From the NCBI GenBank assembly GCA_947184155.2, contig CAMXCT020002035.1:437428-501427 (forward strand): 64,000 nt of DNA. Direction: 5' to 3'. The notes beneath the pieces were generated by a model that was given only the letters and a program-made list of their open reading frames with translations, had not been told where the DNA came from and did no database searches. Source of the DNA: Cladocopium goreaui (Eukaryota > Sar > Dinophyceae > Suessiales > Symbiodiniaceae). Below, one piece after another: positions 1 to 64,000 of this stretch (position 1 is its first letter; each line of letters opens with the position of its first letter). A program made the position numbers and the translations under genes.

Positions 1-139
1 TATCTATCTATCTATCTATCTATCAAAACCTATCTATCTATCTATCTATCTATCTATCAAAACCTATCTATCTATCTTTCTATCTATCTATCATTATCTA
101 TCAGTACCTATCTATCTATCTATCTATCTATCTATAGTA

Positions 140-171
<32 letters not shown>

Positions 172-615
172 GCTTTCTATCTATCTATCTGTCTGTCTGT
201 CTGTCTATCTATCTATCGATCTATCTATCTAACTACCTATCTATCTATCTATCAATCCATCCATCCATCCATCCATCCATCCATCTCTCTCTCTCTATCT
301 ATCTATCTATCTTTCTATCTTTCTATCTATCGATCTATCTATCTATCTACCCACCTACCTACCTGTCTATCTGTCTGTCTGTCTATCTATCTAACTATCT
401 ATCTATCTATCTACCTATTTATCTATCTGTCTATCTTTCTTACTATGTATCTATCTATCTGTCTATCTATGTATCTATCTTTCCTTCTTTCTATCTATCT
501 CTCTCTCTCTCTCCATCCATCCATCCATCCGTCCGTCCGTCCGTCCATCCATCCATCCGTCCGTCCGTCCGTCCATCCATCCATCCATCCATCCACCCAT
601 CCATCCATCCATCCA

Positions 616-646
<31 letters not shown>

Positions 647-885
647 ATTTCTATCTCTATCTATCTTCCTATCTATCTATCTATCTGTCTTTCTTTCTAT
701 CTATGAATCTATCCATCTACCCATCTATCAATCCATCTATCCATCTATCCATCTATCCACCTATCCACCTATCCACCTATCCATCTATCCGTCTATCTAC
801 CTGTCTCTCTCTCTCATATTTGTATCCACCTATCCATATATCCATCTATCTACCTCTCTCTCTCTCATATATGATCTGTATGTAT
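1..885. repeat. Tetranucleotide microsatellite (CTAT/CTGT/CCAT)n
   Basis: Nearly pure CTAT repeats grade into CTGT, CCAT, CCGT and CTCT variants. The Ile/Ser/Leu/Tyr-rich open frame across 445-894 is only the translation of this repeat. It lies in the direction where the 3' exons of the alpha-tubulin gene should continue, so it may be intronic. Confidence 0.95.
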
Positions 886-1471
886 GTGCAGTGATGTGGC
901 AGCAAATGACTCGTCACTGAAAGTGTGTCCAGAAACATTTATTTTTTAGCAAGCTCTTCACTTTGGCCACATTTGCATCGCAGCGCTTTCCACGCCTTTG
1001 GGCGCTCAACTTTCGCAATGCCAACGCTGTCCGTCCTTGCCTGCCTTTTCTTTCCACATCTCATATCTTGAACAAAGCTCTCCCTCGAACCCAACCAAGC
1101 GGCAACATTTTGGGGCCCCTTCCACGACGGGATTTCGGGTAAAACATGTCAACCCCCCTGCGCCCGGAAGTATGTTCTGAGAAATGTCCAATGTGAGCGG
1201 CCACTTCATGCAAAGCAAGATGACTATCCCACGCGGCGTTTGTACTTTGAACGATGTAAGGATGTCACATGTTCTTCGCACGCCCTCAGTTTCAATTCTC
1301 CGAAGGCACACAGACGTCACACATCCAAAACTAGCGAAGGGAGAATTACGGGGGGCGACGGGTTCTGCTCTTTAGGACTTTAGGGGATGGCTTACCAGCT
1401 ACTGTTCTGAACAAACCAAGACGTTGCAACAAGGAACAACATGACGGAAAACGATGCTGAAGCAAGAAAGC

Positions 1472-1575
1472 GTCAATGAAGAAATGATCTGGGCAATCAA
1501 CCTTTTCAGATTGGTGTAGGTTGGACGTTCAATGTCCAAGTTCCTGCGGCAAATGTCGTAAAGCGCCTCATTGTC
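1472..1575 (-). CDS. Alpha-tubulin exon 8 (residues 205-239)
   Basis: Encodes [18 protein letters not shown], then [17 protein letters not shown]. Acceptor GTAAG. A GC donor (GCTTTC) is the best phase fit to the expected next residues. No further exon was found between 900 and 1471. Confidence 0.85.
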
Positions 1576-4500
1576 CTTACAACAAAATGACGGGGCACGC
1601 CAAACGAACTTCCAAGATATGGCAATTCCCTTTGGACATGCCACTTGAAAACTTTCGACGGTGGAATACACTTGTTCGAAACCAGTTTATTTCTATGGTC
1701 TAGAGGGCCACTTCTCTCGCTAGATGCCAGTTATGCTGAACAAGCTGCGTACATGATAGTCACATCGGTGTGCTCCAGCAAAGAGTGCACACACCTTGCA
1801 TGAAATCAGACGCTGCATCCCATCAAACGGTAAATCCAAACCCCAAATTTCGCCAATTTGAAGGAGCAAAAGTACGGGCTAGGATTAAACTGATTCAAAC
1901 CTTTAAGAAAAAAATCACGACCCAATTTGCTAGGCAGTGTCTAGAGACAGCACGGTATTGTAGGGCTCGACAACTGCGGTGGCCACCTGTGGGCAGCACC
2001 ACACAGTGAAGGAGATCTTGCTTTTTTTGCCATAATCAACGGAGAGCCTCTCCAGCATGAGGCAGCCCAAGCCGGATCCAGTGCCACCACCGCAAGCGTT
2101 GTACACGCAGAACCCTTGCAATCCTTCGTTTGCTGCAGCAAAGGAAGTGAAATCATCACGTACGAGCGAAACCACGCGAACGGACATCTTTACTGCTCAG
2201 TCTCCTCTGGCTTGCCTTACACCATGTTTTTATTGAAAACCTTGTCCTACTTTATGACCCTGCTCCTTCTTTTTGCTTTGTTTCCCTTGTTTCTTGCGTC
2301 CCTTCCTGTTCTTCGCTTTCCGCTGCCTCTTCTCGCCTGCTCTTACCTGTCCATTCTCTGACTTTTCTTCCGTGAGTTTTACCTTCGAATTTTCGCCCCA
2401 CCTGCCGCATGAGGGCCTCTAGATTTCAACAGAGGTGTAACTCCTTCTCCTTCTCCTCTTCCTCCTCTTCTCTCCTCCTCTCTTCTCCTCTCTTCTCCTC
2501 CGCATCAGGCAGAATGCCACAAAGAATGACAGATAGAATGTTTGAATATTATATATATATATATAACATAAATACATGTATAAATATATATTCTATAGAT
2601 TCTAGATGATATATCAGAAACTATGTCGGAATAAATTGCCAGGCGGGCGGCGGGATTGCTCGAAATAAAGTAATTCCCCACATCTTTGTGTGGGGTTCTT
2701 GTTTTTGATTCTGTATCCCGCCTCCTCCGCCTCTCCTCCTCCTCCTCCGCCCATCTCCGCCCCCTCCTCCGCTTTGGCACACACCATCTTTCACACATAA
2801 CTTTGTCACACACCATCTTTCACACACCATCGTTGCCACACCATCTTTGTCACACACCATCTTTCACACACCATCTTTGTCACACACCATCTTTGTCACA
2901 CCATCTTTGTCACACACCATCTTTCACACACACCATCTTTGTCAACCACCATCTTTCACACACACCATCTTTCACACACCATCTTTCACACACCATCTTT
3001 GTCAACCACCATCTTTCACACACCATCTTTCACACACCATCCTTGTCGACCACCATCTTCCACACACTATCTTTCACACACCATCTTTCACACACCATCT
3101 TTGTCAACCACCATCTTTCACATACCATCTTTCACACACCATCTTTTTCAAAAACCATCTTTCACACACCATCTTTCACACACCATCTTTGTCACCACAA
3201 TCTTTGTCACCACAATCTTTCACACACCTTTTTTGTCAACCACCATCTTTCACACACCATCTTTGTCACCACAATCTTTCACACACCGGCCTTTGTCAAC
3301 TACCATACCTTCGTGGCACTACCACCTTTGTCAACTACCATCTTTGTCAACTACCATCTTTGTGGCAGGCGTGGCACTTGGTGACATCCACCTTCGTTTC
3401 GCATGGCAAGCGTGGCACTTGGTGACATCCACCTTCGTTTCGCATGGCAAGCGTGGCACTTGGTGACATCCACCTTCGTTTCGCATGGCAAGCGTGGCAC
3501 TTGGTGACATCCACCTTCGTTTTGCGTGGCAGGCGGGGCACTTATAGCACTGGGCTGGCTCTGGTGGCTCTGGTGGCTGGCACCACTTTGTCACACACCA
3601 CCTTTCGCACACAACTTTGTCACACACCATCTTTGACACACCATCTTTGACACACCCTCTTTCACACTCCATCTTTGTAACACACCATCTTTCACACACT
3701 ATCTTTCACACACCATCTTGTACCCAACTTTGTCACACACCATCTTTGACACACCATCTTTCACACACCACTTCGTCACACACCACTTTGTCTCACACCA
3801 TCTTTCACACACAACTTTGTCACACACCATCTTTGACACACCACTTTGTCACACACCATCTTTCACAGCCATCTTTGACACACCCTCTTTCACACTCCAT
3901 CTTTGTAACACACCATCTTTCACACACTATCTTTCACACACCATCTTGTACACCCAACTTTGTCACACACCATCTTTGACACACCATCTTTCACACACCA
4001 CTTCGTCACACACCACTTTGTCTCACACCATCTTTCACACACAACTTTGTCACACACCATCTTTCACAGCCATCTTTGACACACCCGCTTTCACACTCCA
4101 TCTTTGTAACACACCATCTTTCACACACTATCTTTCACACACCATCTTGTACACCCAACTTTGTCACACACCATCTTTGACACACCATCTTTCACACACC
4201 ACTTCGTCACACACCACTTTGTCTCACACCATCTTTCACACACAACTTTGTCACACACCATCTTTGACACACCACTTTGTCACACACCATCTTTCACAGC
4301 CATCTTTGACACACCCTCTTTCACACTCCATCTTTGTAACACACCATCTTTCACACACTATCTTTCACACACCATCTTGTACACCCAACTTTGTCACACA
4401 CCATCTTTCACACACCACTTCGTCACACACCACTTTGTCTCACACCATCTTTCACCACACCACCTTCCACACACCATCTTTCACCACACCATCCTTCACA

Positions 4501-6869
4501 CACCACTTTGTCACACACCATCGTTCACCACACCATCTTTCGCACACAGCTTTGTCACACACCATCTTCCACATACAACTTTGTCACACACAACTTTGTT
4601 TTACTTGTCGGTCCTCCACCACATCCTTTGTCTTTCCTTCAGGTGCTCATTATTGGAAGAAGTTGCCTTGTGGGGCTATCCGGCCCTTTAATTGGATTTT
4701 TTTTCTGACATCCATACCCCAAACACCCATATGTTTCAATGTACAACATTTTTGTCTAGCGCTGCATTCCCCTGACATTTTTTGAGGCAACCCGCCAGGA
4801 AAGGTTTACATCAAAAGTCCACCTGCTACCAGAACAAACATTACTACTGGTCACGGGCGGAACTTGCCTGAGACCGGTACAAAGATGGAACCACCGCAAC
4901 AAAGTAAAATTCCTAAGCACTTTGAAGGGGCCTGTGCAATTGTCTGCCAACTTGCGGATTCTGTCCAACACAAGATCCACAATCTCCTTCCCGATGGTGT
5001 AGTGCCCCCTGCAAAAATAAAGGCAATAAGAGACATAGGAAGAGGAGGAAGAGGTGGGAGGAGTAGTGGTGCTGGTGGTGGTGGCACTAATACTACTAGT
5101 ACTAGTACTAGGTACTACTAGGTACTACTAGGCACTACTAGGCACTACTAGGCACTACTAGGCACTACTAGCTACTACTAGCTACTACTAGCTACTACTA
5201 GCTACTACTAGCTACTACTAGCTACTACTCCTCGCTCCTACCTCCTTACTCCTTACTACTTACTACTTACTACTTACTACTTACTACTTACTACTTACTA
5301 CTTACTACTTACGACTTACGACTTACGACTTACGACTTACGATTACTACGACTACTACGACTATACTACGACTACTACGACTACTACGACTATACTACGA
5401 CTACTACGACTACTACGACTACGACGACGACTACTACTACTACTACTGCTACTACTATACTACTACTACTACTACTACGACGACGACGACGACGACGGCT
5501 ACGACTGCTACGACTACGGTGACTACGACGACTACGACGACTACGACGACTACGACGACTACGACGACTACGACTACGACGACTACGACGACTATACGAC
5601 TACGACGACTACGACAACTACGACGACTACGACGACTACGACGACTACGACAACTACGACGACTACGCCGACTACGACGACTACGACGACTACGACGACT
5701 ACGACGACGACTACGACTACGACTACGACGACTACGACGACTACGACGACTACAACGACTACGACGACTACGACGACTATGACGACTACGACGACTACGA
5801 CGACTACGACGACTACGACGACTACGACGACTACTACCACTACTACCACTACTACCACTACTACCACTACTACCACTACTACCACTACTACCACTACTAC
5901 CACTACCACTACCTCTACCACTACCTCTACCACTACCACTACCTCTACCACTACCACTACCTCTACTACTATACCTCTACTACTATACCTCTACTACTAT
6001 ACCTCTACTACTATACCTCTACTACTACCTCTACTACTACCTCTACTACTACCTCTACTACTACCTACTACTACTTCCTACTACTACTACCTACTACTAC
6101 TACCTACTACTACTACCTACTACTACTACCTACTACTACTACCTACTACTACTACCTACCACTACTACCTACTACTACTACCTACTACTACTACCTACTA
6201 CTACTACCTACTACTACTACTACTACCTACTACTACTACTACTACCTACTACTACTACCTACTACTACTACCTACTACTACTACCTACTACTACCTACTA
6301 CTACCTACTACTACCTACTACTACCTACTACTACCTACTACTACCTACTACTACCTACTACTACCTACTACTACCTACTACTACCTACTACTACCTCCTA
6401 CTACCTACTACTACCTACTACTACCTACTACTACCTACTACTACCTACTACTACCTACTACTACCTACTACTACCTACTACTACCTACTACTACCTACTA
6501 ATACCTACTACTACCTACTACTACCTACTACTACCTACTACTACCTACTACTACCTACTACTACCTACTACTACCTACTACTACCTACTACTACCTACTA
6601 CTACCTACTACTACCTACTACTACAACTACAACTACTACGACGACGACTACGACGACGACGACGACTACGACGACTACGTCGACGACGACGACGACTACT
6701 ACTACTACCACTACCACTACCACTACCACTACCGCTACCCCTACCACTACCACTACCACTACCACTACCACTACCACTACCACTACGACTACGACTACGA
6801 CTACGACTACGACTACGACTACGACTACGACTACGACTACTACTACTACTACTACGACTACTACTACTT

Positions 6870-6948
<79 letters not shown>

Positions 6949-6976
6949 GACTTTCGACTTTCGACTTTCGACTTTC

Positions 6977-7067
<91 letters not shown>

Positions 7068-8191
7068 CACTTGCCACTTACCACTTGCCACTTACCACTT
7101 ACCACTTAACACTTACCACTTACCACTTTCCACTTACCACTTTCCACCTTCCACTTACCACTTTCCACTTACCACTTACCACTTACCACTCACCACTTAC
7201 CACTGACCACTCACCACTTACCACTTTCCACTTTCAACTTACCACTTACCACCACCACCAGCACTACTACTTCTACTACTTCTACTACTTCTACTACTTC
7301 TACTACTTCTACTACTTCTACTACTACCTGCTACTACCTGCTACTACTACTACGGCTACTACTACTACTACTACAACTACTTACCCTACTACTAACTACT
7401 ACTACTACTAACTACTACTACTACTACTACTACCTACTACTACTACCTACTACTACTACCTACTACTACTACCTACTACTACTACCTACTACTACTACCT
7501 ACTACTACCACCTACTACTACCACCTACTACTACCACCTACTACTACCACCTACTACTACCACCTACTACTACCTACTACTACTACCTACTACTACTACC
7601 TACTACTACTACCTACTACTACTACCTACTACTACTCCCTACTACTACTACCTACTACTACTACCTACTACTACTACCTACTACTACTACCTACTACTAC
7701 TACCTACTACTACTACCTACTACTACTACCTACTACTACTACCTACTACTACTACCTACTACTACTACCTACTACTACTACCTCCTACTACTACCTCCTA
7801 CTACTACTACCTACTACTACTACCTACTACTACTACCTACTACTACTACCTACTACTACTACCTACTACTACTACCTACTACTACTACCTACTACTACTA
7901 CCTACTACTACTACCTACTACTACTACCTACTACTACTACCTACTACTACCACCTACTACTACCACCTACTACTACCACCTACTACTACCACCTACTACT
8001 ACCACCTACTACTACCACCTACTACTACCACCTACTACTACCTACTACTACTACCTACTACTACTACCTACTACTACTACCTACTACTACTACCTACTAC
8101 TACTACCTACTACTACTACCTACTACTACCTACTACCTACGACCTACGACCTACGACCTACTACGACCTACTACTACTACTACTGCTACTA

Positions 8192-8245
<54 letters not shown>

Positions 8246-11200
8246 CTACTACTACTACCTACTACTACTACTACCTACTACTACTACCTACTACTACTAC
8301 CCTACTACTACTACCCTACTACTACTACNNNNNNNNNNNNNNNNNNNNNNNNNNNNNNNNNNNNNNNNNNNNNNNNNNNNNNNNNNNNNNNNNNNNNNNN
8401 NNNNNNNNNNNNNNNNNNNNNNNNNNNNCTGCTGCTGCTGCTGCTGGTAGTAATAGTAGTAGCAGCAGTAGTAGTAGTTTCTGTTGTTGTTGTAGAACTG
8501 GTAGTAGAAGTGGTAGTAGAAGTGGTGGTAGAAGTGGTAGTAGTTAGTAGCACGTAGTTGTAGGTAGTTGTAGGTAGATAGTAGTTGTAGATAGTAGTTG
8601 TAGATTGTAGATAGTGTGGAAGTAGGTAAAAAATAGTAGGTAAAGTACTACTGTAGATAAGAGTAAAAAATAAGAGTAGATAGTAGGTGTGCAACCTAGT
8701 GAGGTTGTGGTTGGTGTTGGCGGCGTGGTTGATGTCGTTGGTGTTTTTGGATGTCGCTGGCGTCGTCGGCCGTTGGTGTTGTGGGTGACGTCGGTGGTCG
8801 GTGTTGTTGGCGCTGTCGGTGTTGTCGGTGCTGTCGGTGTTGTTGTTGGTGTTGTTGTTGTTGTTGCTGCTGGTGGCGGTGGTGTCGGCGTTGTTGTTGT
8901 TTTTGTGATGTCGGTGTCGGTGTCGGCGTTGTTGATGTTGATGTTGGTGTTGATGTTGATGTTGTCGTTGTCGTTGTGTTTTTTTGGTTGTTGTTGTTGT
9001 TGTTGCTGTTGATGTGGCTGTTGTCGTTGTCATTGTTCTTGCTCTTGCTCTTGCTCTTGCTCTTTTTGTCGCTGCTATTGGTTGTCGGTGGTGTCCGTGT
9101 TGGAGATGGGGTTGGTGCTAGCGTTGGTGGTGGTGGCGGTGGCGGTGGTGTTGGTGGTGGTGGTCGTCGTGGTGGCATTGTTTCTTGTTTTGCTAGTGTT
9201 ATCTTTGTCGCTGTTAACTTGTTATTGCTGTCTTTGTTGTTATGGTGGTTGTTTTTACTGTTGTTGCTGCTGCTGTTGCTGCTGCGATGGACTGCTGACA
9301 GCGTCAAAAGGCAGATACCAGGTTCCAAAAATGCTACACGCCTAAAAATGCAGACCTTGCCTGGCAAAGTTATTGGCCGCATCCTCCTTTCCCGAAATCA
9401 ATTGCTCAGGGTGGAAAAGTTGGCGATAGGTGCCAGTGCGAACTTCGTCCACCACCTGGGGTGCCCGAAAAATCTTTGGGGGTATGCGGTATGCTGGTGG
9501 ATTCTGGAAAACATGTAGAAAAATAAATGCCAACTTTGAAAAACGCCCTGCTGAGACACAATCAAAAAAGCTGAACCCCCCACAGCCAATACGAGGAACA
9601 GTTGGCTCCAGGTCAACCATGACGCATCTGGGTACATGCTTTCCAGCACCCGTCTCTGAGAAGAACCTGGCTGCTGCCATCGAACGGCCACCATCATGGC
9701 ACAAAAAGGTATAAACAAGAAGCGCTCCAATTTTTGCCTCTATCTGCCTGCCTCTCCCTGCCTCTGCCTCCTCTTGCCTCTGCCTCTCCCTGCCTCTACC
9801 TGGCCGTGCCCTGCCTCTGCCTCTTGTCTCTGCCTCTGCCTGCCTGCCTCTGCCTGCCTCTTGCATACAAATCTTTCACATCTACACGAAGGCCGGGACC
9901 CAACCATAATTCCCTCCACTTCAACCTCTTGCAAAGCCGTAACTAAAAACACCAGATGGCCCGTGCAGGCGCCAGTCACCATCACCGGCACCGCTCCCTA
10001 TTTTCACGAAAAGAAACGCAACAGCAGATTGGCCAAGCAACGTGTTGAAAGCATCATCACCTCCCCCAATTGTCTTGTCAGACGGCATCTGACCATCAGG
10101 CTGAATACCATGTTCCAGGCAAAAGAGTTCCCAGCAGGCATTGCCAATCTGCACACCTGACCGTCAGAGCTTCCATTCTAGCCCAGCTCTCGGCCACAGC
10201 ACACGCAACATTGGCTGCGTACTTAATGTTCTTCACAGATAGCAACTGATGTCAATAGTGAAAAGGACTGCCCACTGATGGCAAAGTAACGTCAGCAATG
10301 CAAGCAGTGAACCGTAGACATGAACATGCTGACGTACAAGCACATGTATATAATTGTTAGAATTCAGGATTATCATGAATTATCATGGTTTACCCCTAAC
10401 TTGCAGGACCTTTGCACTTTCTTGCAGGCAAGTCCTTCAGCAAGGGGGCCACATACAGTGCAGGGGAGTAGCTCGCGGGAAGTAGCGATCTGTGTACAAA
10501 GATGCTTGAAATAACTCAGAAGATCTCTCTACAAGGGCCTTTACAAGAACACGCAAGATCTGAATACAAAAATGTGCTTTAAATGAACTAAGAGGACTCA
10601 CAATATCTTTACACAAGGACCGCTTTCAAGAACTCGCAGAATCTTTGCACAAGGGTCGCCACAAGCCTCTGTACAATTGTCCTTCAAGGTGAATGACAAC
10701 CTCCGTGCCACGAAACATGAACTTGAGGCATCCGAAGTACTGCGCCGGCCACACAAAAATGATCAGCAGGCACGGAATCCAAAAGTGACGACAACCTCAC
10801 ACAACGACCAATTTGAAACTTTCAAAACAAAGTTCAAAATTTTCATGAGGAAGAAATATTGTAACTTTTGCTGCTGTCTGAGCCATGCTGCGCACCCTCC
10901 TCGCTGTTCCACTGCTATGGGCAACACATGCTACACAAACACTCTGGGGAAAGCCTCAAATTCGGCGATGTCAGTTTCAAGTCTTAATTTCGTGTCTGCA
11001 TACGCTGATGGTTGCCCGTTCTGTTCTTTTGCTGTGTTGGTTCCTCACGGGCTTGTGTTCTCGAAAATAGCATGTTTGAAAAAAGGCATTTTGCTGTGCG
11101 AAAAAAAAGAATAAAAAATGCAACAGATTTAATCTATGACCTCTGACCAGTCAGCTGTGTCGATATTCGGGTGTAGTGTTTGGGTCTGGCTCTGTGGCTT

Positions 11201-14142
11201 TCCTTGATTCATTGTACCGCATACTGCTCACGACTGTTCCACTCAAACCGGAGTCAAGGCGAGAGCCAGCATCAGTAACCCGATCCTCTGAGCGACTAGC
11301 TTGGTGTCCGACAGTAATTGTGACATATGTTTTCTTCTCTTGAAGTTTGTCGACAGGGATGCATTCCTTTTCGTGCTCTGATTGGAAGCCAGCATGAAGT
11401 TAGCATTTTGATTTTGGAGCACTTCTGGAAGCTATGTACAGCTGGTCCAGGTCTGCTTTTGCACTTTTTTTGCATGTCTTCTGCATTTTCGTAGATGTTT
11501 TGGCATTTACCTAAAGGTTTTCTGCATTTTTTTTTGCAAAACTCATATTTGTCTAGCTGGTCCAAATCGGTGCTGGATTGCTTTTCGCACGTTTTTGGCA
11601 TGCTTGCTCAGCTGGTCCAAGTGGGTTATGCACTTTTGCCCACGTTTGTTGCATTTTACCTGGCTTTACCTAAGCCTTTTGCAACTTTGTTGCCACACTC
11701 GTGCTTGTCCAGCGGGTGCAGCTCATTTTCCCTAGGGTTTTTGCAAAACTTATGTTGGTCCAGCTGGCCCCGGTCTGTTTTTAATAGGCTAGGCGTTTCG
11801 CGTTTTTTACATTCCAAGGGAAAGAACTTGCGCTAAACTCATGTTGGTTCAGCTGGTCCAACTCGGTTTTTGCATTTTTTTGCACGCTACCTGGTTGGCT
11901 ACCCTTGCTTGTTTGGCAAAACGTCTGTCTGTTTCTGTTTTTTCCGCATCTTTGGAGGTTACCTTCTATTTTTTGTTCAAACCCTGGTTGAACATTTGGG
12001 GTCCAGCTGGCCTTTGGCCCCATCTGACGCGCGCACTTCCTGGCGCACTTCCTGGCGCATTTTGTTTTGCGCCAAAATCTCGGACTGCGTCAGCAAGCCC
12101 AAGTTCCCCCACCACCCAACCCATTCTGCCTGTGGTATGCCTGACCCGCTACTGTTTTGGGAGCGCAAGAGAAAGTAGAAGTCAAACTCCTGACTTGTGG
12201 ACAGAAGGATCAAAGTGCCCAAAAAGGTAGAAAAGTCGCGAAACACTATGTTGTTCCAATGTTTTGTGGCACCGGACGGTCGAAAAATAGACTCGCTAAA
12301 GCGGCGGGTGCGGGGCCATCTGGCAGGATGGGAGATCAAAAATCAAAACGTCAAAAACACCTCAGCCTCGGAGCACTCTTGGAAGCTCAGCTGCGCAAAA
12401 TGTACACGCCGTTGCGGCGCGAAAGTAATAAATTTGTCCAGTCCAAAACACTTCAACGCCGCAGCGCTTTTTGAAGTTGAGTCGTTGAAAAAGTGCGCGC
12501 GGCTGCGGCGCGAAGCACATGTCGAAGTTAAAACGGTAAAATCACCTCATTGCCGGAGCACATTTGAACGTGGAGCTGTTGAGAAATTGCAAGCGGCTTT
12601 GGCACGAAGCACATTTTGAAGCCAAAATGCTGAAAACACCTGAGTTTCGAAGCATTTTTGGAAGTTGAGCTCTTCAAAAAGCGCACGCGGCTGTGGTGCG
12701 AAGCACATCTCGAAGTCAAAATGTCTGCAAAAACACCATGTTCGCATCACTTTTGGATGTTGGACCTTCAGTTTGCGCGGCAGGCGCAATGAATTCCGCA
12801 CCTTCACAAACGTGTGGGTTTTGCAGCAGCCCCAAGAACGACGGCAGGCGTGGGACGTTTGAGGAGGATTTGCAAAGATGCACGTCGCATGGCAGGCACA
12901 ATACAAGAGACATCTCTATCAGACATGTTCAGGGGTCAGGACGCTGATTTTCTGAGACATTGCTTTTCAGGTTTGCTAAGATGACTTTACATGACCACGT
13001 GCATCACTTCGTATGACCTGGCGTCACTTCTTCGTGGCAGGCGCAATATACTTTGGGATATGGGATGGAAAAATCACAAAACGCACTGGCACGAAGCCGC
13101 CAGCTCTGCACTCAACTTTTCTTTTTTGAAGGAAGCCTCGCAGAATTACTTCGTTTTCTATATTGTCAACTTCGAATTTTTGAGGAAGCCTCGCAGACTT
13201 GCTTCGTTTCTGATGCCTTGCAGAATTGCTTCGTTTCTGATGCTGTTAGTTTCGAATTTTTGAGGAGGTCCCGCAGCATTTCTTTGTTTTAGAGCTGTGA
13301 CCTTCCATGTCTTGAGGATGTCTCACAGAATTGCAGAATTGCTTCCTTTCAGATAGCTAGATAGATAGATGGATGGATAGATAGATAGATAGGTAGATAG
13401 ATAAACAGATGGAAAGACAGAGAAAGAGATGGAGATAGAGATAGAGATAGAAATCGAAAGATATGGAAAGCTAGGTAGAGAGATAGAGAGAGATAGATAG
13501 AGAGAGAGAGAGATAGACAGATAGATAGGGAGATAGATAGAAAGAAAGAGAGAGAGAGGCTCAGAGCCTCAACCACCTTTCTGGCCATCCATGCATCACA
13601 ACAACTCACCTCTCCTACAGGTGTTCCTATCTTTGAAACTTCCGCCACCGCCTTGTGCGGTACTACTAGTAGAGGAAAGTCGCTCAGGTGGTATGTTTGA
13701 GATACATGGATAGCACAGGCACAATGCTAGAGCTCAACCTCCAATAACCAAGGCTGAGGAGGAAGAAACACGACATGTAAAACCATCACCAGCAACATTC
13801 AGCTTCTCTTGGAAAGTTGTTTCTACTGACTACCACTTGGAATGGAAGATGCAAGGGAATTGTGAAAAACAACCATGAAAAAGAACCTATCCAACTTCTT
13901 CCTTTCAACAATGCATTATACATCCCATAAATGGCTTGCAATATGTGGTGCGTTTGCCTTTTTAGTGCTCTTGACGCTGCAATTTTGATTTGAGTTCTTT
14001 TTTGCATTTTATCCACAATCTTCAAAACTCTCAAGTTCTAGGGAGTCAAAAATCCCAATAAAAGTCTGTTGTTCTTTGACCATGTGCGTATGCACCCAGC
14101 CACACCTCCCTGGCCGATGTGAATGCAAATCGCCTCACGCAT
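1472..14142 (-). CDS. Alpha-tubulin, 5' half (8 exons, 3' end off window)
   Basis: GTP-binding alpha subunit of the microtubule heterodimer. Exons on the minus strand: 14142-14106, 10156-10042, 9666-9600, 9455-9361, 5008-4932, 2123-1949, 1794-1749, 1575-1472. Exon lengths sum to 716 nt with every junction in phase, giving residues 1-238 of a protein usually near 450 residues. Visible landmarks fall at canonical numbering: start [13 protein letters not shown], Lys40 in [33 protein letters not shown], and the tubulin signature GGGTGSG at 142-148. [10 protein letters not shown] lies in the last exon. Introns are 3949, 375, 144, 4352, 2808, 154 and 173 bp, with GT, GT, GT, GC, GC, GT and GC donors; an eighth has a GC donor and runs toward the left edge. 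Substitutions such as WCCPQ for the usual YPSPQ, and Tyr at 204, are unusual. No stop or frameshift was seen, so it may be functional, but a slowly decaying copy is possible. Exons 1-6 are firm; the ends of exons 7 and 8 are less so. Confidence 0.88.
1749..1794 (-). CDS. Alpha-tubulin exon 7 (residues 189-204)
   Basis: A 46-nt micro-exon encoding [15 protein letters not shown], matching the family segment that follows VLS. The GC donor after TAC is inferred from frame and leaves Tyr where Leu is usual, so the 3' limit is uncertain. Confidence 0.75.
1949..2123 (-). CDS. Alpha-tubulin exon 6 (residues 131-189)
   Basis: Encodes [17 protein letters not shown], then [18 protein letters not shown], then VVEPYNTV. 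Acceptor GAAG, donor GTCTCT. Carries the phosphate-binding tubulin signature. Confidence 0.92.
2776..4600 (+). repeat. Minisatellite CACACACCATCTTTG(T)C family
   Basis: Dozens of 15-17-bp units alternate CACACCATCTTTCA and CACACCATCTTTGT. From about 3715 to 4400 they form a higher-order repeat: the landmark CATCTTGTAC recurs near 3715, 3951, 4141 and 4378. A related TTGTCACACACAAC family occurs at 15260-15470 and 17130-17940. Confidence 0.95.
3371..3540 (+). repeat. 41-bp tandem repeat, 4 copies
   Basis: The unit starts GTGGCACTTGGTGACATCC, recurs every 41 bases, and is nearly identical between copies. It is embedded in the larger minisatellite. Confidence 0.93.
4932..5008 (-). CDS. Alpha-tubulin exon 5 (residues 105-131)
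   Basis: Encodes [15 protein letters not shown] then [10 protein letters not shown]. The acceptor follows TTTTGCAG. A GT donor would break the frame, so a GC donor (GCCCCT) is the simplest fit. Confidence 0.88.
5083..8470. repeat. Triplet/tetra-nucleotide repeat block, with gap
   Basis: Successive domains of (CTA)n, (TACGAC)n, (CTACTAC)n, (CTTTCTA)n and (CCACTTA)n run for over 3 kb. The poly-Thr, poly-Val and poly-Tyr/Leu open frames are translations of this block. Confidence 0.96.
8329..8428. other. Assembly gap (100 N)
   Basis: One hundred N inside the triplet block; a round number, so the true size is unknown. Confidence 0.99.
8440..9290. repeat. Degenerate GTT/GTC/GGT triplet repeat
   Basis: A decayed triplet array continuing the block on the other side of the gap. 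Open frames through it are Gln/Asn/Thr- or Val/Gly/Cys-rich and are artefacts. Confidence 0.85.
9361..9455 (-). CDS. Alpha-tubulin exon 4 (residues 74-105)
   Basis: Encodes [29 protein letters not shown] and FA plus two bases of Arg105. The donor reads AG followed by GCAAGG, a good GC-AG donor. It opens a 4.35-kb intron that holds the triplet-repeat block. Confidence 0.92.
9600..9666 (-). CDS. Alpha-tubulin exon 3 (residues 51-73)
   Basis: Encodes [13 protein letters not shown] and DLEPT. Acceptor CCAG with G as first exon base, donor GTTCCT; ends in phase 0. Confidence 0.92.
9740..9870. repeat. (TGCCTC)n-like repeat in alpha-tubulin intron 2
   Basis: Imperfect hexamer TGCCTC/TGCCTG repeats inside the 375-bp intron between exons 2 and 3. 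Confidence 0.85.
10042..10156 (-). CDS. Alpha-tubulin exon 2 (residues 13-51)
   Basis: Encodes [16 protein letters not shown] through GGGDDAFN, including the Lys40 loop. Acceptor TCAG, donor GTTGCT; ends in phase 2. Confidence 0.92.
10157..14105 (-). other. Alpha-tubulin intron 1 (3949 bp)
   Basis: GTGTGG to TCAG. Bases 10157-11290 hold nothing recognisable. 11430-12010 is a loose repeat around CAGCTGGTCCAA and TTTTTGCA. 12260-13320 is a degenerate repeat of roughly 90-100 bp around GAAGCACAT and GAAGT(C/T)AAAA. 13352-13558 is a GATA/GAGA microsatellite. No open frame here looks like protein. Confidence 0.8.
13352..13558. repeat. (GATA)n/(GAGA)n microsatellite
   Basis: GATA units with GGAT and GAGA variants, the complement type of the CTAT array at 1-885. 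Lies in alpha-tubulin intron 1. Confidence 0.95.
14106..14142 (-). CDS. Alpha-tubulin exon 1 (residues 1-13)
   Basis: Encodes [12 protein letters not shown] plus the first base of the next codon. The donor is GTGTGG. The next exon also begins GTGTG, so the precise splice point is ambiguous within a short direct repeat. The frame stays open upstream of this ATG, but MRE is the family start. Confidence 0.85.
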
Positions 14143-14165
14143 GGCTTCGAAGAGGAAAGGCTTGA
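14143..14165 (-). promoter_or_regulatory. Possible spliced-leader acceptor before alpha-tubulin
   Basis: On the minus strand a pyrimidine stretch (CCTTTCCTCTTC) is followed by GAAG two bases before the ATG. Dinoflagellate mRNAs are commonly trans-spliced with a spliced leader at such AG sites. Placement here is inference from position and base composition only. Confidence 0.3.
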
Positions 14166-15462
14166 AAGCACAAGCGGACAGTGACGGAAGCACACCGTGT
14201 GATGTGGGAGCCTCAGGCACAATCCTTGAGCCCAAACATACAAGGACGGTGCGCAACAAGGGTGAAAGCCTGAAGCCTTGGGCACTTGCTATTTCCAAAG
14301 AGCATCTTGACGCAACCAAGATGAATCCAAAACAGAGGTGTCAGCGGAATGACGTCTTCACAGGTAGATGCACGTACAGATGTCATTGGAACAGAGAAGG
14401 TATTCACAAGATCTGCTGCGTTTCCTCCAAGCCAGCCTCATTCGGACCAATCAGTGTATAGGAGAGACCAGTCTGCCAACCAAATTTCGGACACATACGC
14501 ACACATGCTTCTATATTTTTCAACCCTTGCTTGTCCGATGCTTCATGTCAGCGCACCATCGCTGCCAAGCTGGTGACTGGAGCGCTGCCCTGAAGTAAGC
14601 AGACCTAAGACTCATGACACCACAGAAAAGGTGTGAACAAATGTGAAAAATGGTTTCCAACACCAAGCCATTATGATGCCATGGGGCGTGTTTTTGTTGA
14701 GAGCCGGCAGGAAACAAAGATTTGTGTCAAGCTGCAATGCTCTCAATCCAATTTGGGTGGCAACTTTGGGTCAAGCGCCTTTGGCAGCAAAGCTGGCTAC
14801 TTATCCCTGGGTGCCCGCACCACCAGAAGGCGCGCGGCCGGCCTCAGGAGGCATCATAAATGGAGCTCGCCGAGCGAAACCAAACGAGCAACAGATGCAT
14901 GGCGGTAGTAGTGGTGGCAATGGTTATCTTAGTGGTGGTACTGTAACTTGGTCGTCGTCGTACGGGTAGATGTAGCAGGAGCAGCAGCAGCGTGGCTGCT
15001 GCTACTACTACTTCTACTGCCACCACCACTGTTCTACTCCCCACTACTACGACGACGACTCCTACTACTCTTACTCCTACTCATTCCTACTCCTACTCCT
15101 ACTAAGACAACTTCACACAGCCCATTTATTATTCGCATGCTTGGTTGGTGAAACGATTCGTTTAACCAGTTTTTTCCCACATCATTGCATGGGGGTCCTG
15201 CTTTTCCATTCTGCACCCGGCCGAGTCCTCTCCTCCTGCTCCTCCGCCTACTCCTCCTCCGCCTCCACCAACTTTGTCACATACAACATTGTCACATACA
15301 TACACTTTTGTCACAAAGTTGTCACACGCAAACACAAACAAGCAAGCAAGCAAACAAAGTATCACCCACATTCACCCACAACATTGCCGCACACGCTGTC
15401 ACACACACAACATTGTCACGCACAACCTTGTTACACGTAACCTTGTCACACACACACACTCA
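14143..15462. other. No gene recognised upstream of alpha-tubulin
   Basis: 14143-14890 has only short unconvincing frames. 14905-15110 is GTA/CTA triplet repeat. 15175-15255 is a short hairpin and CTCCT tract leading into a TTGTCACA minisatellite at 15260-15460. Confidence 0.6.
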
Positions 15463-15854
15463 CACACTTGCTCAGAAACATCTTATCGAATTACTGATGT
15501 GGAATGCATCGTACGTGCAAAAAACACTCCAGTAAACCTGACAGGAGATGGTGAATGACCAGGCGTGAGAAACAGTGTAGAAGAATTCTGCCGCTGAAAC
15601 TGTAACAACGTAGTGGACAGCGTGTTCAACAGTTAAAAACTATCTGCAGGTACACAACTGGGCGTCCCCAGTTGCTTCCCCTTCAGTGACATAGCTTCGT
15701 TGGGCAAGGTAGTCACTGAAGGCCTTGCCCCCCTGCTTTTGTTGGAAAATCAAATGAAAAAGCCAAAAAGGCAATGTCAAATTGGAAACCCATTGAAGCA
15801 CATCATCAAGCAAGTTAGAAGTTTTACATCTTTTCAGATGGTCCACACACACAC
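15463..15854 (+). repeat. 390-bp direct repeat, copy 1
   Basis: Begins CACACTTGCTCAGAAAC and ends in (CA)n. It matches 16741-17131 with only about five small differences. No coding potential recognised. Confidence 0.93.
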
Positions 15855-16740
15855 CCTCCCGCAGGAGGGTGGGACATTAAGGTCCCGACAATGAGATGAA
15901 AATGAAGAGGAAGGGAAATGAAGATGAGGTGAAGATGACAATGAGATGAAAGTTACTTAACCAGGACGCAAAGAGGGGAACGCAAAAGAAGAGGGAAAGA
16001 GCAAACACCAACACATGAAACCTAGCCCAGAACGGGCAACCCTGGAAAGGCAAGGGAAAAGAAAAGCGGAGGCCGACGGAAAACGGAACAAGACCAGCGG
16101 AGGAGGGGGAGGACAGAAGCGCCTGAACCAACCTGACACGGCGAAAACCTACAACAACCTCAGCACGCAACGGGCCAAACCTACCTGGAGAGAGGAGAAC
16201 GCAAGAACACATGAAATAGGGACCCATGGGGAACTAGTCAATGACATGATGCATCCACAACGCATGCAAAATTCGTGAAAAGGCTCAAAGGCCCTCGGCT
16301 TTCAAGTCACAACCCTCTGGACGGCTTACGTGTTCAACCCCTGAATTAGGTGCACAATTTCAACCTCACCGAGAAACCAAAAAAGGAAGTGGCCAAACCT
16401 GGAAAGCATGTCCTGTAGCCTTCACATGGTAACATGTCATGTGAAAATGTCGAGCTCCGTACTCTCTTGGGCATCATTGAAAAACGGATGTTGTCGCGGC
16501 TTCCAGCTATGCAGAACATGGTGAAAATGGAAAAGGCGATGCCCAGTACTGCGGCAAGCAGTTTCAACACTCACTCGACCGACAGAGTGAAACCTGAAAA
16601 GTGAACGGCTGTTTCACTTTACTTAGACGAATTACTAATTCAAAAGTGTAAATTCAGAGATCGTTTTACTGTCAATTGTTAGCCTAGAAAGGCTTTCCCC
16701 GAAGGGCTCATACCACCTTGTCGGAGTTCGGCATGAGTGA
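15855..16740. other. Spacer between the 390-bp repeats
   Basis: About 890 bp. 15890-15960 is purine-rich (GAAGATGA-type). The rest shows no repeat, RNA gene or convincing frame. Confidence 0.5.
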
Positions 16741-17131
16741 CACACTTGCTCAGAAACATCTTATCGAATTACTGATGTGGAATGCATCGTACGTGCAAAA
16801 AACACTCCAGTAAACCTGACAGGAGATGGTGAATGACCAGGCGTGAGAAACAGTGTAGAAGAATTCTGCCGCTGAAACTGCAACAACGTAGTGGACAGCG
16901 TGTTCAACAGTTAAAAACTATCTGCAGGTACACAACTGGGCGTCCCCAGTTGCTTCCCCTTCAGTGACATAGCTTCGTTGGGCAAGGTAGTCACTGAAGG
17001 CCTTGCCCCCCTGCTGTTGTTGGAAAATCAAATGAAAAAGCCAAAAAGGCAATGTCAAATTGGAAAACCATTGAAGCACATCATCAAGCAAGTTAAAGTT
17101 TTACATCTTTTCAGATGGTCCACACACACAC
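16741..17131 (+). repeat. 390-bp direct repeat, copy 2
   Basis: Second copy of 15463-15854 at an offset of about 1278 bp. It runs into a (CACA/CGCG) tract and a TTGTCACACACAAC minisatellite. Confidence 0.93.
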
Positions 17132-18690
17132 GCGCGCGCGCACAATGTCCACACGCACACAACATTGCCACACACACACACAACTCTGCGTGCACACAGC
17201 ATTGTCAGATACAACTCTCTGACAAGCAACTTTGTCACCCGCAACAGTGTCACAAACACAACTTTGTCACCCATAACAATCTCACACACACAGCATTGTC
17301 ACCAACAACTGTATCACACACACAAGCGTGGCACTTTTGGCACTGGGCTGGCTGGGATGGAGGGCGTTGGTCTGCCTTGGTCTGAATTGACGCCGGCTGC
17401 TTTTGCGCGGGCATTTACAACACTCAGCTCACTGGCATCGGTCTAGACCACCGGATTACATGGTGGGATAGATTCAAGCCTCTGGCTGGCCAAATTGATA
17501 GTTGATCTCCTTGCTTCCATGCAATGTCAGGTCATGTTCTGCCAGGATTACCGGATTCCACGGTGGTATATTTAAATTCTTCCTGAAAATATGTTGGCCT
17601 GATGGCGGGGCACCTTCCACTATCACGCGTGGCACTCCTGGCTTTGTCTGGTGTCTAACCCTGTCAAACATTATCACACACACACAAACACACAACAACT
17701 ACAGTATCATCCTGTCGAATACTACCAACGAATATCCTGCGCGATGCCTGTCACACACACACACGAATCTCTCGCGTGCACAACATTGTCACACACAGCT
17801 CTGTCACACAACACGTTGTCACATACACACACACATATACATACACACACACACCAGTGTGTCGCACACAACATCGTTTCAGTTTCATACAACATTGTCG
17901 CACACAACTCTGTCACACACAAGTTTGTTTCAGACAACTGACTGATGCCCATCACGGCTACGCATCTATGCAATACGCACTTTCCCTCACACCGTCTTCT
18001 TTACCGATCCGTCTTCTGCCGCCATCCTTTTTCTTGACTTCCCCATCGCATTTTTCACGCCTATTCCCTACCTTTTAAGGAAGTTGACAATGTTGACATG
18101 TCGGGTTGCCCTCGTTTACTTTAACCGTTGACCATCATCAACCCATCATTTTTCCCATGTCTCACCATGAACCACCAGTGACTCGGACTCCTTCCACGTC
18201 CAAGATCCGCCAAGCCCCCGGGCCGCCAGGGCCGCTTGCAGCGCCACGTCTTGACCCTTCTGGTGCTGCAGGCCTTCCACTTTCTCCTCAACGGCCTGGG
18301 ACATTTTCTGCATCTGCATGATGCAAAAAAAGAAATGAATGGTACTGTAATTACAGAGATAATAGCATAATGGAAATGATCATGATAATGATCATGAATG
18401 TGAATAAATGATATCGGGATATTACACCAGATATTGTAAATCTAATAAGTAGGTTTTAAAAACAATTTGTGACATTTCCACCGAAAAAAGTTGGGCCTGT
18501 GATATCAATGACATCTACACTTTGATGTATCTGGATGATAGTTGGCCGAAAATTGCTACTGAAATTGACCCATTTTCCACTTGCTTAAGGATCTTTCAAT
18601 GAAGAACTGGGGTGTTCCACTATGTTCCACTGATAAATATATATATATATGTATTATTCCCCACCTGCCAGGTGAGGGTTGTTAGATTTT
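17132..18690. other. No gene recognised; CA-rich minisatellite patches
   Basis: 17132-17340 and 17650-17940 are TTGTCACACACAAC-type repeats. 17940-18640 shows no supported feature; short AT and ATCATGA-type patches occur near 18360. Confidence 0.55.
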
Positions 18691-18814
18691 ATGTCAGTTG
18701 CCTCCTCCTCCTTCTCCTCCTCCTCCTGCCTCGTCCTCCTCTCCTCCTCCTCGTCCTCCTCGTCGTCCTCGTCGTCCTCGTCGTCCTTGCTCAACTGCGA
18801 CCCGCGATCCACAG

Positions 18815-19063
18815 TGTTCTCTGCCGGACCTCAACCACGACCATCCACGCCCAGTGTTCCCTGCCGGACCTCAACCACGACCATCCACGCCCAATGTTCC
18901 CTGCCGGACCTCAACCACGACCATCCTCGCCCAGTGTTCCCTGCCGGACCTCAACCACGACCATCCACGCCCAGTGTTCCCTGCCGGACCTCAACCGCGA
19001 GTGTTCCCTGCCGGACCTCAACCGCGGGTATCCATGCCAAGTGTTCCCTGCCGGACCTCATGT
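18815..19063 (+). repeat. 40-bp minisatellite, about 6 copies
   Basis: The unit begins TGTTCCCTGCCGGACCTCAA; full length 40 bp with two shortened copies. Preceded by a CTCCT/CGTCCT tract at 18700-18790. Confidence 0.95.
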
Positions 19064-19069
19064 AGGAAG

Positions 19070-19560
19070 ATATGGGACAAAGAATGTGCAGAAGAAAGTT
19101 AGAAAGAATGTCAGAAAGAATGTCAGAAGATATGCCAGAAGATATGCAGAAGATATGCCAGATAGAATGCCAGATAATATGCCAGAAGATATGCCAGATA
19201 GAATGCCAGAAGATTTGCCAGATAGAATGCCAGAAAATATGCCAGAAGATATGCCAGATAGATATGTCAGAAGATATGCCAGATAGATATGTCAGAAGAT
19301 ATGCCAGAAGATATGCCAGAAGATATGCCAGAAGATATGTCAGAATATATGCCAGAAGATATGTCAGATAGAATGCCAGAAGATATGTCAGATAGAGTGC
19401 CAGAAGATATGCCAGATAGAATGCCAGAAGATTTGCCAGATAGAATGCCAGAAGATATGCCAGAAGATATGCCAGATCATATGCCAGAAGATATGCCAGA
19501 TAGAATGTCAAATAGAATGTCAGAAGATATGTGAGATAGAATGCCAGAAGATTTGCCAGT
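19070..19560 (+). repeat. 12-15-bp minisatellite GATATGCCAGAA/GATAGAATGCCA
   Basis: A dense array of near-identical short units. The open frame reading (MPED/MPDR)n arises from the repeat and no real gene is supported. Confidence 0.95.
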
Positions 19561-20855
19561 AAGAAAATGTATAAATGTCATGGTGGGGATCACACGAAGT
19601 AAAGTAATTTAAATGTATAGTATGTATATATATGTGTGTGTGTGTATTCAAATATGTATACATATGTAATCATATGTACATCCATATTCATGGATTGATT
19701 TACCCCTAAAAAAACATCAACATGTTCATGCTTGATCACGGTTGGTCACCACAGGGTAGCTTTCCCACTGAAACTCTTGCTGAAGCTGGGCAACATACCT
19801 TCAAGCGACCCGGAATGTCCTCGGAGCTGTCTTGGCCTTCCAGCGACCTGAGACGAAAGCTACGTTGCAATTTTTGCATGCATCCTACTCTGCAATGCCG
19901 CTGTGCTTGATGGGAGAAGCAAACCTGCAGATGTCATCTTTTTCTGTTCATTCAGGTCGGGTCATCCCAGGCAAGCTTTTCGCTGGGCATGGTCTATCAT
20001 ATGCAGTCTTGCGAGTGATCCAAGAAGCCTAAGGACTGATGATCACTTCTCTTCCACTCTACGAGAATACAGTTGCAAGCCAAACCACTCATCACTCGTC
20101 AAAGGCCGGCTTTCAAACCGAAAGGACATGGCTTCTCAGCCAAGTGCACATCCCTCTCGCTGCAAGTTTGAATATTTTGCCTTCGCTATCCAGCCGATCT
20201 ATCTGGTGAGAATCCAAAGCTCAGAAATCTCAGCAGAAATCGCTGGTCATTCTTTGCCTTGGTTCGATGCAGCCTTTGGATTCAACAATGGTGGGATCCT
20301 AATATTTCCTCTTGAACCAATTCTGGGATGCCCAATTCTGGGATGCAAGGTCTGAACCGAGGTAGGGACTTGATGATAGTGGTTTTGAATTCGCATACAG
20401 GAAAATCATGGAAAATCCATTCCACAATGTTTCGGCAGAGTTAGCCACTGTTTCACCACCAAGAATTGATGTTTAACCTCTTGAAAGTCTTGGCCCCTTG
20501 CGGAATATATCCATCTTATCCCGCATCTTTATCCCGCATCTTTACGTGGTAAGTCCCCTAGTTTGTTGGTTACGTTGGCGTTTCCTGACTGAAAGAGCAT
20601 GTGGTGCATCCATCATCCGACTGGCGCCCCTGGCGCTTGCCAGCCGGTGGAGAGCCCGCACTGCTGGGGGGCTCGTTGCCGGTCCTCAATTTTGGGACAG
20701 GAGGTATAACCAAAGATGGGGATAGTTGGCATGATATTCTTGGACATAATAAAATCAAGATAATAATGATTAATGAATTTCAATAATGATAAGTATACTT
20801 TACTTTATTCCCAGATAGCGAAGCTATCGGGGGGTTCTTCCTTCAACTATGAGAA
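19561..20855. other. No gene or strong repeat seen
   Basis: An AT/GT dinucleotide patch lies near 19620-19680. The rest is unique-looking sequence with only short open frames and no recognised domain. Confidence 0.5.
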
Positions 20856-20859
20856 GAGT

Positions 20860-21725
20860 TGCATGTTTGCGTTTTGGGCTTGGTTGCTGGCGTGGCTGCA
20901 GGGTGCCCCTGTAAGGTGCCGCTGCAAGGTGCTTGTGTTAGCGTGCTGTTTGCGCTTTTGAGCTTGGTTGCTGGTGCCGCTGCAGCGTGCCGCTGCAAGG
21001 TGCTGCTGTCAGAGTGCTGTTTGTGCTTTGGAGCTTCTTTGCGCTTTGGAGCTTGGGTGCTGGTGCCGCTGCTGCGTGTGCTTTGGAGCTTGGTTGGTGG
21101 TGCTGCCACTGCAGGGTGCCGCTGCCGGGTGCTGCCGTCATAGTGCTGCTGTCAGAGTGCTGTGCGCACTTTTGGGCTGCAGGGGTGCTGGTGCCGTTCC
21201 AAGGTGCCGCTGCAAGGTGCTGCTGTTAGAGTGCCGTTTGCGCTTTGGAGCTTGGTCGCTGGCGCCGCTGCAATGGGTGCTGTTGCAAGGTGCTGCTGTC
21301 AGAATGCTGTTTGCGCTTTGGAGCTTCGTTGGTGCCAGGGTGTCGCTTTGGAGCTTGGTTGCTGGTGCCACTGCAGGGTGCTGTTTGCGCACTGGGGCTT
21401 GGTTGCTGATGCCGCTTGCAGCGTGCCGGTGGAAGGTGCTGCTGTCAGAGTGCTGTGTCCGCTTTGGAGCTTGGTTGCTGGTGCCGCTGCAGGGTGCCCG
21501 TGCCGGGTGCCGCTTGCAGGGTGCCGCTGCAAGGTGCTGCTCTGAATGAAAGTGCCGCTGCAGGGTGCTGCTGCAGGGCGCTGCTGTAGGTGTCAGAGTG
21601 CTGTTTGCGCTCTGGAGCTTGCAGGGTGCTCCTGTCAGAGTGCTGTGTGCGCTCTGGGGCTTGGTTGCTGGTCCCGCTGCAGGGTGCCGCTGCAGGGTGC
21701 TGGTGTCGGAATGCTGTGCGCGTTG
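20860..21725 (+). repeat. Minisatellite around GGTGCCGCTGCAAGGTGCT
   Basis: Irregular units of about 60-75 bp combine GCTGCAGGGTGC, TCAGAGTGCTG and GCTTTGGAGCTTGGTT. The Cys/Val/Leu-rich frames through it are artefacts. Confidence 0.9.
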
Positions 21726-24700
21726 GAAAAAACATGTAAGTGCTGCCCACGAATACCTTTTGCTATCTGAGGTCTTTGCTGGTGTAATGTTTTTTTAATA
21801 AAAATCTATGTGATCATGTGTGTGTGTGCGTGTTTATAATATTTATAAAAATCATCTCTTATTAAAGAACATGTCGACTTGTGAAGTTGTTAGAGTGTGT
21901 TGGATCCCTGTTCTCTGACGGAGACAAGTACCGGACATTTCTGAAAGCTTCTCCAAAATGGCTCTCGGATCGCGTCCAAAGGGGAAAAGCCTCGCAATAA
22001 CTTTTAAGTGCAACAAACTATGCACAGCCAACGCAAAAAAAAACAGCTTCTCATTCTGAGTTCCAGTCAGCAACAAAGCCGGCACTACGACCTGTGCTCA
22101 AAGGGGTTTGTCTGAAAAAATCCGGAACGCCCGCCAAATTTGATGGTTTGTTATCATCTTCCCCATTGAATGGCTACAATTTGGAGCATTCCCATGGTAT
22201 CAGACACACCCAAAGGGCCTTTCCCCATTGTCAGCTCCCTTCACCGTGGCAGCATCTGAGGCCAGCTGACGGCCCCTATGGCCAGGTTGGTGAAGAGAGC
22301 TTGCATTGGCTCCATGAGTTCTCTGCCTCAGAGCCAACGAACAGGGGTTGGTGCCTAGAGGGTGTGAACCCTCAAGAAATATGACCTAATTCTCACAGGA
22401 AACATAACAATTGACCAAATTACCCATCAAATCTTGGGGTTTCTCGGAATTTTCAGACAGCCCCAAAGACCATCCTGTTTGAGTGGAATGCCAACTTTCT
22501 TGCCACGGCTTCCTGAGAGAGCACACCGAGGCCTCTACGTGTGGTCCGTGCTCCGATTTTTCGATGGGTTTGGAGTGGCACAGGTTGATGCTGCGATGAA
22601 ATTGGTAGGGTGAATGGTGTGCTAAGGAGAAACTTGGCTTGCCTGGTTAGAGTCAACTTTATCTTTATCATGCAGACTTTGGAGGTAAAGCAATGTTTGA
22701 ATTCTTGCAGTTTTGTATTCTGATCTTGTGTGCGAACTGAGAGGTTGCCTTCCACTCGTTTCGGAAAGGTGGAAGGAGCACTCCTATTTGATTTCACTAT
22801 GTTGCAAATGAGAAGTCGTTCTAGTTATTATACAACTGTTCCATGTTGTTCCTTCATTTTGCAGGAGCCTGTAGGCTTGTCTCATGCTTGACAAAGCACG
22901 ACAATGGTATCCTCTTGTCGTAAAAACACATTGTTCAGAGCGTGAGGAAGAATTTGTCAAGCTCCGCACCTCACCGCAGCTGAAAGAGACCTTTCTATCC
23001 TTTAGTATCTCGTAGTTTTTTTTGGGGTCAGCATCTGGAAAGACGGAATTTGCAGAAGCCCAACGCCTTTTTAGCCCATGACTTGCACACCCACGGTTCG
23101 AGTTCGAGGGCCATCTAAATCAATCATCAGCACTGACTGCCATTGGCCTAGGGCAAGCTCGCCACCTAGCCGCCGGGGGATCAAATCTATCACTCCAAAA
23201 TAGATGAATCATGATGATAAAATATTGTAAATGGGATAATGGATGATAATGGGACTATGATTATGATAGGATAATGGGATATAATGGGATGATTCAATAC
23301 TAAAACATTACATAAACATAACATTTGATGAGTCCATTGGTTCTGATGTTTTGGCAACGGTTTCGATGGCACCACTGCTGTGCCTACGACTGGGATGGTC
23401 TCCGATTGCCCCAATGTCATCGCCAGCAAGTGCGAGTGCGCATTCTTGGGCTCCTGTCCAAACTCACAACTCATCTTGGTGAATAGGGAACAACGAATCA
23501 AAAATCAAAACTGCGTAAGACTGCTAGAGCAGGTACATTTAGATAACAAAATGTTGAGCAGCCACAGGAGAGAACAACCCTCTCCTGAGCCATGAACTCT
23601 TCCAGCGTGCCCTTCCCCTGGCAAGAGCCGCAGTGTTGAAACAAAGTTGAAGCCAGTTATAGCCAGTTGAAGCCTCCAGGAAGTCTGCAAGCTATGTCTA
23701 TCACAAGTTATCACAAGAGCTTCTCCTGCCTGCGACATCCAGTTGCGATCAATGGCCTGTCTATCCTTCTCTGAGGCAGGACGTAGGTGGAGATCATTGT
23801 GCTTGTACGTGTCGCTGGCTGGAGCCAACCGTTCCAGGTAAGCGACAATGTCCTCGCCGTCGCACGAGACGTCCATAAAGTCACTTCGAAAGTTGATAGG
23901 TGGTATAAATTATGTTCATGTACCCTCCAGTGATGAAACATGGCAATGGAAAATCCTCCATATATGGATGTGTTTTTCCATTAAAACCCCATTTATAGAG
24001 GATGTTCAAGTGCCATGTTTGATGATGTGACACGTCAAGCGCTCCTGTCGCAGCCTTGTCTCATCTTCGTTGATGGACACTGCCGTCGTTGTGTGCCGAG
24101 AGAGGAGGTGCACAACACCATCTCTTTGATGGGACCTGTGGGGACCCCGCTACTCACTGCGGTTCTGAAAACGGTCATAGGCTTTTCAGGAGGCTACCAT
24201 GAGATTGTATATGATTGTATATGATTGTATTGCCAAAAAAATGCAGATCCCAAAGAACAATCAATGGGCCCCCCCATGTATGATTGTAGCATGTTATAGA
24301 GACCCATGTGTTTCTTGTAGGTTTGTTTGGGGTTCATTGTCTGCACTTCGCCATACTCGCCAATGCACAACAACCACAGCTGCCTCATCCACTTGTTCTT
24401 TGTTGTCCCCACATGGCAAGTGTGCTCAAGCAAGCATTAACATCCAATGCTCAGGCAGTGCAAAGTAGATAAAGTAGTGCCCCTGTTACATCTCTGGTCA
24501 TCTTCTATTCTGAAAGGTGGAATCAAGATGAATCATGACCTAATTATTCGTGCCGAGAACCCAGGTATATAGCTCTGCCCTGACTAGAATCAGGGCCTGC
24601 GGTTCGCAAAGTGTTTCTTGACACAAGCTCTCACATTCTCGGTGATATCGTGGATCGAAATCCCTGGCTCAGTGTCCTGCCCAGGACTGGTTTCGAGGCA

Positions 24701-25404
24701 CTGCAAGGTGCAGCTCTCTCAATTTCATGGTACCCAGCAGCCATATGGGTTTGTTTGAAAATTGGGTACCCCGAAATCCCACGGTTTATCATCCTCTTCC
24801 CATGAAAGCTGAAACTTGGGATGGGTATCCTTTAATTTTTGACGTGATACACGTGACAAACCCAGACGACCCAAATCCAACTTCCACAAGATCACTGCAC
24901 GGCATCCTCGACCAAGACATTGGCGTAGGTGAATTCCGGCGCAACACCTTACCAGCGACACGGGGGTCATATGGGGTCATGTATCCTGTACGCCATGGCC
25001 TGCTGCCGCTACATCCATCTCTCTGCTTGGCCGCCTCAGCAGAGCGGCCCTGGGGTGACATGTTGAATGGTTGTCACGAAAATGTTGAAAGTTTTGAACA
25101 ACTCAAGTCCAGTCTGTAGTACGTAGTGTTCTTGAGTTCTCTATGTTGTCAGGTTGGTCTTTTGACCATGCCCAATGTATTTTCCAGTGGGACGTTTGGT
25201 GCGTGCATTGTGTATATATGGTCCAGCGTTCCAACCCCCCTTGCCCCGTATGTTCGACAATGTTCGACACTTGGAGGCTATATCGCAAGCCAAGAGGCTA
25301 TGGATCAATACTAATCAAAAGGAAGCGAAGCAAACCATAGGCGCAAAATGGACGCAACTGACAGATTCCGCCTCCTTCGGGGCGTAATAGGCTTTCCAGA
25401 AAGA
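21726..25404. other. Featureless stretch, no gene recognised
   Basis: Unique-looking sequence with short open frames on both strands. The only frame with protein-like composition is on the minus strand at 23876-23700, and it has no recognisable family. Confidence 0.45.
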
Positions 25405-26010
25405 CATGCCAATGGAGCCGCTGGAGCCGCTGGGGCCGCTGAAGCCGATCAGGCCAATTGAGCCGATGAGGCCGCTGGAGCCGGTGAGGCCGATGGAGCC
25501 GCTGAGGCCGACGGAGCCGCTGAGGCCGCTGGAGCGCGCTCGAGCCGATGAGGCCGATGCATCCGCTGGAGCCGCTGGAGCCGATCAGGCCGATGGAGCC
25601 GATGGAGCCGATGAGGCCGATGGAGTCGCTGGAGCCGCATAGAGCCGATGAGGCCGATGGAGCCGATGAGGCCGCTGGAGCCAATCATGCCGATGGAGCC
25701 GATGAGGCCGATGCATCCGCTGGAGCCGCTGGAGCCGATCAGGCCGATGGAGCCGATGGAGCCGATGAGGCCGATGGAGTCGCTGGAGCCGCATAGAGCC
25801 GATGAGGCCGATGGAGCCGATGAGGCCGCTGGAGCCAATCATGCCGATGGAGCCGATGAGGCTGATGGAACCGATGAGGCCGATGGAGCCGATGAGGCCG
25901 ATGGAGCCGACGAGGCCGATGGAGCCGCTGGAGCCGCTGGAGCCGATCAGGCTGATGGAGCCGATGAGGCCGATGGAGCCGCTGGAGCCGCTTGTGCTTT
26001 TGGATATTTG
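25405..26010 (+). repeat. GCCGATGGA minisatellite with 154-bp higher-order duplication
   Basis: Nine-bp units GCCGATGGA/GCCGATGAG/GCCGCTGGA. A block starting near 25553 is repeated at 25707, offset 154 bp. Both strands are open in several frames because the unit is a multiple of three. Confidence 0.95.
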
Positions 26011-26300
26011 GAGCCCTTTTCAACTAAGTAGCAGGCGTGCCCACTTGACAATTCCAAGTTAAATTGGTGCGAAATTCAGATCCAGGCGACAGAAAATGAA
26101 TATGATGCTCAAACACGCTCACACACGCTCGCACCTGATACGCAGCAGCCTTTGTACACAGACTTCTTGCACATGCATGTACATGTGCATGAAGATTTGA
26201 CGCTCCAAGATGTCTGTCCATGGAACTATGAATGCTTATGCGTGTTTGGGTCAGAAATTTCGGCGTGACTGCAAGCATATGCCGATTTACACGCTGACAA

Positions 26301-26307
26301 AGAGAAA

Positions 26308-26342
<35 letters not shown>

Positions 26343-26345
26343 GAC
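26301..26345. repeat. (GAAA)n microsatellite
   Basis: Short GAAA run; the surrounding 26011-26450 shows nothing else. Confidence 0.9.
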
Positions 26346-26454
26346 ACAAATAGAACACCAAAGAGTGAGAGGGAAAGAGGGGCAGTGGCATAAAGAATAA
26401 ATCCAAGTCAATAGATATGTGTATATACTATATTTATTTTCATATGTATACATA

Positions 26455-26655
26455 TTTACGTATATATATATATACGTATACATATATATATACTTATATG
26501 TACATATATATATATATACTTATATGTACATATATATATACTTATATGTACATATATATATACTTATAGACATATATATATATACTTATATACATATATA
26601 TATATACTTATATACATATATATATACTTATATACATATATATATATAGTTTCAT
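26455..26655. repeat. TATATA(C)TTATATGTACATA array
   Basis: AT-rich array with a period of roughly 25-30 bp; no coding sense. Confidence 0.9.
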
Positions 26656-27044
26656 ACATAATGTATATAGCTAGGTATCGTATCTACAGTTCTAGATATA
26701 CGGCTGCAATGCCTCCTTTCTGCGATCAAGCTAAAGGTGCACACATGGGCAACGGAAGCCCGGTGAATAGTATGAACCATGCGCGCCACAATGCAAAGCA
26801 CCCATGCTCTGAAAGTGGCGCTTGGCGCCGGAGATAAATCCTATGCAGTATTGCCAATATAAATGGAGTTGCAGGTTACAGCTACATCTATCGAGACACC
26901 TTAACCCATTCCACCCTGCTTACATGCACAAGAAGTGGTGCCGCAAAATCGACGCCAATCCTCAATGGCACACCCCCCCCCGCCATGGTCATGGATCAGC
27001 CATAGTACTGTCCCCCTCACCCCCTGTGGTGTGGTGGGGGTGTG

Positions 27045-27232
27045 GTACTGCGTGTATATATATATATATATACAGTGTGTATATATATATATATATTTAT
27101 TTATTTAAATATGTATGTGTATGTATATATATATATATACGCACACATATATATATATATATGTGAATATATGTATATATGTGTGTATATATGTGTGTAT
27201 ATATGTGTGTATATGTGTATATATATATATGT
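27045..27232. repeat. (TA)n/(TATG)n tract at copia insertion site, left part
   Basis: TA and GTGTATATAT repeats running up to the LTR. The same kind of tract resumes at 35579, so the retrotransposon landed inside one microsatellite. Confidence 0.92.
27227..27232. repeat. Target site duplication ATATGT, left
   Basis: ATATGT abuts the outer edge of the left LTR and is matched at 35579-35584. Chance agreement in AT repeat is possible. Confidence 0.65.
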
Positions 27233-27586
27233 TGTGATTGGATCCACACTGGTAGCTTCAGTTCCCACCTCAGCAATGCGGTCGCCACCTTTTTCAATGG
27301 CCAGCTGAAGTCACGGTTGCAGCAAAACGGCACGTGCTGCCAGAAAGGTCTCGAAATGGTGTCTGCACCAAACCAAGCAAAGTGTCGGCCACGACACGTA
27401 GCGACTGTCCACAGTCTATGGCTTCAGGTTGCTAAGATACCCACTTCCACCCACCTACTGGCTCGCCTAAGCCAAAAGCAACTGTGAAATACCGGTTGGT
27501 TCCTGTTAGATTCACCTGAGATCTGGATGGCATCACGGGGGTTATGTAAAGTATGACAAATGACTGGGATCATTGATACATTCACA
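27233..27586 (-). repeat. 3' LTR of copia element
   Basis: 354 bp, identical to 35225-35578 except for one base. Ends are TGTGA...TCACA on the element strand. Confidence 0.96.
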
Positions 27587-27594
27587 CTCCCAAC
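27587..27594 (-). other. Short polypurine tract candidate
   Basis: Directly inside the 3' LTR the element strand reads GTTGGGAG, the position where plus-strand priming occurs in LTR elements. Confidence 0.45.
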
Positions 27595-27601
27595 AGAAAA
27601 T

Positions 27602-30600
27602 TTACTTTTCACTTTTTGTGATGTCAATGGGATCTTCCGTGGATTGAAGCCATTTTACTCTGGTTTTTGTGGATGCCCTTTCCTTGAGAATCTGGGATTC
27701 ATCATGCAAACAGTATTTTCCATGGAAGAGAGTCTGTCGCAAGAAATGGCATTCCATGATTTTTGTCAGTGCGTCTGCTAACTGGGCACCGCTGTGAACC
27801 CATCGCAACCTAACTCCTTCTGCAAGGAAATCCTTTATTGCATGGGCCTGGAGTTGGGTTCGGAACTCTGAGCAAGATGGCGTGGCTGTGCGAGTGACAA
27901 GGTCAAATAGTGATTTGCAATCGGTAACTGCTATTGATGGATCTTCTTTGAAAGTGGCTGTGGCATATGTTAGTGGTAGTGCTTTGAGAGTTTCTGTGGG
28001 TTTCCGCCAATCTGTCAGAGGATCTTTGATCCAGCTCCAGAACAGCCTCAACCAGGAAAGTTGATCCAACGTGGAACTAAGCGAGGTTGTTTCTGCTGCG
28101 AGTGTGCTTGTCACCACTCTTTGGATCTTTTTGCATCCCCAGCTGATGGGATTGACTGGGCATACATGGTTCTTTCCGATATCTTCATGAGTAGTCATGA
28201 TTATGGTGCCAGTGTGTGACTCTGGTTGTTTCTTTGAGGCAAATGACGCATCTGAAAACGCTAGGAACCTGATTTTGTCCATGGGAATTGGTTGTATTCT
28301 CACGCAAGTGGTCTTATGGCGTTTGGCTTCGTGGAGGACTTTGTTTCCATGAACTAGTGTGTCAATTGTTGCACTGTTGATTGCACTTTGGAGAAAACTC
28401 AATCTACTTGCCAAGTCAGGTCTTGTGTTTACTGAGGCGTATTGCAATGATCCAATCAAAGCTCTGAGGTCCTGTCTCTCTCTCTCCGTGACGGCAAGGT
28501 CTACATTGGCTTTTCTGGTTGGCTGAATATGGATTGGGTTGATACGTGAGATGTAGTTTTCTTGGGACATGGTAATGCTGTAGTCATTCTCTTGAGTCAT
28601 TTCAATTCCGGTGAACACAAACCTCTGGGATTTTCGGGATCCAAATGGGAACTTCTGTTCAAGTTTTCGGATTTGCTGGTGAAAGAACTCATTGCCTCCG
28701 CACAATCCATCGTCAACATGAATACCTAGGATTCCTGCTGGTTCCTTTTTGTCCTTTTCATGTAGGAGGTACAGGCAGGGATCAAAAGGTGAAGAGATGA
28801 AACCCAATTCCTTTAGTGTTTTGTCCAACTCGGTGAACCACAGGAACGGTGCGTCAATAAGGCCATAAGCGGACTTGATCAATCTGCAAACCTCGGTTTT
28901 CTCAAGATTCATGGCCCTCACCATTTCAGGCACAGGTTCAATTGCTATCACTCTCCCTTCTTGGGTCTTTCCTTGAAGGAAAGCTGCCTTTATATCAAAA
29001 GACATGAGTGTCCACTGCATTGAGGCTATGACTTGAGCTATGAACATTTTTGACGTTCTACCAAGTGTGGGGCTATCCCGTGGAATGGTGTCCAGTTGGG
29101 GGTCCATATAACCCAAAACAACAAGTCTTGCTTTTGCTTTTCTGGATTTTCCCCCCAGCTCTTTCTGTTCCTTGGGGTCTTCAACTGGTTTCCAAACGTA
29201 CAGCCATCTACATCGGAGTATCTGTTCAGGGGCAAGTTCATGTCTGAACATTCTCTCAACCGTCCCAGTCTGGAGCCAATTGTTGACCTCTTTGGTCTTG
29301 GCCTTTTCGAATTCCAATCTCTCCTCAGGTTCCAGTGTGTTCAATTTCACTTCCGTTCTCTGTCTTTTGCTATTGGTCGCAAGAAACACTAGTTCTTCTT
29401 CAGTTGGGTTTTCTTTGCAGTGACACACTGTCTCCACAAGGCTTGCATTGAAATCCATTTCAGCACGCCACACGGTGTTCTCTCCGTCAGGTGCTGTTGC
29501 GGTCAGCACATCTACATCTTCGCATGTTAGGAGATCACATAACAGCTCATCACTGCTGTCATCTGGGACAGGGATTTCATGTGGCTGGACATTCTGTGGA
29601 CATGGATTGTCATTGAGATTATTGTGAGGGCTATTCTGGGCTTCTGGATTCATTGGTGTTATGGGTAACTCTTCTGGTTCTTGGTCAGGCTGATCTGATG
29701 TACTTTCACTTGAGGTTACCGCTTGAGGGTTACTGGGAATTGTTATGGGACCTTGGTTTCTTATGTTATCTTGATTATTGTTGTCACTTGGTACTTCTTG
29801 GTGGGATCCAATTGGCGGTGGACTGTGACTCTGGTTGTTCTCAAGGTCTGGCAAGTCCGGCATGTTGATTGGAATGAGTCTTGCCTCGACGGCACTGACT
29901 GGTCTCACGTGTTCTGGGACAGCTTTGACAATAGAACCGGCATTGTTGCAGAATACCGTAGAGCTGTTATCTTGCTTGATTACTCTTGCAGGACCTATCC
30001 ATGAACCCTTAAAATTGGTGACCTTCCATACCATTACCCATTCCCCTGATTCATATGCTCCTCGGTGAGGTCTGTCCCTTCTGAGAGCAGCTCTTCTCAG
30101 GGCCATGTCATTGTCCGCTGCATGGAAGGCTCGTCGCGCTGTTTCGCGCATGGCCAACAACTCTCGGAATCTCAGGCCAGCATTTGTCTCACTTTCGGCA
30201 ATGGCATGTGCAGGCAGTGAGTCATCGCTTGTGATGGATGCGGGGATCTTCAGGCCACGTCCAAAAACCAAGGTGTCGGGTGCATACCCGTGGCGAAGGC
30301 TACATGAGTTCTTGGCCATGGTGCACTGTGTCAGGGCTTGTTGGAACTGTTGGTAATTGCTGACATCATGTTCTAGTTCAAACTTGGACAACATGTTTTG
30401 GAGAACCCCGCCATGTCGTTCGACTCTGCCGCATTGCCAATGAGCGTCTGGTGGAACAACCTCACATTGAATGTTCATGTTTTGGAGAAACTGCACAAAA
30501 CTTTCTGAGATAAATTCTCTCGCGGAATCCATGAGCACGGTGTTTGGTGGTCCTGCCCAGTTGAGCCATCCCATGGTGAACTTTTCTTTGATTTCAGCTC

Positions 30601-33600
30601 TATTTGGTGCTATGATCGCGGTATGGTAGTTTGTGCCATGATCTATGAAATGGTAAAAGTGGAACTCTTGACCTTGTTTGTTTGTCCATTTCACTCCATC
30701 CATGGATACTTTGTCTCCAAAACCGAGTTCTTGTTTCAGTGAGGCTGGTCGAGGAATCTTTGGCCTTTTCTGCATCTGGCATATGGAGCACTTCAAGTCC
30801 AACACACCCTGTACTATTGATTGATCATAACCCCGCTGCTGAAGTACTTGGCTAAGTCTTCTAGGTTCTGGATGGCCCAGGTTCTTATGTAGTCGCAACG
30901 CTAGCTTCTTATTTTCAGGGGACATTGCTAAGAATTTTGGGCCGTGATCTTGACTGCTTTCATCTATAGACATGGGTGTCATGGTCTCCTCGGCTGCATC
31001 TGGACTTGGCATTGGCATCATTGGGGCGTGAAGAGGCCCATCCGGAGTCTCAGGGGATTCAGATGCCGGTGCTGGCTCCTGAATTTCGGGTCTTGCTGGC
31101 AAACTTGGCACGGAAACTGCTTCTTCCGCTGCAGGGTGATTGCGTGCAAAAACTGTTATATTCATGTAGCTTGGGTGAGACCGCCTCCACTGCTGTCGAG
31201 CTGACAAGAATTCCCAATGTTCCCATTGATCTTCAACTAGGATTTTCTTGGTCTGCCTCTGCATGATGATGGCCCGACGATATGGCGCTTCACTCGGAAT
31301 CATGTCTTTTGGTGGTTGGACGGTCCTCTCAGTCCCCTTACAAACCAAAACGGTCACCACCAGTTTTTCAGGAAACAGCTCTTGGATGTCCTGAAGAATT
31401 TTGGAGTCATGAATCCGTTTTCGGCCAACCCTGGGTGCTATTGACGTCACATTTTTGCAAATCCGGTCACATAGGGCTTGGCTACTTTCAAGCTCTTGGG
31501 ATTTCCCTTGGATTCTCCTTCTTTTGGCTGGCATTTCCTGCGGCTCGATCAAGCTACTGTTCTGCAGTTTTGCACGTTTGGCTGAGGCACCTGTCTGGAC
31601 ATTGGATGAACGCTTGAACCCCTGCATGGCAAAAGCTGTAGACTCCCAGCACATGATTGGCATTTCCTTCATGTTCTTCACCTTGGTTAACACTTGAGCC
31701 AGACTCCTGGCAAACTTTCGGGTGTAGTTTTGAGAGAAAGCTGTTCTCCGAATGCTCACTCCTTTGTAGATGGTATTCCCTTCAAGTGGTTGGTGATCAT
31801 GTTGTTTGTTACACTTTCTTCCGTTGAATTGGAGATACATTTGTTGTGAGGTAGTATGGACTTCCATGCCTTTCTTGAAAAGCTTTTGATTTTGGGGATC
31901 TCTCATACCACCGACTTGACACATATCAAAATTGGCCTTGTAAGTCCCTTGGGCTACTTCATACAAGTATGGAGTCTTCAGCATCAGGGATCGGGCTGGC
32001 TGTTCCCAATGCAAGTGTCGCTGGTGAATGCATTGGTACCTGTACAGTACAAGTCCGAGTGCCAATTGATATAAGTGCTGGTCACGCTGCTCCTGAACAT
32101 GTTGGAAACCGGCAACACTTTGGGATTCGTTCAGAAAGCTCCATGCACACCATGGTCCACAGGTCGGGCTAAACCAAACATGTTGAGGTCTTGATTCGAG
32201 AAGGGTTTTGAACAACTGTTGTCTCCCTCCTTTGCTACTCAAATCACCTTCTTGAATCCCATGGCGGCTTGCACGGTATCCTAGTTGATTGACCTGTCTG
32301 GTCAATTCGCTTTCAGGGCTGCAAAACACCTCAAGCACTTGCAAGCGTGGTTGGTGTCGGAGACTGTCCCATGTTGATACTTCATTTAGTTCGGCAGTGA
32401 ATTGTGACACAAGGTTGTTGAATTTGGATTGTATGTAGTTCATGTTGTATTGATGATTGTGATCAGGATCAAAATCATATTCCCAGTCTCCGGCATTCAG
32501 GAGGTGATCTAGGGGGCTGCTTGGTGAGTCTGCCGCACATGGTTCAGAATCTCGGTGAGCGCGTTCTCCACATTGAGGACTCGGCTCTGCAGAGCATCGA
32601 TCATCTCTTGCTGTGGGCTGATCATTGCGGCTGTGGGGACATCGTTGTACATGACATCCCATGGTTCCCATGCCTCCCCCTCCTCGAAGATCTCGCTGGT
32701 CATTGGCATCACCTGTGCAGGGCTGGCTGCTGCCTTGCTCTTGGGCTGTCCCTTGGGGCGTGGACGGATCACCTCTTGATTGGTCTCCCGAGCTGTCATC
32801 GGGGTCATGTCGTAGAGGGTCTCGTGCTGGTTCACCATGGTCTCGATGTAGATCAGGAGCTTCTGATGTTCCTCCTTTTGACTGGAGGCATATGTCTTGG
32901 CAAACCACCGGATCCACCCCTTTTCCGATCTCCACATCTCCTCGTATGTCCGGCCGACATGTGCTCGACCGAAAGTGACCTTGGACTCTCCCATCTCGGC
33001 AGCTGTCAGCGTGCGAAAGGACTCCACACTTTCTGGGTTGCCCTGGGACAGCACACGGTCCAATCGGCTGGTGAGGCTCATTGCAACGATCGTGAGTTGA
33101 TCGAACCACCTGAAGGAACTCGGCTGGCAGTGGCTTGGGCCTTGAACTTTCCATGGTGATGTCTTCGATTCTGGGCTGTGTGTTCCGACATGTTTCATGG
33201 ATTTCCTGGCTGTTGTGGGCACTTGTGGGTGTCTTCAGCTTGATGGTGGAAGCGGATGTGTTTACATGACTGTGTGACATGTGTGGCATGGTCTCGGCTA
33301 CTTGTGGATTGGACATCACTGGCTTTCTGTCATCGCTGTTGGCATTTTGGCACTCGAGAAAATCGCTGCTGTGGAAGGTCTCGGCTGCAGGTCCATCTTG
33401 GCCACTGTGCTGTCCGTGCTGTGCTTGAATCAAGTCATTGATATCAAGTAGATACAAACCCCTTGGGCTTAGCTTCAGTGGAACTGGTTGAGTGAACATC
33501 GGACTGGTCAAGACCTGCTTGGCACTATCAATGCTAGCTTTGAGAGTTCTTACCAACGTATTTGAAAGAAGCAGTGGTGTTGCGCCTGGAACAACAGCTA

Positions 33601-35173
33601 CCTTTAATCCCAAACCAATTGCATTGAGGGGAATTACAAGTGCATGCTGACTGTCTAACGTTCCTTGGTTCCCGAACCTGAACGTGATTTCACAGGTTGT
33701 CCTGCGCAACTGCTTCTTGACATTGGCCGGAAAACTCTCGATCAGAGCTGGCAAGTGGCTGCTTCCTACAACAGACTTCGTGGCACCCGTGTCTAAAATG
33801 CCATAGGTGCCATGGGCAGAAAAAAAGGCTACTTCACTGTCACTGGCTTCACGGAACGGCTGCATCATCACAGGTTTCGCAACGGGCAAATCACTCCTGG
33901 GACGCGACTGGCAGCGGCTGCTGATCATGTTCTTTACCCCAAGGTTATGGTTATTACCCCGTTTACGGATGCGTTCCCGGATTTCATGGGGAACTGAACT
34001 AACAGTGTTAATTTCATGCAAGCTAGGCACATCAAGTGACGTCTCATGTACCACAGGCAGTTGGACGAACTCCATAGGCAAAGCATTGGGCTCCCCTTCG
34101 AAGGAAACGGCTTCGGCAGTCATCGCCGCCGATGTGCTGGTTGATCCGGTCGATCCTGCACTCTTGGCTCTGTCAGGACATTCCGCTCGCCAATGTCCCT
34201 TACGTCCACAGTTTCTACAGGTGCTTTCCGTGATGCGCTGTTGAAGGCTTTTTCTGGGTCCACGACTGAAAGTTCGACCTTTTCCCTTTGGGAATCCAGA
34301 AAACTTTGACTTACCTTTCCCGGCCCCGATCGGCCAGAAGCCTCTGTTCTTGAAACGGTCGGACAATCGTTTGCGAGCTTCACTGTATGACACATATGCT
34401 GCAGCTAAGTCTTCATCGGCATCCTGAATCAACTGTTCTATGAACTCATCTTCATCCATGTCATCAGCTACAAGTGCAGTATTTTCGAAATCAACACCAG
34501 CTACATCCTCACTCAGCAGTGCTTGTTGGTCATAGATCTTCCCTTTGGTTTTCTTCATTCCAATCATGTCATGAAAGAAACTGGTTCCAAGCATTCGGAC
34601 TGACTGACTCACCTTCTCGATGGTCAGAACACCTGTTGTTGCAGATTCACTTTCAAGGATGACTCGCTTTTTGTCTTCTGAGCTAAGCAGTGAACCTCTG
34701 AGAACTATGTACGCCTGAACCTGCTCCAAGTCGATTTTCTTGGCTTTCAACTCGGACCACACAACGTCACAACGGGCAAGGAAGGAATCGTTTGTTTCAT
34801 CCTGTCGTTGAGTACATTTGAACAAGGCCTTCTCCACAATCTCGTAAGTTCTCTCCAAGTTCACCTTTCCCCACTGACCTCCTAGGGTGGTAACAAGCAA
34901 TTCAATGCCTGCTTTATCCCCAGTCATCAGCTTACTGCGGCTCAACTGAAGCTTCTGAAATGCACTTCCGGTCGTGTTCAGAATGAGGCGAGTTACCAAT
35001 TCATTCATCTTTGTTGCAGGCCAAATCTCACTCAAGAGCTCAACCTTCTGCGTGTACTGCTCAAGGTCGTCTTTAGACGGGTCAAAGCTTGGAACTAGCA
35101 TTGCCATCTGAGTCGAGGTTGCAGTGTTTCCCTCGGTAGAGTCCCCTCCATTCTGGGACATTTCAACTGACAC
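27602..35173 (-). CDS. Copia gag-pol polyprotein with methyltransferase-like domain (2523 aa)
   Basis: Gag-like region at about 25-200. Zinc knuckle C319-C322-H327-C332. Aspartic protease DTGA at 461-464. Integrase zinc site H1429/H1434/C1462/C1465 and catalytic D1492, D1549, E1585 (35-residue D-E spacing). Reverse transcriptase has FDIKAAFLQG at D2060 and HVDD at 2152-2155, where most copia elements have YVDD. RNase H acidic residues are D2308, E2361, D2418 and D2467. Residues 943-1160 form an extra domain resembling a cytosine-C5 methyltransferase fold: LEVFCSPESELT as a motif-I-like strand, SPTCGPWCAWS like the PC loop, HLHWEQP like the ENV motif. Residues about 690-890 are low-complexity Cys/Arg/Asp-rich and look like an out-of-frame reading of another module. 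The first ATG follows the LTR and leader by about 50 bp. No stop or frameshift ends the frame early. Confidence 0.95.
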   Translation of the reverse strand: MSVEMSQNGGDSTEGNTATSTQMAMLVPSFDPSKDDLEQYTQKVELLSEIWPATKMNELVTRLILNTTGSAFQKLQLSRSKLMTGDKAGIELLVTTLGGQWGKVNLERTYEIVEKALFKCTQRQDETNDSFLARCDVVWSELKAKKIDLEQVQAYIVLRGSLLSSEDKKRVILESESATTGVLTIEKVSQSVRMLGTSFFHDMIGMKKTKGKIYDQQALLSEDVAGVDFENTALVADDMDEDEFIEQLIQDADEDLAAAYVSYSEARKRLSDRFKNRGFWPIGAGKGKSKFSGFPKGKGRTFSRGPRKSLQQRITESTCRNCGRKGHWRAECPDRAKSAGSTGSTSTSAAMTAEAVSFEGEPNALPMEFVQLPVVHETSLDVPSLHEINTVSSVPHEIRERIRKRGNNHNLGVKNMISSRCQSRPRSDLPVAKPVMMQPFREASDSEVAFFSAHGTYGILDTGATKSVVGSSHLPALIESFPANVKKQLRRTTCEITFRFGNQGTLDSQHALVIPLNAIGLGLKVAVVPGATPLLLSNTLVRTLKASIDSAKQVLTSPMFTQPVPLKLSPRGLYLLDINDLIQAQHGQHSGQDGPAAETFHSSDFLECQNANSDDRKPVMSNPQVAETMPHMSHSHVNTSASTIKLKTPTSAHNSQEIHETCRNTQPRIEDITMESSRPKPLPAEFLQVVRSTHDRCNEPHQPIGPCAVPGQPRKCGVLSHADSCRDGRVQGHFRSSTCRPDIRGDVEIGKGVDPVVCQDICLQSKGGTSEAPDLHRDHGEPARDPLRHDPDDSSGDQSRGDPSTPQGTAQEQGSSQPCTGDANDQRDLRGGGGMGTMGCHVQRCPHSRNDQPTARDDRCSAEPSPQCGERAHRDSEPCAADSPSSPLDHLLNAGDWEYDFDPDHNHQYNMNYIQSKFNNLVSQFTAELNEVSTWDSLRHQPRLQVLEVFCSPESELTRQVNQLGYRASRHGIQEGDLSSKGGRQQLFKTLLESRPQHVWFSPTCGPWCAWSFLNESQSVAGFQHVQEQRDQHLYQLALGLVLYRYQCIHQRHLHWEQPARSLMLKTPYLYEVAQGTYKANFDMCQVGGMRDPQNQKLFKKGMEVHTTSQQMYLQFNGRKCNKQHDHQPLEGNTIYKGVSIRRTAFSQNYTRKFARSLAQVLTKVKNMKEMPIMCWESTAFAMQGFKRSSNVQTGASAKRAKLQNSSLIEPQEMPAKRRRIQGKSQELESSQALCDRICKNVTSIAPRVGRKRIHDSKILQDIQELFPEKLVVTVLVCKGTERTVQPPKDMIPSEAPYRRAIIMQRQTKKILVEDQWEHWEFLSARQQWRRSHPSYMNITVFARNHPAAEEAVSVPSLPARPEIQEPAPASESPETPDGPLHAPMMPMPSPDAAEETMTPMSIDESSQDHGPKFLAMSPENKKLALRLHKNLGHPEPRRLSQVLQQRGYDQSIVQGVLDLKCSICQMQKRPKIPRPASLKQELGFGDKVSMDGVKWTNKQGQEFHFYHFIDHGTNYHTAIIAPNRAEIKEKFTMGWLNWAGPPNTVLMDSAREFISESFVQFLQNMNIQCEVVPPDAHWQCGRVERHGGVLQNMLSKFELEHDVSNYQQFQQALTQCTMAKNSCSLRHGYAPDTLVFGRGLKIPASITSDDSLPAHAIAESETNAGLRFRELLAMRETARRAFHAADNDMALRRAALRRDRPHRGAYESGEWVMVWKVTNFKGSWIGPARVIKQDNSSTVFCNNAGSIVKAVPEHVRPVSAVEARLIPINMPDLPDLENNQSHSPPPIGSHQEVPSDNNNQDNIRNQGPITIPSNPQAVTSSESTSDQPDQEPEELPITPMNPEAQNSPHNNLNDNPCPQNVQPHEIPVPDDSSDELLCDLLTCEDVDVLTATAPDGENTVWRAEMDFNASLVETVCHCKENPTEEELVFLATNSKRQRTEVKLNTLEPEERLEFEKAKTKEVNNWLQTGTVERMFRHELAPEQILRCRWLYVWKPVEDPKEQKELGGKSRKAKARLVVLGYMDPQLDTIPRDSPTLGRTSKMFIAQVIASMQWTLMSFDIKAAFLQGKTQEGRVIAIEPVPEMVRAMNLEKTEVCRLIKSAYGLIDAPFLWFTELDKTLKELGFISSPFDPCLYLLHEKDKKEPAGILGIHVDDGLCGGNEFFHQQIRKLEQKFPFGSRKSQRFVFTGIEMTQENDYSITMSQENYISRINPIHIQPTRKANVDLAVTERERQDLRALIGSLQYASVNTRPDLASRLSFLQSAINSATIDTLVHGNKVLHEAKRHKTTCVRIQPIPMDKIRFLAFSDASFASKKQPESHTGTIIMTTHEDIGKNHVCPVNPISWGCKKIQRVVTSTLAAETTSLSSTLDQLSWLRLFWSWIKDPLTDWRKPTETLKALPLTYATATFKEDPSIAVTDCKSLFDLVTRTATPSCSEFRTQLQAHAIKDFLAEGVRLRWVHSGAQLADALTKIMECHFLRQTLFHGKYCLHDESQILKERASTKTRVKWLQSTEDPIDITKSEK
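31694..32347 (-). other. Methyltransferase-like accessory domain in copia polyprotein
   Basis: Polyprotein residues 943-1160, between protease and integrase. The pattern VLEVFCSP, then HVWFSPTCGPWCAWS, then HWEQPARS resembles motifs I, IV and VI of cytosine-C5 methyltransferases, with Cys1004 or Cys1008-region residues in the PC-loop position and EQP replacing ENV. The target-recognition region cannot be identified by eye. Methyltransferases captured by retrotransposons are known in dinoflagellates; whether this divergent one is catalytic is unknown. Confidence 0.55.
32509..33222 (-). CDS. Overlapping frame with FGR..G.TYEEMW module
   Basis: A 237-codon frame, shifted relative to gag-pol, lies wholly inside it. 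Its translation is more protein-like than gag-pol's own reading here: residues 81-110 contain KVTFGRAHVGRTYEEMW and WIRWFAKTY, resembling the short FGKxxGKTYxEV...W module seen in dinoflagellate copia polyproteins and ExoX-C/DUF3820-type sequences. It ends in a helical segment and a stop at a CCCCC run (plus-strand G5 near 32512-32516). Either two compensating single-base indels moved gag-pol out of this module, or it is reached by frameshifting or separate initiation. Its own ATG is probably not the original start. Confidence 0.45.
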   Translation of the reverse strand: MPTTARKSMKHVGTHSPESKTSPWKVQGPSHCQPSSFRWFDQLTIVAMSLTSRLDRVLSQGNPESVESFRTLTAAEMGESKVTFGRAHVGRTYEEMWRSEKGWIRWFAKTYASSQKEEHQKLLIYIETMVNQHETLYDMTPMTARETNQEVIRPRPKGQPKSKAAASPAQVMPMTSEIFEEGEAWEPWDVMYNDVPTAAMISPQQEMIDALQSRVLNVENALTEILNHVRQTHQAAP

Positions 35174-35206
35174 TGGATGTCAAAAAGGTTTCCCCGGAGC
35201 AAGTGT

Positions 35207-35223
35207 TGGTAGCTCCGCTACCA
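35207..35223 (-). other. Primer-binding site, iMet-like, inside a hairpin
   Basis: One base inside the 5' LTR the element strand reads TGGTAGCGGAGC (35223-35212), complementary to a tRNA 3' end CTCCGCTACCA of the initiator-Met type used by many copia elements. The site sits in a perfect 7-bp hairpin, TGGTAGC-tcc-GCTACCA. Confidence 0.6.
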
Positions 35224-35224
35224 G

Positions 35225-35578
35225 TGTGATTGGATCCACACTGGTAGCTTCAGTTCCCACCTCAGCAATGCGGTCGCCACCTTTTTCAATGGCCAGCTGA
35301 AGTCACGGTTGCAGCAAAACGGCACGTGCTGCCAGAAAGGTCTCGAAATGGTGTCTGCACCAAACCAAGCAAAGTGTCAGCCACGACACGTAGCGACTGT
35401 CCACAGTCTATGGCTTCAGGTTGCTAAGATACCCACTTCCACCCACCTACTGGCTCGCCTAAGCCAAAAGCAACTGTGAAATACCGGTTGGTTCCTGTTA
35501 GATTCACCTGAGATCTGGATGGCATCACGGGGGTTATGTAAAGTATGACAAATGACTGGGATCATTGATACATTCACA
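35225..35578 (-). repeat. 5' LTR of copia element
   Basis: 354 bp; one mismatch to the 3' LTR. Expected to hold promoter and R/U5, not separately resolvable by eye. Confidence 0.96.
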
Positions 35579-35583
35579 ATATG

Positions 35584-35584
<1 letters not shown>
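35579..35584. repeat. Target site duplication ATATGT, right
   Basis: Matches 27227-27232. Confidence 0.65.
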
Positions 35585-35616
<32 letters not shown>

Positions 35617-35755
35617 GTATGTATGTATTTTTAAATACGAATATGTATATATATATATATATGTGCGTATGTGTATTTATATATATATATTTATTCATTT
35701 ATTTGTATGTATCTATAATATGTGTATATATATATATATATATAGGAAGTAGATA
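35579..35755. repeat. (TA)n/(TATG)n tract, right part of insertion site
   Basis: Continues the microsatellite interrupted by the copia element. A similar short tract recurs at 36018-36090. Confidence 0.92.
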
Positions 35756-38323
35756 CATAGCACATGTATATATGATTATAGGTAGCACGTAGGTACTTTG
35801 AGGGAGTATGTGTGCTACGTAGGTCGTCTAAAAGGTAGCATGTACCTAGTAAATGCGAGGCTGGTAGTCAGAATCGCTGCAAAAACCTAGCAAATACGAG
35901 GCTGGACCTCAGAAATGCTGCCAATAGCTTGCAAATAGAAGGGAAGGGGGTGCTACCTGGGGGGTGCTACCTGGGGACCCATACCATTGGGGGGGGTAGG
36001 AACACGGAACACGAGACCATATATATATATTATGTATATGTATATTATATGTATATTTATATTATATGTATATGTATATTATATGTATATGTGCGCGTAT
36101 GTTTTTCATGTTCGGCATCATAAAGCAACAGAAGTTTATGAAGATTATGAAGTCATGAAATCCGAGAATCAAACTATATATATAATATATTAATCATGCA
36201 TATAGAACTCATGTTGCGTTGATATGGCATGAAGTGTAATGTGATGTAATGTATACGTACTAGGCATCACGAGGTATGTACATGTCTAGATCGGACGCTA
36301 TCAAACAGCTTATCGATGATAAGTCATGTTTGTCTTTGGTTTTGTCAGTCGAGGAGATAATCAGACTTGTTGATTCTTTAACGTGTCAAGTATTTTATCA
36401 AAAATGATATTCCCCAGACACGATTGCGCGAATCTCAGCTAGAAGATCTAGTAAATCTAGTGTTCTTTGAAATCTTTGGTGTGAATTGAAAAATTACTCA
36501 ATCTTCCCAGGAAGGTCACTGTACGTGACATGGCAGAGGAGAAAAAAACAACTCAGCAGTCTACGCTTTTTGTTTTCTTTCTATACACTGGGACCGGGAA
36601 TCACCTTTGGACTCTAAAAACGTTCCTCTACTGTAAGAATCGCATCAAATTCAAGCTTCAAAAACGATATGCAAGTGACTCCTGATCTCCCACCATGTTC
36701 GGGAAGGTCCTTAGTCCTTTATTGCAGCAAATACTTAAAACACACATACACTTGGCCTTCTGGGCAAGGACAGGCAGAAATCCCGGCCGCCACAAACAAA
36801 GCAGCTAGACCACCTGTCCAGAAGCCGCCATAGATCGTTACTTCAGTCAAGAATGGGACAGAACTACCCGAAGCCAACCCAGAAATGGTCCAATCTAATG
36901 AGTCTAATCTTCATGTCCAAAATGTTTGAATGCATCTGCCTCAACAGCATTGCGAAGATTGCAGCAATCCATGGCCAAGGAGGTTGCATCTTGTCACGAT
37001 TGAATCGCACTGGCGCTAGCCATGCGGAACACTCGTTGGACCTTCAAAAGTGACTCAGCCATGCTATCTCTAAGAAGTGTTCAAGATTGTTCAAGTGCAG
37101 GCATGGCTGTGATTCAAGTTGGCTCCACATGATTCCACCTCTATGAATCTGTATTGTGTCTTTTTACGTCTTGTGCAGGCCAAACAAGCTGAAATGAGCC
37201 AACATGAACATCAGCGTTGTCCAAATGAAGCATGGTGTCTCCATGAAAATTGAAACGCGACTATATATGTATATGTATATATATATGTATATATTATTCG
37301 TACATTCATTTTGAAGTTCATCGGTGCACCTTCCAAGCTCTGCGATGCTCAAGTGTTGTGTGAGCTGTGATCTGTTTCACATCGCCTGAGAATGTGACTT
37401 GTTTGACACGATCTGCCGTAATTGTCCTGCGGGCATGGCCGACTGCGCCCAACCTGCGCGCAACTCTTCGCCACGGATGTGTCCCAAAATGGTGCATACC
37501 CATGCATACCCCCCAAAAGGCCAGCTTTAACAGGGATAATAACAATAATTAATCATGTTAATGACTGGATCTGGAAGAATATGTTCAGACAAACCCACAA
37601 ATTTAGCTAGTGAAATTTCAAGCAACAAAAAAAGCCACCCCAACGAGATGGAAAACAGTTTTTGATGCTGTTTGATCCAACAACCAGGCCTCTAAAAGCC
37701 AGTGACGCTTTTAGGGGAGGATGCACAGCTAGTGCAAAGCTGAGTAGCTGCAGCCGGTGACCACAGGATTTCATGGGATGGTGACTCCGCAACTGGTGTC
37801 TGAAGCCTCGCTTCAAAACATGCGTGCAATTCCATCTTGGCGAATTGCCAAGTTCTTACTACTTGTAGCTGAGGGTTTGTTTGGGCAATCACCACTTTCA
37901 CCATTCAAATTGTAAATTTGGGGGATCCCTTATTACTTCATTTCGGACACACCCATGAATATACTTCATTTCGGACCGTGACTCCTGCAACATAGAGCAA
38001 CCTTAGCACCACCTGTGAGTGAGCACACCGCTACCACGTCCAGGAAGCTTTGCTAGTGAAAATGAAACTAGAATTCCAGGCTCTCTTGTCTTTTCACGGA
38101 TAATGGTGGTGACAATGTACTTTCCAAAGGGTCAGACCAAGAGTGCCTATTCCTTTAGTTCCTTGGCAGTTGCCTTGTGCAACACCCAGGCATTTTTCAA
38201 TTAATTAGCTCCGCATAGTTCAACTATCTCAAATTATCCGCTGGCTTGGTCACGCCTGAGCGAACCGTGCATGACACAACCCACGGTCGAAGCAAAACAA
38301 CCAAAACTATGTTGGCTGCCCCT
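35756..38323. other. No gene recognised
   Basis: Unique-looking sequence. Small AT tracts occur at 36018-36090, 36175-36190 and 37262-37300. Open frames are short and show no family resemblance. Confidence 0.5.
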
Positions 38324-38328
38324 TCTAT
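38324..38328. repeat. Target site duplication TCTAT, left
   Basis: TCTAT abuts the left end AGCTAG of the viral element and matches 44846-44850. One more T is shared (TTCTAT) if the last T of the right end is counted as target. Confidence 0.7.
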
Positions 38329-38465
38329 AGCTAGAGGGGCTCGGCCCCCAGTTCAATGCTTAACCCCACCATCATAATCATCACATACATTTTATCATAA
38401 ATCACCGTATAAAACCATAACAACCTCATCATATCAACCCATCTCATCCATCTCATCCATCTCAT
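38329..38465. repeat. Left terminal inverted repeat of viral element
   Basis: Starts AGCTAGAGGGGCTCGGCCCCC. Its reverse complement aligns through about 130 bp with the right end, with identical stretches such as TTGATATGATGAGGTTG and AAATGTATGTGATGA. Confidence 0.8.
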
Positions 38466-39508
38466 CCATTAAAAAAAATATATATAAATCATTTTGATCA
38501 AGGAAATGATACTAACGTATTCAAACTAAATTCAAGTAATCAAATACAATTGCTGGGTGGTATTGAAACATCCTTTATGTATGAAAATGCTTTTGTTGAT
38601 TTGGTTAGTTACAATGTGTTAAGAATTAGAAACACTGAAAGTGCTGATAATGGCATTATTTCATTTGGTGTTGGTGATACACTGGATGTCTTCCAGATAT
38701 TCAAGAGAGGCATAGCATCATCAGTTGCATTATCAAAATCTCAGGTTTTATGTAATTCATTTGATAGTTTTGCTGGTGATAATGATGTAGTCTTCAAAAG
38801 AAACGGGGTTGATTTTTTAGACTTCAAGGTCCTAATGTTGTGGTAAATGGTTCAGAAAATTTACTGTTGATAATTGATGGTAATGTAGGTATTTCTTCAA
38901 GTTGGATGTTTGCTAATACTTTTGCCAATAGGTCAGCAAATAGTGATACTGATTTCAGGGGTTGTATATCTGGAGGTTTAGCAAGTGGAAATGTGTATAT
39001 GACTTGCAAACACGTGCCTGAAAGATTACAGATTAAAACTGATGCCAGAGTTAGTGAAGGTAAAATGTTTCATTTAAATACAACTGCTTCAAAATAATGT
39101 TATATCCATAGTTTTGTCGAAAGTAATATTAAGATATTGTCATTGGAAAATAATGATACTTCAGGTCAAAATCGTATTTACTGTATTGGTAATTTGGTTG
39201 TAGGCATGTCAGGTAGTGTTTTTACTTTTCATCAAAATACAACAGTTGTAGCGGGGAGAACTCTTAGCGGTGAGCTCAAAACACAAGTGATACAACTAAA
39301 AAAATATGACATCAAAAATGTTGAACTTAATTTTACAGATATAGTAAAGCAAATAGAACCAAAAACATTCAAACTGAAAGATGAAAAGGACCTAGGTATA
39401 ACCAAAAATCACAGCGGGTCTATAGGAGGTGAGATAGAAAATCTAATACCAAAAGAATTTGAAAACATAGTCAATAAAAATGATGAAAACATCAAAATGT
39501 TAAATTAT

Positions 39509-39517
39509 GTAAAATTA
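39509..39517. repeat. 9-bp target duplication GTAAAATTA, left
   Basis: Identical to 40546-40554. Both copies encode the same VKL of the interrupted S74 domain, which is what a true target duplication predicts. Confidence 0.85.
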
Positions 39518-39539
39518 GACGCAACGCCCACCATTTGCC

Positions 39540-40130
39540 CCACAGTTTACATGGGGTAGGCTGGGGTGGGGTGGAATGGAGTGGGGTGGGGATGTTAACG
39601 TTCCCTCGACCATGTTCCCTCGACCATGCACAAGATGTTGATGCTGCGCTCTTATGGGGTGCATGGGGTGGGCTGGGGTGGGGATGTTATAACGTTCCTT
39701 CGGCCACGTTCCCTCGACGTTGCACAAGATGCTGATGCTACGCTCACATGGGCTGGGTGGGGTGACGCGTGGGGTGGGGTGAGGTGGATGGGGTGGGGGG
39801 TGGTGAGGTGGGGTGGGCGTGGGGATTGTCCACGTTCCTTAGATATGCTTCCTGAACCTTTGACAAGATGTTGATGCTACGCTCACTTGGGGTGGGGTGG
39901 GGTGGGATGTTAACGTTCCTTCGACCACGTTCCCTCGTCCTTTCACAAGATGTTGATGCTACGCTCACATGGGGTGGGGTGGGGTGGGCTGGGGATGTTA
40001 TAACGTTCCTTCGGCCACGTTCCCTCGACCTTGCACAAGATGTTGATGCTACACCCACATTTGGGTGCGGTGGGGTGGGATGGGGCGATGATAACGCTCT
40101 TTCGACCTTGCGCTAGACTTTGATGCTGCG
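39540..40130 (+). repeat. GGGGTGGGGT + ACGTTCCTTCGACC minisatellite
   Basis: Units carry AACGTTCC, CACGTTCCCTCGACC and CAAGATGTTGATGCTACGCTC with variable G-rich spacers. G runs could form quadruplexes. Confidence 0.88.
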
Positions 40131-40317
40131 CCCAAGATGATCTAATTATCATGGTTTAAGGTGGGGTGGGGTGGGTGCATGTTGCAGCAATTTGCTAGGA
40201 TTCTGTTAGAGCTGTTCGTTTTTGCAACGGTTTGTTAGGATTTTGTTTGAACTGTGAGTGCAACCAAAAGTGCTGGAACTGTGCAATTTGAACCGATTTT
40301 CAAGGATTCTGTTAGAA

Positions 40318-40425
40318 GACGACGATGATCATACCAATGATGCTGTTGATGATGATGATGGTGATGGTGATGGTGATGGTGATGGTGGTGGTGATGATGA
40401 TGATGATGATGATGACGATGACGAG

Positions 40426-40460
<35 letters not shown>

Positions 40461-40500
40461 GGATGATGATGATGATGATGATGATGATAATGATAATGAT
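40318..40500 (+). repeat. (GAT)n/(GAC)n microsatellite
   Basis: Near-pure GAT with GAC and GGT variants, inside the TIR transposon. The poly-Asp frame through it is fortuitous. Confidence 0.93.
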
Positions 40501-40545
40501 CCTGTCGAACTCTTCCAGAAGCGCGGCAAATGGTGGGAGTTGATC

Positions 40546-40554
40546 GTAAAATTA
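40546..40554. repeat. 9-bp target duplication GTAAAATTA, right
   Basis: Matches 39509-39517. Confidence 0.85.
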
Positions 40555-40718
40555 TCATCTGTCCTTTGGCGTGCTGTAAAAGAACAGCAAATAAAAATAG
40601 AGCATTTGGAAGCTTCCGTTTGTGAATTACAAGAAGCAATGAAAGAGTTATATAATGAAGCCTAAACCTAAAGCCACAGCTAAAAAAAATCTAAGGACAA
40701 AAAATCTAATAATTTAAT

Positions 40719-40940
40719 ATGGGAAGTAAGCAATCAACAGGTCAAAATACGTGTATGGATGAAATCAGTAATATAAATGAAGATGAGTTAGATATTAGTA
40801 AAATAAATAGTCTACAAACAACATCTATAAAAGAAATATATAATTTAATAAAATCAAATATATGGAAAGTAAAAAATCTGATAAATTATATTATAAACTA
40901 CCAGCAATTCAACTTCGTAGTTGGAGTTTGGTTTTTATAA
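40719..40940 (+). CDS. Small viral-element protein with N-myristoylation-like start
   Basis: Intact 73-codon frame starting MGSKQSTGQN, which fits an N-myristoylation signal (Gly2, Ser/Thr at position 6 or 7). It continues with acidic and Ile/Asn/Lys-rich sequence and a hydrophobic end (FNFVVGVWFL). It begins 54 bp after the fibre gene on the same strand and abuts the oppositely oriented ATPase gene. No family recognised; a membrane-associated virion or assembly role is speculation. Confidence 0.5.
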   Translation: MGSKQSTGQNTCMDEISNINEDELDISKINSLQTTSIKEIYNLIKSNIWKVKNLINYIINYQQFNFVVGVWFL

Positions 40941-40961
40941 TATGATTTAATGATACTATTA

Positions 40962-41737
40962 TTAATCTGTGAATTGAATATAAGCATTAAAGTTTTTCAT
41001 AAACATATTATTCAAATCTGATTGGAGAGGGTTTATATACAAAAAGTTGTGAGGTTCAACAGTGGCAACTTCTTATATCTGATATATAAGTTTTTTGTTT
41101 CTTGTAAGTTTGCTTTTCTTGGTAAAGCGCGTAATTCTTCTTGTAGTAAATCTATTTCTTTAAAATTCTGTATATAAAAGGAAAAATGAGTGGCATTTAC
41201 TCTAATCAGTATATTCAGTGCATTGCATTTCTGAACTGAAGTTACAACAGAAATTCCATTGTGGCGACCTCTTACATCAACTGAGTTTAAAAGTTTGGAA
41301 TATCTTGCTATTTTGGGGTCATCCGCTATATCATCCAGTACCAGCAATATAGGAAACAATTTTCTCATCTTATGTTTTTTGCTGTATTCAGTTGTTTTGT
41401 GTTGTGCGTCTATTATCTTTTCTAAATCTTGGACGTTGAATTCTTCAAACCAACATTTTTCTTTATCAGTATCCACTTTCTTTTGGTGTTTTGTGTATTT
41501 CTTAACCGGCAACCAAATACTATCAACTTCAATTGAAGGAGACCAGATAAATACCCTTTCAAATACTTTTTTGTAGATGTCTAATATCATATTTGTCAAT
41601 AGCACTGACTGGCCAGAACCAGACGGTCCGGCTATAATTGCTCTGAATGGAACTTGTGGAACATTTGGATATTTTTATTGTGGGAATGTATAGTGTATTT
41701 CATCCATGGGTTGTACATTAGGTGAAATATGTTTCAT
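40962..41737 (-). pseudogene. Packaging ATPase (A32/FtsK-HerA-like), degraded
   Basis: DNA-packaging ATPase of the kind found in virophages, polinton-like viruses and NCLDVs. Starts MKHISPNVQPMDEIHY. A TAA stop interrupts it at 41675-41677. The P-loop follows as IIAGPSGSGQSVLL: the invariant Lys is Gln (codon 41609-41611, one base from Lys). The main body reads IWSPSIEVDSIWLPVKK, Walker B LLVLDDIADD, RGRHNGISVVTSVQK with a sensor-like Gln, and RVNATHFSFY. Near 41062 a frameshift moves the C-terminus (EVATVEPHNFLYINPL) to another frame ending at 40962. Family is clear; the gene is dead. Confidence 0.82.
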
Positions 41738-41818
41738 TATTAATATTTAGAAAAGAATTTATATAATATATATTAATATATTATTGATATGGAACTTCAT
41801 TAAAGAACAGTAAAGGAC

Positions 41819-41846
41819 AGACTCGCAGAGGCTCGCGTGCGAGTCT
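41819..41846. other. Hairpin, 9-bp perfect arms
   Basis: AGACTCGCA (41819-41827), a 10-nt loop, TGCGAGTCT (41838-41846). GC-rich in AT-rich surroundings, between the divergent ATPase and Zn-ribbon genes. Confidence 0.85.
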
Positions 41847-41886
41847 AAACAGAATGAAGAAGCATACAATCCCCATAAGAAATCGT

Positions 41887-41907
41887 CGCCAAGTCAAGGA
41901 CTTGGCG
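41887..41907. other. Hairpin, 9-bp perfect arms
   Basis: CGCCAAGTC, loop AAG, GACTTGGCG. Lies 40 bp from the previous hairpin, in the same divergent intergenic region. Confidence 0.85.
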
Positions 41908-41999
41908 CGCCTTTAAAACATCCTAAGATTTATAATTAGATGTTATCTTATAATATTGGTAATACTATTTTACCAAACAATTTTATCTAATCATAAATA

Positions 42000-42175
42000 A
42001 TGAGTATGAGGAAATCATCGAGAATGTTGAGACCCTTATTGAAGATGATAATAAATTTCCAGTAGTTGAAGATGGTAGAATTAAGATGCTCTTAAAGATG
42101 TTTCTTGAATTTATTAATTGTTTAATCAACTATCTAGTATATAATAATGCCACCAAAAAGACCAAAAAACAGTGA
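42000..42175 (+). CDS. Small acidic-to-hydrophobic frame, possible gene remnant
   Basis: A frame without its own ATG reads YEEIIENVETLIEDD, then MLLKMFLEFINCLINYL, and ends in Lys-rich ATKKTKKQ at 42175, overlapping the next gene's start by 29 bp. An ATG at 42000 lies in another frame. Composition and overlap suggest a small viral gene with a lost start. No family recognised. Confidence 0.3.
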
Positions 42176-42638
42176 GTAAACTGAAAAAGCAACCAATCCC
42201 TGAAAATGTTGAGTTGTCATCAAATGATGAACCCACCACAGTTAATTTCAATAAAGAACAAGAACTAACCACTAAATTCATCATTTTTGAGTGTCCTATA
42301 TGTAAGGGTAAATTACAGCTAAGAAATGAAATTGAAATCAACCCAAAAGGAATAACTTGTCGTTGTAATCCTTGCTCCTTCAAAACAACAAAAAATTATA
42401 ATACAATGAATGTTAATAAAGATGATGAAGGGGGGGATTACATTAGAAAGCGAAGACCATTAGCATTCAATTCAGTTTCAACAGAATTACCACCCCACCA
42501 ACTGAAGATGAAAAACATAGAAATGATATGATAAAAGATGTAATGAATATGGCTCCAAAGAGCCCTATAGGGTCTAAAGACCCAAATACACCACGCAGTC
42601 ATTTAAAAAACTTCATTAACAGATTTAGATTAATATAA
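42147..42638 (+). pseudogene. Zn-ribbon protein of viral element, frameshifted
   Basis: Starts MPPKRPKNS and shifts frame near 42172 into SKLKKQPIPENVELSS. The core holds a CPIC...CRCNPC metal site (CX2C then CXCX2C, 17 residues apart). At a CCCC run near 42494 the frame shifts again to PPTEDEKHRNDMI and ends HLKNFINRFRLI at 42638. The basic start, Zn site and viral context suggest a nucleic-acid-binding or late-transcription-factor-like protein; this is inference. Confidence 0.5.
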
Positions 42639-42711
42639 TAATGGAGTTTTCAATAATTAAATAAAAATGAAGAAAAATCTAAATAAATAAATGTATATAT
42701 ATATATATCTT

Positions 42712-42940
42712 ATGAAAGCTGAAGAGATTGATTCTAATAAGCCAAATATTTGAAAAAGTGAAGGGTATCAACAACTTACAAAATGTCATTCTATCCAAGT
42801 TGAATGAACTGACAGAATGTAAAGATGTTGAGGATAAGGAAGAACAGAAAAAGAAGATGGAGGAGATTTTTGAAAAAAAACTATCGGAAAGCCACGAGGT
42901 ACTTGGGAACGGAAGCAACAGCAATATTTTTAAATGGTAA
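42712..42940 (+). pseudogene. Coiled-coil protein of viral element, probably frameshifted
   Basis: ATG at 42712 gives MKAEEIDSNKPNI then a stop. One base out of phase the sequence continues FEKVKGINNLQNVIL, a Lys/Glu-rich coiled coil (EEQKKKMEEIFEKK), ending at 42940. A single indel near 42751 would join them. No family recognised. Confidence 0.4.
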
Positions 42941-43040
42941 ATTCTGGAAAAATAAAGAACCGCATAAGTAAAACTTTAGAATACTACCATATGTGTAAAA
43001 ATGAAATAGGAGAATATATTATAAATATACTCCCTTCAAA

Positions 43041-43720
43041 ATGATTTACAAAATGTCTTATGAATTTACTTACAGAAAAAACAACATAAAGCAATATATT
43101 ATAATGTATAAAAACGTACATTCAAAAGACTATTCCAGTGGTAAAATCTATATCATAAGAAACAACATCAACGAAAGCACATGCAGTATATAGGATGCAC
43201 TACACAAACCTTAAGTCAAAGAATGGCACAACATAGAAGCCATATCAATGCCAAAAAGAAACTTACCAATCTATCAACATTGATGAAAGAACTAGGTACT
43301 GAGAATTGTTATATAGAACTAATTTAATATTGTTGTTGTAGCACATCAGAAGAACTAAGGAAACGAGAGGGAGAATTCATAAGAGCTCAAAAACCAGATT
43401 TGAATAGAAAAGTCGAATGTAGAACCAAACAAGAGTATTACCAACAAAATCAAAATAAAAAACTAGCAAGGAGCAAAGCAATATACCAAAAGAATAGGCA
43501 GAAGTGCATAGAACGAGCCATAAGAAACCACGCAAACAATTCAAAACGATACAAAGAACAAGCCAAAAAACACTTTCAAAAAAAGCGTAAATTTCAACAT
43601 CATTTTTGTTTAATATGCAACCGTTCATTGTTTGGAGGAACTAAGGCAAGGCACGAGAGGAGCAAAAAACACCAAGACAACCTTAAGCTGAAACTAGAAG
43701 AAGAGGATAAACAACGATGA
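43041..43720 (+). pseudogene. GIY-YIG endonuclease with C-terminal Zn finger, degraded
   Basis: Homing-type nuclease family common in virophages and large DNA viruses. The N-terminal part has KIYIIRN (the GIY strand). Near 43185 the frame shifts and YIGCTTQTLSQRMAQHR (YIG strand and helix with Arg) follows. A TAA at 43325-43327 interrupts, then in the same frame come ELRKREGEFIRAQKPDLN (catalytic-Glu region), a Lys/Tyr/Asn-rich linker, and a CLIC...H....H finger (43610-43670). The stop at 43720 may itself be a frameshift: the other frame continues DENKDLVEIQHLFHDEK, which resembles the duplicate at 44120-44165. Confidence 0.72.
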
Positions 43721-43824
43721 GAATAAAGACCTTGTTGAAATTCAACATTTATTTCATGATGAGAAAATATAGTAAAATTTCATAATAATATTATTATTAA
43801 AATATTATTAGTGAAATTTGGTTT
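43704..43824 (+). repeat. Diverged direct repeat, copy 1 (viral element)
   Basis: About 120 bp beginning AGGATAAACAA and ending TTAGTGAAATTTG; partner at 44099-44218. Covers the end of the GIY-YIG gene and its 3' flank. Confidence 0.75.
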
Positions 43825-44098
43825 CTAAAAGTATCAGGGAAATTTTGGAATGTATCAGGGGATTTTCTGAAACAATCAGGGATTTTTCTGTGTCATTGCC
43901 AGATTTTTCTGCGTCATTGCCTGATTTTTCTGTTAAATGGTCTGATTTTGGCTTCAAAAATGAATTGGATAAAAAAATCAACACAGGCTATGTCCGTGGC
44001 AGTGTCAGGATTTCCTAGGTTTTCGGAAACAATCAAAAAATCCGATGTTTAATACAAGAATGGACCTATTAGAGAAATCAATAAACAAACATATAGAC

Positions 44099-44218
44099 AG
44101 GATAAACAAAGAAGAAAATACAGAACTGGTTGAAATTCACCATACACTTTATGATGAGGAGGTATAGGTAAGTTTCATAATAATATTATGACATATTGTT
44201 AGTGAAATTTGTTGTTTT
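44099..44218 (+). repeat. Diverged direct repeat, copy 2 (viral element)
   Basis: Partner of 43704-43824 with roughly 75-80% identity by eye. It closes a 35-codon frame starting MDLLEKSINKHIDR at 44058. Confidence 0.75.
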
Positions 44219-44610
44219 CAAGTGGATTGCCCAAAGGTTGAAGTTATCTGACAGCTACACATTACCCAAGGCTGGGTATTTTTACCCAAGGGAGCTGGGT
44301 GTTTTTGTTGTCTAGATTGCTCCATTGAGTTGTCTAGATGGTTAAACTCAATATATGAGAATTCTAAATGGTAGTGTTTTATGATGAATAAGATTAAGCC
44401 ATAACATTGTAAAGTTTTTTATATAATCTATGTTGATTATCCCCATATTTCTAATAGAAAAATTCGATTAAGAATATGTTTTAAGATATTTTCTAGGAAT
44501 GATGAAATGGATGAGGTAAGATGATGTATAAGCTTTGATGAAAATGTCTATATGATATATACCGATGATATATTATATACAGTAATGTTGTGTTATGATT
44601 TGGATGAGGT

Positions 44611-44845
44611 GGATGATATGAGTTGATATGATGAGGTTGTTATGGTGTTATATGATGACGTATGATGAAATGTATGTGATGAAGGGTGGTGGGGATGAGT
44701 ATGAACTGGGGGCTGTTAGCTTTGATGAATTGTTTTGTGATGTTTTATATGGTGGTGGGGTGGTATGCTGTTGTAGAATTTGTATGTTTGCTGGGGGTGG
44801 GGATGAGTATGAATTGTATGAATTGGGGGCTGAGCCCCGCTAGCT
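44611..44845. repeat. Right terminal inverted repeat of viral element, with internal duplication
   Basis: Ends GGGGGCTGAGCCCCGCTAGCT at 44845. The terminal motif has an inner partial copy near 44698-44720, so the right TIR carries an extra segment of about 100 bp compared with the left. Confidence 0.78.
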
Positions 44846-44850
44846 TCTAT
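44846..44850. repeat. Target site duplication TCTAT, right
   Basis: Matches 38324-38328. Confidence 0.7.
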
Positions 44851-45073
44851 GGCTCATTTCCTCATATTTCCTCACTAATCAGTCACTAATCCTACTAGGC
44901 TGTTTGGAAAAATGATGACCTGTAGCCCCACCTTTGGGCGAGTTCGCGGCGTGAAAAGACCTGACGGTCCCACGCACAAAGATTGGTATGGTAATGTTGC
45001 CTCCATGTGGTGTACCTCATGTGTGACCCTGGTTTCAAAAAACGTCTATGTCTGACATGTCACAAATTCTTGA
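44851..45073. other. Spacer between viral element and helical-repeat gene
   Basis: No feature recognised; includes the 3' flank of the helical-repeat gene. Confidence 0.5.
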
Positions 45074-46919
45074 TCAGGTACCATATTCTCCTTGAGCGCC
45101 TTGTTTCTGCACGTTCTCCACAAAAAACAAGAAGTCTCTCAGGGCAGCTCTCACTGCCGGAGGAATCTTCTTGCGACCAGACTGATTCGACTGACAGCGA
45201 CGAGACTCGTGCAACTGAAAGGCCAGCTTGGTGGCAACCTGATGCGACAGCCGTGGATTCAACAAGCGGAGCCAAAACGCTACGTTGTTCTCCTGCAGCT
45301 TTGGCAGTCTGGTGTCACTAGTCGCTTCCACCAAGACAGCTGTCTCTATGTACATCACCCGAGACCCGTCCTTCACGGATTCAGGAATCTCAATCATCTG
45401 GTTCAAAGTGTCAAGGACTGCGAGGGCGTGTAAACAGCTGTCCAAGTGCCAGTTGTCCATCTGAGACATGTCTACTTGGAAGTTTCCCTCCGCGGCTCTA
45501 GTTGCAAACTCCAGCAGCGATTGAAGTGTGTCTTTCGACTCTTTCAACTCTGCGCTGTCAATAGTTGGACGTTCAGTCAGTTGCTGCATAACCATTGTTG
45601 TTGTTGCAGCTAGGGCCTTGAACGAATCTTGGCCCACATCTATCCCCAAATTCGAGGCAGTTTTAGTCCATGCCATGATGACAGCCAGCGGTACTGACGG
45701 AGAATGAATGGTCTCATTCTCCTCTGTTGGATGTTTCCTGCGATGCATTTCTGCATCTTTGGCACAATGCATTAGCATCAAAGAGGCTGCCGACAAGGAT
45801 GCGGTCGCTTCCGCTGTCAATCGCTTCAAATCCTCATCGTTCAGCTTCTCCACTGACTCCCAGTGTTCTGCGGCAAGTTGTAGGCGCTGGCACAGCACTT
45901 CAGCGAACATAGTGAACCCAGGTAGATCTGCACCTGACGCTCTACGTCGGCGTGCCAACCGTCCCAGCGCCAGCAGCATCAAGGCCAAATCGCGGGTGGT
46001 GAAGCGATCGCGGTCGCTGCCAGCGAAACGTTGGGCGTCCAGAAGGTCCAGCTGCAGATGGGCAAGGTCACAAAGCATCGTTTCGGTGCACCGAAAGATG
46101 GCTTCATCCAGACTTTCAGATGTGCCTAACCAATTCCATCCTCTGGCAATCTGTCCAAGCGCGTTCAGAGCAAGAAGTATATCGCGGCTGGTGAAAGTTT
46201 TAGCGACCTCCCCGCTGTTCAAAGCCTTTAAGCTCCCTCGTAATGCACTTCTCAGTGCAATCTCCTCTTCGCGCTCCGTAGAGTCAGGAGGGCGGTCCAG
46301 AGTAGACCTGAATCAGAAACAACAAAAGAACCATAATTTGCTTGATATTGCTTGATACTTCGAGAAGCATAAAAAAAACACAATTAAGTGATATCGTGTG
46401 ACGATCTATTGGATATCTTTTTGTGCCCAAAAAAACATCGTCATAGTCATGTTCTGCCAAACTCACAATTTTGCCGCAAGGGAACGCATCAATCCGGCCC
46501 AGTGCTCTCAGCACCCGCAGCGCTGTGTCAGGCGTCTGCTCATCCCACTTGGCGTATGCCTCGAAAGCTGCCAAGCTGCTCCTGTCAAGGCCAGGTGCTC
46601 CCACGCGCCAGGAGAGGAGATTTCGAAGGGCCACATACAGCTCACGGGCTCGAAATTTGGGCATCGCCTGGAATTGTTGAGGATGCACATGACCAATCTT
46701 GAAGCTGCAGTGGTATCCAAATTCTTGAGTCATGAACCCTCCCAGCACAGGTGGCACCCGGCCTCACCCAATCGTTCTGCCACTTGCATGAAGAACTCAT
46801 CGTCCAGGAGCTGTCCACGCGCTGCCAAACGAGGCAGCTCAGTAAGTTCAGCCAGAGACAATCCTGGCAGCGCAGAGGACAATTGCGCCACCATCCGATG
46901 CCGCTGCCGCGAGGAAAGC
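45074..46919 (-). CDS. Alpha-helical-repeat protein (three exons seen, about 529 codons)
   Basis: Exons on the minus strand: 46919-46766, 46667-46465 and 46307-45074 (stop). The joined frame is continuous if both introns (98 and 157 bp) start with GA; a GT start two bases earlier would break the frame at both. Acceptors have good pyrimidine tracts and a G after AG. The protein is Leu/Ala/Arg-rich helical repeats: ELYVALRNLLSWR, LRVLRALGRID, RDILLALNALGQIAR, RDLALMLLALGRLARR. This pattern resembles the FASTK-like/OPR-type RNA-binding repeat proteins common in alveolate organelles. No RAP domain is visible, and function is not established. The first exon starts at an acceptor (CTCAG), so the true start lies upstream and was not found. 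Confidence 0.7.
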
Positions 46920-47462
46920 CTGAGGCACCACTCTCAGAGTCTCAGGATGAGAGAATACAGAAGCAATAAGTTGTCATGTTTATTCATGTTTTCTGGATGA
47001 TGTTTTTATACACTTTGTAATTCATAATACTCCGGCATTTGCGGGGTTCTTCGGAGAACTCATTCCACATCGTGCAAAGTTGCTTACAGCCCGCAACCGT
47101 CCATTAAAAGCGTCGAAACTTGAAGAGTGGTCTTGCCTTTGCGCCATCTTCCAGTGTCTTTTTCTCTATGCTTCCCCTGTTTTCAATGGAGAAATGAAAA
47201 AATAATTGGAATCATTGGCATTTAGACAGGTGACGGCACCATATTCACCACAGCCTGCATTGCAGAGAAAGTTAAACCTGGAGCGTGTGCAGCAGCTTGG
47301 ACCACAGCCTTTCACTGGATAGATTTTGGGGATTCCTTAACGGGAAACCAAACGTTTTTTCACATGTTTTTGGTGTCAACGTCCGTAAGGGGCCATGCGC
47401 GTGTTGATGCTTTTGGGGATGGGGTGGGGTGGGGGTGGGGTGGGCTGCCCTAAGAGCGTTCA
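46920..47462. other. Upstream flank of helical-repeat gene, no exon identified
   Basis: 46923-46990 has a pyrimidine-rich stretch on the minus strand before the exon acceptor. 47410-47445 is GGGGTGGGG-rich. No further coding exon recognised. Confidence 0.45.
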
Positions 47463-47469
47463 TTGAGCA

Positions 47470-47840
47470 CTTCCACACATACGTCATGCTACGCTACTGT
47501 GCGTTCTCTTGCACTTCCACACATACGTCATGCTACGCTACTGTGCGTTCTCTTGCCCTTTCGCACATACGTCATGCTACGCTACTGTGCGTTCTCTTGC
47601 CCTTTCGCACATACGGCATGCTACGGTACTGTGCGTTCTCTTACCCTTTCGCACATACGTCATGCTACGCTACTGTGCGTTCTCTTGCACTTCCACACAT
47701 ACGTCATGCTACGCTACTGTGCGTTCTCTTGCCCTTTCGCACATACGTCATGCTACGCTACTGTGCGTTCTCTTGCCCTTTCGCACATACGTCATACTAC
47801 GCTACTGTGCCTTCTCTTGCACCTTTGACATACGTCATGC
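47470..47840 (+). repeat. 44-bp tandem repeat, about 8-9 copies
   Basis: The unit contains ACATACGTCATGCTACGCTA and CTGTGCGTTCTCTTGC with CACTTCCAC or CCTTTCGC ends. 44 is not a multiple of three and has no stop, so three frames stay open; these are not genes. Confidence 0.95.
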
Positions 47841-48720
47841 TATGCTACTGTGGCGCAAAACCCACAGGCAACATCCTCGACAAACTTGGCGAACTTTCTG
47901 CTTGAAAAATAGAATCGCCAAACTTTTGCAAGAAGGACCGGGATCAAGAAATGTCAGTATCTTTGTTGTAAAACACACAATTTTCCAATTTTGAGGTAAC
48001 CCTTCCATAGAAAATGAACCACAAGTTTGATGAAGGAAATTGAATATGTGCAAATTACATATATTACATCAAATGACATCAAACTACCACAGTTTTGGAC
48101 ACTTGATGAATCTCAATGTCACTCGCCGATGTCATCACCGACACGGCCCCTTACAGACGTTGATACCATGTGTTTAGATATTTTGACCATCAAATAATGG
48201 AATTCCCAGTGATTCCAGCTGATTTTCACTCCAACTAATTCTGGGTTGCGCCTCTGTCAATGTCAACAACCAAGGTCACCAAACCATCGCCAGATATCGC
48301 CAGAGCCAAAAGTGCTTGACCCTGATGATTGGAGCCTTAATTAATGTGGCTTAGCAATAAAACATATTAAGAATTATTATCCGCCGACCCCGGCTGCGCA
48401 AGGGGGAGCGCGAAAAGGAAAAAGAGTTTGTGACACAGCAGGGGTAGCTAATCCGCCGACCCCGGCCGACGCAAGGGGGAGCGCGCCAGGGAATAAGACA
48501 TTTTCCGCCGACCATTTGGAAGCTTGCAACAGCAGCAGCAACAGCAGCAGCAGCAGCAGGCAGCAGCAGGCAGCAGTAGGCAGCAGTAGGCAGCAGCAGG
48601 CAGTCACAAAGCCATGCAGCTTGTACTTATAAGGGTAAGCAGCAGGCAGGCAGCAGCAGCAATATGATGTTTCGCAGTCCGGGGCCCGCGTTTTCGTAGT
48701 CTAGGATTCCCGAAGAGATT
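47841..48720. other. No gene; short CCGCCGACCCCGGC duplication and CAG tract
   Basis: 47841-48375 shows nothing. The motif CCGCCGACCCCGGC...AAGGGGGAGCGCG occurs twice at 48381-48485. 48525-48605 is (CAG)n/(GCAGGCA)n. Confidence 0.7.
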
Positions 48721-51155
48721 CTCTAGGATTTAGGATTCTCTAGGTAGCAGCCAGCAGCAGCGAGTAGCCAGCAGGGCCAGCAGTCAAGAAGCAGGTAGCA
48801 TCATCATCTTCTCTGGTAGATCTTGGCAGTGCTCTTGCAGCTCGTCAGCCTTAGATGCTAGGAACGTGGGTGACCCACCTGGCTCACCTGCCCTTGAGAC
48901 AGCAGCAAAGCTCCCTGATTCGACCCTGCCACATGCAATCAGCAGCCAGGACTCAGCATCCGGGGGCTAGCCTTGTTTATAGAGCAGTTTCAGACGACAC
49001 GTTAGGCAGTTTTTGGTCACTTTTTCCTGGCTCATCCGTCCTTCAGTGCCATGGTGTTTTCCCGTCCGGGACCTACGTTTTTGCAGCAGCCAGCGGCAGG
49101 AGCAGCTAGCAGCCAGCAGCAGAGTAGCCAGCAGTCAAGAAGCAGCTACCGGGCTAGCCTTGTTTATAGAGCAGTTTCAGACGACACGTTAGGCAGTTTT
49201 TGGTCACTTTTTCCTGGCTCATCCGTCCTTCAGTGCCATGGTGTTTTCCCGTCCGGGACCTACGTTTTTGCAGCAGCCAGCGGCAGGAGCAGCTAGCAGC
49301 CAGCAGCAGAGTAGCCAGCAGTCAAGAAGCAGGTACCGGGCTAGCCTTGTTTATAGAGCAGTTTCAGACGACACGTTAGGCAGTTTTTGGTCACTTTTTC
49401 CTGGCTCATCCGTCCTTCAGTGCCATGGTGTTTTCCCGTCCGGGACCTGCGTTTTTGCAGCAGCCAGCGGGAGGAGCAGCCAGAGCAGCCAGCAGCAGAG
49501 TAGCCAGCAGTCAAGAAGCAGGTAGCAGGCAGCCAGTCGTCAGCAGCCAGGACTCAGCATCGGGAGGCAGCCAGTCGTCAGCAGCCAGGACTCAGCATCC
49601 GGGGGCTAGCCTTGTTTGTAGAGCAGTTTCAGACGACACGTTAGGCAGTTTTTGGTCACTTTTTCCTGGCTCATCCGTCCTTCAGTGCCATGGTGTTTTC
49701 CCGTCCGGGACCTACGTTTTTGCAGCAGCCAGCGGCAGGAGCAGCCAGAGCAGCCAGCAGCAGAGTAGCCAGCAGTCAAGAAGCAGGTAGCAGGCAGCCA
49801 GTCGTCAGCAGCCAGGACTCAGCATCCGGAGGCTAGCCTTGTTTCTAGAGCAGTTTCAGACGACACGTTAGGCAGTTTTTGGTCACTTTTTCCTGGCCCA
49901 TCCGTCCTTCAGTGCCATGGTGTTTTCCCGTCCGGGACCTGCGTTTTTGCAGCAGCCAGCGAGTAGCCAGCAGTCACGAAGCAGGTAGCAGGCAGCCAGT
50001 CGTCAGCAGCCAGGACTCAGCATCCGGGGGCTAGCCTTGTTTATAGAGCAGTTTCAGACGACGCGTTAGGCAGTTTTTGGTCACTTTTTCCTGGCTCATC
50101 CGTCCTTCAGTGCCATGGTGTTTTCCCGTCCGGGACCTACGTTTTTGCAGCAGCCAGCGGCAGGAGCAGCTAGCAGCCAGCAGCAGAGTAGCCAGCAGTC
50201 AAGAAGCAGGTAGCAGGCAGCCAGTCGTCAGCAGCCAGGACTCAGCATCCGGAGGCAGCCAGTCGTCAGCAGCCAGGACTCAGCATCCGGGGGCTAGCCT
50301 TGTTTATAGAGCAGTTTCAGACGACACGTTAGGCAGTTTTTGGTCACTTTTTCCTGGCCCATCCGTCCTTCAGTGCCATGGTGTTTTCCCGTCCGGGACC
50401 TGCGTTTTTGCAGCAGCCAGCGGCAGGAGCAGCTAGCAGCCAGTAGCAGCGAGTAGCCAGCAGTCACGAAGCAGGTAGCAGGCAGCCAGTCGTCAGCAGC
50501 CAGGACTCAGCATCCGGGGGCTAGCCTTGTTTATAGAGCAGTTTCAGACGACGCGTTAGGCAGTTTTTGGTCACTTTTTCCTGGCTCATCCGTCCTTCAG
50601 TGCCATGCTGTTTTCCCGTCCGGGACCTACGTTTTTGCAGCAGCCAGCGGCAGGAGCAGCCAGAGCAGCCAGCAGCAGAGTAGCCAGCAGTCAAGAAGCA
50701 GGTAGCAGGCAGCCAGTCGTCAGCAGCCAGGACTCAGCATCCGGAGGCTAGCCTTGTTTCTAGAGCAGTTTCAGACGACACGTTAGGCAGTTTTGGGTCA
50801 CTTTTTCCTGGCCCATCCGTCCTTCAGGGAGCAGCTAGCAGCCAGCAGCAGCGAGTAGCCAGCAGTCAAGCAGCAGGTAGCAGGCAGCCAGTCGTCAGCA
50901 GCCAGGACTCAGCATCTGGGGGCTAGCCTTTTTTATAGAGTAGTTTCAGACGACACGTTAGGCAGTTTTTGGTCACTTTTTCCTGGCCCATCCGTCCTTC
51001 AGTGCCATGGTGTTTTCCCGTCCGGGACCGACGTTTTTGCAGCAGCCAGCGGCAGGAGCAGCTGGCAGCCAGCAGCAGAGTAGCCAGCAGTCAAGAAGCA
51101 GGTAGCAGGCAGCCAGTTGTCAGCAGCCACGACTCAGCATCCGGGGGCTAGCCTT
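48720..51155 (+). repeat. 187-bp satellite, about 11 copies with insert variants
   Basis: Each unit starts GCTAGCCTTGTTTATAGAGC, holds TTTCAGACGACACGTTAGG and CCATGGTGTTTTCCCGTCC, then AGCAGCCAG-rich sequence. Some units carry extra AGTCGTCAGCAGCCAGGACTC blocks, giving 180-267 bp spacing. Recurring ORFs are repeat-derived. Confidence 0.94.
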
Positions 51156-51161
51156 GTTTAT

Positions 51162-51162
<1 letters not shown>

Positions 51163-51257
<95 letters not shown>

Positions 51258-51368
51258 CACAACAACACACAACAACACACAACAACACACAACAACAAAC
51301 AACAACACACAACAACACACAACAACACACAACAACACACAACAACACACAACAACACACAACAACAC

Positions 51369-51420
<52 letters not shown>

Positions 51421-51472
51421 TAACAACAACAACAACAACAACAACACCAACACCAACACCAACACCAACACC

Positions 51473-51539
<67 letters not shown>

Positions 51540-51540
51540 G
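51163..51540. repeat. (CAA)n microsatellite with CAACACA variants
   Basis: Interrupts a 187-bp satellite unit just after CTTGTTTATA. Poly-Thr, poly-Gln, poly-Val and poly-Leu frames are artefacts. Confidence 0.97.
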
Positions 51541-51880
51541 AATCCGTCGAAAATCTGTCGAAAAATGCTGTTTTTCTAGGATTTCAGACGACACGTTAGG
51601 GAGTTGTTTGGCGCGGTTTTGGAACTAGCTCGTCCTTCAGAGGCATGGTGTTTCCCTGCCGGGAGGTGATTTTTTCGAAGCTGTTTTACTGCTAGCAGCC
51701 GCAGGCAACAGAATCTGTCGAAAATCTGTCGAAAAATGCTGTTTTTCTAGGATTTCAGACGACACGTTAGGGAGTTGTTTTGGCGCGGTTTTGGAACTTG
51801 CTCGTCCTTCAGAAGGCATGGTGTTTCCCTGCCGGGAGGTGATTTTTTCGAAGCTGTTTTACTGCTAGCCGATTCTTCCG
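51541..51880 (+). repeat. 171-bp direct repeat, diverged relative of the satellite
   Basis: Two copies offset by 171 bp share TTTCAGACGACACGTTAGG and the GGCATGGTGTTTCCCTGCC block with the 187-bp satellite, but the rest has diverged. Confidence 0.88.
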
Positions 51881-51904
51881 GGGTCGGCGGCAGGGGCGGC
51901 AGCC

Positions 51905-54880
51905 CTTAAATTCGGCTCCGCCGGCTCCACACGAGTGGCTTGCCCTACGAGCGTCCCAGAGCGACTAGAGCTCTATGGTGAGGCGCGCCCCAAACCGCCG
52001 ACCCTCCGACGCCGGGCCCCCAAAAACACGAAAAATCCTTCAGGAGGGTGGGGGAGAGCTTTTTGGCCGGAATCCGGGTCACTCATAAGCGTCTCCAAGA
52101 GCAAAAGGCCCCCCCCCCGTTTTGAGGGTACCTAAAATCGGAAAAAAGCGCCGTTTTGACACATTTTTCGGACGATTTTTCGCTTTTCGAAAGTCACAAA
52201 ATGCTGTAAATTACAGCATTTTTGCGTTTTAACGTCTTTTGCGGGAGCCATGCAAAAACGGAGAAAATGCTGTAAATACCAATACTTTTTGGACCCGAGA
52301 TGCACAAAACACTGCAAATACCAGTGTTTTTGAAAGCACAGCAAAAAAACACTGTAAATTACAGCATTTTTGGCGGGTTGATCGCAAAAAATGATGGTCT
52401 TCACAGGGTTTTTGCAATTTCAAGAAAACGTGGAAGGCACGAAACACTGTAAATAGCGGTGTTTTGGCCACTTTTGGACGCCGAAACGCTGGTATTTACG
52501 CAGTTTTTTGCCCGTGGCGGCGCCAAACCCCTGTAAATTACAGCATTTTCTTCCCTTTTTGAGCCGATCTTTTGCGTTGATGAACGCAAAAAATGCTGGT
52601 ATTTACGCGTTTTTAAAAAAATCGAAGATCGTGACGTGAACGAAACCCTGTAAATAACAGTGTTTTAGCCACTTTCGGGGACTAAAACTGTGGTATTTAC
52701 GCGGGTTCTTGCCATCTGACAGCGCAAAATGCTGTAAATTACAGCACTTTGTGCGCTGTTTATGTTCAATTTTTTAACCTGCGATGCTTTCACCTGTTCT
52801 TTGCATTCTTCCACAAGAAACAATGTTGCAGATTGAAACTGGACGACAGCGTGACCCAAAAGAAAGCTGGATGGAGGAGTCGCACAGAAGCTTTTGCACA
52901 TACAGGGGCTTTTACACAGAGAAGTCTTTACACAAAGGAACTTTTTACACACAGAAGGTTTTACACAGAGAAGTCTTTACTCTAAGGACCTTTTGCACAC
53001 AAACGTCTTTACACACAGAAGCTGTTACATAAAGAAGTCTTTACACAGAGGGCTTTTTACACACAGACGCGTCTGCACACAGAAGCTTTTACACAGAGAA
53101 GCCTTCACACAGAGGAGCTTTTACACACAAAAGCATTTACACACAGCAAGCTTTTACACACACAGGGGCTTTTGCACAGAGAAGTCCTTACACAAAAGGA
53201 GCTTTTTACACACAGAAGATTTTACACAGAGAAGTCTTTACTCCAAGGAGCTTTTGCACACAAACGTCTAGGAGCTTTTTCACACAGAACTTTTTACACG
53301 AAGAAGGCCTGACAGAGAGAGCTTTTACACACAGACGCGTTTGCACACAGAAGCTTTTACACAGAGAAGCCTTTACACAGAGGAGCTTTTAGACACAAAA
53401 GCATTTACACACAGCAAGCCTTTACACACACAGGGGCTTTTACACAGAGAAGTCCTTACACAAAGGAGCTTTTTACACGGAAGGTTTTACACAGAGAAGT
53501 CTTTACTCCAAGGAGCTTTTGCACACAAACGTCTAGGAGCTTTTTCACACAGAACTTTTTACACGAAGAAGGCCTGACAGAGAGAGTTTTTACACACAGA
53601 CGCGTTTGCACATAGAAGCTTTTACACAGAGAAGCCTTTACACAGAGGCGCTTTTACACACACAAGCATTTGCACACAGCAAACTTTTACACACACAGGG
53701 GCTTTTACACAGAGAAGTCTTTACACAAAGGAGCTTTTTACACACGGAAGGTTTTACACAGAGAAGTCTTTACTCTAAGGAGCTTTTGCACACAAACGTC
53801 TAGGAGCCTTTACACACAGAAGCTGTTACACAAAGAAGTCTTTACACAGGGGGCTTTTTACACACAGACGCGTTTGCACACAGAAGCTTTTACACAGAGA
53901 AGCCTTCACACAGAGGAGCTTTTACACACAAAAGCGTTTACACACAGCAAGCTTTTACACACACAGGGGCTTTTACACAGAGAAGTCTATACACAAAGGA
54001 GCTTTTTACACACAGAAGGTTTTACACAGAGAAGTCTTTACTCTAAGGAGCTTTTGCACACAAACATCTAGGTGATTTTTCACACAGAACTTTTTACGCG
54101 AAGAAGTCTTTACACAGAGGGGTTTTTACACACAGACGCATTTGCACACAGAAGCTTTTACACAGAGAAGCCTTTACACAGAGGAGCTTTTAGACACAAA
54201 AGCATTTACACACACACAGTGGCTTTTACACAGAGAAGTCTTTACACAAAGGAGCTTTTTACACACAGAAGGTTTTACACAGAGAGGTCTTTACTCTAAG
54301 GAGCTTTTGCACACAAACGTCTAGGAGCCTTTACACACAGAAGCTGTTACACAAAGAAGTCTTTACACAGATTTATAGCTTTCACACACAGACGCGTTTA
54401 CACACAGAAGCTTTTACACAGAGAAGCCTTTACACTTTACACAGAAAATTTTTACACACGGAAGCTTTTACACACAGCGAAATCTTTACACAGACGTTTC
54501 ACACAGAGAAGCTTTCACACACAGAAGCTTTTACACAAAGAAGTCTTTACACAAAGTGGTTTTTACACACAGAAACTTTTACACACAAAAGCTTTTACAC
54601 AGAGAAGTCTTTGCACAGAGGCGCCTTTACACGAAGTAACAAGTTGAAATTGGCAGCGGTTCTTCGGGAAAAACCCTTGGCAGGAGCTTTCGGGAACTCA
54701 CTTGCTCCCCAAAAAAGCCGTCTATTTCCAACAAAGTTCCTATTCCATGAACTTTTTTCAAAAAACATAAGGAATATATTTCTGAAGCAGGTCCCCATCC
54801 AAAAGCTTTCAAGCCCGCACTGCGATGAAATGGAGGGTCGAGAAATCCGGCGGAGCCGACGAGGGGCGTCAGCCCTTAAA
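51905..54880 (+). repeat. Higher-order repeat unit, copy A
   Basis: Starts TTCGGCTCCGCCGGCT. Then comes a CGAGCGTCCCAGAGCGACTAG block, a palindrome array (52198-52760), a TTACACACAGAAGCTT minisatellite (52885-54630), an end block CTTTCGGGAACTCACTTGC, and ATCCGGCGGAGCCGA. Copies B and C match closely; B and C differ mainly in minisatellite length and truncation. No genes. Confidence 0.93.
52198..52760 (+). repeat. Array of near-palindromic hairpins, copy A
   Basis: About a dozen hairpins spaced roughly 45-60 bp. The first has perfect 12-bp arms AAAATGCTGTAA and TTACAGCATTTT around one A. Another has arms AAAACACTG and CAGTGTTTT (52306-52330). The core TAAATTA or TATTTA is common to all. Confidence 0.85.
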
Positions 54881-56363
54881 TCCGGCCAGGGGCCCCCTGG
54901 CCGTGGCATAGCCGTACGGCGTTTCTCTCCTCTCCGTAGGAGAGAGGGGCCGCCGCCCCAGCCGCCGACCACTCCCCCCCGCCAAAAACTGTCGCGTTTT
55001 ACGGTGTTTTGTGCTCTTCCCACTTTTTCCCATTTTTCGGATCTTGTGGTTTAAGATGGGTCAACATGGGCCAACATAGGCCGCAAGATGGGCCAACATA
55101 GCCCCAAGATGCAAGATGGGCCAACCTAGCGCCCAAGATGGGCTAAGATAGCCCCAAGATGGGCCATCATAGCTCCAAGATGGGCCAACATAGCCCCAAG
55201 ATGGGCCAACATAGCCCCAACATGGGCCGACATAACCTCAAGCTGGGGCAACATGGCCCCCAAGATGTGCCAACATAGCTCCAAGATATGCCCCCAGACC
55301 ACAAACAACCGACCAGCAACACCGACCCACCAACCCCAACCTTCAAAGCCCAGCCGAGAGCCGCAACCATCTCACGTCACGAACCAGCAACACCGAACAC
55401 CGACCTACCCACTCGAAAGCACCAACCTCACTCCCGACAGCACAAACCCTGACCTACCAACTCGTCAAGATGTGCTAACATAGCTCCAAGATATGCCTCC
55501 AGACCACACACAACCGACTAGCAACACCGACCCACCAACCCCAACCTTCAAAGCCCAGCCTAGCGCCGCAACCATCTCGCGTCACGAACCAGCAACACCG
55601 AACACCGACCTACCCACTCGAAAGCACCAACCTCCCTCCCGACAGCACAAACCCCGACCGACCAACTCGAGTGCACCAACCCCAATCCCGACAGCCCAAA
55701 CCCCGACCGGCCAACCCCTACCCCCACCAACCAATTCCATACCTGCCAGCACTCACCACGACGGACCAACCCCAAACCATCCAGCACAAACCACGCCCAA
55801 CCAACCCCAACCCACCAACCCCAAACCCAAAAGCAACCCCAACCCACCAACCCCAAACCCAAAAGCACATCCCACCGCTGACCCTCTCAACCCACCAACC
55901 CCAAACCCTTCAGCACAAACCCCGACCGACCAACCCTAACCCGCCAACCCCGAACCCAAAAGCAGCTGGGGCAACATAGCTTTTTCGATGGACCAACAGA
56001 GTCCCACGACGGGCCAATATAGCGTCACGCTGGGCCTACATAACCTCAAGCCGGCGCAACGACAACGACAACGACAACAACGACAACGACAACAACGACG
56101 ACAACGACGACAACCTCAACCCGAACCACCACCACAACAACACCAGCAACAACAACAACGACAACAACAACAACAACAACAAGAACAACAACAACCGCAA
56201 CAACAAGAACGACAACTCCTGTGTCGCTGCAACCATTGGTTGCAGGCTCCGGGCTCTTGCCCTTAGCCCCTACTACTGCTACTACCCCTACTACTACACC
56301 TACTGCGACTACACTCCCACCACGACGACCACGACACCGGCAACCGCGCTCACCCCACCACTA

Positions 56364-56385
56364 CCCCCCCCCCCCCCCCCCCCCC
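56364..56385 (+). repeat. C22 homopolymer
   Basis: Twenty-two consecutive C. Can form i-motif or G-quadruplex on the other strand; length is error-prone in sequencing. Confidence 0.9.
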
Positions 56386-56814
56386 TCACCCAGCACCGAC
56401 CACCTGCCACATCAACGACACCGCCTCTGGCCACGACGCCGACAGGGCCTACCATCACCGCAATCGCACCCATCGAAACAGCTGGCCTTCCAGAATCACA
56501 CCCGCCCGCCGGTGCCGATGCTGCCGGGGCCCGCCCAGGTATCTCTCGGCGTCCCTTCGGACGCCGATGCTGCCGGGCATGGCCCCAGGTTCCTTCGGCA
56601 GCCGAACCCGACCCCCGCAGGATCGGCGCACACCCAGCAAGGCGCCTTAGCGCATCGCCCTTGCTGTCATACCCGGCGTCCCGGGCGTTGGCCCCAAGTG
56701 TGCGGAGCGGTGTGTCCCCGCACCACCGGCCACCGTGGTGACAGCCGCCCATGCACTGCAGTTGCACAGTCCCGCTGCTCTGGTCCGGGGTTACAACCAC
56801 AACAACTACAACGA

Positions 56815-56822
56815 CGACAAAC

Positions 56823-56898
<76 letters not shown>

Positions 56899-56906
56899 CG
56901 ACAGCG

Positions 56907-56964
<58 letters not shown>

Positions 56965-57061
56965 CGGCAACAACAACAACAACCACAACAACAACAACAG
57001 CAACAACAACAACAACAACACCAACACCAACACCAACACCAACAACCACAGCAACACCACC

Positions 57062-57093
<32 letters not shown>

Positions 57094-57160
57094 CAACAAC
57101 CACAACAACAACAACAACCGCAGCAACAACAACAACAACAGCAACAACCACGACAACAAC
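56815..57160. repeat. (CAA)n microsatellite
   Basis: Long CAA run with CAG, CGA, CAC variants; all frames open, no gene. Confidence 0.96.
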
Positions 57161-57237
57161 CCCCTGCAAGAAACACTACCCTTCAATCCGCCGCCGCGGC
57201 TCCCATGGTTGGGCCCCTGGCCGGCTGTTGCGCGTAA

Positions 57238-59965
57238 GCGCTTAAATTCGGCTCCGCCGGCTCCCCACGAGTACGCTGACAAATGCGTCACGAGCGTCCC
57301 GGAGCGACTAGAGCTCTAAGGTGAGGCGCGCCCCAAGCCGCCGACCCTCCGACGCCGGGCCCCGAAAAACACCAAAAATCCTTCAGGAGGGTGGGGGAGA
57401 GCTTTTTGGCCGGAATCCGGGTCGCTCATAAGCGTCTCCAAGAGCAAAAGGCCCCCCCCCCCGTTTGGAGGGTACCTAAAATCGGAAAAAAGTGCCGTTT
57501 TGACACATTTGTCGGACGATTTTTCGCTTTTCGAAAGTCACAAAATGCTGTAAATTACAGCATTTTTGCGTTTTAACGTCTTTTGCGGGAGCCATGCAAA
57601 AACGCAGAAAATGCTGTAAATACCAATACTTTTTGGACCCAAGATGCACAAAACACCGCAAATACCAGTGTTTTTGAAAGCCAAGCAAAAAAAACACTGT
57701 AAATTACGGCATTTTTGGCGGGTTGATCGCAGAAAATGCTGGTATTCACAGTGTTTTTGCAATTTCAAGAAAACGTGGAAGGCACGAAACACTGTAAATA
57801 GCGGTGTTTTGGCCACTTTTGGACGCCGAAACGCTGGTATTTACGCAGTTTTTTGCCCGTGGCGGCGCCAAACCCCTGTAAATTACAGCATTTTCTTCCC
57901 TTTCTGAACCGATTTTTTACCTTGATGAACGCAAAAAACGCTGGTATTTACGCGTTTTTCAAAAAATCGAAGATCGTGACGTGAACGAAACCCTGCAAAT
58001 AACAGTGTTTTAGCCACTTTCGGGGACTAAAACTGTGGTATTTACGCGGGTTCTTGCCATCTGACAGCGCAAAATGCTGCAAATTACAACACTTGGTGCG
58101 CTGTTTATCTTCAATTTTTTAACCCGCGATGCTTTCACCTGTTCTTTGCATTCTTCCACAAGAAACAATGTTGCAGATTGAAACTGGACGACAGCGTGAC
58201 CCGAAAGAAAGCTGGATGGAGGAGTCGCACAGAAGCTTTTACACATACAGGGGCTTTTACACAGAGAAGTCTTTAAACAAAGGAGCTTTTTACACACAGA
58301 AGGTTTTACACAGAGAAGTCTTTACTCTAAGGAGCTTTTGCACACAAACATCTAGGAGCCTTTACCCACAGAAGCTGTTACACAAAGAAGTCTTTACACA
58401 GAAGGCTTTTTACACACAGACGCGTTTGCACACAGAAGCTTTTACACAGAGAAGCCTTCACACAAAGGAGCTTTTACACACAAAAGCATTTACACACAGC
58501 AAGCTTTTACACACACAGGGGCTTTTACACAGAGAAGTCCTTACACAAAGGAGCTTTTTACACACAGAAGGTTTTACACAGAGAAGTCTTTACTCTAAGG
58601 ACTTTTGCACACAAACATCTAGGAGCCTTTACACACAGAAGCTGTTACACAAAGAAGTCTTTACACAGAAGGCTTTTTACACACAGACGCGTTTGCACAC
58701 AGAAGCTTTTACACAGAGAAGCCTTCACACAAAGGAGCTTTTACACACAAAAGCATTTACACACAGCAAGATACAGCAAGCTTTTCCACACACAGGGGCT
58801 TTTACACAGAGAAGTCCTTACACAAAGGAGCTTTTTACACACAGAAGGTTTTACACAGAGAAGTCTTTACTCTAAGGAGCTTTTGCACACAAACGTCCAG
58901 GAGCTTTTTCACACAGAACTTTTTACACGAAAAAGGCCTGACAGAGAGAGTTTTTACACACAGACGCGTTTGCAGATTGAAGCTTTTACACAGAGAAGCC
59001 TTTACACAGAGGAGCTTTTACACACAAAAGCATTTGCACACAGCAAGCTTTTACACACACAGGGGCTTTTACACAGAGAAGCCTTTACACAAAGGAGCTT
59101 ATTACACACAGAAGGTTTTACACAGAGAAGTCTTTACTCTAAGAGGCTTTTGCACACAAACGTCTAGGAGCTTTTTCACACAGAACTTTTTACATGAAGA
59201 AGGCGTGACAGAGAGAGTTTTTACACACAGACACGTTTGCACACAGAAGCTTTTACACAGAGAAGCCTTTACACAGGGGAGCTTTTACACACAAAAGCAT
59301 TTACACACACAGGGGCTTTTACACAGAGAAGTCTTTACACAAAGGAGCTTTTTACACACAGAAGGTTTTACACAGAGAAGTCTTTACTCTAAGGAGCTTT
59401 TGCACACAAACATCTAGGAGCCTTTACACACAGAAGCTGTTACACAAAGAAGTCTCTACACAGATATATAGCTTTCACACACAGACGCGTTTACACACAG
59501 AAGCTTTTACACAGAGAAGCCTTTACACTTTACACAGAAAGTTTTTACACACGGAAGCTTTTACACACAGTGAAATCTTTACACAGACGTTTCACACAGA
59601 GAAGCTTTCACACACAGAAGCTTTTACACAAAGAAGTCTTTACACAAAGTGGTTTTTACACACAGAAACTTTTACACACAAAAGCTTTTACACAGAGAAG
59701 TCTTTGCACAGAGGCGCCTTTACACGAAGTAACAAGTTGAAATTGGCAGCAGTTCTTCGGGAAAAACCCTTGGCAGGAGCTTTCGGGAACTCACTTGCTC
59801 CCCAAAAAAGCCGTCTATTTCCAACAAAGTTCCTATTCGATGAACTTTTTTCAAAAACATAAGGACTATATTTCTGAAGCAGGTCCCCATCCAAAAGCTT
59901 TCAAGCCCACACTGCGATGAAATGGAGGGTCGAGAAATCCGGCGGAGCCGACGAGGGGCGTCAGC
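57238..59965 (+). repeat. Higher-order repeat unit, copy B
   Basis: Same order as copy A: TTCGGCTCCGCCGGCT start, palindrome array at 57542-58100, TTACACACAG minisatellite at 58225-59730, and the same end block. Confidence 0.93.
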
Positions 59966-59986
59966 CCTTAAATTCGGCTCCGCCGG
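59939..59986. other. Junction hairpin between copies B and C
   Basis: Perfect 13-bp arms CCGGCGGAGCCGA (59939-59951) and TCGGCTCCGCCGG (59974-59986) with a 22-nt loop, formed exactly where one unit ends and the next begins. Confidence 0.88.
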
Positions 59987-61334
59987 CTTCACACGAGTGG
60001 CTTGCCCTACGAGCGTCCCAGAGCGACTAGAGCTCTATGGTGAGGCGCGCCCCAAACCGCCGACCCTCCGACGCCGGGCCTCAAAAAACACCAAAAATCC
60101 TTCAGGAGGGTGGGGGAGAGCTTTTTGGCCAGAATCCGGGTCGCTCATAAGCGTCTCCAAGAGCAAAAGGCCCCCCCCCCGTTTGGAGGGTACCTAAAAT
60201 CGGAAAAAAGTGCCGTTTTGACACATTTGTCGGACAATTTTCAACTTTTCGAAAGTCACAAAATGCTGTAAATTACAGCATTTTTGCGTTTTAACGTCTT
60301 TTGCGGGAGCCATGCAAAAACGCAGAAAATGCTGTAAATACCAATACGTTTTCAACCAGAGATGCACAAAACACTGCAAATACCAGTGTTTTTGAAAGCC
60401 AAGCAAAAAAAAACATTGTAAATTACAGCATTTTTGGCGTGTTGATTGCAAAAAATGCTGGTATTTACACGGTTTTTGCAATTTCAAGAAAACGTGGAAG
60501 GCACGAAACGCTGTAAATAGCGGTGTTTTTGCCACTTTTGGACGCTGAAACGCTGGTATTTACACAGTTTTTTGCCCGTGACGGTGCCAAACCCCTGTAA
60601 ATTACAACATTTTCTGCACTTTTTGAACCGATTTTTTTGCCTTGGTGAACGCAAAAAACGCTGGTATTTACGCGTTTCCCAAAAAATCGAAGATCGTGAC
60701 GTGAACGAAACCCTGTAAATAACAGTGTTTTAGCCACATTCGGGGACTAAAACTGTGGTATTTACGCGGGTTCTTGCCAGCTGACAGCGCAAAATGCTGT
60801 AAATTACAGCACTTTGTGCGCTGTTTATGTTCAATTTTTAAACGCGCGATGCTTTCACATGTTCTTTGCATTATTTTGCATTCTTCCACAAGAAACAACG
60901 TTGCAGATTGAAACTGGACGACAGCGTGACCCGCAAGAAAGCTGGAGGGAGGAGACGCACAGAAGCTTTTACCCACACACACACAGGGGCTTTTACACAG
61001 AGAAGTCTTTACACAAACGAGCTTTTTACATACAGAAGGTTTTACACAGAGAAGTCTTTACTCTAAGGTGCTTTTGCAGACAAACGTCTAGGAGCTTTTA
61101 CTCACAGAAGTTTTTACACGAAGAAGTCTTTACACAGAGGGCTTTTTACACACAGACGCGTTTGCACACAGAAGCTTTTACACAGAGAAGCCTTTACACA
61201 GAGTAGCTTTTTACACACAGAAGGTTTTACACAGAGAAGTCTTTCCTCTGAGGAGCTTTTTCACACAACGTCTTGGAGCTTTTACACACAAAAGCTGTTA
61301 CACAAAGAAGTCTTTACACAGAGAGCTTTAACAC
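59966..61334 (+). repeat. Higher-order repeat unit, copy C (cut by gap)
   Basis: Directly follows copy B in tandem. Palindrome array at 60260-60825, minisatellite from 60955 into the gap. Confidence 0.92.
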
Positions 61335-61434
61335 NNNNNNNNNNNNNNNNNNNNNNNNNNNNNNNNNNNNNNNNNNNNNNNNNNNNNNNNNNNNNNNNNN
61401 NNNNNNNNNNNNNNNNNNNNNNNNNNNNNNNNNN
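61335..61434. other. Assembly gap (100 N)
   Basis: One hundred N; copy C does not resume on the far side. Confidence 0.99.
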
Positions 61435-64000
61435 CAACCTGAGGCCAACATAGGCCAAAATAGCCACCAGATGGGCCCACATTGCCCACAAGATAGGCCA
61501 ACATACGCCAACATAGGCCAACATAGCCACAGAATGGGCCTACATAGTTGGGCCCCTGGCCGGCTGTCGCGCGTAAGCGCTTAAATATAAGATTTACTGA
61601 GTATACCCAAGTTTGCCATGTGCGGGTCATGAAACTCCATATCCAATCAGGGTTGATGATTGGGCCCCGTCAATTCTCAACAAACCCTACCTGAAACTCA
61701 GCGGCCCCTCTTACCTTGTGCGCGAAGGCTGTGCTCCTCTTCCACCATCAAGCGTTTTGCAACGGACTTGGCGATGACTACAGAATCAGGATACCTACAG
61801 TGGGTCCCCAAAAGTCTGACAGCCTAAAGTGGGATCATCATCACATTTTTCAGGAATGCGGCAAAACACTTTTCTTTGTTAAAAACCGGAAACTGAAAAA
61901 GCGGACATATGGCTACGCGTATGGACCATATGGACAACAAGCCTGGTCCCCCGAAGTTCAAGCCAAAATAGCCAGTCATCAATGTCCATCCCTTCAGATC
62001 GAGGAAAATCCTAATTTTTGCCGCATACCGCGTTCCCAAATATCAGCTACAATACTCACCGCAACTTTGGTTAAATCCCCTTTGGGATCGTCCAAGCCAA
62101 TGTGGTGCTCCAGAATCCAGGTCTTTGAGTGTCTGCTGGTGAACCACCAATATCTACTGGTGAAACCCTCATTCAAGCTGGTTAAACCCAAAGTTCTGTT
62201 GTTTCAACCCCCATCTTTGTATCTTAAATCAGCAGTTTCAAGTGGCAACCAGCCCCAGGTGCTGTTTCATGTTGCGAAAGCCTTGTGCCTGGACCACCCA
62301 ATTCCAGAGCGTGAAGGAGCTGTACCGTGGCGGAGCCGCCGCGTGGGAGCCATGACAGCGAAGAGTTGCGAGAGGACGAGTGGTGCTGTCCAGAAACTTC
62401 CTAAAGGCACCGGGTGGGGGCCGCTGGGTCAATGGGGCCCATGGCTTTTACTGTAGAGTTTCCAGCAGATTTTCCTATCATCCAATTCTGGGAAGGGGGA
62501 CCTGCCGAATTTCCACAGGGTGTATCATCATGTGTCCCATTTAAACGACAATTGGGTGTACTCCAGCTTTGGACAAACGCAAATAGTTTTGCCTATCGGC
62601 CTATCCTCCCACGATGTTACTTTATGAAGATGAAAATCGGGGGTCGGGAGCAAAAATCACCGTGGCCAGGTGGGTGGGGGATTGTCTTCTGCGCAGTCTC
62701 CAGGATGAGAAATGAGAATCAAATTGAGGCCTCTATTCAGTGTCCTTAGACCTGGTTCTTTTTCTGCTTCTCCCCATCTTTGTTTCTTTGTTCGGCCCCC
62801 ATGGATTTTTGGATCAGCGGACCCACCTGGACCCCATCAACCAACGGTTATCACAAAATCTCCACACTTTGATCTTATTTCTTTTTCCCCATTGGAGTCA
62901 TGACAATCCATTGGAGTCTTTCCCAGCTTTGGACAAACCACCAAAAAAGGCCATATAGGTCTATCATCTGGTCTATCCACATCACATTCATGGCATTTGT
63001 CAATCACAAACTCTTAACCCACTTGCCAAAACCAAGATTCAACCAGATTGATGGTTGGTTCAAGCCACATCTGCCATGGTCAAAACTTGTCTTATTATAT
63101 GGGGTATTGTCATCCCACTATCAGTAGGGATACCTCATAATTGGTGTCTTGACCCGTATCGGTATCTATGAATGGGAGATGATCATCGGTTTTCTATCTC
63201 TCTATAGGACATGTCCTTAGAATGAGCATCTTGTGACTCTTGTGACCATCCCGTTATATATATATATTTATATACGGGAAAATTCCTTAGAATGAGCATC
63301 TTAGCCTCCATTAATTTGGGAATGACCATCCCCTTTTATGTGAAAACACACCAGGATTGGACCATGGCTCACAAAAAACGTGACATACGAACCCTGCCAC
63401 CCAGTTTCAAGAGCATTGCTCGGTCCAGCAGCTGCAAGCGATCAAAGGCACGCCAGCAAACGCACAACTCATCGTTGCTGAACTTCGAGAGTAAGTCTTC
63501 AGCTTCCTGTGGCTACGGCTGGTGTCAAAAAGCTTTCAGATGCGGTCAAAATTGTCAAAACGATTTCACACAGCGGGATTTCACCATCCAATCCTGGCCA
63601 ACAGAAATGCCTGGTGTCACAATGGAGGTGTTTTTGCAACAGAAATGCTGGTTGAACCAACAAAAATATGTTGGTGAAAGGAACGAACATGGGTTGAAGC
63701 AACAGAAATCGGATATTCGGTCTCAGTTCGGTTCGTTTCCAAAAAGTAGTATGTGGATATCGGCAAAAATGAAGATGTAACAATAGTCTGGGTCCATGTT
63801 CAAGCCCAAACCTTGGATTTGTTTGTTGCCATTAATTTTGGGTATTCACGAAAGACCGCTAAAGACCTTAAGACTTTTCACATGGATCCAGTCCTGTTTG
63901 ACAACGAATCATCTCATTTTTTGGGCCAAATGATCCCTTGGCTTCTAAAGAAAAGCATTCTTAGGGCGATGGGAGTTGGTGGTTGACTTTCCCAAGGAAA
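61435..64000. other. No gene recognised
   Basis: 61435-61550 is the GGCCAACATAG repeat family also seen at 55040-55290. The rest is unique-looking. The 246-codon frame at 61716-62456 has no recognisable domain and a composition no different from noncoding neighbours. A short TATATA tract lies at 63255-63275, and the phrase CCTTAGAATGAGCATCTT occurs twice (about 63213 and 63283). Confidence 0.5.

Follow-up and report, generated by a model that had tools for sequence, protein, structure and literature searches.

How does a stretch of about 6.5 kb that carries viral genes, without capsid or polymerase, come to lie in the chromosome of a dinoflagellate? The window, the whole 64-kb stretch of Cladocopium goreaui DNA that was analysed, holds such an island, for which a preliminary description had offered three options: a minimal relative, a deletion derivative, or a satellite dependent on another virus. 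Full-length relatives are present and the fibre gene is cut at the left repeat, and we select the second. The element is very probably a non-autonomous internal-deletion derivative of a dinoflagellate Polinton that has since decayed. It is ordinary in kind, and the same genome holds many full-sized relatives.

The element extends from 38329 to 44845 (6,517 bp), and a script check of its ends found AGCTAG at both tips. Its boundaries are as follows.

38324..38328, no strand: target-site duplication TCTAT, left copy (script check)
38329..38499, + strand: left terminal inverted repeat (AGCTAG...), from alignments
44573..44845, - strand: right terminal inverted repeat; alignment shows about 117 additional columns close to its tip
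44846..44850, no strand: target-site duplication TCTAT, right copy (script check)

The inverted repeats beginning AGCTAG that had been described from the first reading are real. Their arms (38378-38487 and 44573-44682) are 81% complementary over 110 nt with no gaps. Aligned locally with gaps, the two ends score 149, whereas 500 single-base shuffles reached 34 at most and 500 pairs of stretches drawn at random from the window gave 71 at best and 36 next. The approximately 117 extra alignment columns of the right repeat lie between its tip and its inner arm, and the left repeat is shorter than those of the relatives. As to the duplication, given earlier as TCTAT or TTCTAT, reading of the ends upheld the 5-bp version and ruled out the 6-bp one. 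An inner right tip near 44718 was rejected as the true end, its flank TTGAT being unlike TCTAT. Polinton terminal repeats start with AG, and the AGCTAG tips and 5-bp duplication found here agree with Polinton/Maverick ends (repeats from AG, duplications of 5-6 bp). Together with an A32-type ATPase, they support the earlier assignment to Polinton-type elements. The island is also AT-rich as claimed, with a G+C content of 31% (1,028-bp insert removed) against 45% in the 5 kb to its left and 51% in the 5 kb to its right. The left flank is single-copy in its own genome, leaving the empty-site check no second copy to read.

Between the repeats lie five recognisable genes, all of them broken, and a later insert.

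38500..39517, + strand: S74 fibre gene, C-terminal half, starting near residue 456-461 of the 863 in L037
39509..39517, no strand: 9-bp duplication GTAAAATTA, left copy, flanking the later insert
39518..40545, no strand: insert of 1,028 bp, with a G-rich minisatellite and a GAT/GAC repeat
40546..40554, no strand: 9-bp duplication GTAAAATTA, right copy, flanking the later insert
40546..40710, + strand: last 55 residues of the fibre (protein match)
40719..40940, + strand: unassigned 73-aa ORF (ORF list)
40965..41746, - strand: A32-type packaging ATPase pseudogene (Pox_A32 PF04665, 2e-13, above cut-off)
42163..42590, + strand: Zn-ribbon protein remnant with frame changes, homologous to the L033 protein of the same place
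42734..43035, + strand: remnant of a small coiled-coil-like protein, its frame changing near 42870
43104..43687, + strand: remnant of a GIY-YIG nuclease, its frame changing near 43181, with a later stop
43704-43794 and 44099-44189: 91-nt direct repeat (computed)
43722..44570, + strand: right-end segment common to C522 (L003), holding most of the 91-nt direct repeat

The ATPase, fibre, GIY-YIG nuclease and small proteins announced by the preliminary description are thus all inside the island. The fibre remnant matches an intact 863-aa fibre frame at 3.7e-144, the match running from 38484 in protein and from 38500 in DNA; its reading frame changes near 38814 and meets a stop at 39097. Against Pfam profiles, the ATPase passed its cut-off and the fibre fell slightly below (S74 PF13884, 21.2 bits for a Pfam cut-off of 22). 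The ATPase is of the A32/FtsK type of Polintons/Mavericks, though its gene has an in-frame stop just before 41674 and a frame change between 41087 and 41192. Its Walker A motif reads GPSGSGQS, against GPSGSGKS in L035 and P0003, and its shortened 185-aa frame recurs with one residue different in the public record P0002; it had no match in the phage collection. The labels Zn-ribbon and coiled-coil-like are our own reading of the sequence; the L033 protein homologous to the former has 868 homologues. The GIY-YIG pieces gave no direct Pfam match and match the L036 protein (2.7e-30), itself assigned to PF01541 at 4e-12. Weak Pfam matches such as Lar and DUF1644 were taken as noise. According to section 7 of PMC10120064, stops and frame changes in such elements may be assembly errors, although the shortened ATPase frame recurs in P0002.

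The insert in the fibre gene carries 18-bp inverted ends (39522-39539 and 40525-40542) inside its 9-bp duplication, a combination typical of Mutator-like transposons, and it appears Mutator-like on these features; no transposase was seen in it. Both insert and duplication are absent from L037, and a search with the exact pattern returned no other copy in the 45 other loci examined. Because it interrupts the fibre gene, the element formerly measured about 5.5 kb, a length already given correctly at first reading.

The reported absence of capsid and polymerase holds against the proteins of the relatives: nothing in the 64 kb matches a capsid or integrase from L001, C259 or C561, or a polymerase-labelled protein from these three or from C4955 (labels based on motifs for L001 and C561, and on our reading for C259 and C4955). 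The RVE integrase, polymerase B, double jelly-roll capsid and penton of an autonomous Polinton/Maverick were not found here. As regards a virophage, the window contains no L001-, C259- or C561-type capsid, these being the capsid types compared. The surrounding genome of 1.17 Gb yields at least 83 capsid matches (scored from 300 candidates), none of them on C2035, the contig of the window. One of these scored capsids lies within 20 kb at 62 of the 90 best-matching ATPase loci, the window being among the other 28.

Full-length relatives with a capsid, for which a search had been suggested, exist in the same genome with terminal AGCTAG, RVE and capsid. The best resolved (C259:150482-170776, 20,295 bp) starts with AGCTAG, is bounded by repeats of 673 bp at 98.5% and encodes a capsid (7e-69 to the L001 capsid), a fibre (S74, 1.1e-13), an ATPase, a GIY-YIG nuclease, a methylase and an RVE integrase (PF00665, 8.4e-13; also found in L001). 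It differs from the window element in gene order and in an unrelated inner repeat sequence. Its duplication TATAT is weak support, since the surrounding TA-rich DNA itself aligns outside the tips (73-79%). P0122 is 97% like the C259 capsid, and its predicted model, of low mean pLDDT (59), matches the PBCV-1 capsid 6ncl at 1.1e-15. Searching the PDB by sequence yielded no useful match for the capsid, the L001 polymerase-labelled protein or the C259 helicase-like protein. The C259 and C4955 ORFs read as polymerase matched neither a Pfam or PHROG polymerase family nor the L001 protein so labelled, and a polymerase is not established for these two. Family searches gave no support to the penton label of the relatives, and weakened the lipase-like (Esterase, 0.0044, under cut-off) and helicase labels (AAA_30, 3.9e-5, under cut-off; PHROG exonuclease V, 9.2e-9).

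One sign of a deletion is the joint between left repeat and fibre gene. When repeat and fibre were searched together (38329-39508), the window itself was the sole match to span the joint among 50 listed, from 40 of 167 candidates scored. At eight other loci among these matches, the fibre begins at query base 172 (the window joint, 38500); at C4068 and C5468 the match to the repeat ends by query base 173. The fibre gene of the window is truncated at the end of the left repeat, whereas those of relatives continue; at C4955, an 863-aa fibre frame is followed by GIY-YIG and capsid genes. The right end looks natural, since a 1.25-kb fragment at C522 shares the GIY-to-repeat end at 82%. Parental ends have been kept, an internal block is lost, and parent-like elements occupy the same genome.

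The parent would have been a full-length element (20.3 kb in C259) with repeats, RVE, replication genes, capsid, fibre and ATPase. We infer it from pieces on different contigs, because no full-length element with the exact repeat family of the window was found; L040 and L041 were rejected as such carriers, each having one end only. The RVE integrase of a full-length copy probably inserted the element by acting on its AGCTAG tips, and the repeats may once have served as replication ends. One internal block would have been lost, from inside the left repeat to about fibre residue 455, both repeat tips being retained with the 5-bp duplication flanking them. This deletion could have preceded integration, a shortened genome being moved in trans, or occurred in place once the element had integrated. 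A Mutator-like element of the host would later have inserted into the fibre gene, and all five genes would have accumulated stops and frame changes.

Could the element instead represent a minimal virus or satellite lineage in its own right, one that evolved at a size of 5 kb and relies on a helper for capsid and replication? ATPase, fibre and nuclease are kept between good repeats and helper-type elements abound in the genome, but a fibre gene cut mid-way at the left repeat fits such a lineage poorly, and no second locus with the same joint appeared among the 50 matches (C446, C2575, C5208 and C374, which also partially match the repeat, lay outside this comparison). With all five genes broken, a living form of the satellite proposed as one option is unsupported, and we consider a separate lineage improbable.

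The element is not alone in its repeats. The proposed search for elements sharing them led to C4068 in the same genome (168140-173632, 5,493 bp), with paired tips and the 5-bp duplication TATAC. The tip pattern (three mismatches or fewer) occurs at 11 places in the 1.17-Gb genome and at none for the reversed control; of these 11, only C2035 (the window) and C4068 have a facing pair. The left repeat is closer to the C4068 end on the integrase side (83%) than to its partner in the window (75%), and the right repeat is closer to the other, left end of C4068 (82.6%) than to its partner (73%). Support for this same-end grouping is modest: 9 sites favour it, 5 and 2 favour the alternatives, and its bootstrap value is 70. 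Because each repeat resembles its C4068 counterpart more than its partner, the two ends were probably already different when the element inserted, and dating by the divergence of the two repeats was dropped. C4068 differs in keeping helicase-like and integrase remnants, not fibre and ATPase; nothing in Pfam matched its pieces.

The common repeats, lengths of about 5.5 kb and complementary gene sets could make the two elements partners in a two-part genome, one with packaging and fibre, the other with helicase-like protein and integrase. We find this very unlikely: neither holds a capsid or penton-labelled gene, which argues against a split genome, and in C4068 the matches to integrase and helicase-like protein are scattered across several frames. 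The size match looks accidental, since the length of C4068 seems, read by eye, to include host-like sequence. That chance inverted repeats surround unrelated host DNA is next to impossible, for although the left repeat contains, at its bases 88-134, a CATCTCATC-type microsatellite present elsewhere too, the end alignment far exceeds the shuffles, the duplication is exact, the non-microsatellite tip is as rare as stated, viral genes lie between the repeats, and the paired tips with duplication in C4068 refute it.

The known systems place this Polinton derivative among its kind. It shares with dinoflagellate Polintons and PLVs a lower-G+C island, end repeats and viral genes, and differs in its 6.5 kb, the lack of capsid and integrase and the five broken genes. 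Homologues labelled Skav, which we take to be Symbiodinium kawagutii, exist for its ATPase and for the capsid of its relatives; together with the genome size they point to a dinoflagellate host. L001 (IMGVR_UViG_3300028392_002905, 17.4 kb) likewise has the ATPase (46% identical), an S74-type fibre and a GIY-YIG nuclease; it differs in its virus-like gene set, which includes RVE, a capsid and a polymerase-labelled protein of 1,286 aa. That protein has the motifs DANNLYG and YTDTDS and matched no polymerase profile. The Fig. 1 legend of PMC12721341 names a 21-kb Symbiodinium kawagutii polinton, compared here by description only, and a passage of PMC10120064 assigns dinoflagellate Polinton/PLV capsids to a 'Dino group'. 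OmPLV of Oxyrrhis marina resembles the element in its A32 ATPase, GIY-YIG nuclease and dinoflagellate host, and its copies are fragmented and decaying, of about 5 to 27 kb; in the part of PMC12721341 that describes it, OmPLV has a tyrosine recombinase and no target duplication was seen, whereas the window has a 5-bp duplication and relatives with RVE.

Polintons with capsid genes crowd protist genomes, and defective genomes form during replication in other protein-primed viruses. By analogy, shortened Polinton genomes might arise in replication and become inserted through integrase that intact copies supply in trans, the window element and C4068 being two fossils of this process, a scenario that we put forward tentatively and regard as somewhat doubtful. 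Shortened copies with both ends and a duplication bear on how Polintons spread, whether as viruses, as transposons or carrying defective copies along. Full-length, near-identical and dead copies lie side by side in this genome, which makes it a good test bed.

The inverted ends of the element share AGCTAG tips and a 110-nt ungapped core that pairs at 81%, the right repeat having about 117 extra columns relative to the left. The preliminary description held that these ends can be aligned, and the comparison bears this out: their local score of 149 exceeds the maximum of 34 in 500 single-base shuffles and that of 500 random within-window pairs (best 71, next 36). Without a later insert, the G+C content is 31%, against 45% in the 5 kb on the left and 51% in the 5 kb on the right.

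Features of the element and of two relatives in the same genome assembly (C numbers are its contigs)
38329-44845: the element, 6,517 bp, with a TCTAT copy on each side
First gene from the left, plus strand: C-terminal half of an S74 fibre gene, by homology to the frame of related locus L037
Second, minus strand: A32-type ATPase (PF04665, 2e-13)
Third, plus strand: Zn-ribbon protein, so labelled on our own reading
Fourth, plus strand: coiled-coil-like protein
Fifth and rightmost, plus strand: GIY-YIG nuclease, by homology to related locus L036
C259, 150482-170776: element starting with AGCTAG, with 673-bp repeats at 98.5%
G000:C4068:168140-173632 (L038): element with the same repeats as the window's and a TATAC duplication

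Inside the right repeat (area 44700-44845), a second, imperfect tip copy (GGGGGCTGTTAGCT near 44718) lies about 130 bp inward of the outer tip, which looks like the result of an end duplication or of another end inserting at this spot. A 91-nt direct repeat at 81% (43704-43794 and 44099-44189) involves the GIY-YIG gene tail and an AT-rich stretch, and is also present in C522.

The fibre is recognized mainly through L037, residues 456-860 of whose 863-aa frame are matched by the window in three pieces at 76%, 73% and 64% (3.7e-144); the S74 score in the window is 21.2 bits for a cut-off of 22, and the C259 fibre is assigned to PF13884 at 1.1e-13. All five genes are broken. The fibre gene carries a frame change, a stop and a 1,028-bp insert. 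The ATPase gene has both a frame change and a stop, and its Walker A motif reads Q for the lysine of L035 and of protein P0003; the other three are each interrupted by frame changes. Assembly errors can produce such stops and frame changes (PMC10120064), but a separate public record, P0002, has the same 185-aa ATPase frame with one residue different, which counts against this explanation.

L037 aligns on either side of the 1,028-bp stretch, and the nine bases GTAAAATTA, included in both flanking alignments, occur once in L037 and twice in the element. Duplications of 9 bp are a mark of Mutator-like elements. The insert is bounded by CAACNCCCACCATTTGCC as an inverted pair. With up to two mismatches allowed, this motif has two occurrences in the window (chance mean 0.04); as an exact pattern it is absent from the other loci compared, except L002, which is this locus. 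Because the insert arrived after the element, the previously proposed ancestral length of about 5.5 kb stands.

The assembly (1.17 Gb, 6,202 contigs) also holds full-length relatives. Matches bearing the name Skav suggest that its source is a symbiodiniacean dinoflagellate. In C259, the order is a 425-aa protein, capsid, lipase-like protein, penton-labelled protein, fibre, ATPase, Zn protein, coiled coil, GIY-YIG, methylase, large ORF, helicase-like protein, GIY-YIG and RVE integrase. Penton and lipase are labels of our own, for which family support is absent or weak. Its flanking TATAT is weak as a duplication, the surrounding DNA being TA-rich. The large ORF, first read as a polymerase, is borne out as such by no search; it is shared with C4955 (7e-40), whose fibre is 82% identical in DNA to that of the window and is followed by GIY-YIG, a capsid and this ORF. 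The capsid family gave 83 scored matches from 300 candidates, 65 of them without an internal stop by our own count, and none of the 83 lies on the window's contig. The capsids, integrases and polymerase-labelled proteins of the relatives have no match anywhere within the 64-kb window. A model of P0122, a closely related capsid, has low confidence (mean pLDDT 59); it resembles double jelly-roll capsids, with PBCV-1 as best structural match (1.1e-15; TM-scores near 0.5).

The boundary between the left repeat and the fibre was searched with the repeat plus the fibre start as query; 40 of the 167 candidates were scored, giving 50 rows. Of these, none but the row of the window itself crosses the joint. 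The fibre match begins at query base 172 (window 38500) at eight other loci (C255, C4955, C6168, C2115, C4357, C1794, C898 and C80), the C4955 fibre gene extending further upstream than the joint, and the repeat matches of C4068 and C5468 end by query base 173. Repeats at other ends are homologous over up to about 270-310 columns, which places the cut within the left repeat. The end on the right is probably natural, judging from its layout (GIY-YIG, about 850 bp, repeat), which recurs in C522 at 82%. Each window repeat is closer to the corresponding C4068 end than to its own partner, with modest tree support for same-end grouping (9 sites vs 5 and 2; bootstrap 70). Given the joint, the position of the cut, the probably natural right end and the likeness of same-end repeats, one internal deletion explains the element. 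A second deletion case, the C4068 element, lacks a capsid and retains remnants of a helicase-like gene and of an integrase that are 47-70% identical to those of C259. L039 on C5468 duplicates most of it at about 95%, and by eye the right flank is common to both.

In both this element and C4068, the tips and the exact duplication of 5 bp are consistent with insertion by an RVE integrase, which would have been delivered in trans by a full-length copy. Duplications of 5-7 bp are reported for tyrosine-recombinase or RVE elements (PMC7805220), those of RVE elements being typically 6 bp (PMC12220804). The chances that the deletion occurred before integration seem about equal to those that it did not.

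A scored capsid lies within 20 kb of 63 of the 144 ATPase loci tallied, and of 62 of the best-matching 90. The others may be short copies, contig ends, or neighbours of unscored capsids or other capsid types. C561 illustrates the last case, and since such elements carry another capsid type, the 81 loci with no scored capsid nearby cannot be equated with the number of deletion derivatives. Dinoflagellate endogenous Polintons and their decay are already published (PMC10120064), as are fragmented copies (PMC12721341), six Symbiodinium microadriaticum capsids that 'may be degraded' (PMC7805220) and Maverick elements in Breviolum (PMC11071213). Repeat-bounded deletion derivatives of dinoflagellate Polintons were not found in the titles and abstracts listed for non-subscription papers.

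A second Polinton group on C561 (L045 and L046, G000:C561:80001-98000) has open frames for RVE, capsid, a 354-aa ATPase and fibre, as well as for a polymerase-labelled protein of 1,310 aa that is 52.6% identical to that of the 17.4-kb locus L001 (IMGVR_UViG_3300028392_002905), with motifs DANNLYG and YTDTDS. An endonuclease VII-like stretch lies mid-protein in polymerase-labelled L001:2235-6092 and L046:1879-5805 (PHROG 1.2e-4 and 7e-6). By a count made by eye, 21 rows of the genome search have the identical ATPase score, which suggests that near-identical copies arose in a recent burst.

The element may be located close to a host gene, because a host-like open frame of 382 aa (45074-46222, minus strand) ends about 230 bp to its right. 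Further away, an ACT/TACTACTAGC array of 3.2 kb (5086-8328) has an extreme GC skew, with values of -0.85 and -0.96 at 6-8 kb, and is adjoined by more long arrays at 2.8-4.6 kb, while CACAGAAGCTTTTACA-type arrays with a shared 267-268-bp unit occupy 52883-54612 and 58228-59705, about 5.3 kb apart.
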